Shown piece after piece: positions 1-64,000 of a stretch of DNA of 64,000 nucleotides. The notes below the pieces were generated by a model. It was given only the letters and a program-made list of their open reading frames with translations, was not told where the DNA came from and searched no databases. A program made the translations under genes and the position numbers. Position 1 is the first letter of the stretch, and each line of letters opens with the position of its first letter. Source of the stretch: Anaerorhabdus furcosa (GTDB lineage: Bacteria; Bacillota_I; Bacilli_A; Erysipelotrichales; Erysipelotrichaceae); the NCBI RefSeq assembly GCF_900167375.1, contig NZ_FUWY01000002.1, forward strand, positions 372,001 to 436,000. Direction: 5' to 3'.

Positions 1-2
1 AT

Positions 3-656
3 AGTTCTGCTATATTGCAAATGAATGAGATAAGCTCAATTAGTACATATCTAGCATGGGCTTTTGACATACAAGATTCGAATTTAATTGATTATTTTAG
101 TACAAAATATGCAGTTGTGAGTAATCCGGATCAACTTCCTCATCAAAATTTTGTTGAAGTTGGGATTTATAATGATTTTTCAGTTTATGAGAATATTAAT
201 TATCAGAATTTTATTCGCGTTTATGATAAAGCAATTTCATTATCTGAGTATAAGAAGATAAATGATTCAAGTGTGATTTTGGATACACTAATAGTAGATG
301 ATAATATGATAAATGAATTATCTGGATACTTAGGTGATAGTAATTTTGAAGGCTTTGACTGGGTTTCTTTAGAACAGAATACTTTTGTAGGAGATATTGA
401 ATTAAAGGAAAAGGGATTTGCCACAATTTCAATACCATTTGATAAGGGATGGAAAATAATCGTAAATGGTGTCGAAGTTTCGACTTACAATGTACAAGGA
501 GGTACACTTGGATTTCCACTAGAGAAAGGATATAATCATGTTGAAGGATACTTTGTACCTAGTGGATTTAAATTAGGGGTAGTTGTATCATTAACTGGAT
601 TGATTTTATTTATAGGCGTAGTAATTTTGCAATATAAAAAGAACTTTTCAAAATAG
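3..656 (+). CDS. YfhO-family membrane glycosyltransferase, C-terminal part (5' truncated by window edge)
   Basis: The frame is open to the left edge, so only the last ~218 residues of a larger protein are visible. The tail matches the C-terminus of the YfhO-like protein encoded at 737-3013: an extracellular beta-rich region with a GWK-x-x-V-N-G stretch, a Y-x-V-x-G-G motif, then a final membrane helix and a lysine-rich end. Family knowledge: YfhO proteins are GT-C-type multi-membrane transferases that add sugars from a polyprenyl-phosphate donor to cell-wall polymers outside the membrane. It converges with its paralogue at 737-3013, and its stop codon sits inside a terminator hairpin. An internal ATG near 21 is unlikely to be the true start because the homology and the open frame continue upstream. 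Confidence 0.8.
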   Translation, partial: SSAILQMNEISSISTYLAWAFDIQDSNLIDYFSTKYAVVSNPDQLPHQNFVEVGIYNDFSVYENINYQNFIRVYDKAISLSEYKKINDSSVILDTLIVDDNMINELSGYLGDSNFEGFDWVSLEQNTFVGDIELKEKGFATISIPFDKGWKIIVNGVEVSTYNVQGGTLGFPLEKGYNHVEGYFVPSGFKLGVVVSLTGLILFIGVVILQYKKNFSK

Positions 657-670
657 AAAAGTTCTTTTAG
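636..670 (+). terminator. Rho-independent terminator of the truncated YfhO gene
   Basis: An inverted repeat (AAAGAACTTTTC / GAAAAGTTCTTT) spans the stop codon and is followed by T residues. It may also act on the convergent gene. Confidence 0.7.
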
Positions 671-736
671 ATTACGTACAGTGTTTGAGTACTACCTAAA
701 TGATCAAAAAGTCACATAATAGCGTATATTTATTAT

Positions 737-3013
737 TTATTTCTTCTTAACTTTTAGGTAAATAATTGCTGCAAATGACAAAATACCAATGAATGAAATA
801 ATAGCACCTTCCTTAAATCCTTGTGGGGTGAAATACATTTCGATTTGATTATCTCCTTCAAATATCGGAATACCAATGAAACCACCATTAACTTTGTACG
901 TCTTAACATTTTCGCCATTAATTTTTACTTTCCACCCAGAATCATAAGGTAAAGTTATAACCATAAAACTAGAGGCATCACTGTAAACGTATCCAGTAAG
1001 TTGATTATCATAGTATTGAATGTTTTCGAGAATGGAAGTTTCTTGGCTGGATATTAATGCATTGATATCTTCAAAATCATTATCATTTACATATAATGTG
1101 TTGGATAGTGACTTACTGTCAGAGTAATTATCTATTAATTCTATTTTTGAATAAGTTGTACCTAAATCGCGGTAATTATCATTTCGATATATAAGAAAAC
1201 TATATCGGAAGTTATTAGATAATAATCTCCAGTTACCACCAACAGGTAACTCGCTTTCGTTTGTGACTATCGCATATTTAACATTAAGGAAATTTAATAA
1301 ATTAATATCTTTGATATTAAATATCCACTCTGATTCAAAATCGCGAATGCTTGGTTCTAAAGCCTTTAAATCATTTATTGAGGGAGCATAAGTTGAATCA
1401 TATCCCATGGTTCCATTTAATTGATAAAGCATTGACATATTATGACTATAAGACCAATATAATGATTCATGTGGTATATAAACTCTAAAATATTGACTTG
1501 GATTTACGGGTTCAATAGAATTCAACACTTCATTGAGTTGATTGTCATAATCTTGTAATACATGTGATACTTTGTTAATAAATTCATAATTTTCGATTTT
1601 AGATATTTCATTTAATTTTCTTGCATATAAAATTGTTCCACCAATTAATAATTCAATTGATGTAAAAATCAGTAATATGTTCAGTAAGTGTTTAGGTTTT
1701 TTTGAAATAATAAGAACATAGATTAATAATGTTATTGCGTAAATTGTAAATAAAACAATTTGATATGTTAAATTTTGTAAAGATTGATTAGTAATAAGGG
1801 CACTTACTGGAATAATAGAAATCAATATGATAAAGGAAATAGTAGATGAAAGTTTAAATATTTTTAAATTAATTTCACTTATTTTATCCAAGATGATAGA
1901 AGAAGTTATTATATTAAATAATATTAAGAAAAATGTCCATCGAAAACTGGGATCGCCAAATCCATGAATAGCTGATCCGATTCTTGGGAATAACAAAATT
2001 AGTAAAAAACAAATCCAAACACCAAGTGTAGCAGTTCTAAATTTAGTTTTTATCGTGAGTATTAGAGGTAAAAGAAGAGCTGTGATTAAACCACTATACA
2101 TGCAAATCTCACGAGAATAGTGAAAATTTGTTTCGAATACATTTGTATTGTAAATATATAGATAATTTGGGACGAAAATTGATACAAGTTCATGTAAGTA
2201 CACTTGAATATCCTTGAATACTAGCCCTTCTTTGAATGCTCCCAAACGATCATTACCTAAAATGTAATAAATAGTAGGTAAGGTAAGTATCATTGTTATA
2301 GAAACCCCGATTAGATAATAGCCAATAGTTATTAATGTGTCCTTCAAGAATTTGTTAAAACTCTCATTGATTATATAATAACGATAAATATAATAAATAA
2401 CTGTGAAAAATGAAATAGTAAAAAAGAAATAGAAATTTGTAAATAAGCATAACGAAGTAAAAGTGATATAAAGAATAGGTTTTTTCTTTTGAAGAATATT
2501 TTCTAAACCTGCAAAATATAGAGGCACAAATGCATAAAAAGAAAGAAATACAAGTTGACCACTAAAGAAAATAGCCCAACCACTAAATGTATAACAAATT
2601 GCTCCAATCATTTTTACTTTTGCCTTTAAATTATACTGCGATAATAAATAATACATTCCAAAAGCAGCAACATAAAATTTGAGAATTTCCAGAATCAAAG
2701 CAGTTTGGAAAAAATCTATTTTGAATAAAAGTCCAATATAGCTAAATATGTCACCCATTAAATAGTAACTTTTTGAAGCAAAGAAATTTGTTCCTAAAAA
2801 TGTTGACCATGAGTAGAAAGGCAGTGATTTATTTTCAAGGAAATTTGTCATTAAATTACGAAATTCTTCATAAAATAAGTACCATTGAGGGCGAATATCG
2901 GTTCCATATTCCAAAGGTAAATTATTGAAAATATATTGTCCAAAATAGCATCCCATAATTATTGTGCAAATCAAGAAAAGTAGTATAAGATATTTTTTTT
3001 CATGTTTAATCAT
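737..3013 (-). CDS. YfhO-family GT-C membrane glycosyltransferase
   Basis: A 758-residue polytopic protein with about a dozen hydrophobic segments up to residue ~480, then a long extracellular domain and a final membrane helix near the C-terminus. Residues G-T-D and Q-W near position 40-45, after the first helix, fit the acidic loop-1 motif of GT-C enzymes. Family knowledge: YfhO is the transferase of the CsbB-GtcA-YfhO type three-component systems that decorate teichoic acids or wall glycans. A clear ribosome site (AGGGGTGA) precedes the ATG at 3013. It is divergent from gtrA, which lies 92 bases away and would be the flippase partner. The acceptor polymer is not known. Confidence 0.85.
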   Translation of the reverse strand: MIKHEKKYLILLFLICTIIMGCYFGQYIFNNLPLEYGTDIRPQWYLFYEEFRNLMTNFLENKSLPFYSWSTFLGTNFFASKSYYLMGDIFSYIGLLFKIDFFQTALILEILKFYVAAFGMYYLLSQYNLKAKVKMIGAICYTFSGWAIFFSGQLVFLSFYAFVPLYFAGLENILQKKKPILYITFTSLCLFTNFYFFFTISFFTVIYYIYRYYIINESFNKFLKDTLITIGYYLIGVSITMILTLPTIYYILGNDRLGAFKEGLVFKDIQVYLHELVSIFVPNYLYIYNTNVFETNFHYSREICMYSGLITALLLPLILTIKTKFRTATLGVWICFLLILLFPRIGSAIHGFGDPSFRWTFFLILFNIITSSIILDKISEINLKIFKLSSTISFIILISIIPVSALITNQSLQNLTYQIVLFTIYAITLLIYVLIISKKPKHLLNILLIFTSIELLIGGTILYARKLNEISKIENYEFINKVSHVLQDYDNQLNEVLNSIEPVNPSQYFRVYIPHESLYWSYSHNMSMLYQLNGTMGYDSTYAPSINDLKALEPSIRDFESEWIFNIKDINLLNFLNVKYAIVTNESELPVGGNWRLLSNNFRYSFLIYRNDNYRDLGTTYSKIELIDNYSDSKSLSNTLYVNDNDFEDINALISSQETSILENIQYYDNQLTGYVYSDASSFMVITLPYDSGWKVKINGENVKTYKVNGGFIGIPIFEGDNQIEMYFTPQGFKEGAIISFIGILSFAAIIYLKVKKK

Positions 3014-3055
3014 AGAATCACCCCTAATATTTGATATTATATCATGACTTTTACT

Positions 3056-3083
3056 TTGATAATAGAAGTGAGTTTGGTATAAT
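3056..3083 (+). promoter_or_regulatory. Promoter of gtrA
   Basis: TTGATA (3056-3061) and TATAAT (3078-3083) are 16 bases apart, with an extended -10 (TGG before TATAAT). The site lies in the divergent region between yfhO and gtrA. Confidence 0.6.
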
Positions 3084-3105
3084 ATTGAAGTTAAAGGTGA
3101 TAGAT

Positions 3106-3522
3106 ATGTGGAATAAAATTAAGAATAAATTTTTCAATAAACAGTTTTTAACTTTTGGATTAATTGGTGGATTTAATACAATTGGATCACAAATATTATA
3201 TATTGTATTTGTTAATATGAGTATTGCACCATCAATATCTAGTTTCTTTGGAGATGCAATAACTATGGTTATTTCATACTTTATGAATATGAAATATACT
3301 TATCATGAAAAGTGCACTTGGAAAAATGCTATAACTTTTCCTATAAGTTATTTACCTGGAATTATTATTAATATGCTTATTGTTGCGCTTGTAGTTTGGT
3401 TGGGGATTCCTAAAATCTATGCTAAGTTATTCTCATTGCCAATTACTATACCAGTAAATTATATTTGCATGTCAATAATCGTAAAATTAACTGGAACAAA
3501 AGAAAACAGCAAAATTGATTAA
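3106..3522 (+). CDS. GtrA/GtcA-family flippase-like membrane protein
   Basis: A 138-residue protein with four membrane helices and the family pattern F-G-L-I-G-G-x-N-T near residue 18 and an N-M-K-Y-T-Y loop in the middle. The ATG at 3106 has AAGGTGA seven bases upstream; the in-frame ATG at 3031 precedes the promoter and was rejected. Family knowledge: GtrA proteins are proposed to flip polyprenyl-phosphate-sugar to the outer face of the membrane. It stands beside YfhO and upstream of a polyprenyl-phosphate glycosyltransferase (5292), which together make a three-component glycosylation set. Confidence 0.85.
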   Translation: MWNKIKNKFFNKQFLTFGLIGGFNTIGSQILYIVFVNMSIAPSISSFFGDAITMVISYFMNMKYTYHEKCTWKNAITFPISYLPGIIINMLIVALVVWLGIPKIYAKLFSLPITIPVNYICMSIIVKLTGTKENSKID

Positions 3523-3536
3523 ATTTGCTGTTTTTA
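3503..3536 (+). terminator. Terminator after gtrA
   Basis: Hairpin AACAGCAAA / TTTGCTGTT followed by a T-rich tail, covering the last codons and the stop of gtrA. Confidence 0.75.
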
Positions 3537-3654
3537 TTTTGATACTCAAATATTTCAACGCATTTATTAACTATACTTTAGATAGTAATTGGAATTAATG
3601 GGTTTAACTTTACCTGAAAATCTTGTAAAATAGTACTGTTAAAGAGGTATGACT

Positions 3655-4785
3655 ATGATAAATTTTAATGTCCCACCATTTACTGGCAAAGAATCAGAAT
3701 ATATGATGCAAGCAGTTAAAAATGAAAAAATATGTGGAGATGGCACTTTTACAAAGAAATGTAGTCGTTGGATGGAAGAAAAGTTTACATCAAATAAGGT
3801 ATTGTTGACTACATCATGTACAAGTGCAATTGAATTAAGTGCATTATTGCTTGATATTAAAGAAGGTGATGAAGTAATTTGTCCATCGTTTACTTTTGTT
3901 TCAACAGTAAACCCTTTTGTGCTGAGAGGTGCAAAAATAAAATTTGTAGATATTCGCCCAGACACCATGAATATAGATGAAAATAAAATAGAAGCTGCTA
4001 TTACTTCAAATACAAAAGCAATCGTTGTAGTACACTATGCAGGTGTTTCATGTGAAATGAGCAAGGTTATGGAGATTGCTTGGAAGTATAAATTAGCTGT
4101 TGTTGAAGATGCAGCACAGGGTGTAATGTCCAAATATAATGACAAGTATTTAGGTACAATAGGCGACTTTGGCTGTTATAGTTTTCATGAAACAAAGAAT
4201 TATTCGATGGGTGAAGGTGGTGCATTTTTAGTTCAAAATCAGAAACTAGCTGAAAGAGCTGAAATTATTCGTGAGAAAGGAACTAATAGAGCGCAATTTT
4301 TTCGTGGACAAGTGGATAAGTATACTTGGCAAGATATGGGATCTTCGTACCTTCCAAGTGATATGCTTGCTGCATACCTTTGGGCTCAACTTGAATTAGC
4401 GGAGGAGATAAACCAAAACCGATTGAAAACTTGGAATAAGTATTATAGTAATTTCAAATTCCTTGCAGAAAGAGGAAAGATTGATTTACCAAGTATACCT
4501 ACTAACTGTACTCATAATGCTCATATGTTTTATATAAAATGTAAAGATTTATCTGAAAGAACAGAGTTAATACAATATTTGAAAAAGAATGAAATTTTAG
4601 CTGTATTCCACTATATACCTTTGCATTCTTCACCAGCGGGTCTAAAATATGGAGAATTTGTTGGAGAAGATACATTTACAACCAAAGAAAGTGAAAGATT
4701 GGTAAGATTGCCTTTATATTATCAAATTGATGATAATGATTTAGATAAAGTTATAAGGTGTGTCAAGGAATTCTATAATGACTAG
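3655..4785 (+). CDS. wecE: dTDP-4-amino-4,6-dideoxygalactose transaminase (WecE/RffA type)
   Basis: This PLP aminotransferase of the DegT/DnrJ/EryC1 family matches E. coli WecE over its whole length (376 residues). Examples are the N-terminal CGDG-x-F-T segment, P-S-F-T-F-V-S-T near 79, V-V-E-D-A-A-Q-G-V-M, the S-F-H-E-T-K-N motif with the PLP-binding lysine near 180, REKGTNRAQFFRGQVDKYTW and the C-terminal T-x-K-E-S-E-R-L. It converts dTDP-4-keto-6-deoxyglucose to dTDP-Fuc4N; RfbA and RfbB at 22873-25681 would make that substrate. The start at 3655 is preferred to the ATG at 3649 because AGAGG then lies seven bases upstream. The next gene overlaps its end. Confidence 0.93.
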   Translation: MINFNVPPFTGKESEYMMQAVKNEKICGDGTFTKKCSRWMEEKFTSNKVLLTTSCTSAIELSALLLDIKEGDEVICPSFTFVSTVNPFVLRGAKIKFVDIRPDTMNIDENKIEAAITSNTKAIVVVHYAGVSCEMSKVMEIAWKYKLAVVEDAAQGVMSKYNDKYLGTIGDFGCYSFHETKNYSMGEGGAFLVQNQKLAERAEIIREKGTNRAQFFRGQVDKYTWQDMGSSYLPSDMLAAYLWAQLELAEEINQNRLKTWNKYYSNFKFLAERGKIDLPSIPTNCTHNAHMFYIKCKDLSERTELIQYLKKNEILAVFHYIPLHSSPAGLKYGEFVGEDTFTTKESERLVRLPLYYQIDDNDLDKVIRCVKEFYND

Positions 4786-5290
4786 AGAAATGATGGTAAG
4801 AATAAGACCTTTGAAACTTGAGGACACCAAAAATATAGTCTGTTGGAGAAACAAGAAGTTTGTGTTAGAGAATTTTATTGATAGAAGAAGTATTACTGAT
4901 GAAGATCATATACAATATTTTGTTTCCAAGATAGAGAAAGGTTTTGTAAAGCAGTTTATAATTAATGCCAATGAGGTTGATATTGGGACAGTTTTTTTAA
5001 GAGATATAGATGGTGCTAATAGAAAAGCAGAATTTGGAATTTTTATAGGAGAAGAGGCTTATTTAGGAAAAGGTATTGGGAAACTAGTGATAAAACAAAT
5101 TTTAGAGTATGCATTTAATGAACTTGATTTAAATAAAGTTTTTCTAAGAGTTTTATCTGAGAATAAACGAGCAATAGCAAGTTACGAAAAATCAGGTTTT
5201 AAATTCGAAGGATGTTTTAGACAGGATGTTTTTGTAGAGGGTAAATTTTTAGATATTGTATTTATGTCAGTACTTAAGGAGGAATGGTAA
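4778..5290 (+). CDS. GNAT N-acetyltransferase, likely for the 4-amino sugar
   Basis: A 170-residue GNAT protein of the RimJ/RimL-PseH type: an N-terminal R-x-L-x-x-E-D segment, then the acetyl-CoA loop G-x-G-I-G-K near residue 100, and the motif N-x-R-A-I-A-S-Y-E-K-S-G-F. The ATG at 4778 has AAGGA nine bases upstream and overlaps the wecE stop, so the two are translationally coupled. Family knowledge: PseH and WecD acetylate the 4-amino group of nucleotide-activated sugars. Coupling to wecE suggests that it makes dTDP-Fuc4NAc; the exact substrate is inferred. Confidence 0.82.
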   Translation: MTREMMVRIRPLKLEDTKNIVCWRNKKFVLENFIDRRSITDEDHIQYFVSKIEKGFVKQFIINANEVDIGTVFLRDIDGANRKAEFGIFIGEEAYLGKGIGKLVIKQILEYAFNELDLNKVFLRVLSENKRAIASYEKSGFKFEGCFRQDVFVEGKFLDIVFMSVLKEEW

Positions 5291-5291
5291 T

Positions 5292-6233
5292 ATGAAATAT
5301 TCATTTGTTATTCCTTGCTATAATTCAGAAGCTACAATAAAGGTAGTTGTTTCTGAAATATTTGAAACAATGCAGTCTCATAATGAACTTGATTTTGAAA
5401 TCATTTTAGTTAATGATTATTCAAAAGATGGAACAGAGAATGTAATTTTTAATTTGTCAAATGAAAATACTAATGTGACAGCTATAACTATGTCGAAAAA
5501 CTTTGGCCAACATTCTGCTTTGCTAGCAGGATACTCTTTCACTAGTGGCGACATAGTTATTTCTTTGGATGATGATGGACAAACGCCTGCAAATCAAGTA
5601 TATGATTTAATCAATAAGTTGGAGGAAGGATATGATGTAATATTTGCAAAATATCCAGATAAACAACATAACTTCATGAGAAATTTAGGAAGCAAACTTA
5701 ATGATGTAATGGCGAACAAATTAATGAATAAACCTAAAAACTTATATCTCTCAAGTTATTTTGTAGCAAGGAAATATATAATTAATGAAATGTTAAAATA
5801 CAATAGTCCTTATCCATATATAAGTGGTTTAGTTCTTAGAACAACAGCGTCAATATCAAATGTTAATGTAAAACACAGAAACAGAGAAATTGGAAAGTCT
5901 GGTTATACATTCACTTCCTTAATAAAGCTTTGGCTAAATGGATTTACTGCATTTTCTATAAAACCATTGAGAATTTCTGTATATATTGGGATAATAGCAG
6001 CGTTCTTTGGTTTATTACTTTTGATTTATTCTCTAGTTAATTGGTTAAATAATCCAATGGTTCCCCAAGGGTGGACAAGTATGATTGCAACTACTGCAAT
6101 CTTAGGTGGAATTATTCTTGCTGTTTTAGGAATGATAGGTGAGTATATAGGACGTATCTACATGAGTTTAAATGAAACTCCTCAATATGTAATCAAAAAA
6201 ACTAGTAGGGATAATAATCATGAAGAAAAGTAG
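5292..6233 (+). CDS. GT2 polyprenyl-phosphate glycosyltransferase (ArnC/CsbB/GtrB type)
   Basis: A 313-residue protein with a GT-A catalytic domain (V-I-P-C-Y-N at the start, N-D-x-S-K-D-G-T, and a D-D-D-G-Q metal motif near residue 94) followed by two membrane helices (about 230-290) and the conserved G-E-Y-I-G-R-I-Y motif. Family knowledge: such enzymes load a sugar onto undecaprenyl phosphate on the cytoplasmic face. The start has an AAGGAGG site. It follows wecE and the acetyltransferase and overlaps a pair of ArnEF-like transporters by 14 bases, as in the arn aminoarabinose pathway, so the likely product is undecaprenyl-phosphate-Fuc4N(Ac). Confidence 0.88.
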   Translation: MKYSFVIPCYNSEATIKVVVSEIFETMQSHNELDFEIILVNDYSKDGTENVIFNLSNENTNVTAITMSKNFGQHSALLAGYSFTSGDIVISLDDDGQTPANQVYDLINKLEEGYDVIFAKYPDKQHNFMRNLGSKLNDVMANKLMNKPKNLYLSSYFVARKYIINEMLKYNSPYPYISGLVLRTTASISNVNVKHRNREIGKSGYTFTSLIKLWLNGFTAFSIKPLRISVYIGIIAAFFGLLLLIYSLVNWLNNPMVPQGWTSMIATTAILGGIILAVLGMIGEYIGRIYMSLNETPQYVIKKTSRDNNHEEK

Positions 6234-6558
6234 AATGATAGTAATATTATTTGCTATCTACTTAATTTATTCCTTATCTGTACTTATGAGTAAATTTGCT
6301 TCTTTACAAGAAAATGAACTTTATTTTTTATTATTCTATGGAATTTCGTTACTTTTTCTATTTATTTATGCGATTGGATGGCAAATTATTATTAAAAATA
6401 TACCATTAAGTGTAGCTTATCCATTGAAAGTTATTGTTATTATTTTTGGAATGATTTTTGGATATTTTATATTTAAAGAACAAATCACTTTTAAAATGAT
6501 TATAGGAACAGCACTGATATTTATAGGTGTGTTTTATGTAGGTAAAGCATATGAATAA
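6220..6558 (+). CDS. Small EamA/SMR-like transporter subunit (ArnE/ArnF-like)
   Basis: A 112-residue protein with four membrane helices, typical in size and topology for the ArnE/ArnF half-transporters. The helix 3 segment P-L-K-V-I-V-I-I-F-G and the F-K-E-Q loop resemble EamA/SMR proteins. It overlaps both the glycosyltransferase upstream (14 bases) and a second similar small transporter downstream (8 bases). Such paired genes usually form heterodimers. The probable role is to flip the undecaprenyl-phosphate-linked amino sugar across the membrane. Confidence 0.78.
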   Translation: MKKSRMIVILFAIYLIYSLSVLMSKFASLQENELYFLLFYGISLLFLFIYAIGWQIIIKNIPLSVAYPLKVIVIIFGMIFGYFIFKEQITFKMIIGTALIFIGVFYVGKAYE

Positions 6559-6886
6559 TTATCTATTATTGGCTTCCTGTATGGTTTTGATAAGTTCATT
6601 TACACAAATTCTATTGAAAAAATCAGCTAATGAACAAAGTGGTGGTATTCGTTATTTTCTTAATTCTAAAGTAATCATTGGATATATTTTATTTTTCATT
6701 GTGACATTTATTAATTCTAGAATTATTTATAAAAATATAAATCTATCAACAATCAATATTATTGAATCGTTTGGCTATATTTTTGTTCCTTTGCTTTCTT
6801 GGATTTTACTAAAGGAAAAGTTGAATAGAAAAATGCTGATAGGTATTGGATTAATAATACTGGGTATCTTTGTTTTTGTTTGGTAA
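6551..6886 (+). CDS. Small EamA/SMR-like transporter subunit, partner of the preceding gene
   Basis: A 111-residue protein with four membrane helices. It carries the motif L-K-K-S-A after helix 1 and a W-I-L-L-K-E-K-L-N loop before the last helix, typical of EamA/ArnE-like proteins. The 8-base overlap with the gene before it indicates coupled translation and a heterodimer. A terminator follows, so this ends the 3655-6886 operon. Confidence 0.78.
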   Translation: MNNYLLLASCMVLISSFTQILLKKSANEQSGGIRYFLNSKVIIGYILFFIVTFINSRIIYKNINLSTINIIESFGYIFVPLLSWILLKEKLNRKMLIGIGLIILGIFVFVW

Positions 6887-6923
6887 CATCAATTTTGTAG
6901 TATTAATCAATATTTTTATAAAA

Positions 6924-6957
6924 TTGAACTATTGGGAACAATCAGTTCTTTTTTTAT
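6924..6957 (+). terminator. Terminator of the wecE operon
   Basis: Imperfect hairpin GAACT...AGTTC followed by seven T residues. Confidence 0.65.
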
Positions 6958-7012
6958 TAAATTGATTGATTTAGTATACCGTTTATTAAGTGGATTTAAT
7001 CGTTAATATAAT

Positions 7013-7042
7013 TTGCTTGTAAATCATATAATTTGGTATACT
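7013..7042 (+). promoter_or_regulatory. Promoter of the SGNH/HAD/MBOAT operon
   Basis: TTGCTT (7013-7018) and TATACT (7037-7042) are 18 bases apart with an extended -10 TGG. The start codon lies 22 bases downstream. Confidence 0.5.
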
Positions 7043-7063
7043 TTGTAAGGAAGAAGGCAATGT

Positions 7064-8470
7064 ATGAAGAATATTGTAAAAATATGCGTAAAAGTGATTA
7101 CTCTATTATTAATAACATTTCTTTTACTATACTCTTTTTCTGAATTTTTTAGACCTAATAAGTTAGCGAGACCCTCTGATATGACTTCTAAGGTAGATGG
7201 GTTTTATGGCTTAGAAGAAAATACAATGGATGTCTTACTTTTTGGTACTAGTCATATATTTTATGGAATAAATCCCTCCATATTATGGAGAAATAATAAT
7301 ATAAACAGTTATGTATTTGGTGGAGAATGTCAGCCACTAGAAATTACATTAGCGTATATGAAGGAATCATTTAAAACACAAAGTCCGCAACTAATTATTT
7401 TGGATGTGTTTGGAGTCTCAAATTCAATAGAATCTTGTAGAACTGATGGTTCAACTAAAGTAAATACGGAAGACTTAAAATTAAATCAAAATAAAATTGA
7501 TGCAGCCAGTACTTATGATATGGATATGCTATTCAATATTTTTGATGTCGCAAAATACCATAACCGATTATTTGAAATGGACAAAAAGGATTTTGAAAAT
7601 GGGTACAGTCATTTTAATAATACGAATTTCGGCTTTACATTGGCTTACCCATATGGACAATATGAATCTTATTATGAATATAGTCATGATGATGCATTTG
7701 TAATGCCTGAAAAGTCCAAGATAGATTTACTAGATGAAATAAATAACCTTTGTAAGGAAAATGATAGTCAGTTATTATTAATTAAGACACCATACTATGC
7801 TTCAGATGAGGATGCTCTGATTTATAATTACATTGAAAATTATGCTAAAGAGAATGAAATTGAATTTATTAACTTCAATAAACTATTGTCAACGATTGAT
7901 TATGAATTTGATTTTGATGGAAGTACTTGGCATGCGAATGTTCTAGGATCAATGAAATTAACATCATATCTATCAAACTATATTAATCATAATTATAATC
8001 TGGATCAATCAAGCGATTTCTATTCAAATGATTACAACAATTTATATATTAAAACAGAAGTTGCAGCTTTAAATAAAATTACAGATTTGAAAGATTGGAT
8101 TGAAATCGCAAAAAGTTTGGATGGAACTATTATTGTGAATTACCAGGGTTCAGATAAATTGTGGTTACCTGATGAGCAAATACAATTGTTGATTGATTTG
8201 GGATTGGATATCCAACAAGTTGATAAAAATCAAATTATACTCTTAGACTACAATAAACAAACAAGAGAGAAATCAAGTGAAGATATACAGTTCATAATAA
8301 ATAATCATGAAATTGAAGTGAATACAAGAGGTGAATTGATTGTCGATGAGAAATTAATGAATTCTCCTGAAACAAATTTGACATTATCAATCATCGATAA
8401 TTCTTCAGGCTATATTATCGATACAATATCTGTTTCAACTGTTGGTGATACATACATATTTAGAAAGTAG
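7064..8470 (+). CDS. SGNH-like membrane-anchored protein, O-acylation partner of MBOAT
   Basis: A 468-residue protein with one N-terminal membrane helix (about 7-26) and an extracytoplasmic SGNH hydrolase-like domain. The block I signature G-T-S-H places the candidate nucleophile at Ser63, and the C-terminal block has Asp285 and His290. Family knowledge: DltD and AlgJ/AlgX-type SGNH proteins work with MBOAT acyltransferases to O-acylate exported glycans; the MBOAT gene lies two genes downstream. Residues from about 330 form an extra domain with G-T-I-I-V-N-Y and G-Y-I-I-D-T-I-S-V-S-T stretches that vaguely recall ILEI-like domains; that part is uncertain. Confidence 0.72.
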   Translation: MKNIVKICVKVITLLLITFLLLYSFSEFFRPNKLARPSDMTSKVDGFYGLEENTMDVLLFGTSHIFYGINPSILWRNNNINSYVFGGECQPLEITLAYMKESFKTQSPQLIILDVFGVSNSIESCRTDGSTKVNTEDLKLNQNKIDAASTYDMDMLFNIFDVAKYHNRLFEMDKKDFENGYSHFNNTNFGFTLAYPYGQYESYYEYSHDDAFVMPEKSKIDLLDEINNLCKENDSQLLLIKTPYYASDEDALIYNYIENYAKENEIEFINFNKLLSTIDYEFDFDGSTWHANVLGSMKLTSYLSNYINHNYNLDQSSDFYSNDYNNLYIKTEVAALNKITDLKDWIEIAKSLDGTIIVNYQGSDKLWLPDEQIQLLIDLGLDIQQVDKNQIILLDYNKQTREKSSEDIQFIINNHEIEVNTRGELIVDEKLMNSPETNLTLSIIDNSSGYIIDTISVSTVGDTYIFRK

Positions 8471-8476
8471 GTTACT

Positions 8477-9031
8477 ATGAACGTTTATGATTTTGATGAA
8501 ACTATCTACGAAGGAGATAGTACAAGAGATTTTGTCTTTTATTTAGTAAAAAAATATCCAAAATGTCTATTTAAACTACCTAAAATTGGAATTAAGGGAA
8601 TAAGTTATGTTTTAAAAAATATTTCAAAAACAGAATTCAAAGAAAATGTGTATTCAATGTTTAGTTATATTTCAAACATTGATACTGAAGTAGAAACATT
8701 CGTAGATACACACATGCACTGTATTAAGTGGTGGTATATCGAACAACAAAAGGATGATGATGTCATTATATCTGCATCACCTGAATTCTTATTAAAGCCA
8801 TTTATGGATAAATTAGGGATTAAAAACTTAATTGCTTCAAAAGTGAATCAAGTTACAGGCACTTATGATGGTTTAAACTGTTATGGTGAAGAGAAGGTAG
8901 TTCGATTTGATGCGCAGTTTGATAGAAAATGCATTGATAATTTTTATTCAGACTCTTATTCAGATGATCCAATGGCTAAATTAGCGAAGCAAGCATTTCT
9001 TGTAAAAGGAAATCAATTAGAAAAGTGGTAA
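8477..9031 (+). CDS. HAD-superfamily (HAD-IB) phosphatase
   Basis: A 184-residue protein with the HAD motif D-F-D-E-T (nucleophile Asp5, acid Asp7), motif II I-S-A-S-P-E, and a C-terminal D-S-Y-S-D-D-P acidic motif, as in phosphoserine-phosphatase-like HAD-IB proteins. It is soluble and lies six bases from each neighbour between the SGNH and MBOAT genes. The substrate is unknown. It may act on a phosphorylated or lipid-phosphate intermediate of the same pathway. Confidence 0.82.
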   Translation: MNVYDFDETIYEGDSTRDFVFYLVKKYPKCLFKLPKIGIKGISYVLKNISKTEFKENVYSMFSYISNIDTEVETFVDTHMHCIKWWYIEQQKDDDVIISASPEFLLKPFMDKLGIKNLIASKVNQVTGTYDGLNCYGEEKVVRFDAQFDRKCIDNFYSDSYSDDPMAKLAKQAFLVKGNQLEKW

Positions 9032-9037
9032 TGAATT

Positions 9038-10405
9038 ATGGGGGTATTGTCATTTAATTTCATCGGATTTGTATCCTTTGTATTTATACTGACATGGCTA
9101 ACAAAAGGGGAGATTCGAAAAATCATACTTCTTGTAAGCAATGTATTTTTTGTGATGTCTTTTGGTAATTTGTTTCATTTAAGTTATTTAATATTTATTA
9201 TCATCTATACGTATTATTTTTCAAAGTATTTATTAAAAGTTAAATCAAAGAAAGGGTTAATTCTAGCAATTGTCATTCCAATTCTTGTACTTATTTATTT
9301 CAAATATTTTAATTTCATTAAAATTGATAATTTAGTCATGCCTATTGGGATATCATTCTATACATTTAAAGTAATAAGTCATTTAGTGGATACTTACAAA
9401 AGAAATGATGATATCGATTTTAATTTATTTGACTATTCATTATATGTTAGTTTTTTCCCTTGTTTATCTGCAGGACCAATTCATAGATCATATGATTTCT
9501 TTAATCAGTTAAGCGCTTCAAAATCATTTGACTATAAGACTTTAAAAAATGGTGCTACTTTATGTGCGTTTGGAATGTTTCAAAAAATTGTGATTGCAGA
9601 TTACTTAAATATTGTTGTAAAGAATATTTTGGATAATCCCGAATATACAGGAGTTTATGTTTTATTTGGACTTTTCCTATATTCCTTTCAACTGTATGTG
9701 GATTTTGATGCCTATAGTAATATCGCAATAGGTGTTAGTAATATGCTGGGATTTAATATTAAAAGAAATTTCTATACACCTTACTTATCGGTAACATTGC
9801 AAGAATTCTGGCATAGATGGCATATCTCACTATCAACTTGGATTAGAGATTATATTTACATCCCATTAGGGGGTAATAGAAAAGGGTTGATACGGAAATA
9901 TACGAATATATTTATCGCATTTGGGTTAAGTGGTCTATGGCATGGATCTTCATTTGTTTTCCTATTGTGGGGATTTGGGCATGGATTGGTATTAATTATT
10001 GAGGAAACACTGAAACCTTTGTTTAAAGATTTCCCAATGAATAAATTCACAAAGATTCTAGGAATTGCAACTAATTTCATCATTGTAAGTTTCTTGTGGA
10101 TTTTATTTAGAAATAATTCAATTCAAGAGGTTATGGACATAATTAGTAGACTCATTCAACCAGATTTATTTACATTAGAGTATTTAGGAATGAGTTTAAT
10201 CCAATTCTCTTGGGTTATCATATTAGTTATGATAACAGTTATCACAGATGTATTCAGATACAAGACCAATATGATAACTTGGTTTAACAATAAAGGCTTA
10301 ATATTTAGATGGTGTACCTACGTATGTTTAATCGCAATAGTTATTGTTTTTGGGGTTTATGGTACGGGTTATAATCCAAATGACTTTATTTATATTACAT
10401 TTTAA
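9038..10405 (+). CDS. MBOAT-family O-acyltransferase (AlgI/DltB-like)
   Basis: A 455-residue polytopic membrane protein with the MBOAT signature: P-I-G-I-S-F-Y-T-F near residue 103, F-W-H-R-W-H-I-S-L-S-T-W-I-R-D-Y near 265, and the catalytic histidine in S-G-L-W-H-G near 300. Family knowledge: these enzymes move acyl groups through the membrane to an exported acceptor, with a partner SGNH protein. The partner is probably the product of 7064-8470. The acceptor is likely a glycan of this locus. Confidence 0.92.
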   Translation: MGVLSFNFIGFVSFVFILTWLTKGEIRKIILLVSNVFFVMSFGNLFHLSYLIFIIIYTYYFSKYLLKVKSKKGLILAIVIPILVLIYFKYFNFIKIDNLVMPIGISFYTFKVISHLVDTYKRNDDIDFNLFDYSLYVSFFPCLSAGPIHRSYDFFNQLSASKSFDYKTLKNGATLCAFGMFQKIVIADYLNIVVKNILDNPEYTGVYVLFGLFLYSFQLYVDFDAYSNIAIGVSNMLGFNIKRNFYTPYLSVTLQEFWHRWHISLSTWIRDYIYIPLGGNRKGLIRKYTNIFIAFGLSGLWHGSSFVFLLWGFGHGLVLIIEETLKPLFKDFPMNKFTKILGIATNFIIVSFLWILFRNNSIQEVMDIISRLIQPDLFTLEYLGMSLIQFSWVIILVMITVITDVFRYKTNMITWFNNKGLIFRWCTYVCLIAIVIVFGVYGTGYNPNDFIYITF

Positions 10406-10419
10406 AGGATAGAATATAA

Positions 10420-10447
10420 AAGTGGCTTTCTATAAAAAGCCATTTTT
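10420..10447 (+). terminator. Terminator after MBOAT gene
   Basis: Hairpin TGGCTTT / AAAGCCA followed by T residues; an extended -10 (TTGGTATACT) for the next gene follows at once. Confidence 0.75.
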
Positions 10448-10470
10448 GGTATACTAGACATGGTGATGAT

Positions 10471-11430
10471 ATGTCAAAGAAAGTAAGTATTATTGTACCA
10501 GTATATAACGTAGAGAAGTATTTAGAACGTTGTATCAAGAGTATTGTAGGTCAAACTTATGAAAATACAGAGATTATCTTAGTCAATGATGGCTCTACAG
10601 ATAGTTCCTTACAAATTTGTAAGGGCTATGAAAGTGATTCAAGGGTTATAATAGTAGACAAGATCAACGGTGGTTTAAGTGATGCTAGAAATGCGGGATT
10701 AAACGTAGCTACTGGTGATTATGTCGGTTTTATTGATAGTGATGATTTTATAAAAGAGTCTATGATTGAACAAATGATGATTGCTATCAATCAAGATGAA
10801 TCTGATATCTGTGTGTGTGACATGGAATATCTATATGATGATGGCAAAATTAACTTTGCATCAGGTGGAGATTTTAAATTGTCATCAATCAAAGAAACTC
10901 CTGAGTTAATTAGAATAAACAATAGTGCTTGCAATAAGTTGTTTAAAAAAGAGATGTTCAAAGATGTCAAATTTCCAGTAGGAAAATATTATGAAGATCT
11001 TGCAACAATTCCTATTTTAATTTATAAGGCAAATAAAGTATCAAAAGTAAATGATGCGTTCTATGTTTATTATCAAAGAAGTGGTTCAATTGCACACACA
11101 GCAAATAAAAAAATCTTTGAGATCTATGATGCAATTGATGATTGTATACAATATGTTAAACAACATGGAAATGAAGAAATAATCATTAAAGAACTAAACC
11201 ATTTCTATATTATTCATGGATTAGATTTAACGACATTAAGAATTAAGGACTTTAATGATAAGTCTTTACGTGAAGAGTATTTAATAGAAAATATGAATGA
11301 ACTTCAAAAACGTTATCCACTATGGAAGAAAGATAGTTATTATCTACAAGCTGGACTAAAGAAGAAATTCATCTATTCACTATTAGAAAAAGGGAAAGTG
11401 AGAACAGTATTAAAGCTTTATGACAAATAA
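10471..11430 (+). CDS. GT2 glycosyltransferase (GT-A fold)
   Basis: A 319-residue family 2 glycosyltransferase: S-I-I-V-P-V-Y-N-V at the N-terminus, N-D-G-S-T-D-S, G-G-L-S-D-A-R-N-A-G near residue 70, and the D-S-D-D metal motif near 90. There is no membrane helix, so it acts in the cytoplasm on lipid-linked intermediates. A TATACT box at 10450 after the preceding terminator gives it its own promoter. It resembles the GT2 proteins at 28382 and 30401. Donor and acceptor cannot be named from sequence. Confidence 0.9.
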   Translation: MSKKVSIIVPVYNVEKYLERCIKSIVGQTYENTEIILVNDGSTDSSLQICKGYESDSRVIIVDKINGGLSDARNAGLNVATGDYVGFIDSDDFIKESMIEQMMIAINQDESDICVCDMEYLYDDGKINFASGGDFKLSSIKETPELIRINNSACNKLFKKEMFKDVKFPVGKYYEDLATIPILIYKANKVSKVNDAFYVYYQRSGSIAHTANKKIFEIYDAIDDCIQYVKQHGNEEIIIKELNHFYIIHGLDLTTLRIKDFNDKSLREEYLIENMNELQKRYPLWKKDSYYLQAGLKKKFIYSLLEKGKVRTVLKLYDK

Positions 11431-12577
11431 AACAAAAATACTATTTGTAAATGACGAAATGGAAATGGGAGGAGTTGCCCGTGTTTTAAATACACTCATG
11501 GCAAACCTAGATACTAATAAATATGATATTTCGTGTCTTATTTTGCACAAAACAGGTATGTTAGTATCAGAAATTCCAAGTCATGTCCATGTGATAGAGG
11601 GTACTCCATTTTTTAATACAATTGATAGACCATTGATTGATATTTTAAACAGGATGGATCTAAAAGCATTAGCGAGTAAGTTAAGACTCTTGTTTTATAT
11701 GAAAACAGGATTAATAAAGAAAAGAATTTTGCATGAAAGAAAAAAACTTATTAAAGAAAGATATGATGTAGAATTAGCAGCAAAAGAAGGATTCTGTACG
11801 ATTTTTACTGCTTATGGCGATAGTAAGAAGAAAATGAACTGGGTATTAACAGATTATAAACAAAATAACTATTCCAAAAACCACATGAAATTAGTTGTTA
11901 AAGCATTACAAAGAATTGATATGAATATTGCGGATTCTGAAGATGTACTAGAATCATTTAAAGAAGTATTTGGAATTACAAGAGGAGTCACAATTCATAA
12001 CCTAATGGATGTAGAGAAAGTCAAAAATGGTGTAGAATCCGCATATAATGAATCCGTGGTACAGCCAGGAATCAATGTGATTGCAGTTGCTCGATTTCAT
12101 CCTCAAAAAAGTTTAGAAAGATTATTATATGCCCATAAAGCTGCAATTGATAAAGGTATCGAACATAACTTATATCTTATTGGTGGAGGAGAAACTGAAC
12201 CACAATTACGACAAATAGTTAAAGAAAATAATCTAAATAGAGTATTTTTCTTAGGATATAAACAAAATCCTTATGCCTATATTGCTAAATGTGATTTGTT
12301 TGTATTATCAAGTTTATATGAAGGGTTTGCAACCATTATCAATGAAAGTTTGATTGCAGGAACCCCAGTATTAACTACTAGGGTAGGTGGAGTTAGCGAC
12401 CAAATCACTGATTCGAATCAAGGTTGGATTGTAGAGAATACTCAAGAAGCATTAAAGGCAGGATATATTCTTGCTTTAAGTAAACCCGAAAAATTAAAAG
12501 AAATGAAAGATTCACTAGAATCTTACAAATACCCAAATGATAAAATATTGAAGCAATTTGAAGAGGTATTTAAATGA
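11420..12577 (+). CDS. GT4-family glycosyltransferase (GT-B fold)
   Basis: A 385-residue protein with an N-terminal G-G-V-A-R-V-L acceptor-domain loop and a C-terminal Rossmann domain. A family 4 E-x7-E motif lies in S-L-Y-E-G-F-A-T-I-I-N-E-S near residue 305, followed by G-T-P-V-L-T-T. It overlaps the preceding GT2 gene by 11 bases and the next gene by 4, so it is part of one operon. It probably adds a sugar to a lipid-linked oligosaccharide; the sugar is unknown. Confidence 0.9.
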   Translation: MTNKTKILFVNDEMEMGGVARVLNTLMANLDTNKYDISCLILHKTGMLVSEIPSHVHVIEGTPFFNTIDRPLIDILNRMDLKALASKLRLLFYMKTGLIKKRILHERKKLIKERYDVELAAKEGFCTIFTAYGDSKKKMNWVLTDYKQNNYSKNHMKLVVKALQRIDMNIADSEDVLESFKEVFGITRGVTIHNLMDVEKVKNGVESAYNESVVQPGINVIAVARFHPQKSLERLLYAHKAAIDKGIEHNLYLIGGGETEPQLRQIVKENNLNRVFFLGYKQNPYAYIAKCDLFVLSSLYEGFATIINESLIAGTPVLTTRVGGVSDQITDSNQGWIVENTQEALKAGYILALSKPEKLKEMKDSLESYKYPNDKILKQFEEVFK

Positions 12578-14085
12578 AATGGATAAAAGACCATAAAAGT
12601 GAACTTATCATCGGGGGAGCTGTTTTATTTGTACTCTTATTTTTTGCACTTATTACTAAAATGACTCCACTTGCTGGTGATGATTGGGGATATGCTGTTC
12701 AAGGAATGGAAGCTAACCCTTTTACAAAGGCATGGGAATTTTACTTTACATGGTCTGGACGATTCTTTAGTGAGTTGTGGGGATTTGTAGTTGCACCAAG
12801 AAAATGGTTATGGAATATTTTAAATCCTGCATTATTTGCATTAATTACATTTTGTATCATCAAACTCACTTATAAGAAAAATAACCTAGTGTTACTAATT
12901 ATTCTAGTCTTATCAATACTATTTAGTGTTGATAACACATTAAGAATTGAAACATATACATGGATCATGGGAACGACGTATGTTGTTCCGCTAGCACTGT
13001 TACTAATGTATCTAGTGCTTATTAAACCAATTGTATTTGGTGAAAAGAAAATGTCGAATTTGATTCTTGGAATTTCAATAGGTTTAAATTTTTATATTGG
13101 ACTATGCATGGAAAATGCAACAGCTATCTTAGTTCTAGGTAATCTTCTTATTGCCATTTATTGTTGGTTTAATAACAAAGATTACTTTAAAAAGTCTTTA
13201 CTATTACTGGGTGTTAGCATAATAAGTTTAATCTTAATTCGAGTATCACCTGGAGCAACATTTAGGTTAGCACGAGATAATCAAGAATGGATTCAACTGG
13301 GGTTGTTTAATCAGATTGGTAGTAACTGGGTAGCATTCTTGCAAAGAACATTCATCTATAATCGCTATATGATGATGATATTGAGTATAACAATGATATT
13401 GGGACTTCTATCATTTAATAAGTCAAAGAAGTGGTCAATATCAACGATAATCATGTTAATTATGCACGGTTTATGCTTTGTTTTAACATTTGTTCCTACA
13501 TTATATGATAAAACGAATCTTAACTTCTTACTTGTATTTTATGATGTTGAATTTACATCTACTGCACTTCTATTTTGTAGTATATTTTACCTAGCGTATG
13601 TTGGCATACTATTCTGGCAAATGGTTGTTACACTGGATTTAAAACAAAGATTAGAAGGAAGTTTTTACCTTATGCTTGCGGGTACTGCCAATATTGCGAT
13701 GCTACTATCACCTATATTTGGTGCTAGATCAAGTATCTATACAGTATTCTTTATCATCGTATTAATTGCATTCATGATAGCAAACATTGAAATTAATCAA
13801 TATATCCAATTTGGACTAGTAGTTTTATTTGCAGCATTTATTATGATAAAATGTAGAAGTCTTTTTGAACAATATAAAATTGTGCAATCAGTTCAAAATG
13901 AAAGAAACTCAATAATTGAGTATTATCGTGTTAATCAAGATGAAAAAGAAGCCTGGATTCCTAGGATGCCTACAGGATTTATTCATTCTGCAGACATTGA
14001 AGAGGGCGATGATTACCACATGGAAGTATTTAAAGAATATTATGGATTAAATCCCGATGTTAAATTAGTGTTCTTCAAAAAATAA
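12574..14085 (+). CDS. Polytopic membrane protein, DUF6056-like
   Basis: A 503-residue protein with about 11 membrane helices. After helix 1 comes the acidic extracellular motif A-G-D-D-W-G-Y followed by a W-S-G-R-F-F stretch, as in DUF6056 proteins. The loop-1 aspartates and topology suggest a GT-C-type glycosyltransferase acting outside the membrane, but no activity is known to me for this family. It overlaps the GT4 gene by four bases (ATGA) and precedes the polymerase/ligase-like gene. Confidence 0.68.
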   Translation: MKWIKDHKSELIIGGAVLFVLLFFALITKMTPLAGDDWGYAVQGMEANPFTKAWEFYFTWSGRFFSELWGFVVAPRKWLWNILNPALFALITFCIIKLTYKKNNLVLLIILVLSILFSVDNTLRIETYTWIMGTTYVVPLALLLMYLVLIKPIVFGEKKMSNLILGISIGLNFYIGLCMENATAILVLGNLLIAIYCWFNNKDYFKKSLLLLGVSIISLILIRVSPGATFRLARDNQEWIQLGLFNQIGSNWVAFLQRTFIYNRYMMMILSITMILGLLSFNKSKKWSISTIIMLIMHGLCFVLTFVPTLYDKTNLNFLLVFYDVEFTSTALLFCSIFYLAYVGILFWQMVVTLDLKQRLEGSFYLMLAGTANIAMLLSPIFGARSSIYTVFFIIVLIAFMIANIEINQYIQFGLVVLFAAFIMIKCRSLFEQYKIVQSVQNERNSIIEYYRVNQDEKEAWIPRMPTGFIHSADIEEGDDYHMEVFKEYYGLNPDVKLVFFKK

Positions 14086-14096
14086 AGGAGTTTTGC

Positions 14097-15668
14097 ATGA
14101 AAAAACTATTCAATGAAAAAAACTTATCAATCGCAATCATCTTATTAATAGCACTTCAACCTATTATTGACATGGATTATTTAGCGTACGAATTTTTAGA
14201 TCAATTTGGTTTACCACGTTTATCGACAATTATAAGATTTTTAATAATCCCAGGTTTAATCCTATGGACATTCTTTCTTAAAGAAAAGAACAAAAAGAAA
14301 GTTATTACTGTTGTTTTAATCTATGGTGCATTGCTAGGTGGGTACTTTGTTCTCCATTGTATGTCTGCATCTCAAGCATACAATATCATGGGTTTTACAA
14401 CCAACTTTAAATTTAGTTGGTATCAAGAACTTATTTATATTTTGACACTAATTCTTCCTTTTGGAATTACCTATTGTGTTTACAATATGAACTTTAGTGA
14501 AACTGTAATTAAGAAAATCGTTTACTTCTTATCAAGTATCATTTCAATTCCAATATTTTTAGGAGATTTATTTGTATTTGGAAAAAGTACTTACTTTGGG
14601 TATACAGTAGCAAACTTCTTTACATGGTTTACTGGGATTTATGAACAATATCATCCTCGCGAATTAGCGAGTAAATTCTTCTTCAATGAAGGGAATACAA
14701 TTGGTATCTTATTATTCATGATTCTACCACTAATGTATTATTTCTTTACAAAAGAAAATAACAAAAAAACTAAAATCATGGTGGGAGTTTTAATTGGTAT
14801 TCAAAGTTTATCGATGCAAATACTTGCAACACGTGTTGCAACTTATGGAGCGATTATTATTCCTATCATCTTCTTAGTATTATATTTATTTGATGCACTC
14901 ATCATGAAGAATCAAAAAATAATGAAAAATGTTGTGATATTGTGCATTTGTTTTGCAGGATTATTTGGAGCGATTCTCGACTTTACACCAGCAGTTCAAA
15001 ATCAAAAGGTTGATGCTGAAAATACAGTTGCTTTGATAGATAACGGAGCGGTTCATGAAGGTAAAAAAGGCTTAAAAGGAGGAGTAGGCTTGGTTCCTGG
15101 TTCTACTGAATTTAATAATTTCTATATTCATATGTTTAGAGAGTATGGAATTAATGCAAAATATATTTCTTCTGTTCCATCAATGTATTATATTGATTGG
15201 TATAATTATAATTATGATCCAAAATTTTGGGTTGATGTAACTTTTATGGATGTATATGATCGAGTTAATGGGCGTCAAATACAAACAATATTCATGAATT
15301 ATAAACTTGATAAATTAAATACATATCAAAAAATAATGGGAGCAGGGTACTCGACTTTCATGAATGGATCTATTATTCTTGAACAAGACTTTAAACAGCA
15401 ATGGATGACACTAGGACCTATTGGTTCATTTCTTACTATATTTCCTTGGATTGCAAGTTTACTAGTTGGTGCATTCTTAGTAGTTAAGAAATGGAAACAG
15501 CTGTTTAAACTGGATATTTTTGTTTATGCGATGTCATTTGTTGCAGCATTAGGTACTGCGTATATGAGTGGGCATACATTAGATCAATTTATTTCTACTA
15601 CCTTTATGGCACTGTTATTAGGAACATTGTTCTGTAAAATTAAAGAAGCATATGATAAGAAGAATTAG
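14097..15668 (+). CDS. O-antigen polymerase/ligase-like membrane protein
   Basis: A 523-residue protein with about 12 helices. A large external loop between residues ~300 and 430 lies before the last helices, a layout shared by Wzy polymerases and WaaL-type O-antigen ligases. Conserved arginines (E-L-A-S-K-F region and L-A-T-R-V-A-T-Y) precede that loop. It is the only polymerase-like gene in the glycan locus and probably polymerises the repeat unit. A terminator follows. Confidence 0.75.
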   Translation: MKKLFNEKNLSIAIILLIALQPIIDMDYLAYEFLDQFGLPRLSTIIRFLIIPGLILWTFFLKEKNKKKVITVVLIYGALLGGYFVLHCMSASQAYNIMGFTTNFKFSWYQELIYILTLILPFGITYCVYNMNFSETVIKKIVYFLSSIISIPIFLGDLFVFGKSTYFGYTVANFFTWFTGIYEQYHPRELASKFFFNEGNTIGILLFMILPLMYYFFTKENNKKTKIMVGVLIGIQSLSMQILATRVATYGAIIIPIIFLVLYLFDALIMKNQKIMKNVVILCICFAGLFGAILDFTPAVQNQKVDAENTVALIDNGAVHEGKKGLKGGVGLVPGSTEFNNFYIHMFREYGINAKYISSVPSMYYIDWYNYNYDPKFWVDVTFMDVYDRVNGRQIQTIFMNYKLDKLNTYQKIMGAGYSTFMNGSIILEQDFKQQWMTLGPIGSFLTIFPWIASLLVGAFLVVKKWKQLFKLDIFVYAMSFVAALGTAYMSGHTLDQFISTTFMALLLGTLFCKIKEAYDKKN

Positions 15669-15692
15669 TTCATTTGAACTAGTTCTTTTTTG
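15660..15692 (+). terminator. Terminator after polymerase-like gene
   Basis: Hairpin TAGTTC / GAACTA with longer flanking pairing, followed by six T residues. A TATAAT box at 15706 starts the next transcript. Confidence 0.75.
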
Positions 15693-15737
15693 TAGTAAAA
15701 TCGGCTATAATAATGAAGGAAAAGTTAGGAGAATCAT

Positions 15738-16709
15738 ATGAAACCAACAGTTAGTGTTATTGTGCCTGTATATAATGTAGAAAAACATTTACCTAAATGT
15801 CTAGATTCTTTAGTGAATCAAACACTTGAAAATATGGAAATTATTGTTGTTAATGATAGTTCTCCTGATAATAGCCAAGCGATTATCGATAAGTATGTAG
15901 AAAATTACCCACAAGTGAAGTCTTTTGTTAAACCTAATGGGGGCATAGCTGATGTAAGAAATTTTGGATTATCCAAAGTTACAGGAGAATATATTGGGTT
16001 TTTAGACAGTGATGATTATACAACCCTTGATATGTATGAAAAGATGTATAAAAAAGCGAAAGAGGATGATGCTGAAGTCGTTGTTAGTAATTTCAATTGG
16101 GTATCAAGCAAAGAAACAAAACTTCAAAAAGAAGGCCCCTATCAAGGTGGTAAGGAAATGATGGTTCATTTGTTTGCGACATTGTGGAATAAAATTTATA
16201 AGACTGATTTTATTAAAAATACTGGCATTCAATTTCCTACAGGAAATAGATATGAAGATGCATGTTTTCTATATTGTTTGTCACCCAATGTAACTCGTAT
16301 TTCTTTTGTTGATGAAGCTTTTGTATCTTATGTTCAACATGGAGCGAGTATTACACACACAAACAATAGCCAAGTAAAAAATATGATTACTGTGTTTCAT
16401 ATTATCGTAGATTATTTCAAGAAAAATAATTTTTATGATGAGTATTACAGTGAACTGGAATATTTGCATATTAAATTTTTCTTGGGAAATAGTTTTTTGA
16501 GAAGTTCACAAATCAGTGATAAACAAGACCGTAAAGATACAATTCAATTGGGTTGGAATTTATTAAATGCAGAATTTCCAAATTGGAAAACAAATCATTA
16601 TCTCAAAGATTTGGGTGGTATGAAAAACAAATATTTTAAAACAGTAAGTAATTGGAATATTAATTTATATGCGTGGATATTCCATCATTTTAAAAAGTTT
16701 GAGGTATAA
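15738..16709 (+). CDS. GT2 glycosyltransferase
   Basis: A 323-residue family 2 enzyme with V-I-V-P-V-Y-N-V, N-D-S-S-P-D-N, G-G-I-A-D-V-R-N-F-G and a D-S-D-D-Y metal motif near residue 93. It is most like the GT2 encoded at 30401, which shares the C-terminal pattern F-P-N-W-K-x-N. No membrane helices are present. Its donor and acceptor are unknown. The ribosome site is AGGAG nine bases before the start. Confidence 0.9.
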   Translation: MKPTVSVIVPVYNVEKHLPKCLDSLVNQTLENMEIIVVNDSSPDNSQAIIDKYVENYPQVKSFVKPNGGIADVRNFGLSKVTGEYIGFLDSDDYTTLDMYEKMYKKAKEDDAEVVVSNFNWVSSKETKLQKEGPYQGGKEMMVHLFATLWNKIYKTDFIKNTGIQFPTGNRYEDACFLYCLSPNVTRISFVDEAFVSYVQHGASITHTNNSQVKNMITVFHIIVDYFKKNNFYDEYYSELEYLHIKFFLGNSFLRSSQISDKQDRKDTIQLGWNLLNAEFPNWKTNHYLKDLGGMKNKYFKTVSNWNINLYAWIFHHFKKFEV

Positions 16710-16808
16710 GAATGTTTATAAAAGATAACATGAAAATAATTATGATTATTGTGATGTTATATCAGTTATTTTCTAAAATAAAAAAGAGAAAGTTGCAGGT
16801 GATTCATA

Positions 16809-18587
16809 ATGGATAAAATACTATTTGGATCTATATATTTCTTTATTTTGATTGGTCTAAGTTTAGTGGTATTCAAAGAGAAAAGAATACAGGAAATCAT
16901 TATTAAGAATAAGTATAAAATCTTAGCTTTTATTTTAATAAATGTTGTACTCATTACCTTGATTAGCTATTTTCATTTATCTAAAGAATCATTTATTCCT
17001 TCTTGGGATTTTGGAGGATTTTATCGAAGAGCTCTTGAATTTACAGATAAGTTAGATTTTTCTTTGCAAGATGCAGCAAAGAGCTTATATGAGTCTATAA
17101 ATATTGATGAGTATAATTACGTTGCGGAGTGGTACCTGTATTTGCCAATGAAAATATTGGGTAATAGTTATCTTAGATTTATAATTTGTATGATAAATGT
17201 TTTTCTTATTCCGAGTAACACATTACTGTATATACTATATTTAAAAATTTCTGATGAATTTAAAAACAAATGGTTAGATATTATAGTTGGACTATTCATT
17301 ATTTTCTTTTCTGCAAACATGTACCCATTGATTCATGGGTATATTGGAAGCTCAGGATTGTTTTATATAGTATTTATTTTGTTTTTTGTCTTTTTGGGAA
17401 AGTTCAACAAAGTTAATATTCCCTTCTCAATATTAACGGGAATTTTATTGTTAATACTATTAGTTACAAGAAGATGGTATGCATATTGGATTGTAGGTTT
17501 CTTTGTGGCAACAGTAGTAGCAACTCTAGCAATAAAAGATAATTGGAAAAATTTTAAAAATATCATCATAAATTGTTTTGTCAGTGGATCTGTTGCACTA
17601 AGTTTGCTGTTGATTTTCTTCTTTCCTTTAGTTCAAACAATAACCACATATAATTATAGCGAAGCTTATTCAGTTATGAAAGTAACCGGCATATTTGAAA
17701 TAATTATTAATTTCATAAAAGTTTATGGAGTAGTTAATGTTGTTTTAATGGGATTGGGCATATTTGCTTCAGTGAAATTTAAATATCTTAGGAGTTTTGT
17801 TATATTTTTAGTTACTCAAATAGTAGTTAGTATTGTACTATTTAATCAAGTTCAGCGCTTTGGATCTCATCATTACTACATTATAAATACTATGTGCCTA
17901 CTTTTGATAATAATTGGAATCTTGTTCATTACGGAGTTATTAAGCAAAAAGATAAGATTATTTATTATAACTCCTATAATAGTTTTATTAGTTATTAATA
18001 GTTTGCAAACAACAGTATTAAGCAATAAAAAGTTTGAACCTTTATTTACAGTTACAAATTGGATGTATGGGCGAATGTATCCAGTTGTACGTATCACTGA
18101 AAATAAAGAAGGAATAATTGACTTAATAAACTATATTAATGCTAATACTAAAGAATTTGATTATACGTATGCAATAGCAAGTTCGGTTGAGTTTAATGAA
18201 GATCATTTGAGGAATGCTTTACTACCTAATGATTTGGAAGGATTACATAATCTAATGACTACAAGAGTATACGATTTGCGAGATTACCTGCCAAATAATT
18301 TCTTTTACAACCGCTATGTGATTGTAACTGATCCTGTACAGTTACAATTTGATGAGAGCCAGCAAAGAGTAATATCTGTATTAGGTGATTTTATGTTAAA
18401 CTATCCTGACATTGATAAATACTATCGTTTAATAAAAGAAATAAAAATAAATAATGGTTTCAATGTTAAATTATTCGAAAGAATAGATAATGTACCAAAC
18501 TCAGTTAGACAAGAAATAAGTGATATATTAAAATCTTACTATCCAAATGAACCAAAGATGTATGAGTTTGAAATGTTACCTGAATAA
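16809..18587 (+). CDS. Polytopic membrane protein, probable GT-C glycosyltransferase
   Basis: A 592-residue protein with about 12 hydrophobic segments in the first ~400 residues and a soluble extracellular C-terminal region. After helix 2 the motif P-S-W-D-F-G-G-F-Y-R-R-A carries an aspartate where GT-C enzymes keep their loop-1 catalytic acid. I do not recognise a named family. The gene lies between GT2 genes in the glycan locus, which supports a role in adding a sugar on the outer face. No other role is evident. Confidence 0.65.
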   Translation: MDKILFGSIYFFILIGLSLVVFKEKRIQEIIIKNKYKILAFILINVVLITLISYFHLSKESFIPSWDFGGFYRRALEFTDKLDFSLQDAAKSLYESINIDEYNYVAEWYLYLPMKILGNSYLRFIICMINVFLIPSNTLLYILYLKISDEFKNKWLDIIVGLFIIFFSANMYPLIHGYIGSSGLFYIVFILFFVFLGKFNKVNIPFSILTGILLLILLVTRRWYAYWIVGFFVATVVATLAIKDNWKNFKNIIINCFVSGSVALSLLLIFFFPLVQTITTYNYSEAYSVMKVTGIFEIIINFIKVYGVVNVVLMGLGIFASVKFKYLRSFVIFLVTQIVVSIVLFNQVQRFGSHHYYIINTMCLLLIIIGILFITELLSKKIRLFIITPIIVLLVINSLQTTVLSNKKFEPLFTVTNWMYGRMYPVVRITENKEGIIDLINYINANTKEFDYTYAIASSVEFNEDHLRNALLPNDLEGLHNLMTTRVYDLRDYLPNNFFYNRYVIVTDPVQLQFDESQQRVISVLGDFMLNYPDIDKYYRLIKEIKINNGFNVKLFERIDNVPNSVRQEISDILKSYYPNEPKMYEFEMLPE

Positions 18588-18604
18588 ATATGTGAAAATA
18601 TGTG

Positions 18605-18645
18605 AAAAGCAAATCTTTAGATTTCCTAAAGAAATGCTTTTTTTA
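18605..18645 (+). terminator. Terminator after GT-C-like gene
   Basis: Imperfect hairpin built on AAGCA and CTTTAG / CTAAAG and TGCTT, followed by seven T residues. Confidence 0.7.
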
Positions 18646-18708
18646 ATAGAGTAGGTTGTACTTTTGTTTTCATATATCGTATAATTATAGGGCTATGGAG
18701 GGAAGTTT

Positions 18709-19638
18709 ATGAAATTACTATCAATAGTCGTTCCGTGCTACAACGAGATGGAAACAGTTTCAATTTTCTATCGAGAAACAAGCAAGGTTGTAGAAAAGAT
18801 GGATATGAAGTATGAAATAATCTTTGTAAATGATGGTTCAAGAGATAATACTCTTAGTGAACTTCAAAAATTATATGAAGAACATAAAGATGTAGTGCGC
18901 GTAATTGATTTTAGTAGAAATTTTGGTAAAGAAGCAGGGCTTCTTGCGGGATTGGAATATGCTAAAGGTGATTATGTTACTGTGATGGATGTTGATTTAC
19001 AAGATCCTCCTGAATTTCTGCCAGTTATGTTTAAGACGATGGAAGAAAAAGGTGTCGATATTGTAGGAACAAGAAGAGTATCAAGAAAAGGAGAACCTCC
19101 TATTCGCTCATTCTTTGCTAGACAATTCTATAAGTTAATTAATAAATTTTCAGATGTTGAGATTGTAGATGGTGCTAGAGATTTCAGACTTATGACAAGA
19201 CAAGTTGTTGATTCAATTCTAGAACTTAAGGAATATCATCGATTCTCAAAAGGTATTTTTGTTTGGGTTGGATATAAAACTGAATATCTTGAATATGAAA
19301 ATGTTGAAAGAGTTGCTGGAGAGACAAGTTGGTCTTTCTGGAAATTATTATCTTATGCATTTGAAGGGATTATTGCGTTTACTGTTGCACCACTTCGAAT
19401 CGCAACATTTATGGGTGTACTCATTTCAGTAATTGCATTTCTTACTATGGTATTTGTAATAGTGCGTGCAATGATGTTTGGAGATCCTGTCAGTGGTTGG
19501 CCAAGTATGGTGACAATCATGTTATTCTTAGGAGGTATTCAACTACTTGCTTTAGGAATAATTGGCGAATATTTATCAAAGACATATATGGAAGTTAAGA
19601 AGCGTCCTAACTATATCGTCAGAAAGATTTATGAATAA
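18709..19638 (+). CDS. GT2 polyprenyl-phosphate glycosyltransferase (CsbB/GtrB-like)
   Basis: A 309-residue protein with a GT-A domain (V-V-P-C-Y-N-E-M-E-T, N-D-G-S-R-D-N-T, D-V-D-L-Q-D-P-P near residue 95), the R-D-F-R-L-M segment and two C-terminal membrane helices ending in G-E-Y-L-S-K-T-Y. Family knowledge: CsbB/GtrB/DPM1-like enzymes charge undecaprenyl phosphate with a hexose or HexNAc for use by GtrA and YfhO. This is the second such enzyme in the window and closest to the classical CsbB, so it is the better match to the YfhO/GtrA pair at the left end. Confidence 0.9.
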   Translation: MKLLSIVVPCYNEMETVSIFYRETSKVVEKMDMKYEIIFVNDGSRDNTLSELQKLYEEHKDVVRVIDFSRNFGKEAGLLAGLEYAKGDYVTVMDVDLQDPPEFLPVMFKTMEEKGVDIVGTRRVSRKGEPPIRSFFARQFYKLINKFSDVEIVDGARDFRLMTRQVVDSILELKEYHRFSKGIFVWVGYKTEYLEYENVERVAGETSWSFWKLLSYAFEGIIAFTVAPLRIATFMGVLISVIAFLTMVFVIVRAMMFGDPVSGWPSMVTIMLFLGGIQLLALGIIGEYLSKTYMEVKKRPNYIVRKIYE

Positions 19639-19649
19639 GGGAGGATTTT

Positions 19650-20324
19650 ATGTCAAAATCAAAAACAAAGAACAATAAGATTAATGGGTACTTGTTGTTA
19701 GGAATAATGGCTGTCTCAATATTAATAACATTATTATTTGGTTTTAATATGGTTACAGTCGCGTTTAAAAAAGGTGGCGGTTCAGGTGAAACAGTTGAAT
19801 TAGATAATGGAAATACAATGAAAAATGATTTGTATACAATTGGAAATAATCCAACCGAATTGAATAAGACAAGCTTTAAAGCCTTAACATCAGCGTTGAA
19901 AGATAATGATCCACTTAAGATTACAGATGCAGTTGTGCGTTGTTTTATTTCAGACTATTTCACTTGGACAAACAAAGATGGAAATTATGAAGTTGGTGGA
20001 CTTCAATATATTTATGGACCTAAATTTACACAATTTAGTGAGGAATCTCGTTGGGGATTTTATTCTGATTTAGATTTATATATTACTCAGTTTGGACGTG
20101 AAAATTTACTTGAAGTAGAGTCAATTGAGACTACTGAAGTTGTACCGACAGGAAATTTTGTAATAGGAGATAAAGAAATGCCTGCTTATTATGTCGAAGC
20201 AACGTGGATTTATAAAAAATCAGATAAAATCAATGTAGATGAGTTTCAAAAAACAGGTTATTTTACTGTAGCTATCAATGATGGGCGATATGAAATCGTT
20301 ACAATATTTGACAATTATAACTAG
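19650..20324 (+). CDS. Membrane-anchored extracellular protein of unknown function
   Basis: A 224-residue protein with a basic N-terminus, one membrane helix (about 14-37), a short glycine-rich linker and a soluble extracellular domain. No known family is recognised. It lies between a CsbB-like transferase (11 bases upstream) and the LCP ligase gene (14 bases downstream), with a good GGGAGG ribosome site. It may be an accessory protein of wall-polymer attachment; this rests on position only. Confidence 0.65.
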   Translation: MSKSKTKNNKINGYLLLGIMAVSILITLLFGFNMVTVAFKKGGGSGETVELDNGNTMKNDLYTIGNNPTELNKTSFKALTSALKDNDPLKITDAVVRCFISDYFTWTNKDGNYEVGGLQYIYGPKFTQFSEESRWGFYSDLDLYITQFGRENLLEVESIETTEVVPTGNFVIGDKEMPAYYVEATWIYKKSDKINVDEFQKTGYFTVAINDGRYEIVTIFDNYN

Positions 20325-20338
20325 GAGGAGAACTTAAT

Positions 20339-22777
20339 ATGGCTAAAAGAAAAGTACAAGCAAAAAAAGCAAAACGTATTAATAGAGACCTTACTGTTGT
20401 AAATATCATATTTTCAGTTTTAGCTTTAGTTATAAACTTAATGATGTGGTGGTCAATATTTAGTATTACTCGATATAGTTCATTTAGTAAAATTGTGTTC
20501 ATTGTGATTAATATTGCTGTTTTACTATTAATGCTTACGATGAATTACTTATTGTTCATGTTAATTCGAACGAAAAAAGTAAAATTTATGAATACAGTGT
20601 CTGCTATGTTAGTTGTTTTTTTACTTGTAGGAACATTCGCAACATATGCAACAACAAGAATCAATGTTAATGTTAATAAAATTACAAACACAGGTTCAAA
20701 AAACGAAAAAGTAGAAACAAGTTTAGTAGTTTACAGTGCTACTGGATCAAGCTCAATAACAGATATCAATGGACTTGATGGAAAAACAGTAGGGTATGTT
20801 GAAGGTGCAAATGATGGTACTATGGCACTTGATGAATTAACTGCAAAAAATATTAATGCAACTACAAAACCATATAGCGATTATATTACCTTGGCACAAG
20901 CATTATTTGCTGGTGAAGTAGATTGTGCAGCCTTACCAAGTAATTATGTTGGTTTACTAGAAGTAAATGATGGATTTACTGAATATTTAGATAATACAAA
21001 AGCAATTTCAACTTTCGATAAAGTAATTAAAGTAGAAACTGAAGTTGGATCAACAAAAGATATTACAAAAGACCCGTTTACTATTTTGATACTTGGAGTA
21101 GATGAAGGTCGTTCAGATGCAATTATGGTTGCATCATTTAATCCAATTAGTCTTAACGTTACTCTAAGCTCAATAGCTCGTGATAGTTATGTTCCTATTG
21201 CTTGTTATAGTGGGAAAGGTTCAGATAAGATTGGTCATGCACGTGCAAGAAATAGACAATGTACGATTGATACAATCGAAGATTTATTAGATATTGATAT
21301 TGATTACTATTTTGAAAGTAATTTCAATGGAGTAATTGAAATGGTTGATGCACTTGGAGGAATTGTGGTTAACAATCCTATCGAGTTTGTTGGACAAAAT
21401 GCATCAACACAACGTGGACACTATACTGTGTGGGTACCAGCTGGTGAGAATGTTCCTCTAAATGGTGAACAAGCTTTAGCGTTTGCCCGAGAAAGACATA
21501 AATATGCAACTGGTGATTTCCAACGTCAGGCAAACCAACAACAAGTTATTCAAGCAATTTTACGACAAATGATGCGTTTAAGAGATGTAAATAAAGGGTT
21601 AGCCATGGTGGAAGCAGCTGGTGAGAATATTTCTACTAATATGTCTGTTGACCAATTGATTTCTTTATTTAACTACTCAATGAAAAAAGCTGGTCGTTAT
21701 TATGATAAAGCAAGTTTAGAAAATGTATTTAATATTATTGGATCTCGTGTCACTGGTTATAGTGATGGTATTTGGAATGATGGACTTCAACAAAACCTTT
21801 ATATTTATCGTTTATATGAAGGAGCAATTAATGATACGCACGATGCAATCATTAGAAATACGGATATGAATAGTAAAATTACAGCTCCTAAATCAATCAA
21901 ATGGGATGCAACATGGGAATTTACGGCGCCTGTAATTGCTAACGAAGCATATTCAGGTGAAGTGAAAATTCAAACAATTCCTGATAATTTACCGAAATTC
22001 ACTACTGTAGGTAAACTTCAAGCTTGGGCAAAATCATTTGGCATAACGGTCAATGTTCAAGAAATTGGTGAAGGAATGGAAGGCTATGATGCAAATCTTG
22101 CAGATGGAACTATTATTTATCAAGACGTTTCTGCTGGAACGCCTGCTGCATCTATTAGCGTAATTAATGTAAAAGTAATTAAGAAATCTGCAAAAGTTAC
22201 TGCATGTCCAACTAATTCGACAGGAACATATCCTGATTGTGTTTGTACAGCAAATACAGATGGTAAAACGCAATATGATAAGAATTCGAATTCATGTATT
22301 GTACCAAATGGTAAGGAATATACTCTAACTGTAAGGTATACGGTTGATGGAGGTGGTGCTTCTGCACCTGCAACAGTAACTCAAAAAGTTAAGGAGGGGG
22401 CAAGCTATTCGGTAACATCACCTTCTTTATCTGGTTATACACCAGATACTGGAACAGTTACTGGAACAATGCCAGGAAATAATGTAGATGTAACAGTAAC
22501 ATATAAGAAAACTGCTACTGCTACACCAACACCATCTACATCACCAACTCCAACTCCAACAGCGACGCCTACGGCTACACCGACGGCAACGCCAACAGCA
22601 ACTCCAACACCTACAGCTACGCCTGAGCCAACGGCAACCCCTGAACCAACGGCAACTCCAGAACCAACGGCAACTCCAGAGTCAACTCCAATAGTTAGAC
22701 TCTATACAGATCCAGTTGTGTTAGCAACAAGAAATAAAATTCTAGATAAACTAGATAATATGCAAAATATATTGTAG
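20339..22777 (+). CDS. LCP (LytR-CpsA-Psr) family wall-polymer ligase with extra extracellular domains
   Basis: An 812-residue protein with three N-terminal membrane helices (about 18-105). A region resembling half of a periplasmic-binding domain follows at about 126-224, with [12 protein letters not shown] and D-C-A-A-L-P. The LCP catalytic domain (about 244-410) has L-I-L-G-V-D, S-I-A-R-D-S-Y and A-F-A-R-E-R-H. A PASTA-like domain lies at about 544-614, a four-cysteine segment at 622-654, a MucBP-like domain at 660-724, and a Thr-Pro-Ala-rich tail with direct repeats ends the protein. Family knowledge: LCP enzymes transfer undecaprenyl-PP-linked polymers to peptidoglycan. Its place inside the glycan locus fits that role. 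Standard LCP proteins are about 300-450 residues, so this one is unusually long. Confidence 0.9.
22512..22690 (+). repeat. Low-complexity Thr-Pro-Ala codon repeat with 18-base tandem units
   Basis: In-frame ACN/CCN codon repeats encode the T-A-T-P tail of the LCP protein. Three near-identical 18-base units at 22625-22678 encode E-P-T-A-T-P. Such tracts often vary in copy number between strains and form a flexible wall-spanning stalk. Confidence 0.85.
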
Positions 22778-22792
22778 ATGTTATAGGATATT

Positions 22793-22827
22793 TACCCAAG
22801 AATCATTTGAATTCTTGGGTTTTTTTA
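22793..22827 (+). terminator. Terminator after LCP gene
   Basis: A perfect 10-base stem (ACCCAAGAAT / ATTCTTGGGT) followed by seven T residues. Confidence 0.85.
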
Positions 22828-22872
22828 ATGAGTTCAATATGGTACAATTATGTAAGTAAATGGAGGAATTAT

Positions 22873-23763
22873 ATGAAAGGTATTGTTCTTGCAGGAGGTA
22901 GTGGAACTAGGTTGTATCCACTTACAAAAGTAACATCAAAACAACTATTACCAATTTATGATAAACCGATGATTTATTATCCACTAAGTACTCTAATGCT
23001 AGCTGGGATAAAAGAAATATTAATTATTTCTACTCCCACTGATTTGCCTAATTTTGAGAGATTATTAGGCAATGGATCGCAATTTGGGATTAATTTATCA
23101 TATAAAGTACAAGAAGTTCCTAATGGGTTAGCTCAAGCATTTGTTTTGGGTGAAGAATTTATAGGTAAAGATGATGTTTGTATGGTTTTAGGAGATAACA
23201 TCTTCTATGGTAATCAGTTTGGTAATATGCTTAAAAAAGCAGCTGATAACAAAGGACGTGCTACAGTGTTTGGACAATATGTTCATGACCCTGAACGATT
23301 TGGTGTAGCTGAAATTAATGAAAACGGTAGAGTTATAAGTATTGAAGAAAAACCTAAAGAACCAAAGAGTAATTATGCTGTGGTTGGGCTTTATTTCTAT
23401 GATAATCGTGTTGTTCAATATGCTAAGGATTTAAAACCATCAGCACGTGGTGAGTATGAAATTACAGATTTAAATAGAATTTATCTTGAAAAAGGTGAAC
23501 TTGATTGTGAAGTATTTGGTCGTGGATTTGCATGGTTAGATACAGGAACAATTGATTCATTAGCGCAAGCAACTAACTATGTGAAAACAATTGAAGAAAT
23601 TCAAGGAATTAAAATTTCAGTACCAGAAGAAATTGCATATTATAATAAATGGGTAACAAAGGAACAATTATTAGAATCTGCAGAAAGCTATGGAAAGAGT
23701 GGATATGGTGAATATTTACGCTTTGTAGCATCAGGTTCATTAAAAACAACTTATAACAAATAG
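22873..23763 (+). CDS. rfbA: Glucose-1-phosphate thymidylyltransferase
   Basis: A 296-residue nucleotidyltransferase with the start motif [32 protein letters not shown] and V-L-G-D-N-I-F-Y-G, typical of RmlA/RfbA. It makes dTDP-glucose from dTTP and glucose-1-phosphate. The ATG at 22873 has TGGAGG upstream and a TACAAT box at 22843, so the in-frame upstream ATG at 22807 is inside the terminator/promoter region and was rejected. It heads the operon rfbA-SDR-rfbB-glf. Confidence 0.96.
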
Positions 23764-23774
23764 ATTGAGGATAT

Positions 23775-24665
23775 ATGAAAATATTATTTTTAGGATGTGG
23801 ATACTTAGGATATAACTTGAGTGAAGCATTAAAAGAAGATTTTGAAACTGAAGTATGGGGACTTGAAAGTCCTTATTCTTCGTTTTCATCGATATTCAAA
23901 GAAATCAATGTTTTTGATTTGAACTTATTAAGTAACCAAGAATTAAAAGATGTAATTATCATTGATACGGTATCGTTAGTTGCGAATACTGCAAAATCCG
24001 ATAATGAAGAAGAATTTTTGGACAAACTAGTAAAACGATACGAGGCCTTATTTGAATTGCTAAAAGCAAAAGAAATTCATTCATATTATTTTGTATCAAG
24101 TGGTGGAACAGTTTATGGAGCAAGTGATATACCGATAAAAGAAAATCATGAACTTTTACCGAAAACATTGTATGCAAAAAGTAAAGTTTTGTTAGAGGAG
24201 TGCTTAATAAAATCTGGATTGAATTATGTTATTATGCGATTGAGTAATCCATATGGTGGTTATCAAGTGACTGATAAGAAGCAAGGGGTTATTCCTGTAC
24301 TTATTGAGAAAGTATTGAAAAATGATCAATTTGAATTATGGGGCGAAACTAACACAGTACGAGATTATATTTACATTGATGATTTAAGTGTCATGTTGGA
24401 AAAACTAATTCAAAAAGATGTGAAAAATGAAATCATTAATATTGGTTCTAATGTTGGTCATAGTTTACAAGATGTATTTAATTTGGTTGAAAAAATTACA
24501 GTTAAAAAAATTAATCTAAAGAAAGTTGAAATTGATGTACCTATTATTAAGTCAATCATTTTAGATACATCAAAACTACAAAACTTAATTGAGATCAATT
24601 GTAATATTTCCTTACAAGAAGGAATAGAAAAAGAAGTTCAAAGAATTCAGGAGGAACTAAAATGA
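23775..24665 (+). CDS. NAD(P)-dependent SDR epimerase/reductase
   Basis: A 296-residue extended short-chain dehydrogenase with an N-terminal dinucleotide loop (G-C-G-Y-L-G-Y), the serine segment Y-F-V-S-S-G-G-T-V-Y-G and a catalytic Y-A-K-S-K near residue 134. It belongs to the GalE/WbpV-like group rather than RmlD, whose usual motifs are missing. It lies between rfbA and rfbB and overlaps rfbB by four bases, so it probably acts on a dTDP- or UDP-sugar. It may be a 4-ketoreductase or a 4-epimerase; this is not resolved. Confidence 0.8.
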   Translation: MKILFLGCGYLGYNLSEALKEDFETEVWGLESPYSSFSSIFKEINVFDLNLLSNQELKDVIIIDTVSLVANTAKSDNEEEFLDKLVKRYEALFELLKAKEIHSYYFVSSGGTVYGASDIPIKENHELLPKTLYAKSKVLLEECLIKSGLNYVIMRLSNPYGGYQVTDKKQGVIPVLIEKVLKNDQFELWGETNTVRDYIYIDDLSVMLEKLIQKDVKNEIINIGSNVGHSLQDVFNLVEKITVKKINLKKVEIDVPIIKSIILDTSKLQNLIEINCNISLQEGIEKEVQRIQEELK

Positions 24666-25681
24666 AAATTTGTGTAACGGGTGGTGCAGGATTTATTGGC
24701 GGTAATTTTGTCTATTATATGTTGGATCAACATCCGGACTATGACATCGTGTGTCTTGATGCGTTAACCTATGCAGGCAATCTAGAAACTCTCGAAGGTG
24801 CAATGAAAAATCCGAAATTCAAATTTGTAAAAGGTGATATTGCAGACCGCGATTTTATCTATGAATTATTTGAAAGAGAAAAATTTGATATCATTGTCAA
24901 CTTCGCGGCTGAAAGCCATGTGGATCGAAGTATTGAAGAGCCAGAAGTATTCTTGAAGACAAATATTATGGGAACTCAAGTGTTAATGGATGCATGTCGT
25001 AAATTCGGTATTACACGTTTTCATCAAGTTTCTACAGATGAAGTATATGGAGATTTACCATTAGATCGTCCAGACTTATTCTTTACTGAAGAAACACCGA
25101 TTCATACATCTAGTCCGTATTCTAGTAGCAAAGCAGGTGCAGATTTGTTAGTACTTGCATACTATCGTACGTATGGATTACCAGTAACAATTAGTCGTTG
25201 TTCTAATAACTATGGTCCATATCATTTCCCTGAAAAATTAATTCCACTTATGATTTCTAGAGCTCTTGCGAATGAAAGTTTACCAGTTTATGGTAAAGGA
25301 GAAAATGTACGTGACTGGCTACATGTTTATGATCACTGTAGCGCAATTGATTTGGTAATACATAAAGGGCGCGTGGGTGAAGTTTATAACATTGGTGGTC
25401 ATAATGAACGTACAAACATTGAAGTTGTTAAAACTATTCTACATGCACTAGATAAACCAGAGAGTTTAATTTCGTATGTAACAGATCGTAAAGGACATGA
25501 TTTACGTTATGCAATTGATCCTACTAAAATTGAAACTGAACTTGGATGGAAACCTGTTTATAATTTTGATACGGGGATTCAACAAACAATTAAGTGGTAT
25601 TTAGATAATAAATCTTGGTGGGAAAACATTATCAATGGTGACTATCAAAACTATTATAAGAAAATGTATGAGGGACGCTAA
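24662..25681 (+). CDS. rfbB: dTDP-glucose 4,6-dehydratase
   Basis: A 339-residue extended SDR enzyme with T-G-G-A-G-F-I-G-G near the N-terminus, A-A-E-S-H-V-D-R-S, the dehydratase signature S-T-D-E-V-Y-G-D-L near residue 119 and Y-S-S-S-K-A-G-A-D near 156. It forms dTDP-4-keto-6-deoxy-D-glucose. No RmlC or RmlD is seen in the window, so the product is more likely to feed WecE (3655-4785) than L-rhamnose synthesis here. It overlaps the preceding gene by four bases (ATGA). Confidence 0.96.
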   Translation: MKICVTGGAGFIGGNFVYYMLDQHPDYDIVCLDALTYAGNLETLEGAMKNPKFKFVKGDIADRDFIYELFEREKFDIIVNFAAESHVDRSIEEPEVFLKTNIMGTQVLMDACRKFGITRFHQVSTDEVYGDLPLDRPDLFFTEETPIHTSSPYSSSKAGADLLVLAYYRTYGLPVTISRCSNNYGPYHFPEKLIPLMISRALANESLPVYGKGENVRDWLHVYDHCSAIDLVIHKGRVGEVYNIGGHNERTNIEVVKTILHALDKPESLISYVTDRKGHDLRYAIDPTKIETELGWKPVYNFDTGIQQTIKWYLDNKSWWENIINGDYQNYYKKMYEGR

Positions 25682-26848
25682 ATGAAATATGATGTAATTG
25701 TAATTGGATGTGGATTTGCAGGTTCAGTTATTGCAGAAAGATTCGCATCTCAATCAAATAAAAAAGTTTTAATTTTAGAGAAGAGAAGTCATATTGGCGG
25801 GAATATGTATGACTTTATTGATGATAATGGAGTTCGTTATCATGAATATGGACCTCATATTTTTCATACAAATAGTAAAGACGTTGTAGATTATTTATCA
25901 AATTTTACGGAGTGGTATCCTTATGAGCACCGTGTATTAGGTTTGATTCAAGGTAAAAAAGTACCAATTCCATTTAACTTAACAAGTATTGAACAATGTT
26001 TTGAACATGATAAAGCGGAGAAACTTAAACAAGTGCTTGTAGAAGCATATGGTATGGATACAAAAGTACCTATTTTACGTTTAAAAGAGAATCCCAATGA
26101 AGAGGTTAAGGAATTAGCTGACTTTATTTATGAAAATGTATTCAAATATTATACAATGAAGCAATGGGGATTAACTCCAGAAGAGATTGATCCAGGTGTT
26201 ACTGCGCGTGTTCCAGTACTTGTGGGTAGAGATGATCGATATTTCCAAGATAAATATCAATGTATGCCTAAAAATGGGTATACAGCAATATTCGAAAATA
26301 TGTTGAAACACGAAAATATTGAAGTAAGACTGAATGTAGATGCACATGAGCATTTACGTGTGGATATTCAAGAAAATAAAGTTTACTTTGATAATGAAGA
26401 ATTTACAGGTACTGTAATTTTCACAGGAGCAGTAGATGATTTGTTAAACTATGAATTTGGTGATTTATCATACCGTAGCTTAGAGTTCGACAAACAAACA
26501 CATGATGGCACTTATCAAGAAGTTGCAACTGTAAATTATCCAACACCTGCAGAAATGAATGGATATACTCGTATTACTGAGTATAAGTTAATGATGGAAA
26601 CATATCCTTTGGAAAAGACAACGATTGCAGTTGAATATCCATATGCTTACAATCGTAAAGCAGATAAAGGAAATATTCCATATTATCCAATCTTCACAAG
26701 TGAAGATAAAGAAAAATATGAAATGTATTGTGATAAAATCAAAGGAATTACAAATTTACATGTAGTGGGTCGTTTAGCTGACTATAAATACTACAACATG
26801 GACCAAATCGTCGCAAGAGCTCTTATGGTTTATAAAAATATTAAATAG
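25682..26848 (+). CDS. glf: UDP-galactopyranose mutase
   Basis: A 388-residue flavoenzyme with the FAD loop G-C-G-F-A-G-S, the R-S-H-I-G-G-N segment, Y-G-P-H-I-F-H-T, and the conserved R-V-L-G-L-I-Q-G-K and Y-x-M-x-Q-x-V-A-R-A patterns of Glf. It converts UDP-galactopyranose to UDP-galactofuranose, so the glycan probably contains Galf. It follows rfbB directly and is followed by a terminator. Confidence 0.95.
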   Translation: MKYDVIVIGCGFAGSVIAERFASQSNKKVLILEKRSHIGGNMYDFIDDNGVRYHEYGPHIFHTNSKDVVDYLSNFTEWYPYEHRVLGLIQGKKVPIPFNLTSIEQCFEHDKAEKLKQVLVEAYGMDTKVPILRLKENPNEEVKELADFIYENVFKYYTMKQWGLTPEEIDPGVTARVPVLVGRDDRYFQDKYQCMPKNGYTAIFENMLKHENIEVRLNVDAHEHLRVDIQENKVYFDNEEFTGTVIFTGAVDDLLNYEFGDLSYRSLEFDKQTHDGTYQEVATVNYPTPAEMNGYTRITEYKLMMETYPLEKTTIAVEYPYAYNRKADKGNIPYYPIFTSEDKEKYEMYCDKIKGITNLHVVGRLADYKYYNMDQIVARALMVYKNIK

Positions 26849-26867
26849 GCTGATTAGCCTATTTTTC
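26843..26867 (+). terminator. Terminator after glf
   Basis: Hairpin ATAGGCT / AGCCTAT overlapping the glf stop, followed by T residues. An extended -10 (ATGGTATACT) for the next operon lies at 26901-26910. Confidence 0.8.
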
Positions 26868-26936
26868 TATTGTAGAGACTATATAAAGAAACATCCAAAT
26901 ATGGTATACTATACTAGGTTAATTTTGGAGAATTTT

Positions 26937-28385
26937 ATGGATAGAAAAATATTAAAAAATTACTTTTATAACATACTATATCAGCTGTTTGTGGTGATCA
27001 CCCCATTCATAACAGTTCCTTATATTACGCGCGCCTTGGGTGGTGAAGCACTTGGTACAAGTGATTGGACAGCAGGTATTGTTCAGTGGTTTGTATTGTT
27101 TGGAATACTAGGTGTTAATATCTATGGAAATAAGAAGATTGCAGAAGTTCGCGACGACAAAAAATTAATGTCAAAAACCTTCTTTGAAATCTTTGTGATG
27201 CAATTTATTTGCATGCTTATTTCTGGGATTGCATATTTGTTATTTATACAAACAATTAATCCTGATATTCGATTGTATGCTTTCTTACAAAGTATTTCTC
27301 TAATATCTGTAGCATTAGATGTTACTTGGTTCTTCTATGGAGTAGAGGATTTCAAGAAAGCATCAATTCGAAATATGATTATTAAAGTACTTGGAATCAT
27401 ACTGATTTTTACATTTGTTAAATCTCAAAATGATTTAGGCTTATTTATATTAATTAATGCAGGCAGTGGAGTTCTTGGACAAGCAATCATGTGGATTCAA
27501 TTACGCCATTATATTTCTATAGAAAAAATATCGGCAAGCGGTGTAATACAACATTTAAAACCTAATATTTTATTGTTTATACCACAAATTGCGACAAGTA
27601 TTTATACGATGTTAGATGTAAGTATGCTGGGATATTTATATCCTAATGTTGCGCATGTTTCCTATTATCAACAAGCACAACGATTTATTAAAATGTTTCT
27701 TTTCTTTATCACATCTATTGGAGCTGTTATGCTTCCAAGAATTGCGAATATGAATACCCGTGGAGAAGAAGCGAAGGCAGAAATTACTCGTTTCTTACAA
27801 ACTACACTTAGAATGGCTTTGTATTTGGCGATACCAATGATTGTAGGAATCATAACACTCATTCCATCTTTCATTGCTTGGTTTTTAGATCAAGAATACC
27901 AGGTAGTAACGCCACTTATCATTTTTACAACACCAATCATTCTTTTCATAAGTTTAAGTAATGTATATGGAACACAATATATGTTGCCTACTGGTATGAC
28001 AAAAGAGTATACGACATCAGTTGTTGCGGGTGCATGTACAAATGCCGCCTTGAATTTTGTGCTTATGCCCAAGTATGGTGCATTTGGTGCAATTGCAGCA
28101 TCAGTTACGGCAGAATTTATTGTTACATTCATTCAATGGTTGCACATAAGAAATAAAATTGATTTAAAAATAAAGTTTAAAAATATCTATAAATACATTA
28201 TTTCAAGTCTAGTTATGGGGACTATTGTTTACTTAGTATGCAAGTGGTTAGAACCAAGTTTCCTAAGTAATATAATAGCAATCACTTCAGGTTGTGGAGT
28301 TTACTTTATTTTACTTACTGTATTAAAGGATGACTTTCATATGAATCTATTAAACAAAGTATTGAAAAGGAGGGGAACTGTATGA
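26937..28385 (+). CDS. Wzx-type polysaccharide flippase
   Basis: A 482-residue protein with about 14 membrane helices and the MOP/PST-type N-terminus N-x-L-Y-Q-L-F-V-V-I-T-P-F-I-T-V-P-Y-I-T-R, typical of Wzx/RfbX proteins. It probably flips an undecaprenyl-PP-linked repeat unit. The ATG at 26937 is preferred because TGGAG precedes it and the promoter lies at 26905. It overlaps the next GT2 gene by four bases. A second flippase-like gene lies at 31366. Confidence 0.9.
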   Translation: MDRKILKNYFYNILYQLFVVITPFITVPYITRALGGEALGTSDWTAGIVQWFVLFGILGVNIYGNKKIAEVRDDKKLMSKTFFEIFVMQFICMLISGIAYLLFIQTINPDIRLYAFLQSISLISVALDVTWFFYGVEDFKKASIRNMIIKVLGIILIFTFVKSQNDLGLFILINAGSGVLGQAIMWIQLRHYISIEKISASGVIQHLKPNILLFIPQIATSIYTMLDVSMLGYLYPNVAHVSYYQQAQRFIKMFLFFITSIGAVMLPRIANMNTRGEEAKAEITRFLQTTLRMALYLAIPMIVGIITLIPSFIAWFLDQEYQVVTPLIIFTTPIILFISLSNVYGTQYMLPTGMTKEYTTSVVAGACTNAALNFVLMPKYGAFGAIAASVTAEFIVTFIQWLHIRNKIDLKIKFKNIYKYIISSLVMGTIVYLVCKWLEPSFLSNIIAITSGCGVYFILLTVLKDDFHMNLLNKVLKRRGTV

Positions 28386-29356
28386 CTAAAGTAAGTATTA
28401 TTGTACCTATTTATAATGTTGAAGAATACTTAGGAAAATGTATTGAGTCATGCCTTTGTCAAACATTTGTGGATTATGAACTAATTTTAGTTAATGATGG
28501 TAGTACAGATAACGGATTAAGTATTTGTCGTGAATACGAAATGAAAGACTCAAGAATTAAAGTGTTGGATAAACCTAATGGTGGGTTAAGTGATGCACGA
28601 AATGCTGGAATGAAGATTGCAACTTCACCTTATATTTATTTCCTAGATTCTGATGATTTTATTGAACCAACATTAATAGAAAAATGTGTAAATAAACTTG
28701 ATGAAACTAGTGCAGATATGATCATCTTTGATGTTTATCAATATTCTATGAAAACAAATACAAAAGAAATAATTAAAAATGGATATGGTGATTCTAGATG
28801 CGTAAGTGTAGCGAATAACCCTGAAGTATTAACAAAGGTATTGAATGCAGCATGGAATAAGATGTATAAATTATCTTTATTTAAAGATAATCACATTGAA
28901 TATCCACTGGGGTATTATTATGAAGATTTAGGTACTACTTATAAATTAATGCTTAAGGCGAATCAAATCTGTTTTATCAATGAACCATTATATGATTACC
29001 TTGTAGATAGAACAGGAAATATTACGCAGCAATTTAATAAGAAAATTTATGATGTTATCGATATGATAGATGAAATGTGTTCTTATTATAAAAAAGAAGG
29101 ACAGTTTGAAAAATATAAGCAGGAATTAATGTGTATTTCAGGAGTAAATTTATTAAATAGTTTAAAGAAAACTAGAGATATAGCGGATAAAGAAGAAGCA
29201 GATAAATTTATTGATACATGTTTTTCTTATATTTATAAACAATTTCCTAAATTTCCTTTTTGTAAATATTTTATAATTCATCATAAAGACGATTGGATTT
29301 ATGCAAATCCAAGGATTCTAAAGTTTTATTTAGCTATACGAAAATGTTGGCACTAG
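28382..29356 (+). CDS. GT2 glycosyltransferase
   Basis: A 324-residue family 2 enzyme with S-I-I-V-P-I-Y-N-V-E-E, N-D-G-S-T-D-N, G-G-L-S-D-A-R-N-A-G and D-S-D-D-F. It is close to the GT2 encoded at 10471 in the N-terminal half, which suggests duplication within the locus. It is coupled by a four-base overlap to the wzx gene. The sugar is unknown. Confidence 0.9.
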   Translation: MTKVSIIVPIYNVEEYLGKCIESCLCQTFVDYELILVNDGSTDNGLSICREYEMKDSRIKVLDKPNGGLSDARNAGMKIATSPYIYFLDSDDFIEPTLIEKCVNKLDETSADMIIFDVYQYSMKTNTKEIIKNGYGDSRCVSVANNPEVLTKVLNAAWNKMYKLSLFKDNHIEYPLGYYYEDLGTTYKLMLKANQICFINEPLYDYLVDRTGNITQQFNKKIYDVIDMIDEMCSYYKKEGQFEKYKQELMCISGVNLLNSLKKTRDIADKEEADKFIDTCFSYIYKQFPKFPFCKYFIIHHKDDWIYANPRILKFYLAIRKCWH

Positions 29357-29366
29357 GAGGATACTT

Positions 29367-30398
29367 ATGAATAAAGTTACAGTAATTGTACCAATATACA
29401 ATGTTGAGCAGTATGTTAGAACATGTTTTGATTCACTTTTGAAACAAACATTTGAAGATTTTGTTGTTTATGCTGTAAATGATGGTTCACCAGCAAATGA
29501 ACAAAGCATCATTGATGAATATGTAGCAAAATACCCTAATAAATTTGTAGGAATACAAAAAGAAAATGGGGGATATGGTTCAGTTCTTGAAATGGCTATT
29601 TCAAAATGTGAAACACCTTATTTCATTATTTGTGATCCAGATGATTATTTAGCGGATGACGCACTTGAACATTTAGTTGATCTTGCAGAGTTATCAGAAG
29701 CTGATATTACAATTGGGGCAAAATACTTTATCTATTCAGATGGAACTGATAAAGATTACGATGCAGCATACAATACTGCATTTACAAAATTAAAAGTAAA
29801 TACAGTTTATAATTCAGGTACAAATGAATATAACGATTTATTTTATATTGATCCATCACCACACAGTAAGCTATACAAAAAAGAAGTAGCTAAAAAGATT
29901 AAGTTCTTGCATAAAGTTGGCTATACAGATAATCTTCTTTTCTACATCAGTTTGCTAACGGCAAGCAAAGTAATTTATACAGATAAAGCATGTGCTTATT
30001 ATTTGGTTGATCGTGCTGGAAATACGATGACTGATATTCGTCCAAAAGCGTTGGATGCACACATTGAAGTATTTAAGACAATTGTTGATCAAGCACAGTC
30101 TCTTAATCCATGTGATATGTTCTATTATCGTATGTTTGAGAGTTATAAATTTATTCTTTATCAAACACCAAGAATGATGGGAACTAAAACAGAGTACAAA
30201 GAAAAGTTAGATCATTTGTATGAATTTGTAGAAAAACTAATTCCACATCGTAGTCAAATTCAGCCAATCTATAAGAAAAATGCTAAGGGCGGTTTCTTGG
30301 AAAAATATCGTGATATGCAATTATTAAAGTCTTCATCTAGTAAAAAAACATATGCGATAATAGAAGAAAAAATGATTCAAAATTTTAAGGAGAAATAA
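29367..30398 (+). CDS. GT2 glycosyltransferase
   Basis: A 343-residue family 2 enzyme with V-I-V-P-I-Y-N-V-E-Q, N-D-G-S-P-A-N-E, G-G-Y-G-S-V-L-E and C-D-P-D-D-Y where others have S-D-D. These variations mark a separate subgroup, often seen next to glf in Gram-positive glycan loci, so transfer of galactofuranose is possible but not shown. It is eleven bases after the previous GT2 and two bases before the next. Confidence 0.88.
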   Translation: MNKVTVIVPIYNVEQYVRTCFDSLLKQTFEDFVVYAVNDGSPANEQSIIDEYVAKYPNKFVGIQKENGGYGSVLEMAISKCETPYFIICDPDDYLADDALEHLVDLAELSEADITIGAKYFIYSDGTDKDYDAAYNTAFTKLKVNTVYNSGTNEYNDLFYIDPSPHSKLYKKEVAKKIKFLHKVGYTDNLLFYISLLTASKVIYTDKACAYYLVDRAGNTMTDIRPKALDAHIEVFKTIVDQAQSLNPCDMFYYRMFESYKFILYQTPRMMGTKTEYKEKLDHLYEFVEKLIPHRSQIQPIYKKNAKGGFLEKYRDMQLLKSSSSKKTYAIIEEKMIQNFKEK

Positions 30399-30400
30399 CT

Positions 30401-31354
30401 ATGAAACTATCCATCATTGTTCCAATGTACAATGTAGAGAATTATATCCAACAATGTTTGGATAGTTTAGTCAACCAAACATGTAGTGACTATGAGATTA
30501 TTGTAGTTGATGACGGATCTTCTGATAAGGGGCCTGCCATTGTTGATGAAATGATTAAAAAATATCCAAATCTTATTAAACAAGTTCATAAAAAGAATGG
30601 CGGATTGAGTGATGCTAGAAACTATGGATTATCTTTTGCCCAAGGGAAATATATTTGTTTTTTAGATAGCGACGATTATGTAGATTCAACTTTGTATGAA
30701 AAGTTAGTTGTAAAAATGGAGGAAGGTTTTGATGTTGTTGTTACAAACATCGAGTATTTTTATGAAAATGGAAATCCTTCTTGGATCATGAAAGGGTTAA
30801 CTTCATGGCAAGCACCTTCTGTATCAAAAAGAGCTATACTTTCACCAATGTTTGCATGGAATAAAATATATGATGCTCGCTACTTTAAAGAAGATGGATA
30901 TCGCTATCCTTTGAATACATGGTATGAAGATATACCAGTCACAACACCGATATTTGCTTTAACATCTAAAATTGGGTATTTGGATGAAACATTAATTCAT
31001 TATCGCCAACGTGAAGGATCAATTATGTCGGTTACAAAGAGTGAGAGACTTAAAGAAATATTTGGAGTCATGGAAAGTGTACGAAATACAATGAAGGATT
31101 TAAATTTATTTGATGAATATCATAATGAAATAGAATACCTTCATATTGAACATCTACGACTTTATGGTATGTTCAGATTTCTACGCTCACCAATCTTTGA
31201 TGAACTATATGATTTATCAGAAGAATGTATGAGTACAAATTTTCCAAACTGGAAGAAAAATAAATATATTAAAAATTTAAGTATCAAAAACCGTGGGTTT
31301 CTACAATATTTTAGTAAGAAAACAAAAGCAGTCTTTACAATATTTATCAAGTAG
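30401..31354 (+). CDS. GT2 glycosyltransferase
   Basis: A 317-residue family 2 enzyme: S-I-I-V-P-M-Y-N-V-E, D-D-G-S-S-D-K, G-G-L-S-D-A-R-N-Y-G and D-S-D-D-Y near residue 92. It resembles the GT2 at 15738 also in its C-terminal half. It is the third GT2 in a row in this operon and has an AAGGAG ribosome site. Confidence 0.9.
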   Translation: MKLSIIVPMYNVENYIQQCLDSLVNQTCSDYEIIVVDDGSSDKGPAIVDEMIKKYPNLIKQVHKKNGGLSDARNYGLSFAQGKYICFLDSDDYVDSTLYEKLVVKMEEGFDVVVTNIEYFYENGNPSWIMKGLTSWQAPSVSKRAILSPMFAWNKIYDARYFKEDGYRYPLNTWYEDIPVTTPIFALTSKIGYLDETLIHYRQREGSIMSVTKSERLKEIFGVMESVRNTMKDLNLFDEYHNEIEYLHIEHLRLYGMFRFLRSPIFDELYDLSEECMSTNFPNWKKNKYIKNLSIKNRGFLQYFSKKTKAVFTIFIK

Positions 31355-31365
31355 GAGGAACAACT

Positions 31366-32895
31366 ATGCGTACTAAGCATTCATTTTACAATTTCATTGT
31401 AAGCTTAATTACAAGCGTTATTTTACCTTTGGTAGGGTTTGTAAAGATAAGTCTTTTTATAGGCTTATATGGTCGAGATATCAATGGATTACAATTAACA
31501 ATTGCACAAATCATTATGTTTTTAAATATTTGTGAGCTAGCATTTTCATTAGCATTTAGACAATTATTATTTAAGCCACTTGCAAATGATGATAAGGAAG
31601 CTGTTTTAAGAATTTATCATGGTGCAAAAAAAGTATTTAATGCAACAGGAACAATTGTTCTAATACTAGGTATTGCCCTTGCTTTCTTATTCCCATTCTT
31701 TGCCCATTCACCTTTAGATTATTTCAATACAGTATTAACATTTATTATTCTTTGTGTGCCATATGGTATTTCATATTTCTTAATGGGTCCTAACTTTGTA
31801 ATTATTGCTGATCAACAAGAGTATAAAATTAATATATGGATTCAAACTTTTGCGATTTTACGTATGGGACTCATGATATTTGTTATTCTAATGAAATTAA
31901 ATTTCTATTATATTATTCTAATTGAAGGTGCAAATATTTTATTATCAAATTTTGTTGCTCGTCGCATTGCACTTAAAGCCTATCCATGGTTGAAGGATAA
32001 ACCTAAAGATACGAGTGATAAATCATTTCAACATAGCGCAAAATACACAATTATACAACGATTGTCAGTATTAGCAACTTCCAATACCGATAACATTGTT
32101 ATCTCCATGTTTATGGGGTATGACATGACAAGTGTTTTCGGAAACTATAGTTATCTAACGGATTCTGTTTCTAAAATTATTAATAGTGCGATAACTTCTC
32201 CGATTAATAGTTTTGGAAATTTATTCAATGACTATAGAGCAGATGCATATAATGTATTTACGGAATTCTTTAATTTTGCAACCTATATAGCAAGTGTTAT
32301 TTCAATTTGTATCTTTGTTGTAATGCAAGAATTCTTAACCTATTGGATGAAAGATCCTGCAGTATATCGTGTAACTGTAATCATGGCTTTCTTGTTTGCT
32401 ATGAATATCTTCTATTTAACGATGAGAGAACCAATTATTATTTCAAGAGATGCGAATGGCTTATTTAAAAATGCCAAGAATAATGCATACTTAATGGCAA
32501 TTTCAAAAGTGTTATTATCAATAATACTTATTCGATATTGGGGATTTGCAGGGGTGCTTATGGCGACATTTGTAACAAACTGGATTATTGATTTCTTTTA
32601 TAATCCAATACTAGTTTATAAAAATGTGTTTAGTTTAAATCCATTGCGCTATTATAAAATGGTTGTTTCTAGACTTCTTTTGGCTTTAGGTATTGGAACA
32701 ATAGCTTATATTATTTGGAATAATAACCTTGCCTATATTAGTGGAGGTATGATTCACTTTGTGATTGCTTGTTTGATTTTGGGTATATCAGTAGGTGGCG
32801 TAATGACTTTAATTTATGCAGTATCATACAAATCATTTAGAAATTTATTTGTTCGTTTATTAAGCATTTTCAGAAGAAGTAGAACTGCTGATTAG
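31366..32895 (+). CDS. Second Wzx-like/MATE-type polysaccharide transport membrane protein
   Basis: A 509-residue protein with 12-14 membrane helices. The N-terminus (N-F-I-V-S-L-I-T-S-V-I-L-P-L-V-G-F) and the mid-segment Y-T-I-I-Q-R-L-S with S-N-T-D-N-I-V-I-S belong to the polysaccharide-exporter part of the MOP superfamily. It differs clearly from the Wzx at 26937. The GGAGG ribosome site lies eight bases upstream. It may export a second glycan or a different repeat unit. Confidence 0.85.
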   Translation: MRTKHSFYNFIVSLITSVILPLVGFVKISLFIGLYGRDINGLQLTIAQIIMFLNICELAFSLAFRQLLFKPLANDDKEAVLRIYHGAKKVFNATGTIVLILGIALAFLFPFFAHSPLDYFNTVLTFIILCVPYGISYFLMGPNFVIIADQQEYKINIWIQTFAILRMGLMIFVILMKLNFYYIILIEGANILLSNFVARRIALKAYPWLKDKPKDTSDKSFQHSAKYTIIQRLSVLATSNTDNIVISMFMGYDMTSVFGNYSYLTDSVSKIINSAITSPINSFGNLFNDYRADAYNVFTEFFNFATYIASVISICIFVVMQEFLTYWMKDPAVYRVTVIMAFLFAMNIFYLTMREPIIISRDANGLFKNAKNNAYLMAISKVLLSIILIRYWGFAGVLMATFVTNWIIDFFYNPILVYKNVFSLNPLRYYKMVVSRLLLALGIGTIAYIIWNNNLAYISGGMIHFVIACLILGISVGGVMTLIYAVSYKSFRNLFVRLLSIFRRSRTAD

Positions 32896-32905
32896 GAGAA
32901 ATTAT

Positions 32906-34900
32906 ATGAAAAAAATTCTTGTTGGATTACTTACAGTCTTATTGTTAACAAGCTGTTCAGTTAGCAGTAATTTTAATGGTGAAGTTAAGTTATCGAAAGA
33001 CAATGAGAATTTGGATTTATGGAATGCACAACGAATTGATGATTCAATCACGGGTAATATCGATTTGCTCAAAAATAAGACATTCAGTATTCGTTTTTGG
33101 ATTAAACCAACAACAAATAAAGCTGGAACAGTTCTATACACAATAGGTGATCAAAACAACTATGTTCAATTAATTACATCAGGTTCAAATGATACACCTG
33201 ATGGGACTACCTACAGTGGCATTTCACTTAACGCTAAGGTAAATGGTAGGGAAAGTTGGGTTGTTGCAGAGGGAAATAAAACTTTGCAAACTGGAAGATT
33301 CAATTATGTAGTTACACAGTTTCAAGATGGCAAAGCAAGTATTTATTTAAATGGTGAGAAAGTTGCGGAAGGAATTCTTCCTATCGGTTATACGGACAAT
33401 ACACTAACTTTTGGTAGAGATATGCTTTATAATACAAATCATGAAGAAGGATATGTTTCAGAATTGGTTGTGAGTAGTGATTTGTTGGATGAATCAAAAA
33501 TAAAAGAAATATATGATAATAATTATGGGAATGTTTTACTAGATAGTATTACATTCTCAAATATGGATGATGTGATTAATGCACCGTGGCTTGTAGATAC
33601 AACAATTGATGAAATACCTGTAACTTGGGTAAGTGATATGCCTGATGTGATGAGTGTTTATGCAAAATTAAATCCAGTCAAAGAAGATACAATTGTTACA
33701 ATGACTGCAACAATTGACTACAACAATATTAAAACATCAAAGAGTTTTGAGTTTACTGTTAAAGCCTTAACTGATTTAACAAAATTAAATCGTGATGTTG
33801 AAGAATGTAACTCTTATATTCAAAAGGTGATTCATGATGGTTTTGAATTACCAACTACATTTACAAATGATTCAAATGTTGAATGGAAAATTACTTCTGG
33901 TAATGCAACAATAGAAAATAATAAAATAATCAAACATTCAGAAAAAGAAAAAGAAAATATTATTTTAGAAGCTACAATCACAAATAAAAATGAATCAATC
34001 ACAAAAACATATGATTTAGTTTTATTAGATCAAGTAGCTGGTTATATACTATCTTACTTCAATGGTAAATTAGGAGAAGAAACTGGGAAACTTGCATACA
34101 GTACAGATGCTTTAAATTGGACAGATTTAAAAGGTGGATCAAGCATCATTACAAGTTCTTTAGGTAATGGAAGAGTACGTGATCCATTCATCACTCGCGA
34201 TAAAGAGGGAAACTTTGTAATACTTGCAACCGAAGGTTTTGATAATCCTTATATCTATATTATGAATAGTCCAGATTTAGTTAACATTACAAGTGAAGAA
34301 CTAGTGAGGGTAGCATATTTTGATGAAGCACTACAAATGACGGGTAAGCGTGCTTGGGCTCCTGAAATGATGTATGACATGGAAAGTGATCAATACTATA
34401 TTTATTTTAGTGACCCTGGAGAAAAAGATTTAGTTGGTCATATCTACGCTGTAAATACGAAAGATTTCAAAGAGTTTAGCTATCCGTATTCATATTATAA
34501 CCCTGGATACAATGTGATTGATGGAACTATATTACCGCTAGATGGTAAGTATTGGATGTTCTATAAGGATGAAAGAAAAGCAGCTCAAACAATTTTCTTT
34601 GCATCAACAAATAAATTATCAAATGGCTTTGGATTAGCATATGATAGTAAATTTATTTTTGATCAAAAATATATTGAAGGACCATTTGTTGCACGTGTTG
34701 AGGATGGTTATGTATTGTATGTTGATTACTATCCTAAAGGAACTTTCCACGTAGCTAAATTTACAAAATTAGGTGATAAGACAGATTTTGTATGGTTAGA
34801 TGAATCCAATTATGAATTACCAAATGATGATGTTAGACATGGTTCGATCATACCTGTAACACAAAAAGAATTAGATCGAATTTTATCAAATTATAATTAA
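32906..34900 (+). CDS. Lipoprotein with LamG-like, Ig-like and GH43-like domains
   Basis: A 664-residue protein with a lipoprotein signal (L-L-L-T-S-C, Cys17). A LamG/concanavalin-like sandwich covers about 40-210, with F-S-I-R-F-W-I-K and the terminal G-Y-V-S-E-L-V-V-S-S. Two short bacterial Ig-like repeats follow (about 210-370). The C-terminal five-bladed beta-propeller resembles GH43: R-D-P-F-I-T-R-D (Asp near 425), A-W-A-P-E-M, I-D-G-T (near 539) and Y-I-E-G-P-F (Glu near 591). Family knowledge: GH43 enzymes mostly cleave furanosides or xylosides. At the end of a glf-containing operon, a role in trimming galactofuranose or in remodelling the wall glycan is an attractive inference. Confidence 0.82.
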   Translation: MKKILVGLLTVLLLTSCSVSSNFNGEVKLSKDNENLDLWNAQRIDDSITGNIDLLKNKTFSIRFWIKPTTNKAGTVLYTIGDQNNYVQLITSGSNDTPDGTTYSGISLNAKVNGRESWVVAEGNKTLQTGRFNYVVTQFQDGKASIYLNGEKVAEGILPIGYTDNTLTFGRDMLYNTNHEEGYVSELVVSSDLLDESKIKEIYDNNYGNVLLDSITFSNMDDVINAPWLVDTTIDEIPVTWVSDMPDVMSVYAKLNPVKEDTIVTMTATIDYNNIKTSKSFEFTVKALTDLTKLNRDVEECNSYIQKVIHDGFELPTTFTNDSNVEWKITSGNATIENNKIIKHSEKEKENIILEATITNKNESITKTYDLVLLDQVAGYILSYFNGKLGEETGKLAYSTDALNWTDLKGGSSIITSSLGNGRVRDPFITRDKEGNFVILATEGFDNPYIYIMNSPDLVNITSEELVRVAYFDEALQMTGKRAWAPEMMYDMESDQYYIYFSDPGEKDLVGHIYAVNTKDFKEFSYPYSYYNPGYNVIDGTILPLDGKYWMFYKDERKAAQTIFFASTNKLSNGFGLAYDSKFIFDQKYIEGPFVARVEDGYVLYVDYYPKGTFHVAKFTKLGDKTDFVWLDESNYELPNDDVRHGSIIPVTQKELDRILSNYN

Positions 34901-34941
34901 ATATCTATTGTATTGCGAATGATAAATATTGATTAAAAATA

Positions 34942-35010
34942 TAGCTCAATCCTAGAATACCACTACCTACATTGAAAAAGAAATAGGATGGGTTTTAAAG
35001 AATTGAGCTA
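34942..35010. repeat. Nested inverted repeats between convergent genes
   Basis: The arms TAGCTCAAT (34942-34950) and ATTGAGCTA (35002-35010) are a perfect 9-base pair of inverted repeats. Inside them ATCCTA (34949-34954) pairs with TAGGAT (34984-34989). There is no strong T-run, so this is not a standard terminator. It may be a structured RNA or a weak bidirectional terminator. Confidence 0.5.
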
Positions 35011-35038
35011 AAATAATAAGTTAGAATTTAATGAAAAA

Positions 35039-35569
35039 CTAGTTTTCATTATTAATTTCGTTTTCAGTAATTGAATCTAAGTAATTTTCAACCATGTATT
35101 TTAATGCAAATGCATAAATGGATGCACGGACAAATAAACGCTCTTCCTTGCCTGTTTGTGAGGTGTCTTTGGACATTTTCATCGAACTAATATCAACGGT
35201 GCGAAGAGCGTTTTCTAGTTCTGTACAAAAGTAATCATAAGCAGTCTCAGTTTCAAAATGTTGTTTTTGAACACGAATCATTTTAATGATCTTAGGAATT
35301 GGATAGATTTGCTTAAATACACAAATAACCATCAAATAAGCGATATGTTTGCGATTGTAACGTTTCTTTACTGTAGGGGGAATTAAACCACACTTAACAT
35401 AGTTATTAATCATGGCAGTAGTGATAAGGGAATCTCTTTTATCAATTTGAATGGGTTCAAGAGTATCTTTGAGGTAATTGATTAATTGATCACTATAGAT
35501 ATCAATACTTGGTAATTCATTGTATCTAGGGATATGGAAATGTTTGAACTGCTGATTAAACTTATTCAT
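35039..35569 (-). CDS. DUF1836 protein (MerR-like HTH regulator)
   Basis: A 176-residue protein with the DUF1836 pattern H-I-P-R-Y-N-E-L-P-S-I-D-I-Y near the N-terminus and T-A-M-I-N-N-Y-V-K-C-G-L-I-P followed by K-K-R-Y-N-R-K-H-I, which is a winged-helix MerR-like DNA-binding segment. The ATG at 35569 has GAGG six bases upstream; the GTG at 35581 would leave no room for it. Target genes are unknown. Confidence 0.85.
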   Translation of the reverse strand: MNKFNQQFKHFHIPRYNELPSIDIYSDQLINYLKDTLEPIQIDKRDSLITTAMINNYVKCGLIPPTVKKRYNRKHIAYLMVICVFKQIYPIPKIIKMIRVQKQHFETETAYDYFCTELENALRTVDISSMKMSKDTSQTGKEERLFVRASIYAFALKYMVENYLDSITENEINNEN

Positions 35570-35686
35570 AAATGACCTCACTTTGAAACAATTCTAACAT
35601 AAAACAAAAAGGAATTGAATATGCCTTGACATAATAAGTATAATTTCATAACATAATATTGTAAATTAGATGTAAGGAGGAAATTT

Positions 35687-36529
35687 ATGTCTAAATTTGG
35701 AATAGTAGTTGATAGTAGTTGTGATTTAAAATCAAATGACATCAATGTTGAAGGAATTGATTTTACGGTAGTTCCTTTAAAAATCATTGTGGGAAGTAAT
35801 GAATATGTGGATGATGATCAGATTGATGTCAAACAAATGCTTAAAGATATGAATGAGTACAGTGATGCAGCTAAAACCGCGTGTCCATCACCAGGTGATT
35901 TTTTAGAAGGGTTTAAGAAATCAGAGAACGTTTTCTGTTTTACCTTAACAAGTGCACTCTCAGGTACTAATAACAGTGCAAATATTGCCAAAACAACCTT
36001 AGATGAGGAAGATAAGTCAATTAAGGTTCATGTGTGTGATTCTAAGTCGACTGCAGGACATTTAATCGTATTAATAAAGAAAACAATTGAATTAATACAA
36101 GAAGGAAAAACATTTGAAGCAATAAGTGAAGAAATAGAAGAATTTAATAAATCACTGCATCTTGTTTTTACATTAGGTAGCTATTCTAACTTGATTAAAA
36201 CAGGAAGAATGAGTAACTTTGTTGGTGCAATTGCTTCAACATTAAATATTCGTGCTGTATGTGAGAATACACCAGAGGGTGAAATTCAAATTACAAAGAA
36301 AACAAGAGGTCAAAAAGCCGCGTACAATGCTTTAGTAGATCTTATGATGAAAAAGAAATCATTAGATAACTTATCTATCTATATTAGTCATTGTGATAAT
36401 TTAGAAGCTGCAGAATATATCAAAAATAAAATTCTAGAAACTGCTGGTACAGCAAAAATTGAAATTAGAGATTGTAAAGGCTTAACATCATTTTATGCAA
36501 TGGCTGGAGGCGTATTAATTGGATTTTAG
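35687..36529 (+). CDS. DegV family fatty-acid-binding protein
   Basis: A 280-residue protein with the DegV start V-D-S-S-C-D-L, an S-P-G-D-F segment, the S-A-L-S-G-T-N-N-S-A motif near residue 88 and T-G-R-M near 167. Family knowledge: DegV/FakB proteins bind fatty acids for the FakA kinase. No fakA lies nearby. It has an AAGGAGG ribosome site and is transcribed on its own. Confidence 0.93.
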   Translation: MSKFGIVVDSSCDLKSNDINVEGIDFTVVPLKIIVGSNEYVDDDQIDVKQMLKDMNEYSDAAKTACPSPGDFLEGFKKSENVFCFTLTSALSGTNNSANIAKTTLDEEDKSIKVHVCDSKSTAGHLIVLIKKTIELIQEGKTFEAISEEIEEFNKSLHLVFTLGSYSNLIKTGRMSNFVGAIASTLNIRAVCENTPEGEIQITKKTRGQKAAYNALVDLMMKKKSLDNLSIYISHCDNLEAAEYIKNKILETAGTAKIEIRDCKGLTSFYAMAGGVLIGF

Positions 36530-36553
36530 ATATCACTTTCGTGGTATCTTTTT
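36527..36553 (+). terminator. Terminator after degV
   Basis: Hairpin AGATATCAC / GTGGTATCT followed by T residues. Confidence 0.75.
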
Positions 36554-36594
36554 ATATGTTAAAATGAACTGGGAAAAGGTAAAAGGAGGAGAAA

Positions 36595-37974
36595 ATGGAG
36601 CTAAAACAAAAGTATGATATCGTAATTATCGGAGGCGGTATTGGGGGATTAATGTGTGGATATCGCTTAATCGAGAAAGATCCTAATTTATCAGTATTAC
36701 TTCTTGAAAGAGGAAATGCTTTAGAATCAAGACAATGTCCAATTATTGCAAAGAAAGTGAATCATTGTATTAAATGTGATCCATGTGCCATTATGGAAGG
36801 AATCGGTGGAGCTGGTGCTTTTTCTGATGGAAAATATATTATTTCTACTGAATACGGAGGGTGGCTTCCAGACTTTTTACCAAAAGATGTTGTCATGAAT
36901 TATATTGAACAAGCTGATTCTGTGCTTGTAAAATATGGTGCGCAAAAAGAAAGATATACACCTGATGATGAACTTAAAAAACTATGTATACAATATGATT
37001 TGCATATGCAACAAGCTGAACTAAAACATCTAGGTACTGATGCAAACTATAAAACCATGATGAATATGGTTGAAGAATTAAGAACCAAAATTCAAATAGA
37101 AACACGTTGTACAGTAACAGATGTAAATAAAAGTAATAAAGAAGTTACTTTTACTAATGGCAAGGAAGATTTTGTCGTTACAGGTGAAAAAATTGTATTT
37201 GCAGTAGGTAGAGCAGGCAGTAGAATGTTTACAAATTGGTGTAAAAACAATGAGGTATCTTTAGAAAACAGCCAGGTCGATATTGGTGTTCGTGTTGAGT
37301 GCCCGGCAATTGTTTGGGAACACTTCTCAAAGAAAATTTATGAACCTAAAATTTTATATCGTTCTAAAGCTTATGGCGATGTAACACGTATGTTTTGTTT
37401 TAACGAAAGAGGGCATGTAGTGACTGAAAATACAGATGGTGTCTTAACTGTCAATGGACACTCATTTAAAGAATTGGATCGAAAGACAAACAATTCTAAC
37501 TTTGCGCTCTTGTGCACAATTCGTTTTACCGAACCATTTAATGAACCAATTGAATATGCACGATATGTTGCATCACTTGCAAATAAAATTAGTGGAGGCA
37601 GTGTGTTAGTGCAACGTTTAGGTGATTTAGAATCAGGTAAAAGAACAGATGATAAACGTCTTAAACAATCAACTGTACAACCAACGCTTAATGCAGTGCC
37701 AGGTGATTTGAGCCTATGTATGCCTAAGCGTCATTTAGATAACATTATTGAAACACTACATGCATTGGATAAAGTAGCACCAGGAATTGCTAATTACGAT
37801 ACATTATTGTATGGAGTTGAATGCAAGTACTATTCTGCTAGACCAAAATGCGAAAACTTTGAAATCGTAGGATTACCTGGATTTTATGCGCTAGGAGATG
37901 GAGCAGGATTTACACGTTCTTTATCGCAAGCTGCAGCAAATGGTTTGATTGTAGCGGATTTACTTGTGAAATAA
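36595..37974 (+). CDS. FAD-dependent dehydrogenase (COG2509-like)
   Basis: A 459-residue flavoprotein with an N-terminal FAD loop (I-I-G-G-G-I-G-G-L), a C-I-K-C-D-P-C cysteine cluster near residue 60, and a C-terminal G-D-G-A-G-F-T-R-S-L-S-Q-A-A motif. This pattern fits the uncharacterised FAD-dependent dehydrogenases related to BFD/ThiO-like proteins. The cysteine cluster could bind metal or take part in redox. The substrate is not known. Confidence 0.85.
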   Translation: MELKQKYDIVIIGGGIGGLMCGYRLIEKDPNLSVLLLERGNALESRQCPIIAKKVNHCIKCDPCAIMEGIGGAGAFSDGKYIISTEYGGWLPDFLPKDVVMNYIEQADSVLVKYGAQKERYTPDDELKKLCIQYDLHMQQAELKHLGTDANYKTMMNMVEELRTKIQIETRCTVTDVNKSNKEVTFTNGKEDFVVTGEKIVFAVGRAGSRMFTNWCKNNEVSLENSQVDIGVRVECPAIVWEHFSKKIYEPKILYRSKAYGDVTRMFCFNERGHVVTENTDGVLTVNGHSFKELDRKTNNSNFALLCTIRFTEPFNEPIEYARYVASLANKISGGSVLVQRLGDLESGKRTDDKRLKQSTVQPTLNAVPGDLSLCMPKRHLDNIIETLHALDKVAPGIANYDTLLYGVECKYYSARPKCENFEIVGLPGFYALGDGAGFTRSLSQAAANGLIVADLLVK

Positions 37975-38045
37975 TTATACTTATTTGAAGTTTAAGAGAA
38001 ATAATTCTATAATAGATAAGAAGTTAATGAGAGAGGGATAAAAAA

Positions 38046-38618
38046 ATGAGTGAGAAAGTATTAGTAGAAGTATCAGCACGTCATGTACACGTGTCAAAAC
38101 AAGATTTAGAAACATTGTTTGGAGCAGGTCATGAATTAACATCTAAAAAAGAGTTATCACAACCTGGCCAATTTGCATGTGAAGAAAAAGTAGCAGTTGT
38201 AGGACCAAAGGGAACAATTAACATGTCAATTTTAGGTCCAACTCGTAAAGATACTCAAATTGAAGTTTCTTATACAGATGCAAGAGCATTAGGGATTAAT
38301 GCACCTTTAAGAGAATCTGGAGATACAAAAGAATCTGCTCCAATTAAATTAGTAGGTCCAAAAGGTGAAGTTGAATTAACTCAAGGAGTTATCGTTGCGA
38401 AACGTCATATTCATATGCTTCCAAGCGATGCAGAAAAATTTGGTGTGGAAAATGGTCAAATCGTCGGTGTTAAAATTGACACAAATGGTCGTTCAATCGT
38501 ATTCGGTGATACAGTAGTTCGTGTTCGTGATGATTTCGCATTAGCAATGCACATTGATACTGATGAAGCAAATGCTGCAGGAATTAGCGGATCAGCACAA
38601 GGTGAGATTATAAAATAA
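38046..38618 (+). CDS. pduL: Phosphate propanoyltransferase / phosphotransacetylase (PduL)
   Basis: A 190-residue protein with the two-domain PduL fold. The zinc-binding motifs S-A-R-H-V-H-V near residue 10 and A-K-R-H-I-H-M near 118 are both present. It converts acyl-CoA and phosphate to acyl phosphate. The N-terminus begins right at the first domain, with no encapsulation peptide, and no microcompartment genes are seen, so it probably acts as the cytosolic enzyme for acetate formation. Confidence 0.94.
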   Translation: MSEKVLVEVSARHVHVSKQDLETLFGAGHELTSKKELSQPGQFACEEKVAVVGPKGTINMSILGPTRKDTQIEVSYTDARALGINAPLRESGDTKESAPIKLVGPKGEVELTQGVIVAKRHIHMLPSDAEKFGVENGQIVGVKIDTNGRSIVFGDTVVRVRDDFALAMHIDTDEANAAGISGSAQGEIIK

Positions 38619-38645
38619 GATTGAGGAAACTCAATCTTTAATTTG
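38617..38645 (+). terminator. Terminator after pduL
   Basis: A nine-base stem (AAGATTGAG / CTCAATCTT) with a GAAA tetraloop. An extended -10 (TTGGTATAAT) follows at 38643-38652. Confidence 0.75.
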
Positions 38646-38673
38646 GTATAATAATTAAAAGAGGAGGATACTT

Positions 38674-39270
38674 ATGAAAAAACTAATTTTATTTCTTCTA
38701 ATATTCTTGATTGTGGTTGGTTGTGCAAATAAGGCAATGACTAGCAATGAGTTAGAAGATACAACTCCTCCGTGGATTAATGTTGAAAACTATGTATTTG
38801 AAACAGAAGTGGGTAATCCAATTAATTATGAAACTGCAACTGCCTATGATGAAACGGATGGTCCATGTGATGTCCGTGTAGTAGGTAGAGTAAATTTTAA
38901 TGTACCTGGTGAATATTACTTGAAATATACTACGAAAGATATTAGTGGTAATGTTAGTGAAGAACCGTTTACTGTCATAGTTTATAAAGATAGTAAGCAG
39001 GAGACATTAGCAGAGAATGAGAATGAATCTGAGGAAATCAAAACTTGTGATCAAGCAAATGCAATGGATAAAAACAAACCTTGTCATGTTGTTGTAAGTG
39101 ATCTTACAGATTATAAGATGATATTCCAAGATAATGATGGATACAATCGATGCGTTGCCTATGGTGACTCCTTAATGGCAGAAAATGAATCCATTCAATA
39201 TACTTGTGAAAAATTACTTCGTAATGATAATGAATTATGGGGATATGGTATAAAGGTAAATGAAAAGTGA
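38674..39270 (+). CDS. Lipoprotein with Ig-like (DUF5011) domain
   Basis: A 198-residue protein with a lipoprotein signal ending in V-V-G-C (Cys17). An Ig-like domain of the DUF5011 type spans about 30-110, with T-P-P-W-I and G-E-Y-Y-L-K-Y-T. A C-terminal part with three cysteines is not recognised. It is probably exposed on the cell surface; the function is unknown. Confidence 0.8.
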   Translation: MKKLILFLLIFLIVVGCANKAMTSNELEDTTPPWINVENYVFETEVGNPINYETATAYDETDGPCDVRVVGRVNFNVPGEYYLKYTTKDISGNVSEEPFTVIVYKDSKQETLAENENESEEIKTCDQANAMDKNKPCHVVVSDLTDYKMIFQDNDGYNRCVAYGDSLMAENESIQYTCEKLLRNDNELWGYGIKVNEK

Positions 39271-39298
39271 ATCACGAGTTAAAGTGATTCACTTTTTT
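39264..39298. terminator. Bidirectional terminator between lipoprotein gene and cysE
   Basis: An 11-base stem (AAGTGAATCAC / GTGATTCACTT) with A and T runs on both sides, overlapping the last codons of both convergent genes. Confidence 0.85.
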
Positions 39299-39809
39299 CT
39301 ATATTAATTATTTTTGCAGGGATTCCTACTGCAGTTGAGTTAGGTGGAATGTCTTTTAAAACAACAGCGTTTGCTCCAATTTTAGAATTTGTTCCTATTG
39401 TAATGTTACCTAATACTTTAGCACCAGCACCAATGACAACATTCTCCTCTAATGTTGGATGTCTTTTCGCATGCTCACGTCCTGTGCCGCCTAAAGTAAC
39501 ACCATGGAATAGTTTTACATTATCTTTAATGATGGTAGTTTCTCCAATAACAACACCCATACCATGATCAATAAAAAGTCCATATCCAATTGTCGCCCCT
39601 GGATGAATTTCAATTCCAGTTAGAAATCTCGCGAATTGTGAAAATATTCGAGCAAATAGATAAAAATGTGCTTTATAAAGTAAATTAGATAGACGATGCC
39701 ATGCGATTGCATGGACACTTGGGTATAGTAAAATAATCTCAATTGCATTTCTAGCAGCGGGATCACTTCGCTTAATATGTTGAATCTGCATTCTTAGGTC
39801 TTTGAACAT
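39279..39809 (-). CDS. cysE: Serine O-acetyltransferase
   Basis: A 176-residue protein of the short CysE/EpsC type. An N-terminal helical part (R-D-P-A-A-R-N near residue 15, as R-S-D-P-A-A) precedes left-handed beta-helix hexapeptide repeats with [17 protein letters not shown] and G-G-T-G. It makes O-acetylserine for the cysteine synthase encoded divergently at 39913. Confidence 0.95.
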
Positions 39810-39839
39810 AATTTGCTCCTTAGAGATATATCATAAAGG

Positions 39840-39884
39840 GTTGAAAAGTATATTTCAACTATATTAATTTTAGAGTGCTATAAT
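39840..39884. promoter_or_regulatory. cysE-cysK divergent control region with palindrome
   Basis: A perfect dyad with arms GTTGAAA and TTTCAAC spaced by six bases lies at 39840-39859, twenty bases before a TATAAT box (39879-39884) for cysK. The location suggests an operator for shared control of the two cysteine genes. Confidence 0.5.
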
Positions 39885-39912
39885 ACTTACAAAGAGAGGG
39901 AGAGATTTAACC

Positions 39913-40836
39913 ATGAAGGTAAACAACATACTTGAAACAATTGGAAGTACCCCGTTAGTGAAGTTAAATAACTTGATGGAAAAGTTTGGTTTAGAAGCTA
40001 ATCTTTATGCAAAAGTTGAGTTCTTTAATCCTGGTGGTAGCGTAAAGGATCGTATTGCTTATAATATGATTCAAAAAGCAATTGATGATGACGACATTGA
40101 TTTAGAAACTACAATTATTGAAGCAACAAGTGGAAACACAGGCATTGGTCTCGCTATGGTTACAGCAGCATTAGGTATGCGATGTATTCTTGTTATGCCA
40201 GATACGATGAGTATTGAAAGAAGAAAATTAATTGAACAATATGGAGCTGAGCTTGTTCTTACGGAAGGTAAGCTAGGAATGAAAGGAACAATTGAAAAGG
40301 CTAATGAATTAATGGCAAGTATACCAAATTCATTTATACCATCACAATTTGAAAATCCAAACAATCCAAGTATACATACCAAAACCACAGCAATAGAAAT
40401 TTTGCATGATTTAGATAACCAAGTAGATATCTTTGTAGCAGGAATTGGAACTGGGGGAACACTAAGTGGTGTTGGACAAACATTGAAACTCAATAATCCA
40501 ATAACACAAGTCATTGGTGTTGAACCAAAAGATTCACCTTTATTATCAGAAGGAATATTTGGGCCTCATAAAATACAAGGAATTGGTGCAAATTTTGTAC
40601 CCATTAACTATAATCCAGGTGTAGTAGATCAAATTGTAACTGCAAGCATTGAAGAATCAATTGATGCTTCAAAAATGCTTACAAGAACAGAAGGAATACT
40701 TGCAGGGATTTCAAGTGGTGCAGCTTTAGCAAAAGGATTAGAATTTGCGAAGTTACCAGAAAACAAAGGTAAAAATATTGTTGTCCTATTACCTGATACT
40801 GGTGAGAGATACTTATCTACTGATTTGTTTAAATAA
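39913..40836 (+). CDS. cysK: Cysteine synthase A (O-acetylserine sulfhydrylase)
   Basis: A 307-residue PLP enzyme with the motif N-P-G-G-S-V-K-D-R (PLP lysine at residue 45), T-S-G-N-T-G-I near residue 70 and the phosphate-binding G-T-G-G-T-L-S-G near 180. It joins O-acetylserine and sulfide to give cysteine. It stands divergent from cysE and ends at a clear terminator. Confidence 0.95.
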   Translation: MKVNNILETIGSTPLVKLNNLMEKFGLEANLYAKVEFFNPGGSVKDRIAYNMIQKAIDDDDIDLETTIIEATSGNTGIGLAMVTAALGMRCILVMPDTMSIERRKLIEQYGAELVLTEGKLGMKGTIEKANELMASIPNSFIPSQFENPNNPSIHTKTTAIEILHDLDNQVDIFVAGIGTGGTLSGVGQTLKLNNPITQVIGVEPKDSPLLSEGIFGPHKIQGIGANFVPINYNPGVVDQIVTASIEESIDASKMLTRTEGILAGISSGAALAKGLEFAKLPENKGKNIVVLLPDTGERYLSTDLFK

Positions 40837-40847
40837 TAAATTTAAAA

Positions 40848-40889
40848 GAAGACAAACTCAATAAAGTATTGAATATTGTCTTCTTTTTT
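40848..40889. terminator. Terminator after cysK
   Basis: Stem GAAGACAA / TTGTCTTC followed by six T residues; it also sits at the end of the convergent gene. Confidence 0.8.
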
Positions 40890-40891
40890 GC

Positions 40892-41950
40892 TTAGTTTGC
40901 TTCTGCAATAGCAAGATTAGAAAGTAACCATTTGCCATTTACTTTTAAGAATGTTAATTGGTAGGTACTACTGTAAGTTTGAGAACGCTCACCAACATAA
41001 ACGATGTAGTCAAAGGATACAGATCCAATAAACCCATCTTCACCAATCTCCACAACGTCAAATACATTCATATTTTTAAATTCAATTGAATCATGTGCTG
41101 AAAAATAAGCGTTGTTGAATGAACGAATTGCATCATAGAATTCTGTTTTTGTATAAAGTAATTTACGTAAGTTATTAAATGTTTCATCTTCAGTAATGTA
41201 CATACAATAAGTTGTAGCTACTTTTTCGATCAATGCTTCATATTCGCTGAGTGTTTCAGTATCAATCACTGGACCTGCATAGTATTGATCGAGAATTGCA
41301 TCTTTTACAAGGATATATTCATTGTTTTGAACATCAATGATTGGATCACCAATTAGGTTATCAATAAAATATTGAGTAACTAACGGTGCATCTTCTTGAT
41401 TTTTCAAATTAGAATAAGCTACAGAAGGTATATCTCTTGCGACAATACGATCACTTCCAATATGGTTATCGTTGACTACCATTTGAAGATCAGTCGTAGG
41501 TGAATCAATCTTATAGCTGTGAACTTTTGTCAAAGTTCTTGCATTCCATTTGTTTTTATCGGCGTCTTTTTTGATTTCTATTGTTGCAATAGGACTTCCA
41601 TCAATAATCATGTCATAGTATTGAAATTCTGTTGAAGTATAGTTTTGTTTTTCAAAAGTTGCTTTACTTAAATCCAAATTTCCATAAAAGCTTTTTAAGT
41701 ATTCTATGTAAGTATCTTTTTCATTATACTGAGCATATACTTTTTTAGACTCTTCATAAATTGCATCATATTGTTTTTGCTCAAGCTGATCTACATAGTG
41801 AATTAATGCACCATTTGGTGTAGTACTTTCATAATAGTTTAGCCCAATCCACAATAGTCCAAGAAAGAAAGAACTAATTGCAATTAAGACGAGGAATGTT
41901 TGGCCTAAACCTTTATAAAAGCTTAATTGTATTTTCGAATGTCTTTTCAT
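40892..41950 (-). CDS. Membrane-anchored extracytoplasmic protein of unknown function
   Basis: A 352-residue protein with a basic start, one membrane helix (about 18-37) and a large external region. The first part and the last ~100 residues have the helix-plus-sheet pattern of NTF2-like domains (ending V-N-G-K-W-L-L-S-N-L), but the match is loose. The gene begins one base after the stop of the NAGPA-type gene, so the two are one operon and probably act together at the cell surface. Confidence 0.6.
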   Translation of the reverse strand: MKRHSKIQLSFYKGLGQTFLVLIAISSFFLGLLWIGLNYYESTTPNGALIHYVDQLEQKQYDAIYEESKKVYAQYNEKDTYIEYLKSFYGNLDLSKATFEKQNYTSTEFQYYDMIIDGSPIATIEIKKDADKNKWNARTLTKVHSYKIDSPTTDLQMVVNDNHIGSDRIVARDIPSVAYSNLKNQEDAPLVTQYFIDNLIGDPIIDVQNNEYILVKDAILDQYYAGPVIDTETLSEYEALIEKVATTYCMYITEDETFNNLRKLLYTKTEFYDAIRSFNNAYFSAHDSIEFKNMNVFDVVEIGEDGFIGSVSFDYIVYVGERSQTYSSTYQLTFLKVNGKWLLSNLAIAEAN

Positions 41951-41951
41951 C

Positions 41952-42950
41952 TTACTTTACTATCCACGCTGTTGGTACGCGGCGATCTCCATTCATTGAT
42001 ACGACATTGTTGATGATTTCTCCCTCATAAACCATAACAGTACTTGACCCACCATCTAAGTTTGCAGCATTCATTGCACCATATTCCATCATAATATCAA
42101 TACAATCACTATAAGAAGCTCCAAGTGAAGTGGTTTGACGTCCATCAATAGCTAGAAGAAGTACGGCACCGTCTTCTCTTTGACCAATTACAGTACGTGG
42201 GTTTAAACCACCACCTGTACCCGTAATTGGAACAGCTTCATAATTTACAATTAATACAGGTCCAAAAGACACAGCGTTTTTTAAATTGTAAGATAAAGCT
42301 TGCTCAGCGGTCATATTTCCAACGACTAGACGATTTTTATCATTGAATCCAATCACTGAATAGTAGTCATCTAATTTACCAGTTACAAGTTCACCATCTT
42401 TGATAACGATTCCATAAGGAATACTTCCATCACCTTTACCACCTGGATCATCAAAACCTCCAGCATTAATTCCAGCAATTGCATTCTCACTTGCAACGAA
42501 TTCTTCAACTAAAAATCCTTTTTGACTATCGGTATTCATCAAAACATTAACTCCTAATTCAATGCGTGAAGGATCACGGATAATCATTAATGTTCCTTTA
42601 TAAGTAGGACCACTAATAGGGATAATTTGAATATTATCTTTTTCACTCTCAGGAATATCAAATCCTTCTGTTGTATAATCAGTAATTTCATCTGTTTGAT
42701 ATAATGTATTCTTTTGTAAGATTTCTTCTATTTCATTGCTAGAGAAAAACAAATGAGCAACAGCTTTTCCTCTGCGTGTTTCCATCAAAGTACTTGTAAC
42801 AAGATTGCTTAATGTAGGAGAAGGACCTCTTAATATAATTAACGCTGCAATATATGCAGTAATCAAAAATGCGATCATAACAGCTAAAAAAATGAGTATG
42901 CTTTGTTTGCTTTTACGTTTTATAGTAGCTTTAATCTTTTTTCTAGTCAT
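41952..42950 (-). CDS. Phosphodiester glycosidase (NAGPA) family exported protein
   Basis: A 332-residue protein with an N-terminal membrane anchor (about 16-38) and a C-terminal NAGPA domain: A-I-A-G-I-N-A-G-G-F near residue 155, N-P-R-T-V-I-G-Q near 250, A-I-D-G-R, and A-A-N-L-D-G-G-S-S-T near 300. Family knowledge: NAGPA-type enzymes split GlcNAc-phosphodiester bonds, and bacterial relatives act on wall polymers such as teichoic acids. It may edit glycan-phosphate links. Confidence 0.9.
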   Translation of the reverse strand: MTRKKIKATIKRKSKQSILIFLAVMIAFLITAYIAALIILRGPSPTLSNLVTSTLMETRRGKAVAHLFFSSNEIEEILQKNTLYQTDEITDYTTEGFDIPESEKDNIQIIPISGPTYKGTLMIIRDPSRIELGVNVLMNTDSQKGFLVEEFVASENAIAGINAGGFDDPGGKGDGSIPYGIVIKDGELVTGKLDDYYSVIGFNDKNRLVVGNMTAEQALSYNLKNAVSFGPVLIVNYEAVPITGTGGGLNPRTVIGQREDGAVLLLAIDGRQTTSLGASYSDCIDIMMEYGAMNAANLDGGSSTVMVYEGEIINNVVSMNGDRRVPTAWIVK

Positions 42951-43091
42951 TAGTAATTCCTTTCACGATAAAAAACTAAATGAAAATTTAGCGTTTTTAT
43001 TATAACATACAAATTTGGGTGAAATTTGTGATATTCCAAAAAGTTGAAAAAGTGAAAAATCGTGGTATCCTTATTAAACGGAGGCAAAAAA

Positions 43092-44102
43092 ATGAAAAAA
43101 AGAGAAGTTAGTATTGATTTAATCAAGATTATTGCCTCATTTGCAGTTATTTGTTTACATTTAATTGATATACCAAGTAATAAGGTAGACCAATGGGTAT
43201 ATTACTTAAGTGGATGTGCCATTCCGTTATTACTTATGGTTAATGGGTATTTACTATTAAATAAAGATAAGATTACGTTTAAAAGACAATCATTGAAGTC
43301 ATTAAAAATGTTAGGTGTTGTGTTCTTATGGTGCCTAATTTATAGTTGTATAAATTATTTTACAACAGGGTCTTGGGTTAATCCAATCCAAACAGTTGTG
43401 TTGGGATTAATGCAAAAAGGAAATATGTGGCAATTTTGGTTTATTGGTACATTAATCTTAATTCATTTGTTTTTACCATTATTGCATCGAATCTTTATTC
43501 ATCCAAAAACAGCTTTCTTAATTATAGTACTTTGTTTTTTAATTTGTTTTGGAATTGATATCATCAATGTACTTTTTGTAGCTGTAGATAAACCACTGAT
43601 TCAATCCTATGTGCCACAAACGTTTAGATTGTGGAACCACTTTGCTTATTTCTTTTTAGGAGGTTTTTTAGGAAAACCTGAGATAAAAGAAATCATAAAG
43701 TCAGAAATCAAGATTTGGAAGCATCTATTATTTCTCATCGTCATCACAATTGCAGTTGTGAATTATGAAATGTTTATGGGTGTTAATTATTATGGAACCA
43801 CCTATGCGGAATTCTTTTATGATAATGCCTTTGTTATGATTTGGATTGTTACACTATTTAGTTTCTTAAATCGCTTGGATATAAAGAATAATGGGATATC
43901 AAAATTTGTTTCCTATATTAGTGTAAATACATTTGGTGTTTATGTAATGCATGTTTATTTAATGAGTATAATGCAACTTATATTTGATTACAAGAATCAA
44001 CAATTCACACTGTTACTTCCCTTCGTAATATTTGTGATTGCGCAAATTATGAGTTCAATTTTAAGAATGAATAAAGCAACAAGAGTTTTAGTTACATTCT
44101 AG
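43092..44102 (+). CDS. Acyltransferase family 3 membrane protein (OatA/WecH-like)
   Basis: A 336-residue protein with about ten membrane helices and the family pattern S-I-D-L-I-K-I-I-A-S-F-A-V-I-C-L-H at the start, with the catalytic-type histidine at helix 1, and W-Q-F-W-F-I-G in the middle. It lacks the SGNH domain of OatA, so it resembles WecH-type O-acetyltransferases. The ATG at 43092 has CGGAGG upstream. The acceptor is probably a surface sugar. Confidence 0.85.
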   Translation: MKKREVSIDLIKIIASFAVICLHLIDIPSNKVDQWVYYLSGCAIPLLLMVNGYLLLNKDKITFKRQSLKSLKMLGVVFLWCLIYSCINYFTTGSWVNPIQTVVLGLMQKGNMWQFWFIGTLILIHLFLPLLHRIFIHPKTAFLIIVLCFLICFGIDIINVLFVAVDKPLIQSYVPQTFRLWNHFAYFFLGGFLGKPEIKEIIKSEIKIWKHLLFLIVITIAVVNYEMFMGVNYYGTTYAEFFYDNAFVMIWIVTLFSFLNRLDIKNNGISKFVSYISVNTFGVYVMHVYLMSIMQLIFDYKNQQFTLLLPFVIFVIAQIMSSILRMNKATRVLVTF

Positions 44103-44136
44103 AAAGTTTGATATAATAGAAGAGGTTGGTGATAAA

Positions 44137-45972
44137 ATGGAATTTTTACCTATAAATCGAGATGAAATGTTACAAAGAGGTTGGCAACAACCTGACTTTA
44201 TATACGTATCTGGGGATGCTTATGTTGATCATCCTTCTTTTGGTGCGGCAATTATTACAAGAATGTTAGAAGCACATGGCTATAAGGTTGTGATGCTTTC
44301 ACAACCCAACTGGAAAAAGAATGATGAGTTCTTACAATTTGGTGAACCTCGTCTTGGATTTCTAATCAGTTCAGGCAATATAGATTCAATGGTAAACCAT
44401 TATTCAGTTAGTAAAAGAAGAAGAGATAAAGATAGTTATACAGATGAAGGGGCTATGGGTAAAAGACCAGATCGTGCTACCATTGTCTATAGTAAGAAAG
44501 TTAGAGAACTTTTCCCCAATTCTGCAATTATTCTTGGAGGAATAGAGGCTTCATTAAGAAGACTTGCGCATTATGATTATTGGGATGATAAAATAAGACC
44601 TAGTATTTTATTGGATGCTCAAGCTGATATGGTTTTATATGGTATGGGAGAAACAAGTATCATTGAGCTGGCTGAAGCATTAGATGGCGGTTTGAATATA
44701 AAAGATATTACCTATATTAGAGGTTCGGTATATCAAACCAATACATTGGATACATTGTTTGAACATGTTGTATTACCAACATTTGAAGAAATAAAAAATG
44801 ATAAACGTAAATATGCTGAAAGTTTTAAAATTCAACATGAAAATCATGATGCACTTAACGCAACAATACTTGTGGAACCTTATAAAAACTGTTATGTCGT
44901 GCAAAATACACCTTCATTACCGCTATCAACAAAAGAAATGGATTTTGCTTATAGTTTACCTTATATGCGCAAGTTCCATCCTCGCTATAAATACATACCT
45001 GCAATTGAAGAAGTAAAATTCAGTGTAATTAGTAATCGTGGTTGTTTTGGAAGTTGTAGCTTCTGTGCATTAACGGCACATCAAGGTCGTATCATTCAAA
45101 GTAGATCAAAAGAATCAATCGTAAATGAAGTGAAAAAAATCACTGAATATGATGATTTTAAAGGATATATCCATGATGTGGGTGGCCCTACTGCGAATTT
45201 CTATCACCCTTCATGTGATAAACAATTAAAAGTAGGTACATGCAAGCACAAAGAATGTTTGCATCCAAAACCATGTCCAAACTTAAAAGTGGATCACAAA
45301 GATTATCTAGAAATTCTAAGGGCATGCCGAAAGCTACCTAAAATAAAGAAAGTATTTGTAAGATCGGGAATTCGTTATGATTATTTAATGCACGATAAAG
45401 ATGATACTTTCTTCAAAGAGTTAGTTGAACATCACATTAGTGGTCAATTGAAAGTAGCCCCAGAACATGTTTCCAATAAAGTATTGGATGTTATGGGAAA
45501 ATGCAATTTTGAATTATATGATTCATTTACCAAGAAGTATGAACGATTAAATAAAGAAGCGAATAAGAATCAATTCTTAGTTCCGTATTTGATGAGTAGC
45601 CATCCTGGATGTGATTTGCAAGATGCAGTTGAGTTGGCATGTTATTTGAAGAGAATTCGTCATACACCACAACAAGTGCAAGATTTTTATCCGACCCCTT
45701 CTACCCTAAGTACATGCATGTACTACACGGGGATAGATCCACTGACAGGTAAAAAGGTATATGTAGAAAAGAATTCACATGAGAAACTCTTACAACGAGC
45801 ACTTATGCAGTATTCTTATCCAAAGAATTATGATTTAGTTTATGAGGCATTAAAAAAAGCAAATCGATTAGATTTAGTTGGAAATAACAACAAATGCTTA
45901 ATTCCACCTATATACAACAAACAACAAACTCAAAAGAGGGGAGTAGAACATGGTAAGAGTAGAAAACGATAA
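44137..45972 (+). CDS. ygiQ: YgiQ family radical SAM protein
   Basis: A 611-residue protein with an N-terminal cobalamin-binding-like region (F-G-A-A-I-I-T-R-M-L-E), I-L-G-G-I-E-A-S-L-R-R, a radical SAM cluster motif C-F-G-S-C-S-F-C near residue 303 and the C-terminal Q-D-F-Y-P-T-P-S-T. All are typical of YgiQ. The reaction is not known. The end overlaps the next gene by 23 bases. Confidence 0.94.
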   Translation: MEFLPINRDEMLQRGWQQPDFIYVSGDAYVDHPSFGAAIITRMLEAHGYKVVMLSQPNWKKNDEFLQFGEPRLGFLISSGNIDSMVNHYSVSKRRRDKDSYTDEGAMGKRPDRATIVYSKKVRELFPNSAIILGGIEASLRRLAHYDYWDDKIRPSILLDAQADMVLYGMGETSIIELAEALDGGLNIKDITYIRGSVYQTNTLDTLFEHVVLPTFEEIKNDKRKYAESFKIQHENHDALNATILVEPYKNCYVVQNTPSLPLSTKEMDFAYSLPYMRKFHPRYKYIPAIEEVKFSVISNRGCFGSCSFCALTAHQGRIIQSRSKESIVNEVKKITEYDDFKGYIHDVGGPTANFYHPSCDKQLKVGTCKHKECLHPKPCPNLKVDHKDYLEILRACRKLPKIKKVFVRSGIRYDYLMHDKDDTFFKELVEHHISGQLKVAPEHVSNKVLDVMGKCNFELYDSFTKKYERLNKEANKNQFLVPYLMSSHPGCDLQDAVELACYLKRIRHTPQQVQDFYPTPSTLSTCMYYTGIDPLTGKKVYVEKNSHEKLLQRALMQYSYPKNYDLVYEALKKANRLDLVGNNNKCLIPPIYNKQQTQKRGVEHGKSRKR

Positions 45973-46786
45973 AGCAATTTTAGAAGTGGGTACAAAAGGT
46001 GCAGAAATCACAAGTTTTAAAATGAAAGATACTGAAATAGAGTATATGTGGCAAGGTAACAGTGAATTTTGGGCTGGAAGAAATCCAATTTTATTTCCAA
46101 TGGTAAGCAATACTTGGAATAAAAAACAAATCATCAATGGAAAAGAATACTTCATGGGCAACCATGGTCTAGCACGCTCGGCTGAATTTGAAGTAGAGAA
46201 TGTAACTGAATATACAATTACCATGGTATTGAAACAAAATGAGGAAACATTAAAACTATATCCATTTGATTTCACACTAAGAGTAATTTATACACTTTGT
46301 GATACAAAAGTACACATTCGATATCAAATCGAAAATCACTCAAAAGAAACAATGCCATTTAGTTTTGGGTTACATCCTGCATTTAATTGTCCATTAACTG
46401 AAGGTGAGAAGTTTGAAGACTATCATTTAGAATTTTCTAATGAAGAAGTATTAAATGGATTACTTGGACCATTTAGTTTAAATAATGACAAGAAAATACC
46501 TTGCGACTATTCTTTATTTGAAAGTAATCCAACAATTTGTTTTGAATACCCTCAATCATCATCTGTGAAGCTTACTAATGGCAAACATGGTGTCATTGTT
46601 GATTTAGTAGGTTATCGATGGTTAGCATTCTGGACAAAGCAAAATGCACCATTTATGTGCATTGAACCATGGCATGGACATGGTGATTATAGTGAAAACG
46701 ATCTTCCTTTTGATAAAAGAGAAGGAACGATTAACTTAGCACCGAATCATCACTATGAAACAGCGTATTGTATAGAAATTTACTAG
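45950..46786 (+). CDS. Aldose 1-epimerase family protein
   Basis: A 278-residue galactose-mutarotase-like protein with G-N-H-G-L-A-R near residue 67, F-G-L-H-P-A-F-N near 139 with a likely catalytic histidine, and E-P-W-H-G near 239. It resembles the LacX/YihR-like subgroup. It is likely to interconvert sugar anomers, and lies before nagB, which supports a role in sugar use. Confidence 0.88.
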   Translation: MVRVENDKAILEVGTKGAEITSFKMKDTEIEYMWQGNSEFWAGRNPILFPMVSNTWNKKQIINGKEYFMGNHGLARSAEFEVENVTEYTITMVLKQNEETLKLYPFDFTLRVIYTLCDTKVHIRYQIENHSKETMPFSFGLHPAFNCPLTEGEKFEDYHLEFSNEEVLNGLLGPFSLNNDKKIPCDYSLFESNPTICFEYPQSSSVKLTNGKHGVIVDLVGYRWLAFWTKQNAPFMCIEPWHGHGDYSENDLPFDKREGTINLAPNHHYETAYCIEIY

Positions 46787-46829
46787 AAAACGTGATATAA
46801 ATATATGAGAAAAGAAGGAGATAGAGGAA

Positions 46830-47555
46830 ATGTTTAAAATCATAGTCGTAGAGAATTACGATGAAGCAAGTAGTGAAGCTTTTAAAGTAATGAAGGAAGA
46901 AGTTGTATCTCATGAAAAACCAGTATTAGGTCTAGCAACAGGTTCAACACCAATTGGTCTATATAAGAAAATGCAAGCTGATCATAAATCAAATGGAACA
47001 TCATATAAGAATGTGATTACATTCAATCTTGATGAATACATTGGTTTACCAAAATCACATGAGCAAACATATTATACGTTCATGCATGAAAACTTATTTG
47101 ATGGATTAAATATTCCAGAAGAAAATATTCATATACCAGTAGGAGATAGTGACAATGTCCCTGCAGAATGCGTAAAATATGAAGAAGCAATGAAAGAATA
47201 CAACATTGATATTCAATTATTAGGTATCGGTGGAAATGGTCACATTGGTTTCAATGAACCAGGAACATCATTTGATACATTAACTCATATTGTAGATTTA
47301 CAAGAAAAAACACGTTTAGATAATGCTCGTTTCTTTGATAGCATTGATGAAGTACCTACTCAAGCAATTACAATGGGTATCGCAACAATTATGAAATCAA
47401 AGAAAGTATTACTTGTAGCTACAGGTGAAAATAAAGCTGATGCTATTTATGGCATGATCAAAGGTCCTATCTCTGAAGATTGTCCAGCTAGTGCATTACA
47501 AAATCATCCAAATGTTATTGTAATCGTTGATAAAGCTGCAGCAAGCAAACTATAG
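46830..47555 (+). CDS. nagB: Glucosamine-6-phosphate deaminase
   Basis: A 241-residue protein with L-G-L-A-T-G-S-T-P near residue 33, F-N-L-D-E-Y near 67 (catalytic Asp), G-I-G-G-N-G-H-I-G-F-N-E-P near 130 and the catalytic histidine in that motif. It is the short monomer-type NagB of Bacillus. It turns GlcN-6-P into fructose-6-P and ammonia. Confidence 0.96.
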   Translation: MFKIIVVENYDEASSEAFKVMKEEVVSHEKPVLGLATGSTPIGLYKKMQADHKSNGTSYKNVITFNLDEYIGLPKSHEQTYYTFMHENLFDGLNIPEENIHIPVGDSDNVPAECVKYEEAMKEYNIDIQLLGIGGNGHIGFNEPGTSFDTLTHIVDLQEKTRLDNARFFDSIDEVPTQAITMGIATIMKSKKVLLVATGENKADAIYGMIKGPISEDCPASALQNHPNVIVIVDKAAASKL

Positions 47556-47563
47556 GTAGCCAA

Positions 47564-47875
47564 ATGAAAGTAATTGAAACAATACAAGAGTTTGACCAAC
47601 TTATTGAAAGCAACAAACCTGTTTTGGTTGATTTCTTTGCTGAATGGTGTGGACCATGTAAAATGATTGCACCTGTTCTTGAGGAATTAAGTAAATCATA
47701 TGAAACTATTGAGTTTGTGAAGGTTGATGTGGATGCATTGGGTGAATTAGCGCAACGATATAGTGTGATGTCAATTCCAGCGCTATTTGCATTTAAAGAA
47801 GGTCAAGTTGTTAAAAGTGCAGTTGGTTTTCAACCAAAACCTGCTTTAGAATCAATGTTAAATTTAATTAAGTAA
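47564..47875 (+). CDS. Thioredoxin
   Basis: A 103-residue thioredoxin with the active site W-C-G-P-C-K (Cys29 and Cys32) and the cis-proline segment S-I-P-A-L. It lies eight bases after nagB, ends in a terminator, and probably serves general disulfide reduction. Confidence 0.94.
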   Translation: MKVIETIQEFDQLIESNKPVLVDFFAEWCGPCKMIAPVLEELSKSYETIEFVKVDVDALGELAQRYSVMSIPALFAFKEGQVVKSAVGFQPKPALESMLNLIK

Positions 47876-47898
47876 GAGACGATAAAACGTCTCTTTTC
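47874..47898 (+). terminator. Terminator after thioredoxin gene
   Basis: Stem AGAGACG / CGTCTCT followed by T residues. Confidence 0.85.
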
Positions 47899-47966
47899 TT
47901 TTGCAATTAAGCAAAATAATGGTGACTACTCTAAAATAGGAATATAATGAACATAAATGTTTATGG

Positions 47967-48070
47967 TTACTAAACAAAAAGTTTATAAAACCTATTGCAT
48001 TTTTGACAAGTTTTTGTATAATAATATTTGCGTTTATTAAATGAAAACAAGTAGTTTAGTAATACTAAAC
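47967..48070 (+). promoter_or_regulatory. Promoter and operators of the XRE-cupin/potABCD operon
   Basis: TTGCAT (47995-48000) and TATAAT (48017-48022) are 16 bases apart with a TG extension. A perfect dyad of arms GTTTAGTA and TACTAAAC lies downstream at 48054-48070, and a TTACTAAAC half-site lies upstream at 47967-47975. The paired sites suggest autoregulation by the first gene. Confidence 0.65.
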
Positions 48071-48086
48071 AAAAGGAGGCGATTTT

Positions 48087-48626
48087 ATGGACATAGGACA
48101 TCGAATAAAACAACTAAGGACCAAGAACAATCTAACGCTTGAAGAATTAGCGAGTCGTTGTGAATTGACCAAAGGATTTTTGTCACAATTGGAACGTAAT
48201 TTAACATCGCCATCCATTCAAACACTGGAGGATATTGCAGAGGCTTTAGGGACAACCATGGCTAAATTCTTCCAAGAAGAAAAAGATGAGAAAATTGTCT
48301 TTGGTATTGATGATTATTTTGTAGATGAACGTGATGGAAGCATTGTGAATTGGATTGTACCCAATGCACAAAAAAATGAGATGGAACCCATTCTTTTAGA
48401 ATTATCAGAAAATGGGGAAAGCCAACTTGTATTACCTCATGAAGGAGAAGAGTTTGGATATGTATTATCTGGACGTATTCGACTGATTAAGGGTGAGAGT
48501 AAAAAAGGGATTTCAATTAAAAAAGGTGAGACATTTTACATTAAGGGGAATGAGCAGCACTACTTAAAAAATGATTCAACACAAAGTGCTAAAGTTCTAT
48601 GGATATGTACACCACCAATTTTCTAG
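48087..48626 (+). CDS. XRE-family regulator with cupin domain (PuuR-like)
   Basis: A 179-residue protein. An N-terminal HTH (I-K-Q-L-R-T-K-N-N-L-T-L-E-E-L-A) covers about 1-60, and a C-terminal cupin covers about 100-177 with H-E-G-E-E-F-G-Y-V-L-S-G and G-N-E-Q-H-Y. Family knowledge: such regulators sense small molecules and control the operon in which they sit; here that is polyamine uptake. Confidence 0.92.
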   Translation: MDIGHRIKQLRTKNNLTLEELASRCELTKGFLSQLERNLTSPSIQTLEDIAEALGTTMAKFFQEEKDEKIVFGIDDYFVDERDGSIVNWIVPNAQKNEMEPILLELSENGESQLVLPHEGEEFGYVLSGRIRLIKGESKKGISIKKGETFYIKGNEQHYLKNDSTQSAKVLWICTPPIF

Positions 48627-48641
48627 AAGGAGAGGGGATCT

Positions 48642-50210
48642 ATGAAAAAATTAATTCAATTTAAAAACATTGTAAAATCATTTGATAATCAAATTGTATT
48701 AAAAGGAATAAATTTGGATATCTATGAAAATGAATTTGTTACATTACTTGGACCATCTGGTTGTGGTAAAACAACATTATTACGTATTCTAGGTGGATTC
48801 TTAGAACAAACATCAGGAGAAATTGTCTTTGATGGTGATGAAATTAGTAAGGTTCCAGCATATAAGCGAAACTTAAATACAGTATTCCAAAAATATGCAT
48901 TATTTCCTCATTTAAATGTTTATGATAACATCGCGTTTGGTTTAAAAATAAAGAAACAATCAAAAGATATTATTGAACAAAAAGTAAATCGTATGTTAAG
49001 TCTAGTTGGACTTGAAGGATATGCAAAAAGAAATGTTACTCTTTTATCAGGAGGGCAACAACAACGTGTTGCGATTGCAAGAGCTTTGGTTAATGAACCA
49101 GATGTTTTATTGTTAGATGAGCCACTAGGAGCTTTGGATTTAAAACTTAGAAAAGAAATGCAACATGAGCTTAAAAAGATTCAACAAGAAGTTGGAATTA
49201 CCTTCATTTTTGTAACTCATGATCAAGAAGAAGCTCTTACAATGAGTGATAAGATTGTGGTTATGAAAGATGGAGAAATTATTCAAATTGGTACACCAAC
49301 TGAAATATACAATGAACCAGTAGATGAATATGTTGCAAGATTTATTGGAGAATCAAATATTATTGATGGGGTAATGAAAGAAGATTATCTTGTTGATTTT
49401 GATGATAAAGATTATAAATGTGTTGATCATGGGTTTAGAGAGAATGAACCTGTAGATATTATGATTCGTCCGGAAGACATTGATATTGTCGCAAGAAATA
49501 AAGGTGTTTTAAACGGTGAGGTAAAGTCAACATTATTCAAAGGTGTTCACTATGAAATCATCGTAGAAACAGTATCAGGGACTTCAAAAACAGTTACAAT
49601 GCATGTTTTAGGAAATAAAGATATTGTCAATGAAGAAGAAAAAGAAAAGATAAGTGCAAGTAACTTCTATATGGATTTAGAAGATGTACCTAATTTAACA
49701 ACGGGTGATGTGACTGCACGTGCCAATGCACAAGCATGGAACTTTGATAATGAAGATTTATCAATCAGTAAAGTGACTTATGATGTGAAAAATGAAAAAG
49801 GTGTATATCCTTGTACATTTGAAACAAGTAATGGAACTGCGGTAACAATCAATATCACAGTAGTAGAGCCAATCTTTACAGAAGATGCTACTAATGAAGA
49901 AGCTGTACAAGCATTTGATTTCTACAAAACAGTTGATGAAATTAAAGAAAGTATTGCGCTTGATACTGATTTAAAACGTTGGGCAAATGCAACTGCATGG
50001 TCACTTGAAGATGACAGTGTTGTAGAAATTTATGATGTGAAATATGATTTTGATGATGAAAATATAACTGAAGGTGATTATCAAATCACATTCGCAACTA
50101 AGGGTAGAGAATTTAAAATTCACACAACTGACTACAAAAAAGAAGGCATGAAGGTTGGTTTATCATTTGCACCTGAAGACATTCATGTTATGAGTAAGGT
50201 TGGTTTTTAG
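48642..50210 (+). CDS. potA: Spermidine/putrescine ABC transporter ATPase with an inserted Ig-like region
   Basis: A 522-residue protein. The ATPase domain is standard: Walker [10 protein letters not shown] near residue 38, L-S-G-G-Q-Q-Q-R near 135, Walker B V-L-L-L-D-E-P near 155 and the H-loop T-H-D. The TOBE domain ([13 protein letters not shown] near 290) is interrupted after about residue 320 by ~160 extra residues. These look like two beta-sandwich Ig-like repeats (G-V-Y-P-C-T-F-E-T and G-D-Y-Q-I-T-F-A-T). The TOBE end resumes as F-A-P-E-D-I-H-V-M. Usual PotA is about 360 residues. It couples ATP hydrolysis to polyamine import with PotB, PotC and PotD. Confidence 0.93.
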
Positions 50211-50213
50211 ACG

Positions 50214-50999
50214 ATGAAGAGTTTCTCTCGTCTGGTTTACCCCTATGTTGTATGGGCTGCGATATTTATTGTCGTGCCGATGTTATTAATTGTTTTGTAT
50301 GCATTTACTAAAGAAGGTAATGGTGTATTAACACTTCAATTTACTTTTGATAACTTTGCTAGATTTTTTAGCGATAGTATTTTCCCCAATGTATTGTGGA
50401 GATCATTAAAACTAGCTATAATCACAACGGTTATTTGTATATTAATTGGATATCCTGCTGCTTATTTCATGTCGAAATTGCATGTAAATAAACGCACAAT
50501 GATGGTATTACTTATCACACTACCCATGTGGATTAATATGCTAGTACGTACTTATGCATGGCGTGGTATTTTGTTAGATGTTCCTGTATCAGGTGAAATT
50601 AAAGTTTACATCGGTATGGTGTATAACTTCTTACCATTCATGATTTTACAAATTTATACCTCACTATTAAAAATGGATCCAAGTTTAATTGCAGCCGCAA
50701 ATGATTTAGGCGCAAATAAATTTGAAACATTTAGAAGAGTTGTACTTCCTTTGTCAATTCCAGGAGTTATCTCTGGGATTACACTCGTATTTTTACCAGC
50801 AGTATCAAGTTTCTTCATTCCAAAATTACTTGGTGGAGGAGACTTCGTTTTAGTGGGTAACTTAATTGAAAATTACTTTGTCTCTACAGGTGATTGGAAC
50901 TTTGGTTCGGCAATATCACTAATTATGGCAATGATTATCTTGATTTCAATGTTTGTTACAAAGAAATTGGATTATGAAAGTGCAGAGGTGGGTGACTAA
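50214..50999 (+). CDS. potB: Spermidine/putrescine ABC transporter permease
   Basis: A 261-residue protein with six membrane helices and the inner-membrane-component coupling motif E-A-A-like segment A-A-N-D-L-G-A-N near residue 162. Its position after potA and one-base overlap with potC identify it as PotB. Confidence 0.94.
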   Translation: MKSFSRLVYPYVVWAAIFIVVPMLLIVLYAFTKEGNGVLTLQFTFDNFARFFSDSIFPNVLWRSLKLAIITTVICILIGYPAAYFMSKLHVNKRTMMVLLITLPMWINMLVRTYAWRGILLDVPVSGEIKVYIGMVYNFLPFMILQIYTSLLKMDPSLIAAANDLGANKFETFRRVVLPLSIPGVISGITLVFLPAVSSFFIPKLLGGGDFVLVGNLIENYFVSTGDWNFGSAISLIMAMIILISMFVTKKLDYESAEVGD

Positions 51000-51823
51000 T
51001 GAAGAAATTAAAAAACTTACCTTCAAGAATCTACTTACTTTTAATTCTTGCGTTCTTCTATTTACCAATTTTATATGTTGTTATCTTTTCATTCAATGAA
51101 TCAAAGAGTTTAACTAATTTTACAGGGTTCTCTCTTCAATGGTATGAGAAAATGTTTAACAATCGTACGATGATGGAAGCAATTTGGTACACCGTAATTA
51201 TTGCTGTACTTGCAACAATCATCTCTACTATTGTGGGAACAATTACTGCTATTGGTTTGAGTAAATCAAGAAGAATATTAAAAGAAACAGTGATGCAAGT
51301 AAACAATTTACCAATGCTTAATCCGGAGATTGTTACAGCGATTGGATTGATGCTTTTCTTTACATCACTTCAAATTAAAACAGGATTTACAACTTTGCTG
51401 ATTGCTCATATTGCATTCTGTATTCCTTATGTTATTTTAAGTATTATGCCAAAACTTAGACAACTTGATAATAATCTTGCAGAAGCAGCACTCGATTTGG
51501 GGTGTACTCCTTGGCAAGCACTTATCAAAGTAATTATTCCACAAATTACACCAGGGATTGTATCAGGGGCTTTAATTGCCTTTACGATGTCCTTTGATGA
51601 TTTCATCATTTCATTCTTTACAACAGGTCCTGGAGTAAACAATATATCAATTTATGTTTATACAATGTATAAACGTATCAATCCAAGTATTAACGCATTG
51701 TCATCGATTATCGTATTTGTCATTACGATTGTACTTGTTTTAGTCAATGTGGTACCTCTCATTCGAGATAGAAAGAAAAAAGGGAAAGTAAATGAAGAAG
51801 ATTTTAGTAACAGTATTATGTAG
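50999..51823 (+). CDS. potC: Spermidine/putrescine ABC transporter permease
   Basis: A 274-residue protein with six membrane helices and the coupling segment E-A-A-L-D-L-G-C near residue 161, typical of PotC. Its stop lies 32 bases inside potD. Confidence 0.94.
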   Translation: MKKLKNLPSRIYLLLILAFFYLPILYVVIFSFNESKSLTNFTGFSLQWYEKMFNNRTMMEAIWYTVIIAVLATIISTIVGTITAIGLSKSRRILKETVMQVNNLPMLNPEIVTAIGLMLFFTSLQIKTGFTTLLIAHIAFCIPYVILSIMPKLRQLDNNLAEAALDLGCTPWQALIKVIIPQITPGIVSGALIAFTMSFDDFIISFFTTGPGVNNISIYVYTMYKRINPSINALSSIIVFVITIVLVLVNVVPLIRDRKKKGKVNEEDFSNSIM

Positions 51824-52871
51824 TTTATTCGCTTTATCACTAACTGGTTGTGGCACTAAAACAAGTGATGTAGATCCTATTGCACAATATGGTTGTGATG
51901 TACTTAATGTATATAACTGGGGTGAATACGTTGGTGAAAATGTAATTGGTAATTTTGAAAGACAATACAATGTAAAAGTAAATTACTCTTTATTTGATTC
52001 AAATGAAGTTATGTATACAAAATTATTAGGAGGAAATGAATACGATATTCTAGTACCTTCTGATTATATGATTGAACGATTAGTTGAAGAAAATTTACTT
52101 CAACCTATTGATTGGAATTTAATCACAAACAAAGAAAACTTATACGATGGAATTATGGGTGCAGCATTTGATCCAGAAAATACATACTCAGCACCATATT
52201 TTTGGGGCAGTGTAGGAATTGTGTACAATAAAAATAACGTAGATCCCTCTGATGTAGAAAAAGAAGGATTTAATGTATTAAAGAATTCTAAATATGCAAA
52301 CCGTGTTTATATGTATGATTCAGAAAGAGATAGCTTTATGATTGCGTTAAAAGCACTTGGCTATTCAATGAATACTGAAAACATGGATGAGATTAACGAA
52401 GCATACAATTGGTTACTAGAACTAGATAAGAATGTAAATCCAGCCTATGTAACAGATGAAGTTATTGACAGTATGGTTAATGGAGAAAAAGACTTAGCAG
52501 TTGTTTATAGTGGTGATGCAGCGTATATCTTATCTGAAAATGAAGATATGGATTACTATATGCCAGAAACAGGAACAAACATCTGGGTTGATGCAATGGT
52601 GATACCTGCAAACTCAAAATGTCCAGCATTAGCACACGAATTTATTAATTTTGTATTAACAGATGATGCATCATATGACAATTCATCTACAGTTGGTTAT
52701 GCTAGTTCTAATAAAAATGTATTAGAAGAAATGACTGCGGAAGGTGGAGAATTTGATGGCAATCCAGCATATCTACCACGTACAGATGGTCCAAATGATG
52801 AATTCTTCAAACACAATGAAGCAATGAAGAAAGTATTATCAGACCTTTGGATTAAAGTTAAAAATCAATAA
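51792..52871 (+). CDS. potD: Spermidine/putrescine-binding lipoprotein
   Basis: A 359-residue protein with a lipoprotein signal (L-T-G-C, Cys20), then the solute-binding domain with N-V-Y-N-W-G-E-Y and E-Y-D-I-L-V-P-S-D-Y-M, both family motifs. It captures polyamines outside the cell. It overlaps potC, which supports one transcript from potA to potD. Confidence 0.94.
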   Translation: MKKILVTVLCSLFALSLTGCGTKTSDVDPIAQYGCDVLNVYNWGEYVGENVIGNFERQYNVKVNYSLFDSNEVMYTKLLGGNEYDILVPSDYMIERLVEENLLQPIDWNLITNKENLYDGIMGAAFDPENTYSAPYFWGSVGIVYNKNNVDPSDVEKEGFNVLKNSKYANRVYMYDSERDSFMIALKALGYSMNTENMDEINEAYNWLLELDKNVNPAYVTDEVIDSMVNGEKDLAVVYSGDAAYILSENEDMDYYMPETGTNIWVDAMVIPANSKCPALAHEFINFVLTDDASYDNSSTVGYASSNKNVLEEMTAEGGEFDGNPAYLPRTDGPNDEFFKHNEAMKKVLSDLWIKVKNQ

Positions 52872-52876
52872 GACAT

Positions 52877-52906
52877 AAAGCGATCATCTCGATCGCTTTT
52901 CTTTTT
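52877..52906 (+). terminator. Terminator of the pot operon
   Basis: Stem AAAGCGATC / GATCGCTTT followed by a T-rich tail. Confidence 0.85.
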
Positions 52907-52958
52907 ATAGCATGAAAAAAAGCGACTTATACAATGTATACTTCGCTTCATTTTCGAA

Positions 52959-53045
52959 TGGTGGGGATAATGGGACTTGAACCCATACGATGTTGCCATC
53001 ACCGGATTTTAAGTCCGATGCGTCTGCCTATTCCGCCATATCCCC
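52959..53045 (-). tRNA. tRNA-Leu(UAA)
   Basis: Read on the minus strand: acceptor arms GGGGATA and TATCCCC, a long variable arm typical of tRNA-Leu, anticodon loop CTTAAAA with TAA, and an encoded CCA end. Confidence 0.95.
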
Positions 53046-53060
53046 TTATTAAATTTTTGT

Positions 53061-53135
53061 TGGAGGTTCCTGCCGGACTCGAACCGGCGATCACAGAGTT
53101 GCAGTCTATTGCCTTACCAACTTGGCTAAGGAACC
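53061..53135 (-). tRNA. tRNA-Cys(GCA)
   Basis: Minus strand: acceptor arms GGTTCCT and AGGAACC, anticodon loop CTGCAAC with GCA, T-arm with GGTTCGAGTCC, and an encoded TCCA end. From 53136 to 53332 no gene or clear signal is seen. Confidence 0.95.
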
Positions 53136-53332
53136 AGTTTCTTTTCCGTGCTTTATTATTATATAGTACGACCTATCAAAATGCAACCACAAAATTAAGT
53201 TTTTTTCACAAAGACTTTTAAAAAAATATTCACATTAAATAGAGGATGAAGAATCTTTTATTAATAAGGAATAAAAGAAGGTTTACCAAAATATATTGAA
53301 AGTAATTGCTTCTAATTAAGTGATTAGATAAA

Positions 53333-53704
53333 ATGGAAACAAGGAGAGAAAAAAGTATTAGAGATTTATTAGAACAATATTTTGATGCAATAAGTAATGC
53401 AGATGTAGTTAAACTAAAAACAATCTTTCATCCAAATGCATCCATGTATGGTTATCTAGGTGATCAAGTTGTTGTAGGTACACCAGAAATATTTTATGCA
53501 GATTTAAATTCTAAACCTTCAATGATTAAACAAAACATAAAGTGTACCTGTGTTGTTGATTCAATCCAAGTTATTTCCAATACGGCCACAGCTTCTATTT
53601 TGGTAGATAACTTTTATGGTGTAGCTACAGTTAATGATTCATTTCATCTAATAAAGTTTGATAATGAATGGAAGATTGTATGCAAAACATTTACAACGCT
53701 ATAG
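53333..53704 (+). CDS. NTF2-like protein (lumazine-binding-like family)
   Basis: A 123-residue protein with an NTF2-like fold: an N-terminal helix L-L-E-Q-Y-F-D-A-I, then F-H-P-N-A and a C-terminal sheet ending in W-K-I-V-C-K-T-F. It resembles the PF12893-type lumazine-binding group. An AAGGAG site is weakly placed, since the ATG itself precedes AAGGAGAG; the true start might be elsewhere. Function unknown. Confidence 0.7.
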   Translation: METRREKSIRDLLEQYFDAISNADVVKLKTIFHPNASMYGYLGDQVVVGTPEIFYADLNSKPSMIKQNIKCTCVVDSIQVISNTATASILVDNFYGVATVNDSFHLIKFDNEWKIVCKTFTTL

Positions 53705-53766
53705 TATTTTAATCTATTTCGTAGTTTTTGAAATTATGTGTTGCAATTTGTGTTGTTGTTTGCTAT

Positions 53767-53792
53767 TATAATATAGCACTGTAAATTACAGT
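53767..53792 (+). promoter_or_regulatory. -10 box and dyad ahead of the tRNA cluster
   Basis: TATAAT (53767-53772) is followed by a perfect dyad with arms ACTGTAA and TTACAGT around one central base (53778-53792), near the expected transcription start. A -35 box is not clear (TTGCAA at 53741 lies 20 bases away). Confidence 0.4.
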
Positions 53793-53807
53793 ACATCTTC
53801 TTAAAAT

Positions 53808-53884
53808 GCGCCCATAGCTCAACTGGATAGAGCGTTTGACTACGGATCAAAAGGTTGCGGGTTCGATTCCTACTGGGCGCGCCA
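53808..53884 (+). tRNA. tRNA-Arg(ACG)
   Basis: Acceptor arms GCGCCCA / TGGGCGC, anticodon loop CTACGGA with ACG, and an encoded CCA end. First gene of the seven-gene plus-strand cluster. Confidence 0.95.
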
Positions 53885-53894
53885 TTTAAATAAA

Positions 53895-53971
53895 CGGGAT
53901 GTAGCACAGCTTGGTAGTGCACTTGATTTGGGATCAAGGGGTCGCAGGTTCGAATCCTGTCATCCCGACCA
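53895..53971 (+). tRNA. tRNA-Pro(UGG)
   Basis: Acceptor CGGGATG / CATCCCG, anticodon loop TTTGGGA with TGG, and an encoded CCA. Confidence 0.95.
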
Positions 53972-53987
53972 TTTATTTATTCAAGAT

Positions 53988-54064
53988 GGCGAGGTAGCTT
54001 AGTTGGCTAGAGCGCTCGGTTCATACCCGGGAGGTCGTGGGTTCGAGTCCCACCCTCGCTACCA
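53988..54064 (+). tRNA. tRNA-Met(CAU), elongator
   Basis: Anticodon loop TTCATAC with CAT. The acceptor stem has a G1-U72 pair, as in the Bacillus elongator tRNA-Met, and ends in ACCA. Confidence 0.88.
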
Positions 54065-54101
54065 TCGCTTTAAAACAAAAGTTTATGAGGTCGGAAACAT
54101 T

Positions 54102-54178
54102 GGACCCTTAGCTCAGTTGGTCAGAGCTACCGGCTCATAACCGGTTGGTCGTAGGTTCGAGTCCTACAGGGTCCACCA
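54102..54178 (+). tRNA. tRNA-Ile2(CAU, lysidine type)
   Basis: Anticodon loop CTCATAA with CAT. The body (GGACCCTTAGCTCAGTTGGT start) closely resembles Bacillus tRNA-Ile2, whose C34 is changed to lysidine so that AUA is read. Assignment from the body, as the anticodon alone would suggest Met. Confidence 0.82.
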
Positions 54179-54194
54179 ATCAAAAAAAATCTTT

Positions 54195-54285
54195 GGAGGA
54201 ATACCCAAGTGGTTGAAGGGTCCGGTCTTGAAAACCGGTAGGTCGGGAAACTGGCGCCTGGGTTCGAATCCCAGTTCCTCCGCCA
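54195..54285 (+). tRNA. tRNA-Ser(UGA)
   Basis: Acceptor GGAGGAA / TTCCTCC, anticodon loop CTTGAAA with TGA, a long variable arm and an encoded CCA. Confidence 0.95.
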
Positions 54286-54308
54286 TTCTTAAAATTTATT
54301 TATCACAT

Positions 54309-54385
<77 letters not shown>

Positions 54386-54388
54386 TGT

Positions 54389-54464
54389 GGTCCTGTAGCT
54401 CAGTCGGTAGAGCAATGGACTGAAAATCCATGTGTCGCCGGTTCAATCCCGGCTGGGACCACCA
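54389..54464 (+). tRNA. tRNA-Phe(GAA), likely integration target
   Basis: Anticodon loop CTGAAAA with GAA, acceptor GGTCCTG / TGGGACC, and an encoded CCA. Its 3' end faces the integrase gene at 54619-55731, as expected if the element inserted at this tRNA. Confidence 0.95.
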
Positions 54465-54475
54465 TTAGAAAACAT

Positions 54476-54513
54476 GCGTATAAGCCTATTTAAAAGGGTT
54501 TATACGCTTTTTC
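54476..54513 (+). terminator. Terminator of the tRNA cluster
   Basis: Stem GCGTATAA / TTTATACGC with extra pairing inside, followed by five T residues. Confidence 0.8.
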
Positions 54514-54589
54514 TATGTTCAAAATGAATTGTGAAGATTTGCCGATTTTTGCCAAAGTTTCGGGGTTTTTATAGGGTATTTTGATGTCA

Positions 54590-54613
54590 TTAGGGTACAA
54601 ATTAGGGTACAAA
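54590..54613. repeat. Tandem 12-base direct repeats next to int (candidate arm-type sites)
   Basis: TTAGGGTACAAA occurs twice without a gap at 54590-54601 and 54602-54613, six bases from the int stop codon. A related ATAGGGTATTTT precedes it. The place fits arm-type binding sites of a tyrosine integrase. Confidence 0.6.
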
Positions 54614-54618
54614 AAAGA

Positions 54619-55731
54619 CTACATTCTTGTCTTATTGTAGTCTTCAAGTTTATTTGATATTTCTTCATGATTAGCTAGTGAATCAAGGTGCGTATATATT
54701 TCTAATGTAATTCTGACACTGGAGTGGCCAAGTAAATATTGTGCTTCCTTAACTCCAATACCAGCGTAATACAATGCAGTAGCATAATCATGTCTGAATA
54801 TATGTGAAGTAAGATCATCACCTACCTGTGGCAGCTTCTCTGTGGTGGCTTTTGCGTTCATTTTATCAATGATAGATTCAAACATTCTTTTGAACGATTG
54901 CTCGCTAATTAATTCTTTGGACTGCAGGCTAGTAAATAGGTAAGGTGTATTCAGTTTATCTAAGTATGCCTTGAGAAAATCAATGTCAGATTTCAATAAT
55001 GGTAAGGTTCGTTTACTTGCCTTTGATTTTGGATCTTTTATTGTGGCTTGGTTTTTGTCAAAGTGAATGGCTTTCGATATGGTAACAGTATTCTTTTCAA
55101 AGTTAAAGCAATCTTTTTGAAGTGCTAGGGCTTCTTCTCTGCGTAGCCCGCAATTTTTAATCATTCTAATATAACAACTCTCTCTATCTGAAAAGGTTGT
55201 TAAAACGCTTAACTTCGCTTCGTGTGGCATCAGAGGTCTTTTTGTTTCAGGTACATATTTTGGAATAACAAGATCATCTGCAAAGTTATCTTTGATCAAT
55301 CCATCTTTCTTAGCCTGCTTAAGTATTTGATTAATCGTTATTTTTATCTTTTGGCATGTCCGTGCCTTTAGAGCGTGGTGATTGATGACATCTTGGACAT
55401 CTTGTCTAGTAATTTCATTTAATTCTTTATCGTGTAAATTCAGCAGATTAAAATCAATTACTGTTTTATACATCTTATAGGTTGCTTTTTCGACTCCTAT
55501 ACTTTTTGTATCACACCATTTAGTAGCGTATTCTTTAAAGTTATGTTTAACAGCATCATAGGGATTTTCTTCAAGGTAAAGTCTATATTCGTGGACTTTA
55601 CGTTCTAAATCTGCGGAACTTTTTCCATAAATACTTTTAGTTATACGTTTACCATTATCATCAAATCCTATCGTTATTGAAGTCTTGTACTGTGTTCGGT
55701 TAGAACATTGACTATATTTTGCTTTTGGCAT
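54619..55731 (-). CDS. int: Tyrosine recombinase/integrase
   Basis: A 370-residue integrase. It has an arm-binding N-terminal domain (about 1-55), a core-binding SAM-like domain (about 60-165) and a catalytic domain with R in G-L-R-R-E-E near 198, H-x-x-R in S-H-I-F-R-H near 312, G-H-S-S near 330 and the tyrosine nucleophile in E-I-Y-T-H-L near 345. The start at 55731 has a GGAGGTGG site; an in-frame ATG 48 bases upstream has none. It catalyses integration and excision of the element. Its end lies 155 bases from tRNA-Phe. Confidence 0.96.
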   Translation of the reverse strand: MPKAKYSQCSNRTQYKTSITIGFDDNGKRITKSIYGKSSADLERKVHEYRLYLEENPYDAVKHNFKEYATKWCDTKSIGVEKATYKMYKTVIDFNLLNLHDKELNEITRQDVQDVINHHALKARTCQKIKITINQILKQAKKDGLIKDNFADDLVIPKYVPETKRPLMPHEAKLSVLTTFSDRESCYIRMIKNCGLRREEALALQKDCFNFEKNTVTISKAIHFDKNQATIKDPKSKASKRTLPLLKSDIDFLKAYLDKLNTPYLFTSLQSKELISEQSFKRMFESIIDKMNAKATTEKLPQVGDDLTSHIFRHDYATALYYAGIGVKEAQYLLGHSSVRITLEIYTHLDSLANHEEISNKLEDYNKTRM

Positions 55732-55800
55732 TGAACCACCTCCATTAAATTTGTTATAATGTAGGCATAGTAAAAGCACAAATGCTAATGCTATGCGATT

Positions 55801-55836
55801 GCAATCACTACTTAGCTTGCCGGCGGAAGTGATTGC
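55801..55836. repeat. Inverted repeat upstream of int
   Basis: GCAATCACT (55801-55809) and AGTGATTGC (55828-55836) pair perfectly around a GC-rich loop, followed by CTTTT. It may be a terminator ending plus-strand transcription or a recombination-protein site between int and the next minus-strand gene. Confidence 0.5.
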
Positions 55837-55957
55837 CTTTTAATAAAATGTTTGGGCTAGAATATTGACTTAAACAAATTATAGCTATATACTTAATACA
55901 TATATAAAGTTTTCGTATATAAATCATTTGTATATCAATTGGAAAGAAGTCTACAAG

Positions 55958-56824
55958 CTAGGCTTCTTTTTCTATTTCTAAAGCATCATTTAGAGCATCT
56001 TCACTTTCTGATGAAATTTCTATAGAATTTAAATCGAGCCAATCAGCCTCGGGTTTCATTAATAGTCTTGCATTACTATAGGCCATGTCAAGAGTTAAAA
56101 TTGTGTTTGCTCTATATTGATGATTTGATAGTAATTCAATAGCTAGTGCACATTTGAATCCATCCAAATCAATAGGAAGTAAATAAGTGATTTGTTTATT
56201 AAAATATTGAGGAACAACTATTCTGTAGTTCCTCATTATTTTCTTTTTGATTACATGAAATGCTCCGTTAAAAAGTGTAATAAAATATGAAAAACCTTTT
56301 TCGGTAATTTCTTTAGGGAATCTTTCAATATTATCACTAAAAATATGGTTTGTATCGACTCTAATTTCGTAAGATGGATTGAAATACATCTTATTTGGAT
56401 CACTAGCAAAATAATCCGCTACTAATGGGATTGTATTAAAAAAATTCAAGAAGTATCTATCTGATACTAAGTGAAAACCGTATAAATACCATTTTTGTGT
56501 TGAAGTTTGATTTGTATTTTCATTTAACATACATACAATGTCTTCACCACTTTCTGACATTAATCCTGTATTGAATGAAGCAAATTTTCCATCTTCTGTG
56601 AAAATTATTTTATCTTCGTCAACCAATCGATCAAAGGTATGAAGTATATACTGAAATAATATGTCATTTTGAAAAGTACTATCCTTTGTTTGCCATGTTT
56701 CTTTTTCGGCTAATTGTGCAAGATGAGCTAGTTTTCCATTGTACTGTTCCCGGGTACCTAAGAAAGCAACTTGTCGCAACAACGGGGTATTTTCTGTAAC
56801 AGTAATGCCATCGGTAATTTTCAT
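55958..56824 (-). CDS. DUF3825 domain protein
   Basis: A 288-residue protein matching DUF3825: I-L-H-T-F-D-R-L-V-D-E-D-K-I-I-F near residue 66, F-N-T-G-L-M near 88, W-Y-L-Y-G-F near 112 and the signature H-I-F-S-D-N-I-E-R-F-P near 160. No activity is known to me for the family. It follows the repressor and ImmA genes on the same strand (14 bases from ImmA), so it is expressed in the quiescent state, as cargo or defence genes often are. Confidence 0.8.
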   Translation of the reverse strand: MKITDGITVTENTPLLRQVAFLGTREQYNGKLAHLAQLAEKETWQTKDSTFQNDILFQYILHTFDRLVDEDKIIFTEDGKFASFNTGLMSESGEDIVCMLNENTNQTSTQKWYLYGFHLVSDRYFLNFFNTIPLVADYFASDPNKMYFNPSYEIRVDTNHIFSDNIERFPKEITEKGFSYFITLFNGAFHVIKKKIMRNYRIVVPQYFNKQITYLLPIDLDGFKCALAIELLSNHQYRANTILTLDMAYSNARLLMKPEADWLDLNSIEISSESEDALNDALEIEKEA

Positions 56825-56838
56825 AAATCTTCTCCTTA

Positions 56839-57264
56839 TTAAACGCTTTGCGTTATATCCTTTAATAGACCTTTGTTACTGTATATATATAATATTCGCT
56901 TAACAAATTCTTCGGTTATTCCAAAGAATGTTGCCAAGTCATAAACTTCCGTAATTTCTTTTAATATGCATTCCTTTAATTCGTCTATAGGCATAACTAA
57001 TTGTGCTGCGCGATAGTCGGCCCTGTATTCAGCACTTCCTCGGTATAAGTTAGAATGATTAATTGTATAGAGAGTACCTGATATGCAGTGACCTAGTTCA
57101 TGAGCTAGACAAACTATTTTTTCAGATTCAGTTTCGAATTTTGATTCATCGATATTTATGCAAAGCATATCATCAAGTTCTACTGAAAGAGATTTTGTTA
57201 CATTCATTCTTTTGAAAAATACTGGGTAGTTGTTATCATCTGCATAATTTAGTAAGGAATCCAT
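56839..57264 (-). CDS. ImmA/IrrE-family metallopeptidase
   Basis: A 141-residue protein with the zinc motif H-E-L-G-H (His55, Glu56, His59) and the downstream E-Y-R-A-D-Y-R-A acidic segment typical of ImmA. Family knowledge: ImmA cleaves the ImmR-type repressor and so triggers element excision. The repressor gene starts the same operon, eight bases upstream, which fits such a pair. Confidence 0.93.
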   Translation of the reverse strand: MDSLLNYADDNNYPVFFKRMNVTKSLSVELDDMLCINIDESKFETESEKIVCLAHELGHCISGTLYTINHSNLYRGSAEYRADYRAAQLVMPIDELKECILKEITEVYDLATFFGITEEFVKRILYIYSNKGLLKDITQSV

Positions 57265-57271
57265 AATTCAC

Positions 57272-57622
57272 CTACTTATTCTTGTTTTTAATAAATCTCG
57301 CAAAATCAAGAACATCTTGTTTTTGTTCTTCGGTCAAATCCTTCACTTCACCATACAAAGCGAATCGGAAATCGTCGAATGATACATCTGAGTCGACAGA
57401 TGAATTTTTACCATAAATCAAATAATCCATAGAAACATTGAAATAATTCGAAAGCTTTTGAACATATCCCATATTTGGCTCAGTGCGACTGATTTCCCAA
57501 GAAGAAATAGTTTTTCCGCTTACTTCCAATATTTCGCCAAGTTCATCTTGACTAAGGCTCATGGATTCTCTTAGTTTTTTAATTGTTTCTCCAATAACTA
57601 TTTTTCTCATAATGCACCTCAT
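57272..57622 (-). CDS. XRE/cI-type repressor (ImmR-like)
   Basis: A 116-residue protein with an N-terminal HTH (L-R-E-S-M-S-L-S-Q-D-E-L-G-E-I-L, about 8-62) and a short acidic C-terminus with E-E-Q-K-Q-D-V-L-D-F-A-R-F-I. It probably keeps the element silent by binding the operators at 57629-57702 and is a target of the adjacent ImmA protease. The ATG at 57616 is another possible start; the GAGGTGC site supports an ATG close to 57610. Confidence 0.9.
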   Translation of the reverse strand: MRCIMRKIVIGETIKKLRESMSLSQDELGEILEVSGKTISSWEISRTEPNMGYVQKLSNYFNVSMDYLIYGKNSSVDSDVSFDDFRFALYGEVKDLTEEQKQDVLDFARFIKNKNK

Positions 57623-57628
57623 TTAATA

Positions 57629-57709
57629 TCTATATTGTAGAACTATTGCACAAAAAAATCAACAAAATGTAGAAAATAACGTTGACATCTACAAATTGTA
57701 GAATATAAT
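57629..57709. promoter_or_regulatory. Divergent promoter region with repressor operators
   Basis: The plus-strand promoter is TTGACA (57682-57687) and TATAAT (57704-57709), 16 bases apart. An operator dyad (arms TCTACA and TGTAGA, three central bases) at 57688-57702 fills that spacer. A variant dyad TCTATA/TGTAGA is at 57629-57641, in the minus-strand promoter zone, and a TGTAGA half-site is at 57668-57673. Confidence 0.8.
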
Positions 57710-57729
57710 GTAATCAAGGAGGTGGCTAT

Positions 57730-57921
57730 ATGGATAAAGTTAGTTTGAAGTCAGCACGAGTAAATAAAGGCTTAACTCAAGAAGAATTTGCTAAATTAAT
57801 GGGTGTTCATAGGAATACTGTTGCAAGTTGGGAAGCAGATTCTAAAAATATGTCTATTCAAGAAGCTGAAAAAGCTTGCGATGTTTTAGATAAAAAATTC
57901 GAGCAAATTTTTTTCGGTTAA
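57730..57921 (+). CDS. Cro-like HTH regulator
   Basis: A 63-residue XRE protein with an HTH (A-R-V-N-K-G-L-T-Q-E-E-F-A-K-L-M near residue 8-25, then N-T-V-A-S-W-E). It is divergent from the repressor, has an AAGGAGGTGG site and is flanked by two operator dyads. It probably acts as the Cro-type opposing switch protein. Confidence 0.9.
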   Translation: MDKVSLKSARVNKGLTQEEFAKLMGVHRNTVASWEADSKNMSIQEAEKACDVLDKKFEQIFFG

Positions 57922-57923
57922 AT

Positions 57924-57938
57924 TCTACAAAATGTAGA
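57924..57938. promoter_or_regulatory. Third operator dyad after the Cro-like gene
   Basis: A perfect TCTACA-N3-TGTAGA dyad, matching the site inside the promoter at 57688. It lies two bases after the stop codon. Confidence 0.7.
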
Positions 57939-57966
57939 TATTTAACAATTTAAAAGAAAGCAGGTA

Positions 57967-58235
57967 CTTATACTTTATGAGGTAATTAAGGCAAATGAAA
58001 TTAAAATACTGTCTAAAGTTTGTACATGTGAAGAATGTAAAAAAGGAAAGAACCTGAATTTATTTTAAATGATTTTAATGGTAATTATAATCAACATATA
58101 AAATCAAGAGAGTTAAGAGAGTTCTATTTTACAAATTCACTGGATAATGCAATACAGAGATACTTAAGTAACATAAAATCATTAAATTGTTTAAATACTT
58201 ATTTTATAGGAATTCTGCTACAAAAAAATGAATAA
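57967..58235 (+). pseudogene. Frameshifted small gene remnant
   Basis: One frame from about 57967 reads L-Y-E-V-I-K-A-N-E-I-K and then V-C-T-C-E-E-C-K-K-G-K, but has no start codon. A -1 shift at the A6 run at 58039-58044 leads to a second frame running E-P-E-F-I-L-N-D-F to the stop at 58235. The two joined would be a ~90-residue zinc-ribbon-like protein. This could be a decayed gene, an assembly error in the A-run or, less likely, programmed frameshifting. The rest of the 57939-58318 interval shows nothing else clear. Confidence 0.4.
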
Positions 58236-58318
58236 GTACCGAAAACTGCATATAGATAGGTTGTGCATAGTATCTATAATCTGCATCACACATCAAATAA
58301 AAAGAGAGGAAAAATTTA

Positions 58319-58480
58319 ATGGAAAAAGAATGTATTGAAAAAATATTAGAAAATCACTTACTAATATTATCGACGATATCTAATAATTTGACATCTAGTA
58401 GTGAATTAGCGTTAATTGCTGTCGTTACCGACGCTATTAAGGTTACTTCAATAACTTTACTTTTTGTTGAGAAAATTTGA
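58319..58480 (+). CDS. Small hypothetical protein
   Basis: A 53-residue frame with a GAGAGG ribosome site nine bases before the ATG. The product begins M-E-K-E-C-I-E-K-I-L and has a mildly hydrophobic C-terminal half. No family is recognised. Its end overlaps the convergent gene at 58457 by 24 bases. Confidence 0.5.
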   Translation: MEKECIEKILENHLLILSTISNNLTSSSELALIAVVTDAIKVTSITLLFVEKI

Positions 58481-58873
58481 AGTGTTGCTTTTATTATTTA
58501 GTTTATTGACTTTTTGCTGAACAACACTTAATTGATCAATACTACTTGTAATAGTAGAAAGATCTAATGAACCTGTTAAGAAGTCTTTAGTTAAATTAGC
58601 TGTCATTTGGCTACTTGCTTCTTCTTTTTTTAATTGATAGCTTAAGTGCATTTTTTCAATTTCATTACTATGCTCTAGCTTCATTTTTTCAATAGTAGAC
58701 TCAAGCTCTTTATATTTAAGTTCTTGATTATATTTTAACCTTTCAGTCTCTAATTTATTAATAGCTTCGATTTCTTTGATCTTTGATTGATTTGATTTTG
58801 TTGTTGCTAAATATGTAATTAAGCTGGGGATAGTAACAGTTAAAATTGTAAGTATTATTTGATTTAAATCCAT
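58457..58873 (-). CDS. Small membrane protein with coiled coil
   Basis: A 138-residue protein with an N-terminal membrane helix (about 5-25) and a long charged coiled coil (about 30-95) rich in E, K and L, then a Ser/Thr-rich end. It has a GGAGG ribosome site. It is the only minus-strand gene to the right of the regulator switch, so it is probably regulated separately from the operon. Function unknown; an exclusion or membrane-scaffold role is only a guess. Confidence 0.65.
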   Translation of the reverse strand: MDLNQIILTILTVTIPSLITYLATTKSNQSKIKEIEAINKLETERLKYNQELKYKELESTIEKMKLEHSNEIEKMHLSYQLKKEEASSQMTANLTKDFLTGSLDLSTITSSIDQLSVVQQKVNKLNNKSNTSNFLNKK

Positions 58874-58924
58874 TGTGAATCCTCCATTTTAAATATTATA
58901 CCATGGAGAAGAAAGGAATAGTAA

Positions 58925-59116
58925 ATGGAAAAAGAAGTTTATACCATAACAGAATTGAAACAGCTTGGTTATCCTGATGAAATTTGTCGGAACTATACAA
59001 GATCCAAAGGAACACAGGCAATGAGAAATGGATTAAGAGGAAAATGGCTAATACCTAAAGATCATTTTAACACTTGGCTTCAACAACAAAAAAAGAGTTC
59101 CTCACCTGGAAAGTAG
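58925..59116 (+). CDS. Excisionase-like HTH protein
   Basis: A 63-residue protein with the winged-HTH pattern Y-T-I-T-E-L-K-Q-L-G-Y near the N-terminus and K-W-L-I-P-K-D-H-F-N-T-W-L, as in MerR-like excisionases and DUF6462-type proteins. It has an AAAGGA site and is the first gene of the rightward unit. It may direct excision with the integrase, though it lies 3.2 kb away from int. Confidence 0.72.
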   Translation: MEKEVYTITELKQLGYPDEICRNYTRSKGTQAMRNGLRGKWLIPKDHFNTWLQQQKKSSSPGK

Positions 59117-59128
59117 CGAACTCAATCT

Positions 59129-59153
59129 GATGTACAAACTTTTTATGTACATC
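59129..59153. repeat. Palindrome ahead of the clamp/ubiquitin-like operon
   Basis: GATGTACA (59129-59136) and TGTACATC (59146-59153) form a perfect 8-base dyad 32 bases before the next start codon. It may be an operator for the operon that follows. Confidence 0.5.
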
Positions 59154-59184
59154 CTCATTATACAAATTTTAAGGAGGAAAGGCA

Positions 59185-59400
59185 ATGCCTAAAATGAAAC
59201 AAGAAGCATTACAAAAAACAGCAACCAAGAAAAACCCAGTAATCAGTAATGACGATAAGTTGGTTCAAGACTTAATTAAAATATCACTACGATATATGAA
59301 AAAACATAGATTAAGTAACGAACAAGTCAGTGCCTATAAATATGGACTAACTAAACAAGTAAATAAATGCAGCTATGTCGGAAGTATAAGTGATGAATAA
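59185..59400 (+). CDS. Small hypothetical protein
   Basis: A 71-residue basic protein with an AAGGAGGA ribosome site. The start is Lys/Ala-rich and the middle holds a predicted helical segment L-V-Q-D-L-I-K-I-S-L-R-Y-M-K-K. No family is recognised. It overlaps the next small gene. Confidence 0.65.
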   Translation: MPKMKQEALQKTATKKNPVISNDDKLVQDLIKISLRYMKKHRLSNEQVSAYKYGLTKQVNKCSYVGSISDE

Positions 59401-59521
59401 AAGAAGATTGAGAAAGCCTATTAGGCTATTTCTAAAGGGTGTTGCAATCACCATAGGTATTTATATCATGCTTATGTTAATGGCTATATATATATCGGTG
59501 AAACACATGCACAACAATTAA
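59393..59521 (+). CDS. Small membrane protein
   Basis: A 42-residue protein with a basic N-terminus (M-N-K-R-R-L-R-K) and one membrane helix rich in I, M and L. Its ATG lies inside the end of the preceding gene (GATGAATAA), a coupled start. No family is recognised. Confidence 0.55.
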   Translation: MNKRRLRKPIRLFLKGVAITIGIYIMLMLMAIYISVKHMHNN

Positions 59522-59563
59522 GTAAATATAAACACTTAGAAATTCAACAGGAGGAAATGGGAA

Positions 59564-60595
59564 ATGAAGATAAGTGGTAAACATTTCAAACGAGGTATGC
59601 CCAATAACTATATCGCAATCGAAAAAGATTATGTATTGATTCATTCCTTTGATGGAACAACAGGAATCTATCGAATGGAACAAAATGAATTTGGATTACA
59701 AGAAGGTGGAAAAATTGAATTTAATCTTGTAGCAAAGGATTTCAATTTATTATCAAAGTTTAATGAATTGGATGTTGAACTTGTAGGAGATAGTATTTGT
59801 TTTAAAAGCGGTGTATCAAAATTTAAAATACAAAACTATGAACTGAGTCTTAATCGACCAGATACAACAGGTGCTGTTGAAATGAATGTTCCTATTGATA
59901 TTATGAATAAATGTATTGCATTTGCTGATGCAACACGCAAAGAATGTGCTGGTGTGTTAGTCTATGAAAACTCTGTTGTTGGGTCTTCAGGATCAAATAC
60001 ATATAAAAAGGTATTGAAAACAAACACACAAACAATTCATATTCCAGGATCATTCTTAAAAAATTTAGAAAAGGATAATTATTCAATTAAATCAACTGGG
60101 AAAGTTATATTCGCATCAAAGCAGGGGGAAATTGTTTACTCACCATTGTATGAGCAAAAAATTACGATGTTAGAAAATTACGATCCTAAATTTGAAGGAA
60201 TACTATCGATTGATTGCAATGAACTTATAGCACAATTACAAAATATTTCACTTTTTAGCAATCACGTTTGTTTTGAAATAAAAAATGATAAGCTCAATCT
60301 CTTGTCACTTGTTGATGAAGGTATTCACAAAGAGTTTACATCATCAATAAAGATTGTGAAAACTAACATACAAGAATACAAGCAAGTGTTCAGAGTAGAT
60401 CATTTGTTAAAAGTGATAGATGCGGTATCGGCAAAAGAAATAAGCATCGATAAGAATGCATTCATGATGAAAAATGGTGATGAATTATCAGTGACTATGG
60501 TTGTTTCTAATCAAAATTCAGAAGATTTAAAAATTAAAGCAGTTACTGTGAAACCAGGCGAAAACAAGACAGTGGAGGAAATAGAAAATGAATAA
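59564..60595 (+). CDS. Sliding-clamp-like (DNA polymerase III beta-like) protein
   Basis: A 343-residue protein whose three repeated sheet-helix-sheet units resemble the beta clamp: a first unit to ~115, a second with I-P-G-S-F-L-K-N-L and the strand G-K-V-I-F-A-S-K-Q-G near 178, and a third from L-S-I-D-C-N-E-L-I near 213, with a final unit having V-F-R-V-D-H-L-L-K-V-I. No catalytic motif is visible. Length and layout fit beta-clamp proteins (about 365 residues), but sequence identity is low. It heads an operon with the ubiquitin-like gene, which overlaps its stop. It may be a processivity factor for element replication or a platform modified by the cassette. Confidence 0.62.
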   Translation: MKISGKHFKRGMPNNYIAIEKDYVLIHSFDGTTGIYRMEQNEFGLQEGGKIEFNLVAKDFNLLSKFNELDVELVGDSICFKSGVSKFKIQNYELSLNRPDTTGAVEMNVPIDIMNKCIAFADATRKECAGVLVYENSVVGSSGSNTYKKVLKTNTQTIHIPGSFLKNLEKDNYSIKSTGKVIFASKQGEIVYSPLYEQKITMLENYDPKFEGILSIDCNELIAQLQNISLFSNHVCFEIKNDKLNLLSLVDEGIHKEFTSSIKIVKTNIQEYKQVFRVDHLLKVIDAVSAKEISIDKNAFMMKNGDELSVTMVVSNQNSEDLKIKAVTVKPGENKTVEEIENE

Positions 60596-60926
60596 CGATT
60601 TATTTGATGTATTAGGCATGAAGACTGTAGAAACCAAGGAAACAAAAAAGGAAGTAAAAAAAGATACTGTTGTGAGTAAGTCAACAAATGATGCTGAAGA
60701 AAAGAGTTCATCAAAGAAATATGTTTATCCTTTTAAAATTCATTTTGGTGGTGAGACAAGAGATGTTGATCATATCTTTACTGAAGGAGCTGAATACACT
60801 GAATCCGAAATTAAGGAAGCGATGTTAAACCATCAGTTCTATGAATTCTCAGGTGAAGTATCGTTTGATTACAGAGATAAAGACAATGTGCTCATTCCAA
60901 TATTCAAGCACCATAAGAAAGGATAA
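60588..60926 (+). CDS. Ubiquitin-like protein of the PRTRC-C/Prok_Ub type
   Basis: A 112-residue protein. The N-terminal ~46 residues are charged and probably disordered (starting M-N-N-D-L-F-D-V-L). The rest fits the small beta-grasp PRTRC protein C: F-K-I-H-F-G-G-E-T-R-D-V near residue 53, a helix with Y-T-E-S-E-I-K-E-A-M and a strand E-F-S-G-E-V. The protein ends in H-H-K-K-G, so a single Gly is the last residue, as in other members. Family knowledge: E1 and E2 partners are predicted to activate this C-terminus. The E1-like gene follows at once (two bases between them). Confidence 0.8.
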   Translation: MNNDLFDVLGMKTVETKETKKEVKKDTVVSKSTNDAEEKSSSKKYVYPFKIHFGGETRDVDHIFTEGAEYTESEIKEAMLNHQFYEFSGEVSFDYRDKDNVLIPIFKHHKKG

Positions 60927-60928
60927 TT

Positions 60929-61585
60929 ATGAATTATCACTTTTATATCGTTGGTGTCGGTGGAACCGGATCACTTCTAGCACGTGATATGCCCAAACTA
61001 CTGATAGGTAGCAATTGTGAAATGACGTTGATTGATGGTGACATAGTAGAAGGGAAGAACATGAAGCGTCAATCGTATCAAACACAAGATATAGGCGAAA
61101 ATAAAGCGATTGCATTGTCTAAAAAAATCAATACTTTTTATGGAACGAATTGCTATGCAATTGATCGTTACATTACTGAATCTGACTTTTTTGAAGTTAT
61201 TCAAAAAGAAAGTCGCATCCCAGTGATTGTTGGATGTGTTGATAATGATGCAACTAGGAAAGTGTGTGAGAAAGTTGTTAAAAGATTGAAACAGTGTATT
61301 TATATAGATTCAGCAAATTCAGAATATTCAGGAGACATTTATATCTGTGTAAAATCTAACAAAGAAATTAAAGGTGCTTTGCGAGGGAAAACATACAAAT
61401 TAAAAAAAGATAAGCATCCAAATGAATTAAGCTGCCAAGAGCAAGCATCAAAAGGAAATGTTCAATTTCTTATTACCAATAATAAAATGGCGTGTGTTCT
61501 GTTAGAACACATCCATCTATTATTAATAAATCAACTGAAGGTAGGTGTTACAAATGTTGAGCGACTTAAAACAGTACATTACTGA
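60929..61585 (+). CDS. ThiF/E1-like activating enzyme of the PRTRC type
   Basis: A 218-residue protein with the ATP loop G-V-G-G-T-G-S (residues 9-15), L-I-D-G-D (Asp36, Asp38), Asn44 and Arg47 for ATP binding, and V-G-C-V-D-N-D-A-T-R (Asp105, Arg110). Cys169 in E-L-S-C-Q-E-Q is the candidate catalytic cysteine. This is the ThiF/MoeB-type adenylating core without an extra C-terminal domain. It should adenylate the C-terminal Gly of the neighbouring ubiquitin-like protein. The next gene overlaps its end. Confidence 0.9.
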   Translation: MNYHFYIVGVGGTGSLLARDMPKLLIGSNCEMTLIDGDIVEGKNMKRQSYQTQDIGENKAIALSKKINTFYGTNCYAIDRYITESDFFEVIQKESRIPVIVGCVDNDATRKVCEKVVKRLKQCIYIDSANSEYSGDIYICVKSNKEIKGALRGKTYKLKKDKHPNELSCQEQASKGNVQFLITNNKMACVLLEHIHLLLINQLKVGVTNVERLKTVHY

Positions 61586-62417
61586 AGATAGTGATAGTGT
61601 TGATGAGTTTGGTGATTTTATTCGTTTAATCTTGGAGAGAACAAGAAATAATCGATTATTTGATTACTTTGTAGACACATCAAGACAAAATGTATGGGAG
61701 TGTAAGAATCGGCGTGCAGAAATTATTCAGGGATATACTTACGACTATTCTCTGTATGATGATGTTTTTCATGATTTAAATAATAAATATAGTGCGGATG
61801 GAACTGATTATGGATGTGTTAGTGTGGTGCTACTCATGGTGTTGTTTTGTTATTTAGAAGAATCAGATATAAAGATTTACCTGGTGTGTAACTCAAGTGA
61901 TTATTATTGTGACAGCTTAGATCATACTTCAAAGAACACAAATGATGAATTTACAGGCGTTATCACCTATTGGGTTGGTGAGTTGAGAAAATATTTTGGA
62001 ATTAATGAAGATGAAGAATTTATACATTTATTTCGAGGTATCGATAGTGAAACAGGTGAAATAGATGATATGGACAATACTTGTGAGACATTCGGCTCTT
62101 TCTTAGCCATAAAACTTATGAATAAGAGAAAAAGAAGAAAATTTCATCAAGTCATGAAAGCATTGGAATTCGTTAAATTCGATCCAGATACATTTTATGT
62201 TGCGGACGTGGATGCTTATGATGGATATTATGATTCTATAGAAATTTCAAAAGAAAAAGTCGTTGATTTACTGATAAATGTAAAACCAATTAGAACGGCA
62301 GAATTATTTCAAGATGTACTTGTTAGTTATTCTGATGATCTCGAAGAACAACATTCAAGTTCCTTAATAAGCGACATACTGAAAGTTTACCAATCTACAG
62401 TAGAGGTTATTCTATGA
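61554..62417 (+). CDS. Acidic protein of unknown function in the ubiquitin-like cassette
   Basis: A 287-residue protein rich in Asp, Glu and Tyr, with a central hydrophobic stretch (C-V-S-V-V-L-L-M-V-L-F-C-Y-L near residue 92) that is probably a buried helix. No HxH or JAB protease motif is visible. The ATG at 61554 has AGGTAGG eight bases upstream; a GTG at 61545 is possible. It overlaps the E1 gene by 32 bases and the E2-like gene by four. Position suggests that it belongs to the cassette, perhaps as PRTRC protein F or an adaptor; I cannot confirm this. Confidence 0.6.
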   Translation: MLSDLKQYITEDSDSVDEFGDFIRLILERTRNNRLFDYFVDTSRQNVWECKNRRAEIIQGYTYDYSLYDDVFHDLNNKYSADGTDYGCVSVVLLMVLFCYLEESDIKIYLVCNSSDYYCDSLDHTSKNTNDEFTGVITYWVGELRKYFGINEDEEFIHLFRGIDSETGEIDDMDNTCETFGSFLAIKLMNKRKRRKFHQVMKALEFVKFDPDTFYVADVDAYDGYYDSIEISKEKVVDLLINVKPIRTAELFQDVLVSYSDDLEEQHSSSLISDILKVYQSTVEVIL

Positions 62418-63031
62418 AACAAGTTGTCATTAGAATTACTTCAACTAAGCCCGATGCAGAAGTATTAATTGTAGAAAATAATCAACAACTTTTTAAATCA
62501 GTTAGTGCAACTGAAATTTTAAAGCTATTAAAAAAGAAATTTAGTAATTTAACATCCAGTGCTAATAAGCCAAAGGTGTTATCCAAAAATATCTATGCTG
62601 TTGATGTCGGGAAGTATGCAATCGTTCAAAAAGAACAAAAAAGATATGTAACCTATGAAGGAAAATGCTATGATATACAATTTCCCAATTCATTCTATAT
62701 TGTCACATTTACGAACGAAAGAATAGAAAACATTGAAGCTTATTCATTTAAAAAATTTAAAGGTCAAGATACAACGTTATATGAATACCCAATGCCGAAT
62801 ATGCTGACTGAAAGCAAATTATGTATTGGGACTGCAGATAGAAAAATCAAAACAAATGTGGAGAATACTTTAAATTCAATTATAGAAACTGAATTCACAC
62901 ATTCTATTGTCGATGGAATTAAGGGATTTAAAGATACTAAAAAGTACTTTCAATATTTATCTAAAAATCCATTTCCATATGACATGTTAATAAAAACAAA
63001 ATTGAAAGTAGGTGATCTAGTTGATGAATAA
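62414..63031 (+). CDS. E2-like protein of the PRTRC-B/Prok-E2_D type
   Basis: A 205-residue protein. The C-terminal half carries the PRTRC-B pattern Y-E-Y-P-M-P-N near residue 123, then K-L-C-I-G-T with Cys137 as the candidate thioester cysteine, and later E-F-T-H (residues 160-163). The N-terminal half is a mixed sheet with a poorly conserved helix. Family knowledge: Prok-E2_D proteins are predicted E2/UBC-fold members of the PRTRC cassette that lack the usual conserved histidine. Translation is coupled to the gene before it by ATGA. Confidence 0.78.
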   Translation: MKQVVIRITSTKPDAEVLIVENNQQLFKSVSATEILKLLKKKFSNLTSSANKPKVLSKNIYAVDVGKYAIVQKEQKRYVTYEGKCYDIQFPNSFYIVTFTNERIENIEAYSFKKFKGQDTTLYEYPMPNMLTESKLCIGTADRKIKTNVENTLNSIIETEFTHSIVDGIKGFKDTKKYFQYLSKNPFPYDMLIKTKLKVGDLVDE

Positions 63032-63068
63032 GCACATCGTCTTAACTTATTTACTTAGATACATCTAA
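63024..63068 (+). CDS. Candidate 14-codon coupling mini-ORF
   Basis: ATG at 63024 lies inside the end of the E2-like gene (GATGAATAA). The frame runs 14 codons and its TAA shares a base with the ATG of the replication gene (TAATG). The replication gene has no good ribosome site of its own, so this small frame may carry ribosomes to it. Confidence 0.35.
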   Translation: MNKHIVLTYLLRYI

Positions 63069-63796
63069 TGGCAGCACCAAAAAAGGAACATTTAGATTAT
63101 TACAATTGGTCATGCAAGGCTTATGATACTAATTTTACATTGAAAAAATTATCTAGAAAATATGGTCCTCTTGGCGAAACGATATATCGTAGAATGTTAG
63201 ATCTAATTTATATAACGAATTATTACATTGTTATTGATATAGATGAACTGTCATATGATTTGGCTCAAAAAATAGGAACCAAATGGTGTGATGAAAATAA
63301 ATGCGCTGAAATCCTCCGGTACTGCACCGATATAGGTTTATTTGATAAAAACCTCGTGGAATGTAATGTATGGACTTCAGATGGCATTCAAAAAAGATAC
63401 TTTGAAATCATGGAAAAAGTATTAAGACGAACGATTGATTTCAAAAATAAAAAATATCTTTTAATAGATGTTCCTTTAAGTGTACCTAAAAATGATATAT
63501 CTTCGGAAGAAACTGGATTTAATTCAGAAAAAACTAGGGTTTATTCGGAAGAAACTGGGGTTAATTCCGATAAAGGAAATGAAATCAAAATAAACCAAAA
63601 TAAATCAAATAATAGTAAAGAAGAAGATAGTAAAGATTTAGATGCCTCTGACCTACCAACAATCATCGAGAATATCGAAGTGGCAGTGGGAAGAAAATTA
63701 AATGAGATGGAGCGTTCATTGATTTTAAATGACATCAACAACAAAAGAGATATTGATGTAGCTCGCTTCTTCTTTACTAAACACACGCACACATAG
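63068..63796 (+). CDS. Replication initiator-like protein (Lin1244/Lin1753 N-terminal domain)
   Basis: A 242-residue protein. The N-terminal half has a winged-helix-type domain seen in phage and ICE replication proteins (DUF4373 type): L-S-R-K-Y-G-P-L-G-E-T-I-Y-R-R-M-L near residue 28, and I-L-R-Y-C-T-D-I-G-L-F near 88. A linker with repeated S-E-E-T-G/R units follows (about 140-165), then a short segment (from I-I-E-N-I-E) that resembles the start of a DnaD domain but ends early. It probably starts replication of the excised element. The short C-terminus may be a truncation. Confidence 0.78.
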   Translation: MAAPKKEHLDYYNWSCKAYDTNFTLKKLSRKYGPLGETIYRRMLDLIYITNYYIVIDIDELSYDLAQKIGTKWCDENKCAEILRYCTDIGLFDKNLVECNVWTSDGIQKRYFEIMEKVLRRTIDFKNKKYLLIDVPLSVPKNDISSEETGFNSEKTRVYSEETGVNSDKGNEIKINQNKSNNSKEEDSKDLDASDLPTIIENIEVAVGRKLNEMERSLILNDINNKRDIDVARFFFTKHTHT

Positions 63797-63810
63797 AATG
63801 GAGAATAGAT

Positions 63811-63996
63811 ATGCCTGAAAACAACTGTGAACAGTGCATTAAAAAAGTGAATGAGATTAATTCTCGTGTAGCAAAATTAATGACTACCAATAAAGAATTA
63901 GAACAACGAATTGCCTTGTATAAAGATTTGCTTAAACAAAAGAATAAAGTGATTGAAGAGAAAACTGATTTAATCGCTCGTCTTATGGAAGTTTGA
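63811..63996 (+). CDS. Small coiled-coil protein
   Basis: A 61-residue protein with a C-x-x-C pair at the start (C-E-Q-C) and one predicted long coiled coil (about 15-58) rich in E, K, L and I. The ribosome site is AATGGAGA. It continues the operon after the replication gene; no family is recognised. Confidence 0.6.
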   Translation: MPENNCEQCIKKVNEINSRVAKLMTTNKELEQRIALYKDLLKQKNKVIEEKTDLIARLMEV

Positions 63997-64000
63997 TATG

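Follow-up and report, generated by a model that had tools for sequence, protein, structure and literature searches.

The 64,000-nucleotide stretch of DNA that was analysed (the window) encodes at positions 60588-63031 a ubiquitin-like protein (Ubl), a ThiF-type E1, a protein designated X and an E2 of the Prok-E2_D family, in agreement with the coordinates and open reading frames of the original prediction. The cassette lies among the early genes of a siphovirus-like prophage of 30.6 kb. Its most informative companion is a gene absent from the original prediction, a divergent putative DnaN clamp gene directly upstream of the Ubl, recognised by profile homology. The features are:

54417-54466, + strand: attL (3' part of tRNA-Phe), an exact 50-bp repeat of attR at 84985-85034, which lies outside the window
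54619-55779, - strand: prophage integrase, a tyrosine recombinase (PHROG 1, E=8e-58)
56839-57264, - strand: ImmA-like metalloprotease (PHROG 87, E=6e-19)
57272-57622, - strand: phage repressor with HTH (PHROG 8, E=3e-17)
59564-60595, + strand: divergent homologue of the DNA polymerase III beta (DnaN) sliding clamp, putative; its stop overlaps the Ubl start by 8 bp
60588-60926, + strand: Ubl with NNDLF at the N-terminus, a charged linker (about residues 10-40), a predicted beta-grasp domain (about 44-106) and HKKG before the stop (Gly112)
60929-61585, + strand: E1-like ThiF adenylyltransferase with GVGGTG and Cys169 (PF00899, E=1.8e-15; TIGR03736, 64 bits; PDB E1s such as UBA5)
61554-62417, + strand: protein X, fast evolving, 287 aa (290 if the GTG at 61545 is the start)
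62414-63031, + strand: E2-like Prok-E2_D protein with Cys137 and His163 (PF14460, E=2.6e-7; alignment; hhalign)
63068-63796, + strand: phage replication initiation protein, the first gene 3' of the cassette (PHROG 2562, E=1e-31; PF14297)

The mobile element had been predicted to be inserted in tRNA-Phe, and the att repeats bear this out. Its gene set of integrase, repressor, terminase, portal, head protease and tape measure identifies it as a prophage, not an ICE. A ParB and a JAB protease had been reported as absent from view, and searches of the window prophage likewise found neither. For JAB, no match was obtained in 23 cassette loci or in the rest of the window prophage, with controls recovered; two JAMM-like pattern matches, in protein X and in a phage ORF, were rejected as JAB for want of JAB profile support. 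The ParB search yielded a single weak and unrelated match, in another locus.

Proteins of the cassette

The gene order Ubl-E1-X-E2 is constant in 23 phage and prophage loci, a set that excludes one further locus with a broken E1, and this fixed order rules out chance. The genes are closely spaced in the window, with a gap of 2 bp between Ubl and E1, an overlap of 32-41 bp between E1 and X, according to the start codon of X, and an overlap of 4 bp between X and E2. Across the 23 loci the distance from Ubl stop to E1 start ranges from 41 to -4 nt. Plasmid and phage relatives were found via the E1 and via the E2 of one locus (L035); tblastn with the E2 among phage and plasmid records and a scan of genome contigs using one protein gave no match.

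The fold check proposed in the original prediction for the Ubl had a divided outcome. No family match was found in Pfam, NCBIfam or the other curated libraries searched, PHROG included. The AlphaFold2 model, on the other hand, has a pLDDT of about 82-91 over residues 41-110, and its structural matches are mostly beta-grasp proteins (Get5 UBL, Z 5.1; ubiquitin, 4.6; SUMO2, 4.3; protein L/G). Judged by its predicted structure, the protein is thus a beta-grasp ubiquitin-like protein. A profile comparison with PRTRC-C-like Ubls gave E=1.6e-4 at a probability of just 50%. A [KRAS]KG-stop terminus is common to the whole family (23 of 23), and each of the four Gly codons is used.

The E1 was correctly predicted as a ThiF/E1 protein with a GxGGxG motif and Cys169; both GVGGTG and Cys169 are invariant in the first alignment (5-6 sequences). 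Its top NCBIfam match is PRTRC_ThiF, at a score under the cut-off of 144.75 bits, and in the E1 tree it falls outside the PRTRC clade. The E2 assignment, including the catalytic-type Cys137, held as well. The match to Prok-E2_D lies over the Pfam cut-off, Cys137 and the downstream His163 are invariant in the alignment (5-6 sequences), and hhalign with the PRTRC_B/plasmid E2 gave E=3.9e-19 (99%). PRTRC_B itself scored 26 bits, under cut-off, and the E2 profile had no match among PDB sequences. The cassette thereby shares two features of PRTRC (type 6d among the operons of Iyer et al. 2006, PMC1779556): a small beta-grasp Ubl with a conserved C-terminal Gly, and a family D E2 with a catalytic-type Cys in which a downstream His replaces the classical His.

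Protein X had no match in the curated libraries, and nothing stood out in fold searches (best Foldseek E=0.28, best VIA Z 3.5). No profile similarity was detected to PRTRC_F, with which X, being highly divergent, may yet share an origin, and none to the proteins a and b of the plasmid cassettes described below.

The sliding-clamp gene and clamp-binding motifs

Single clamp sequences score under the Pfam cut-offs, and the homology to bacterial beta clamps holds at the level of profiles. The best 28 matches of the clamp family profile in the PDB are all sliding clamps (27 bacterial beta, 1 archaeal; top E=3e-7), and hhalign against the plasmid DnaN gave E=2.9e-10 (96.8%). By direct reading, the [LM]PxRx with which plasmid DnaNs end, and which closes their known peptide pocket, is missing from the C-terminus of the window clamp. 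A clamp homologue lies directly 5' of the Ubl in 10 loci, and an eleventh has a broken copy; in all 11 the clamp stop falls between -29 and +2 bp from the Ubl start. The remaining 12 of the 23 cassettes have no recognisable adjacent clamp, and in 11 of them an unrelated protein takes its place in the replication module, so that the clamp is not obligatory. The suggestion that this protein is a reduced clamp was not supported.

Clamp genes also occur beside cassettes in other elements. The related Bacillaceae plasmids show the order Rad52-dnaN-cassette, and dnaN adjoins the E2-D cassette on five Bacillaceae plasmids, although the counts of dnaN neighbours include related elements and are hence not independent. 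In P. aeruginosa dnaN lies 4 kb 3' of PRTRC, in Xanthomonas an unannotated dnaN lies immediately 5' of the PRTRC ParB (PDB E=1e-18), and the PRTRC region of a viral contig (L038) also has one. Among the PRTRC or cyanobacterial plasmid regions examined, dnaN was present in just 2 of 14.

The published clamp-binding consensus is Q-phi-x-[LM]-[FL], and replacement of Gln by Asn weakens binding only modestly (PMC11139829). A strict N-terminal QxDLF motif is found in 10 of 12 Ubls of Bacillota plasmids and large phages, compared with 0.17 expected by shuffling, a figure that ignores relatedness. The window Ubl carries a degenerate version, NNDLF, which has Asn for Gln and fails the consensus; its NNDLFDVLGM aligns with QTNLFALLGM of Priestia. 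The plasmid relatives have near-consensus motifs, and most relatives carry still weaker versions. A C-terminal [LIM][FL]-stop occurs in 5 of 14 PRTRC_E proteins (0.06 expected), and QADLF, QEDLF or QDLF is present in three; no strict motif was found in the last 45 residues of PRTRC_E. As a candidate clamp binder PRTRC_E is therefore no more than a lead.

Proposed mechanism and alternatives

Sequence or predicted structure supports the gene set, the catalytic residues and the fold of the Ubl, as well as the homology of the clamp and the coupling of the genes in an operon. We infer conjugation, clamp docking, a target and a replication benefit, and propose, at about even confidence, that the cassette encodes a clamp-tethered E1-E2-Ubl conjugation cascade of the Prok-E2_D (PRTRC/Iyer 6d) class that serves the replication of the element from within the replication module of a temperate phage. 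The E1 would adenylate the C-terminal Gly of the Ubl and load the Ubl onto Cys169, after which Cys137 of the E2, assisted by His163, would accept it for transfer to a substrate lysine. Because the Ubl is already Gly-terminated, a JAB would not be needed for maturation. The N-terminal peptide of the Ubl would dock on the clamp encoded by the overlapping upstream gene, placing modification at the replication fork with the clamp or clamp-bound proteins as targets, and X would be the best candidate for a substrate adaptor.

A rather unlikely alternative, though the strongest one, is that conjugation takes place with no direct role of the clamp, the Ubl being attached to other proteins of phage or host, and the clamp being just a co-transcribed replication gene. 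The clamp-less loci, the degenerate motif in the window and the generally modular build of phage early regions would all fit, whereas two observations speak against it: dnaN turns up repeatedly next to cassettes of different clades and kinds of element, and Ubls themselves carry canonical clamp-binding motifs. Defence or counter-defence is improbable. Here the Ubl would be put on structural proteins of rival phages, as in Bil, or would modulate a defence enzyme, as type II CBASS does. The known bacterial Ubl systems of tested function are defensive, and Bil is one of them. CBASS is another (PMC10097602). The E1 is also weakly similar to the E1-E2 models of PADLOC (E=2.5e-10), but no other cassette protein, the E2 included, matches a PADLOC model. 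The cassette moreover belongs to the early replication operon, where the clamp and the replication initiator flank it, and not to the morons near the lysis end, and all cassette contexts have replication or recombination neighbours (among them SSB, RecT, RusA, YqaJ-like and replication genes, named mostly by direct reading of sequences).

Sulfur carriage of the ThiS/MoaD type, or other small-molecule chemistry in place of protein conjugation, would agree with the resemblance of the E1 to ThiF and MoeB and with the single terminal Gly of the Ubl, but is very improbable given a dedicated E2 with invariant Cys and His, an enzyme that has no role in sulfur transfer, an E1 in the branch with E2-D partners, and no adjoining thiamine or molybdopterin genes. 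That the terminal KG is conserved merely as Shine-Dalgarno codons for the E1 gene is hardly credible: almost every locus does have AARGG directly 5' of the E1 start, and the same effect accounts for the conserved EV closing X, so that a ribosome-binding-site effect is partly true, but it is not sufficient in view of the invariant Gly-stop, its varied codons, the variable gap to E1, a second AAGG 3' of the stop in L033, and distant relatives of other gene order that end in KKG-stop or run into JAB after KKG.

The main new point is the link of E2-D Ubl cassettes with DNA sliding clamps, for which no earlier paper was found in a limited literature collection. To our knowledge, PRTRC and other E2-D systems have no known function nearly two decades after their description. 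If true, the link would provide their first concrete molecular address and bring the matter within reach of tests on a handful of purified proteins. It would also mean that replication clamps of bacteria and of their viruses are under control of a ubiquitin-like kind. More tentatively than the cascade itself, we suggest that the mobile-element Ubl class (the phage cassette, the Bacillota plasmid cassettes and possibly all PRTRC) may be a bacterial counterpart of PCNA modification, with the Ubl tethered to the clamp via its own N-terminal motif or PRTRC_E and modifying the clamp or clamp-bound replication proteins.

Comparison with known systems

Eukaryotic PCNA ubiquitylation and SUMOylation are proposed as an analogy only, that of a Ubl pathway at a sliding clamp; no homology of targets or E3s is claimed. 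Bil, Bub and the Cap2-Cap3 pair of type II CBASS also are bacterial Ubl-type conjugation systems with E1 and E2 activities, but their E2s belong to different families, usually with E2-E1 fusions or different partners, in a defence context, and the similarity of the window E1 to them is weak only.

PRTRC, represented by the family models TIGR03736, TIGR03737, TIGR03738 and TIGR03741, shares with the window a Ubl with C-terminal Gly, an E1, an E2 with Cys and downstream His, one more conserved protein and the location on mobile elements. Its order, however, is E-C-F-B-A-ThiF, a difference that the original prediction had noted, whereas no JAB, ParB, E or F was found with the Ubl-E1-X-E2 of the window, whose Ubl adds the N-terminal motif and the charged linker. 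The window proteins score under the PRTRC equivalog cut-offs, and the suspected distinct branch was recovered: the phage cassettes form one clade apart from PRTRC, with support of 100/99 in the E1 and E2 trees.

The view of the class as mainly proteobacterial did not stand, since Prok-E2_D cassettes are also carried by Bacillota plasmids of Terribacillus, Priestia, Virgibacillus, Rossellomorea, Cytobacillus and Paenibacillus. These differ from the window in a Ubl that is usually fused to a JAB peptidase, in the order a-b-E2-UblJAB-E1 and in two other small proteins in place of X. They resemble it in the E1, the E2-D and a Ubl with an N-terminal D[LI]F motif and KKG, and, in the five plasmids noted above, in the adjoining dnaN.

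The prophage and its four-gene cassette

The carrier of the ubiquitin-like (Ubl) conjugation cassette is a prophage and not an ICE. An exact 50-bp repeat from the tRNA-Phe 3' end was found at 54417-54466 and 84985-85034, bearing out the predicted insertion at tRNA-Phe. The original prediction had compared the cassette with PRTRC (operon type 6d of Iyer et al.), described mainly on proteobacterial plasmids and ICEs. The interval between the repeats encodes an integrase, a repressor, an ImmA-like protease and a replication initiator and, downstream, a DNA methyltransferase, an HNH endonuclease, terminase large subunit, portal, head maturation protease, major tail protein and tape measure. IMG/VR holds an entry for the same phage. 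By eye, IS3-type transposase fragments lie immediately past attR (85231-86365 on the window scale; L010:11731-12865, L010 being the continuation beyond the window), and an ATPase-like, short STAS-like and membrane protein trio lies near the lysis/att end (L010:14630-16495) and in a related prophage (L012, reverse strand, 12647-14517). Downstream of the prophage, a SIR2-like and a TIR-like gene lie side by side (L011:712-2085, plus; 2052-2849, minus), also by eye, as a possible defence pair.

The four cassette genes are closely packed in 60588-63031 and follow a clamp gene:
59564-60595, homologue of the sliding clamp DnaN, directly 5' of the Ubl and overlapping its start by 8 bp
60588-60926, plus strand, Ubl, 112 aa
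60929-61585, plus strand, E1, 218 aa
61554-62417, plus strand, protein X, 287 aa
62414-63031, plus strand, E2, 205 aa

Both enzyme assignments of the original prediction held. E1 matches Pfam ThiF (E=1.8e-15), its best-fitting NCBIfam model is PRTRC_ThiF, with a score under the cut-off, and its profile retrieves human UBA5, SUMO E1 and bacterial BubCD from the PDB. E2 exceeds the Pfam cut-off for Prok-E2_D, and comparison of its family profile with PRTRC_B and E2 proteins from plasmids gave an alignment of 178 columns (99%, E=4e-19). E1 Cys169 and E2 Cys137 and His163 are invariant in the aligned relatives; the E2 of operon type 6d has the same pattern of a cysteine and a downstream histidine (PMC1779556).

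The Ubl, predicted to be a beta-grasp protein with a terminal glycine, matched none of the curated sequence models. AlphaFold2, run with 22 homologues, gave 40 disordered residues followed by a confidently predicted domain, whose structural matches are mostly beta-grasp (Get5 UBL, ubiquitin, SUMO2, PB1 domains, protein L and G). The Z scores are modest (best, 5.1), and therefore the fold is supported and kinship not proven; profile comparison with PRTRC-C-like Ubls (E=1.6e-4, 50%) is suggestive. All 23 family members end in [KRAS]KG directly before the stop. The KG codons also resemble a ribosome-binding site for E1, which could make the ending look like a consequence of that site; however, all four glycine codons are used, the distance from Ubl to E1 start varies, and in relatives with other gene orders the Ubl terminates in KKG or runs from KKG into a JAB domain. 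On the favoured reading the cassette would be a working Ubl conjugation pathway, and we consider this predicted cascade highly probable.

The sliding clamp and its putative binding motif

Single products of the clamp gene family gave no match when searched alone. A profile of 10 relatives found only sliding clamps among its 28 best PDB matches (27 of them bacterial beta clamps, one archaeal; best E=3e-7), and its alignment with DnaN from plasmids spans 281 columns (96.8%, E=3e-10). The clamp is the neighbour in ten phage loci, with a broken version in another (L033). In all 11 its stop falls in the interval from 29 bp ahead of the Ubl start codon to 2 bp past it, which suggests that the two genes are translationally coupled. 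The other phage loci form one E2-tree subclade of 11, in which A8, a replication-module protein not related to the clamp, takes its place.

Clamp genes also accompany E2-D cassettes elsewhere. Five Bacillaceae plasmids share the order Rad52 - dnaN - a - b - E2 - (Ubl-JAB) - E1, a and b being small proteins and Rad52 unannotated on one plasmid. In P. aeruginosa AR439, dnaN lies 4 kb after PRTRC; in Xanthomonas citri pXAS220 an unannotated DnaN-type clamp (L079:5171-6280; PDB E=1e-18) immediately precedes the PRTRC ParB gene; and the viral contig L038, which carries a PRTRC-like set, has a clamp at its start. Among the regions fetched, dnaN was present in 2/14 PRTRC or cyanobacterial regions and 5/11 Bacillota plasmids and in none of the remainder; the association is thus a strong lead rather than a statistical result. 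On the plasmid of Cytobacillus firmus the Ubl-JAB gene is apparently interrupted by a group II intron reverse transcriptase, which occupies its expected start (L065:9227-11038); the ThiF gene is also short.

Among 12 sequences (Ubl-JAB proteins from plasmids plus two unfused Ubls), N-terminal motifs were QTDIF, QTNLF, QSDLF, QMDLF, QETIF, QLALF, QFSLF and QMDLL. Qx[SDNTA][LIM][FL] occurs within the first 60 residues in 10 of the 12 against 0.17 expected from shuffles, a contrast inflated by kinship among the sequences. Judged by sequence, this is a clamp-binding motif. The window Ubl begins MNNDLFDVLGM, which aligns with QTNLFALLGM of Priestia, and its relatives retain either D[LI]F or a weaker hydrophobic variant of it; replacement of Gln by Asn in a clamp-binding motif is only modestly harmful (PMC11139829). 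On direct reading the window clamp is missing the C-terminal [LM]PxRx of DnaN, so motif and pocket may, speculatively, have diverged together.

Related peptides were seen in other proteins. PRTRC_E proteins (L072-L087) and L038:4952-5920 end in LF or LL in 5/14 and carry internal QADLF, QEDLF or QDLF in three; as a lead, these tails are possible clamp binders in PRTRC itself. A 501-aa protein of a 120-kb viral contig (L035:6402-7907) combines a Ubl-like N-terminal region, QMDLL and a Prok-JAB domain. A large phage recombination-module protein, cluster c4 (for example L051:2131-3600 and L013, reverse strand, 10293-11789), contains the clamp-motif-like peptides EQRSLFGGDD and EQQMNFFGGED.

In the proposed mechanism the Ubl would be brought to the clamp, and the element's replication proteins would then be modified at the fork. 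A clamp role in the pathway is slightly favoured, and the clamp or replisome as the target of modification is a tentative proposal. A function in defence is less likely, because the cassette lies between early regulators and the replication initiator, a location that counts against it, and no other defence-model matches were obtained.

Relation to PRTRC

The order Ubl-E1-X-E2 was found in 23 loci by scans of viral contigs, genome contigs and related whole genomes, with Amedibacillus, Dielma, Stoquefichus, Massilimicrobiota and other Erysipelotrichaceae as named hosts. The cassette is rare (5/60 relatives; 4/392 genomes of the phylum). In the Dielma fastidiosa prophage (L015, L032, L053) a frameshift in an A run splits the E1 gene, which may reflect inactivation of the cassette, an error in the sequence or slippage.

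Profile models for JAB, PRTRC_F and PRTRC-related ParB found none in the prophage and recovered their controls, in agreement with the earlier reading that neither ParB nor JAB is in view. Because JAB and ParB were searched for and not found, the phage cassette is classed as a PRTRC / type 6d variant rather than as a member of PRTRC. The distinct branch originally proposed is recovered in the E1 and E2 trees, where the phage members form one clade (support 100/99), PRTRC forms a separate one (100/99 and 96/92), and the Bacillota plasmid cassettes are placed between the two.
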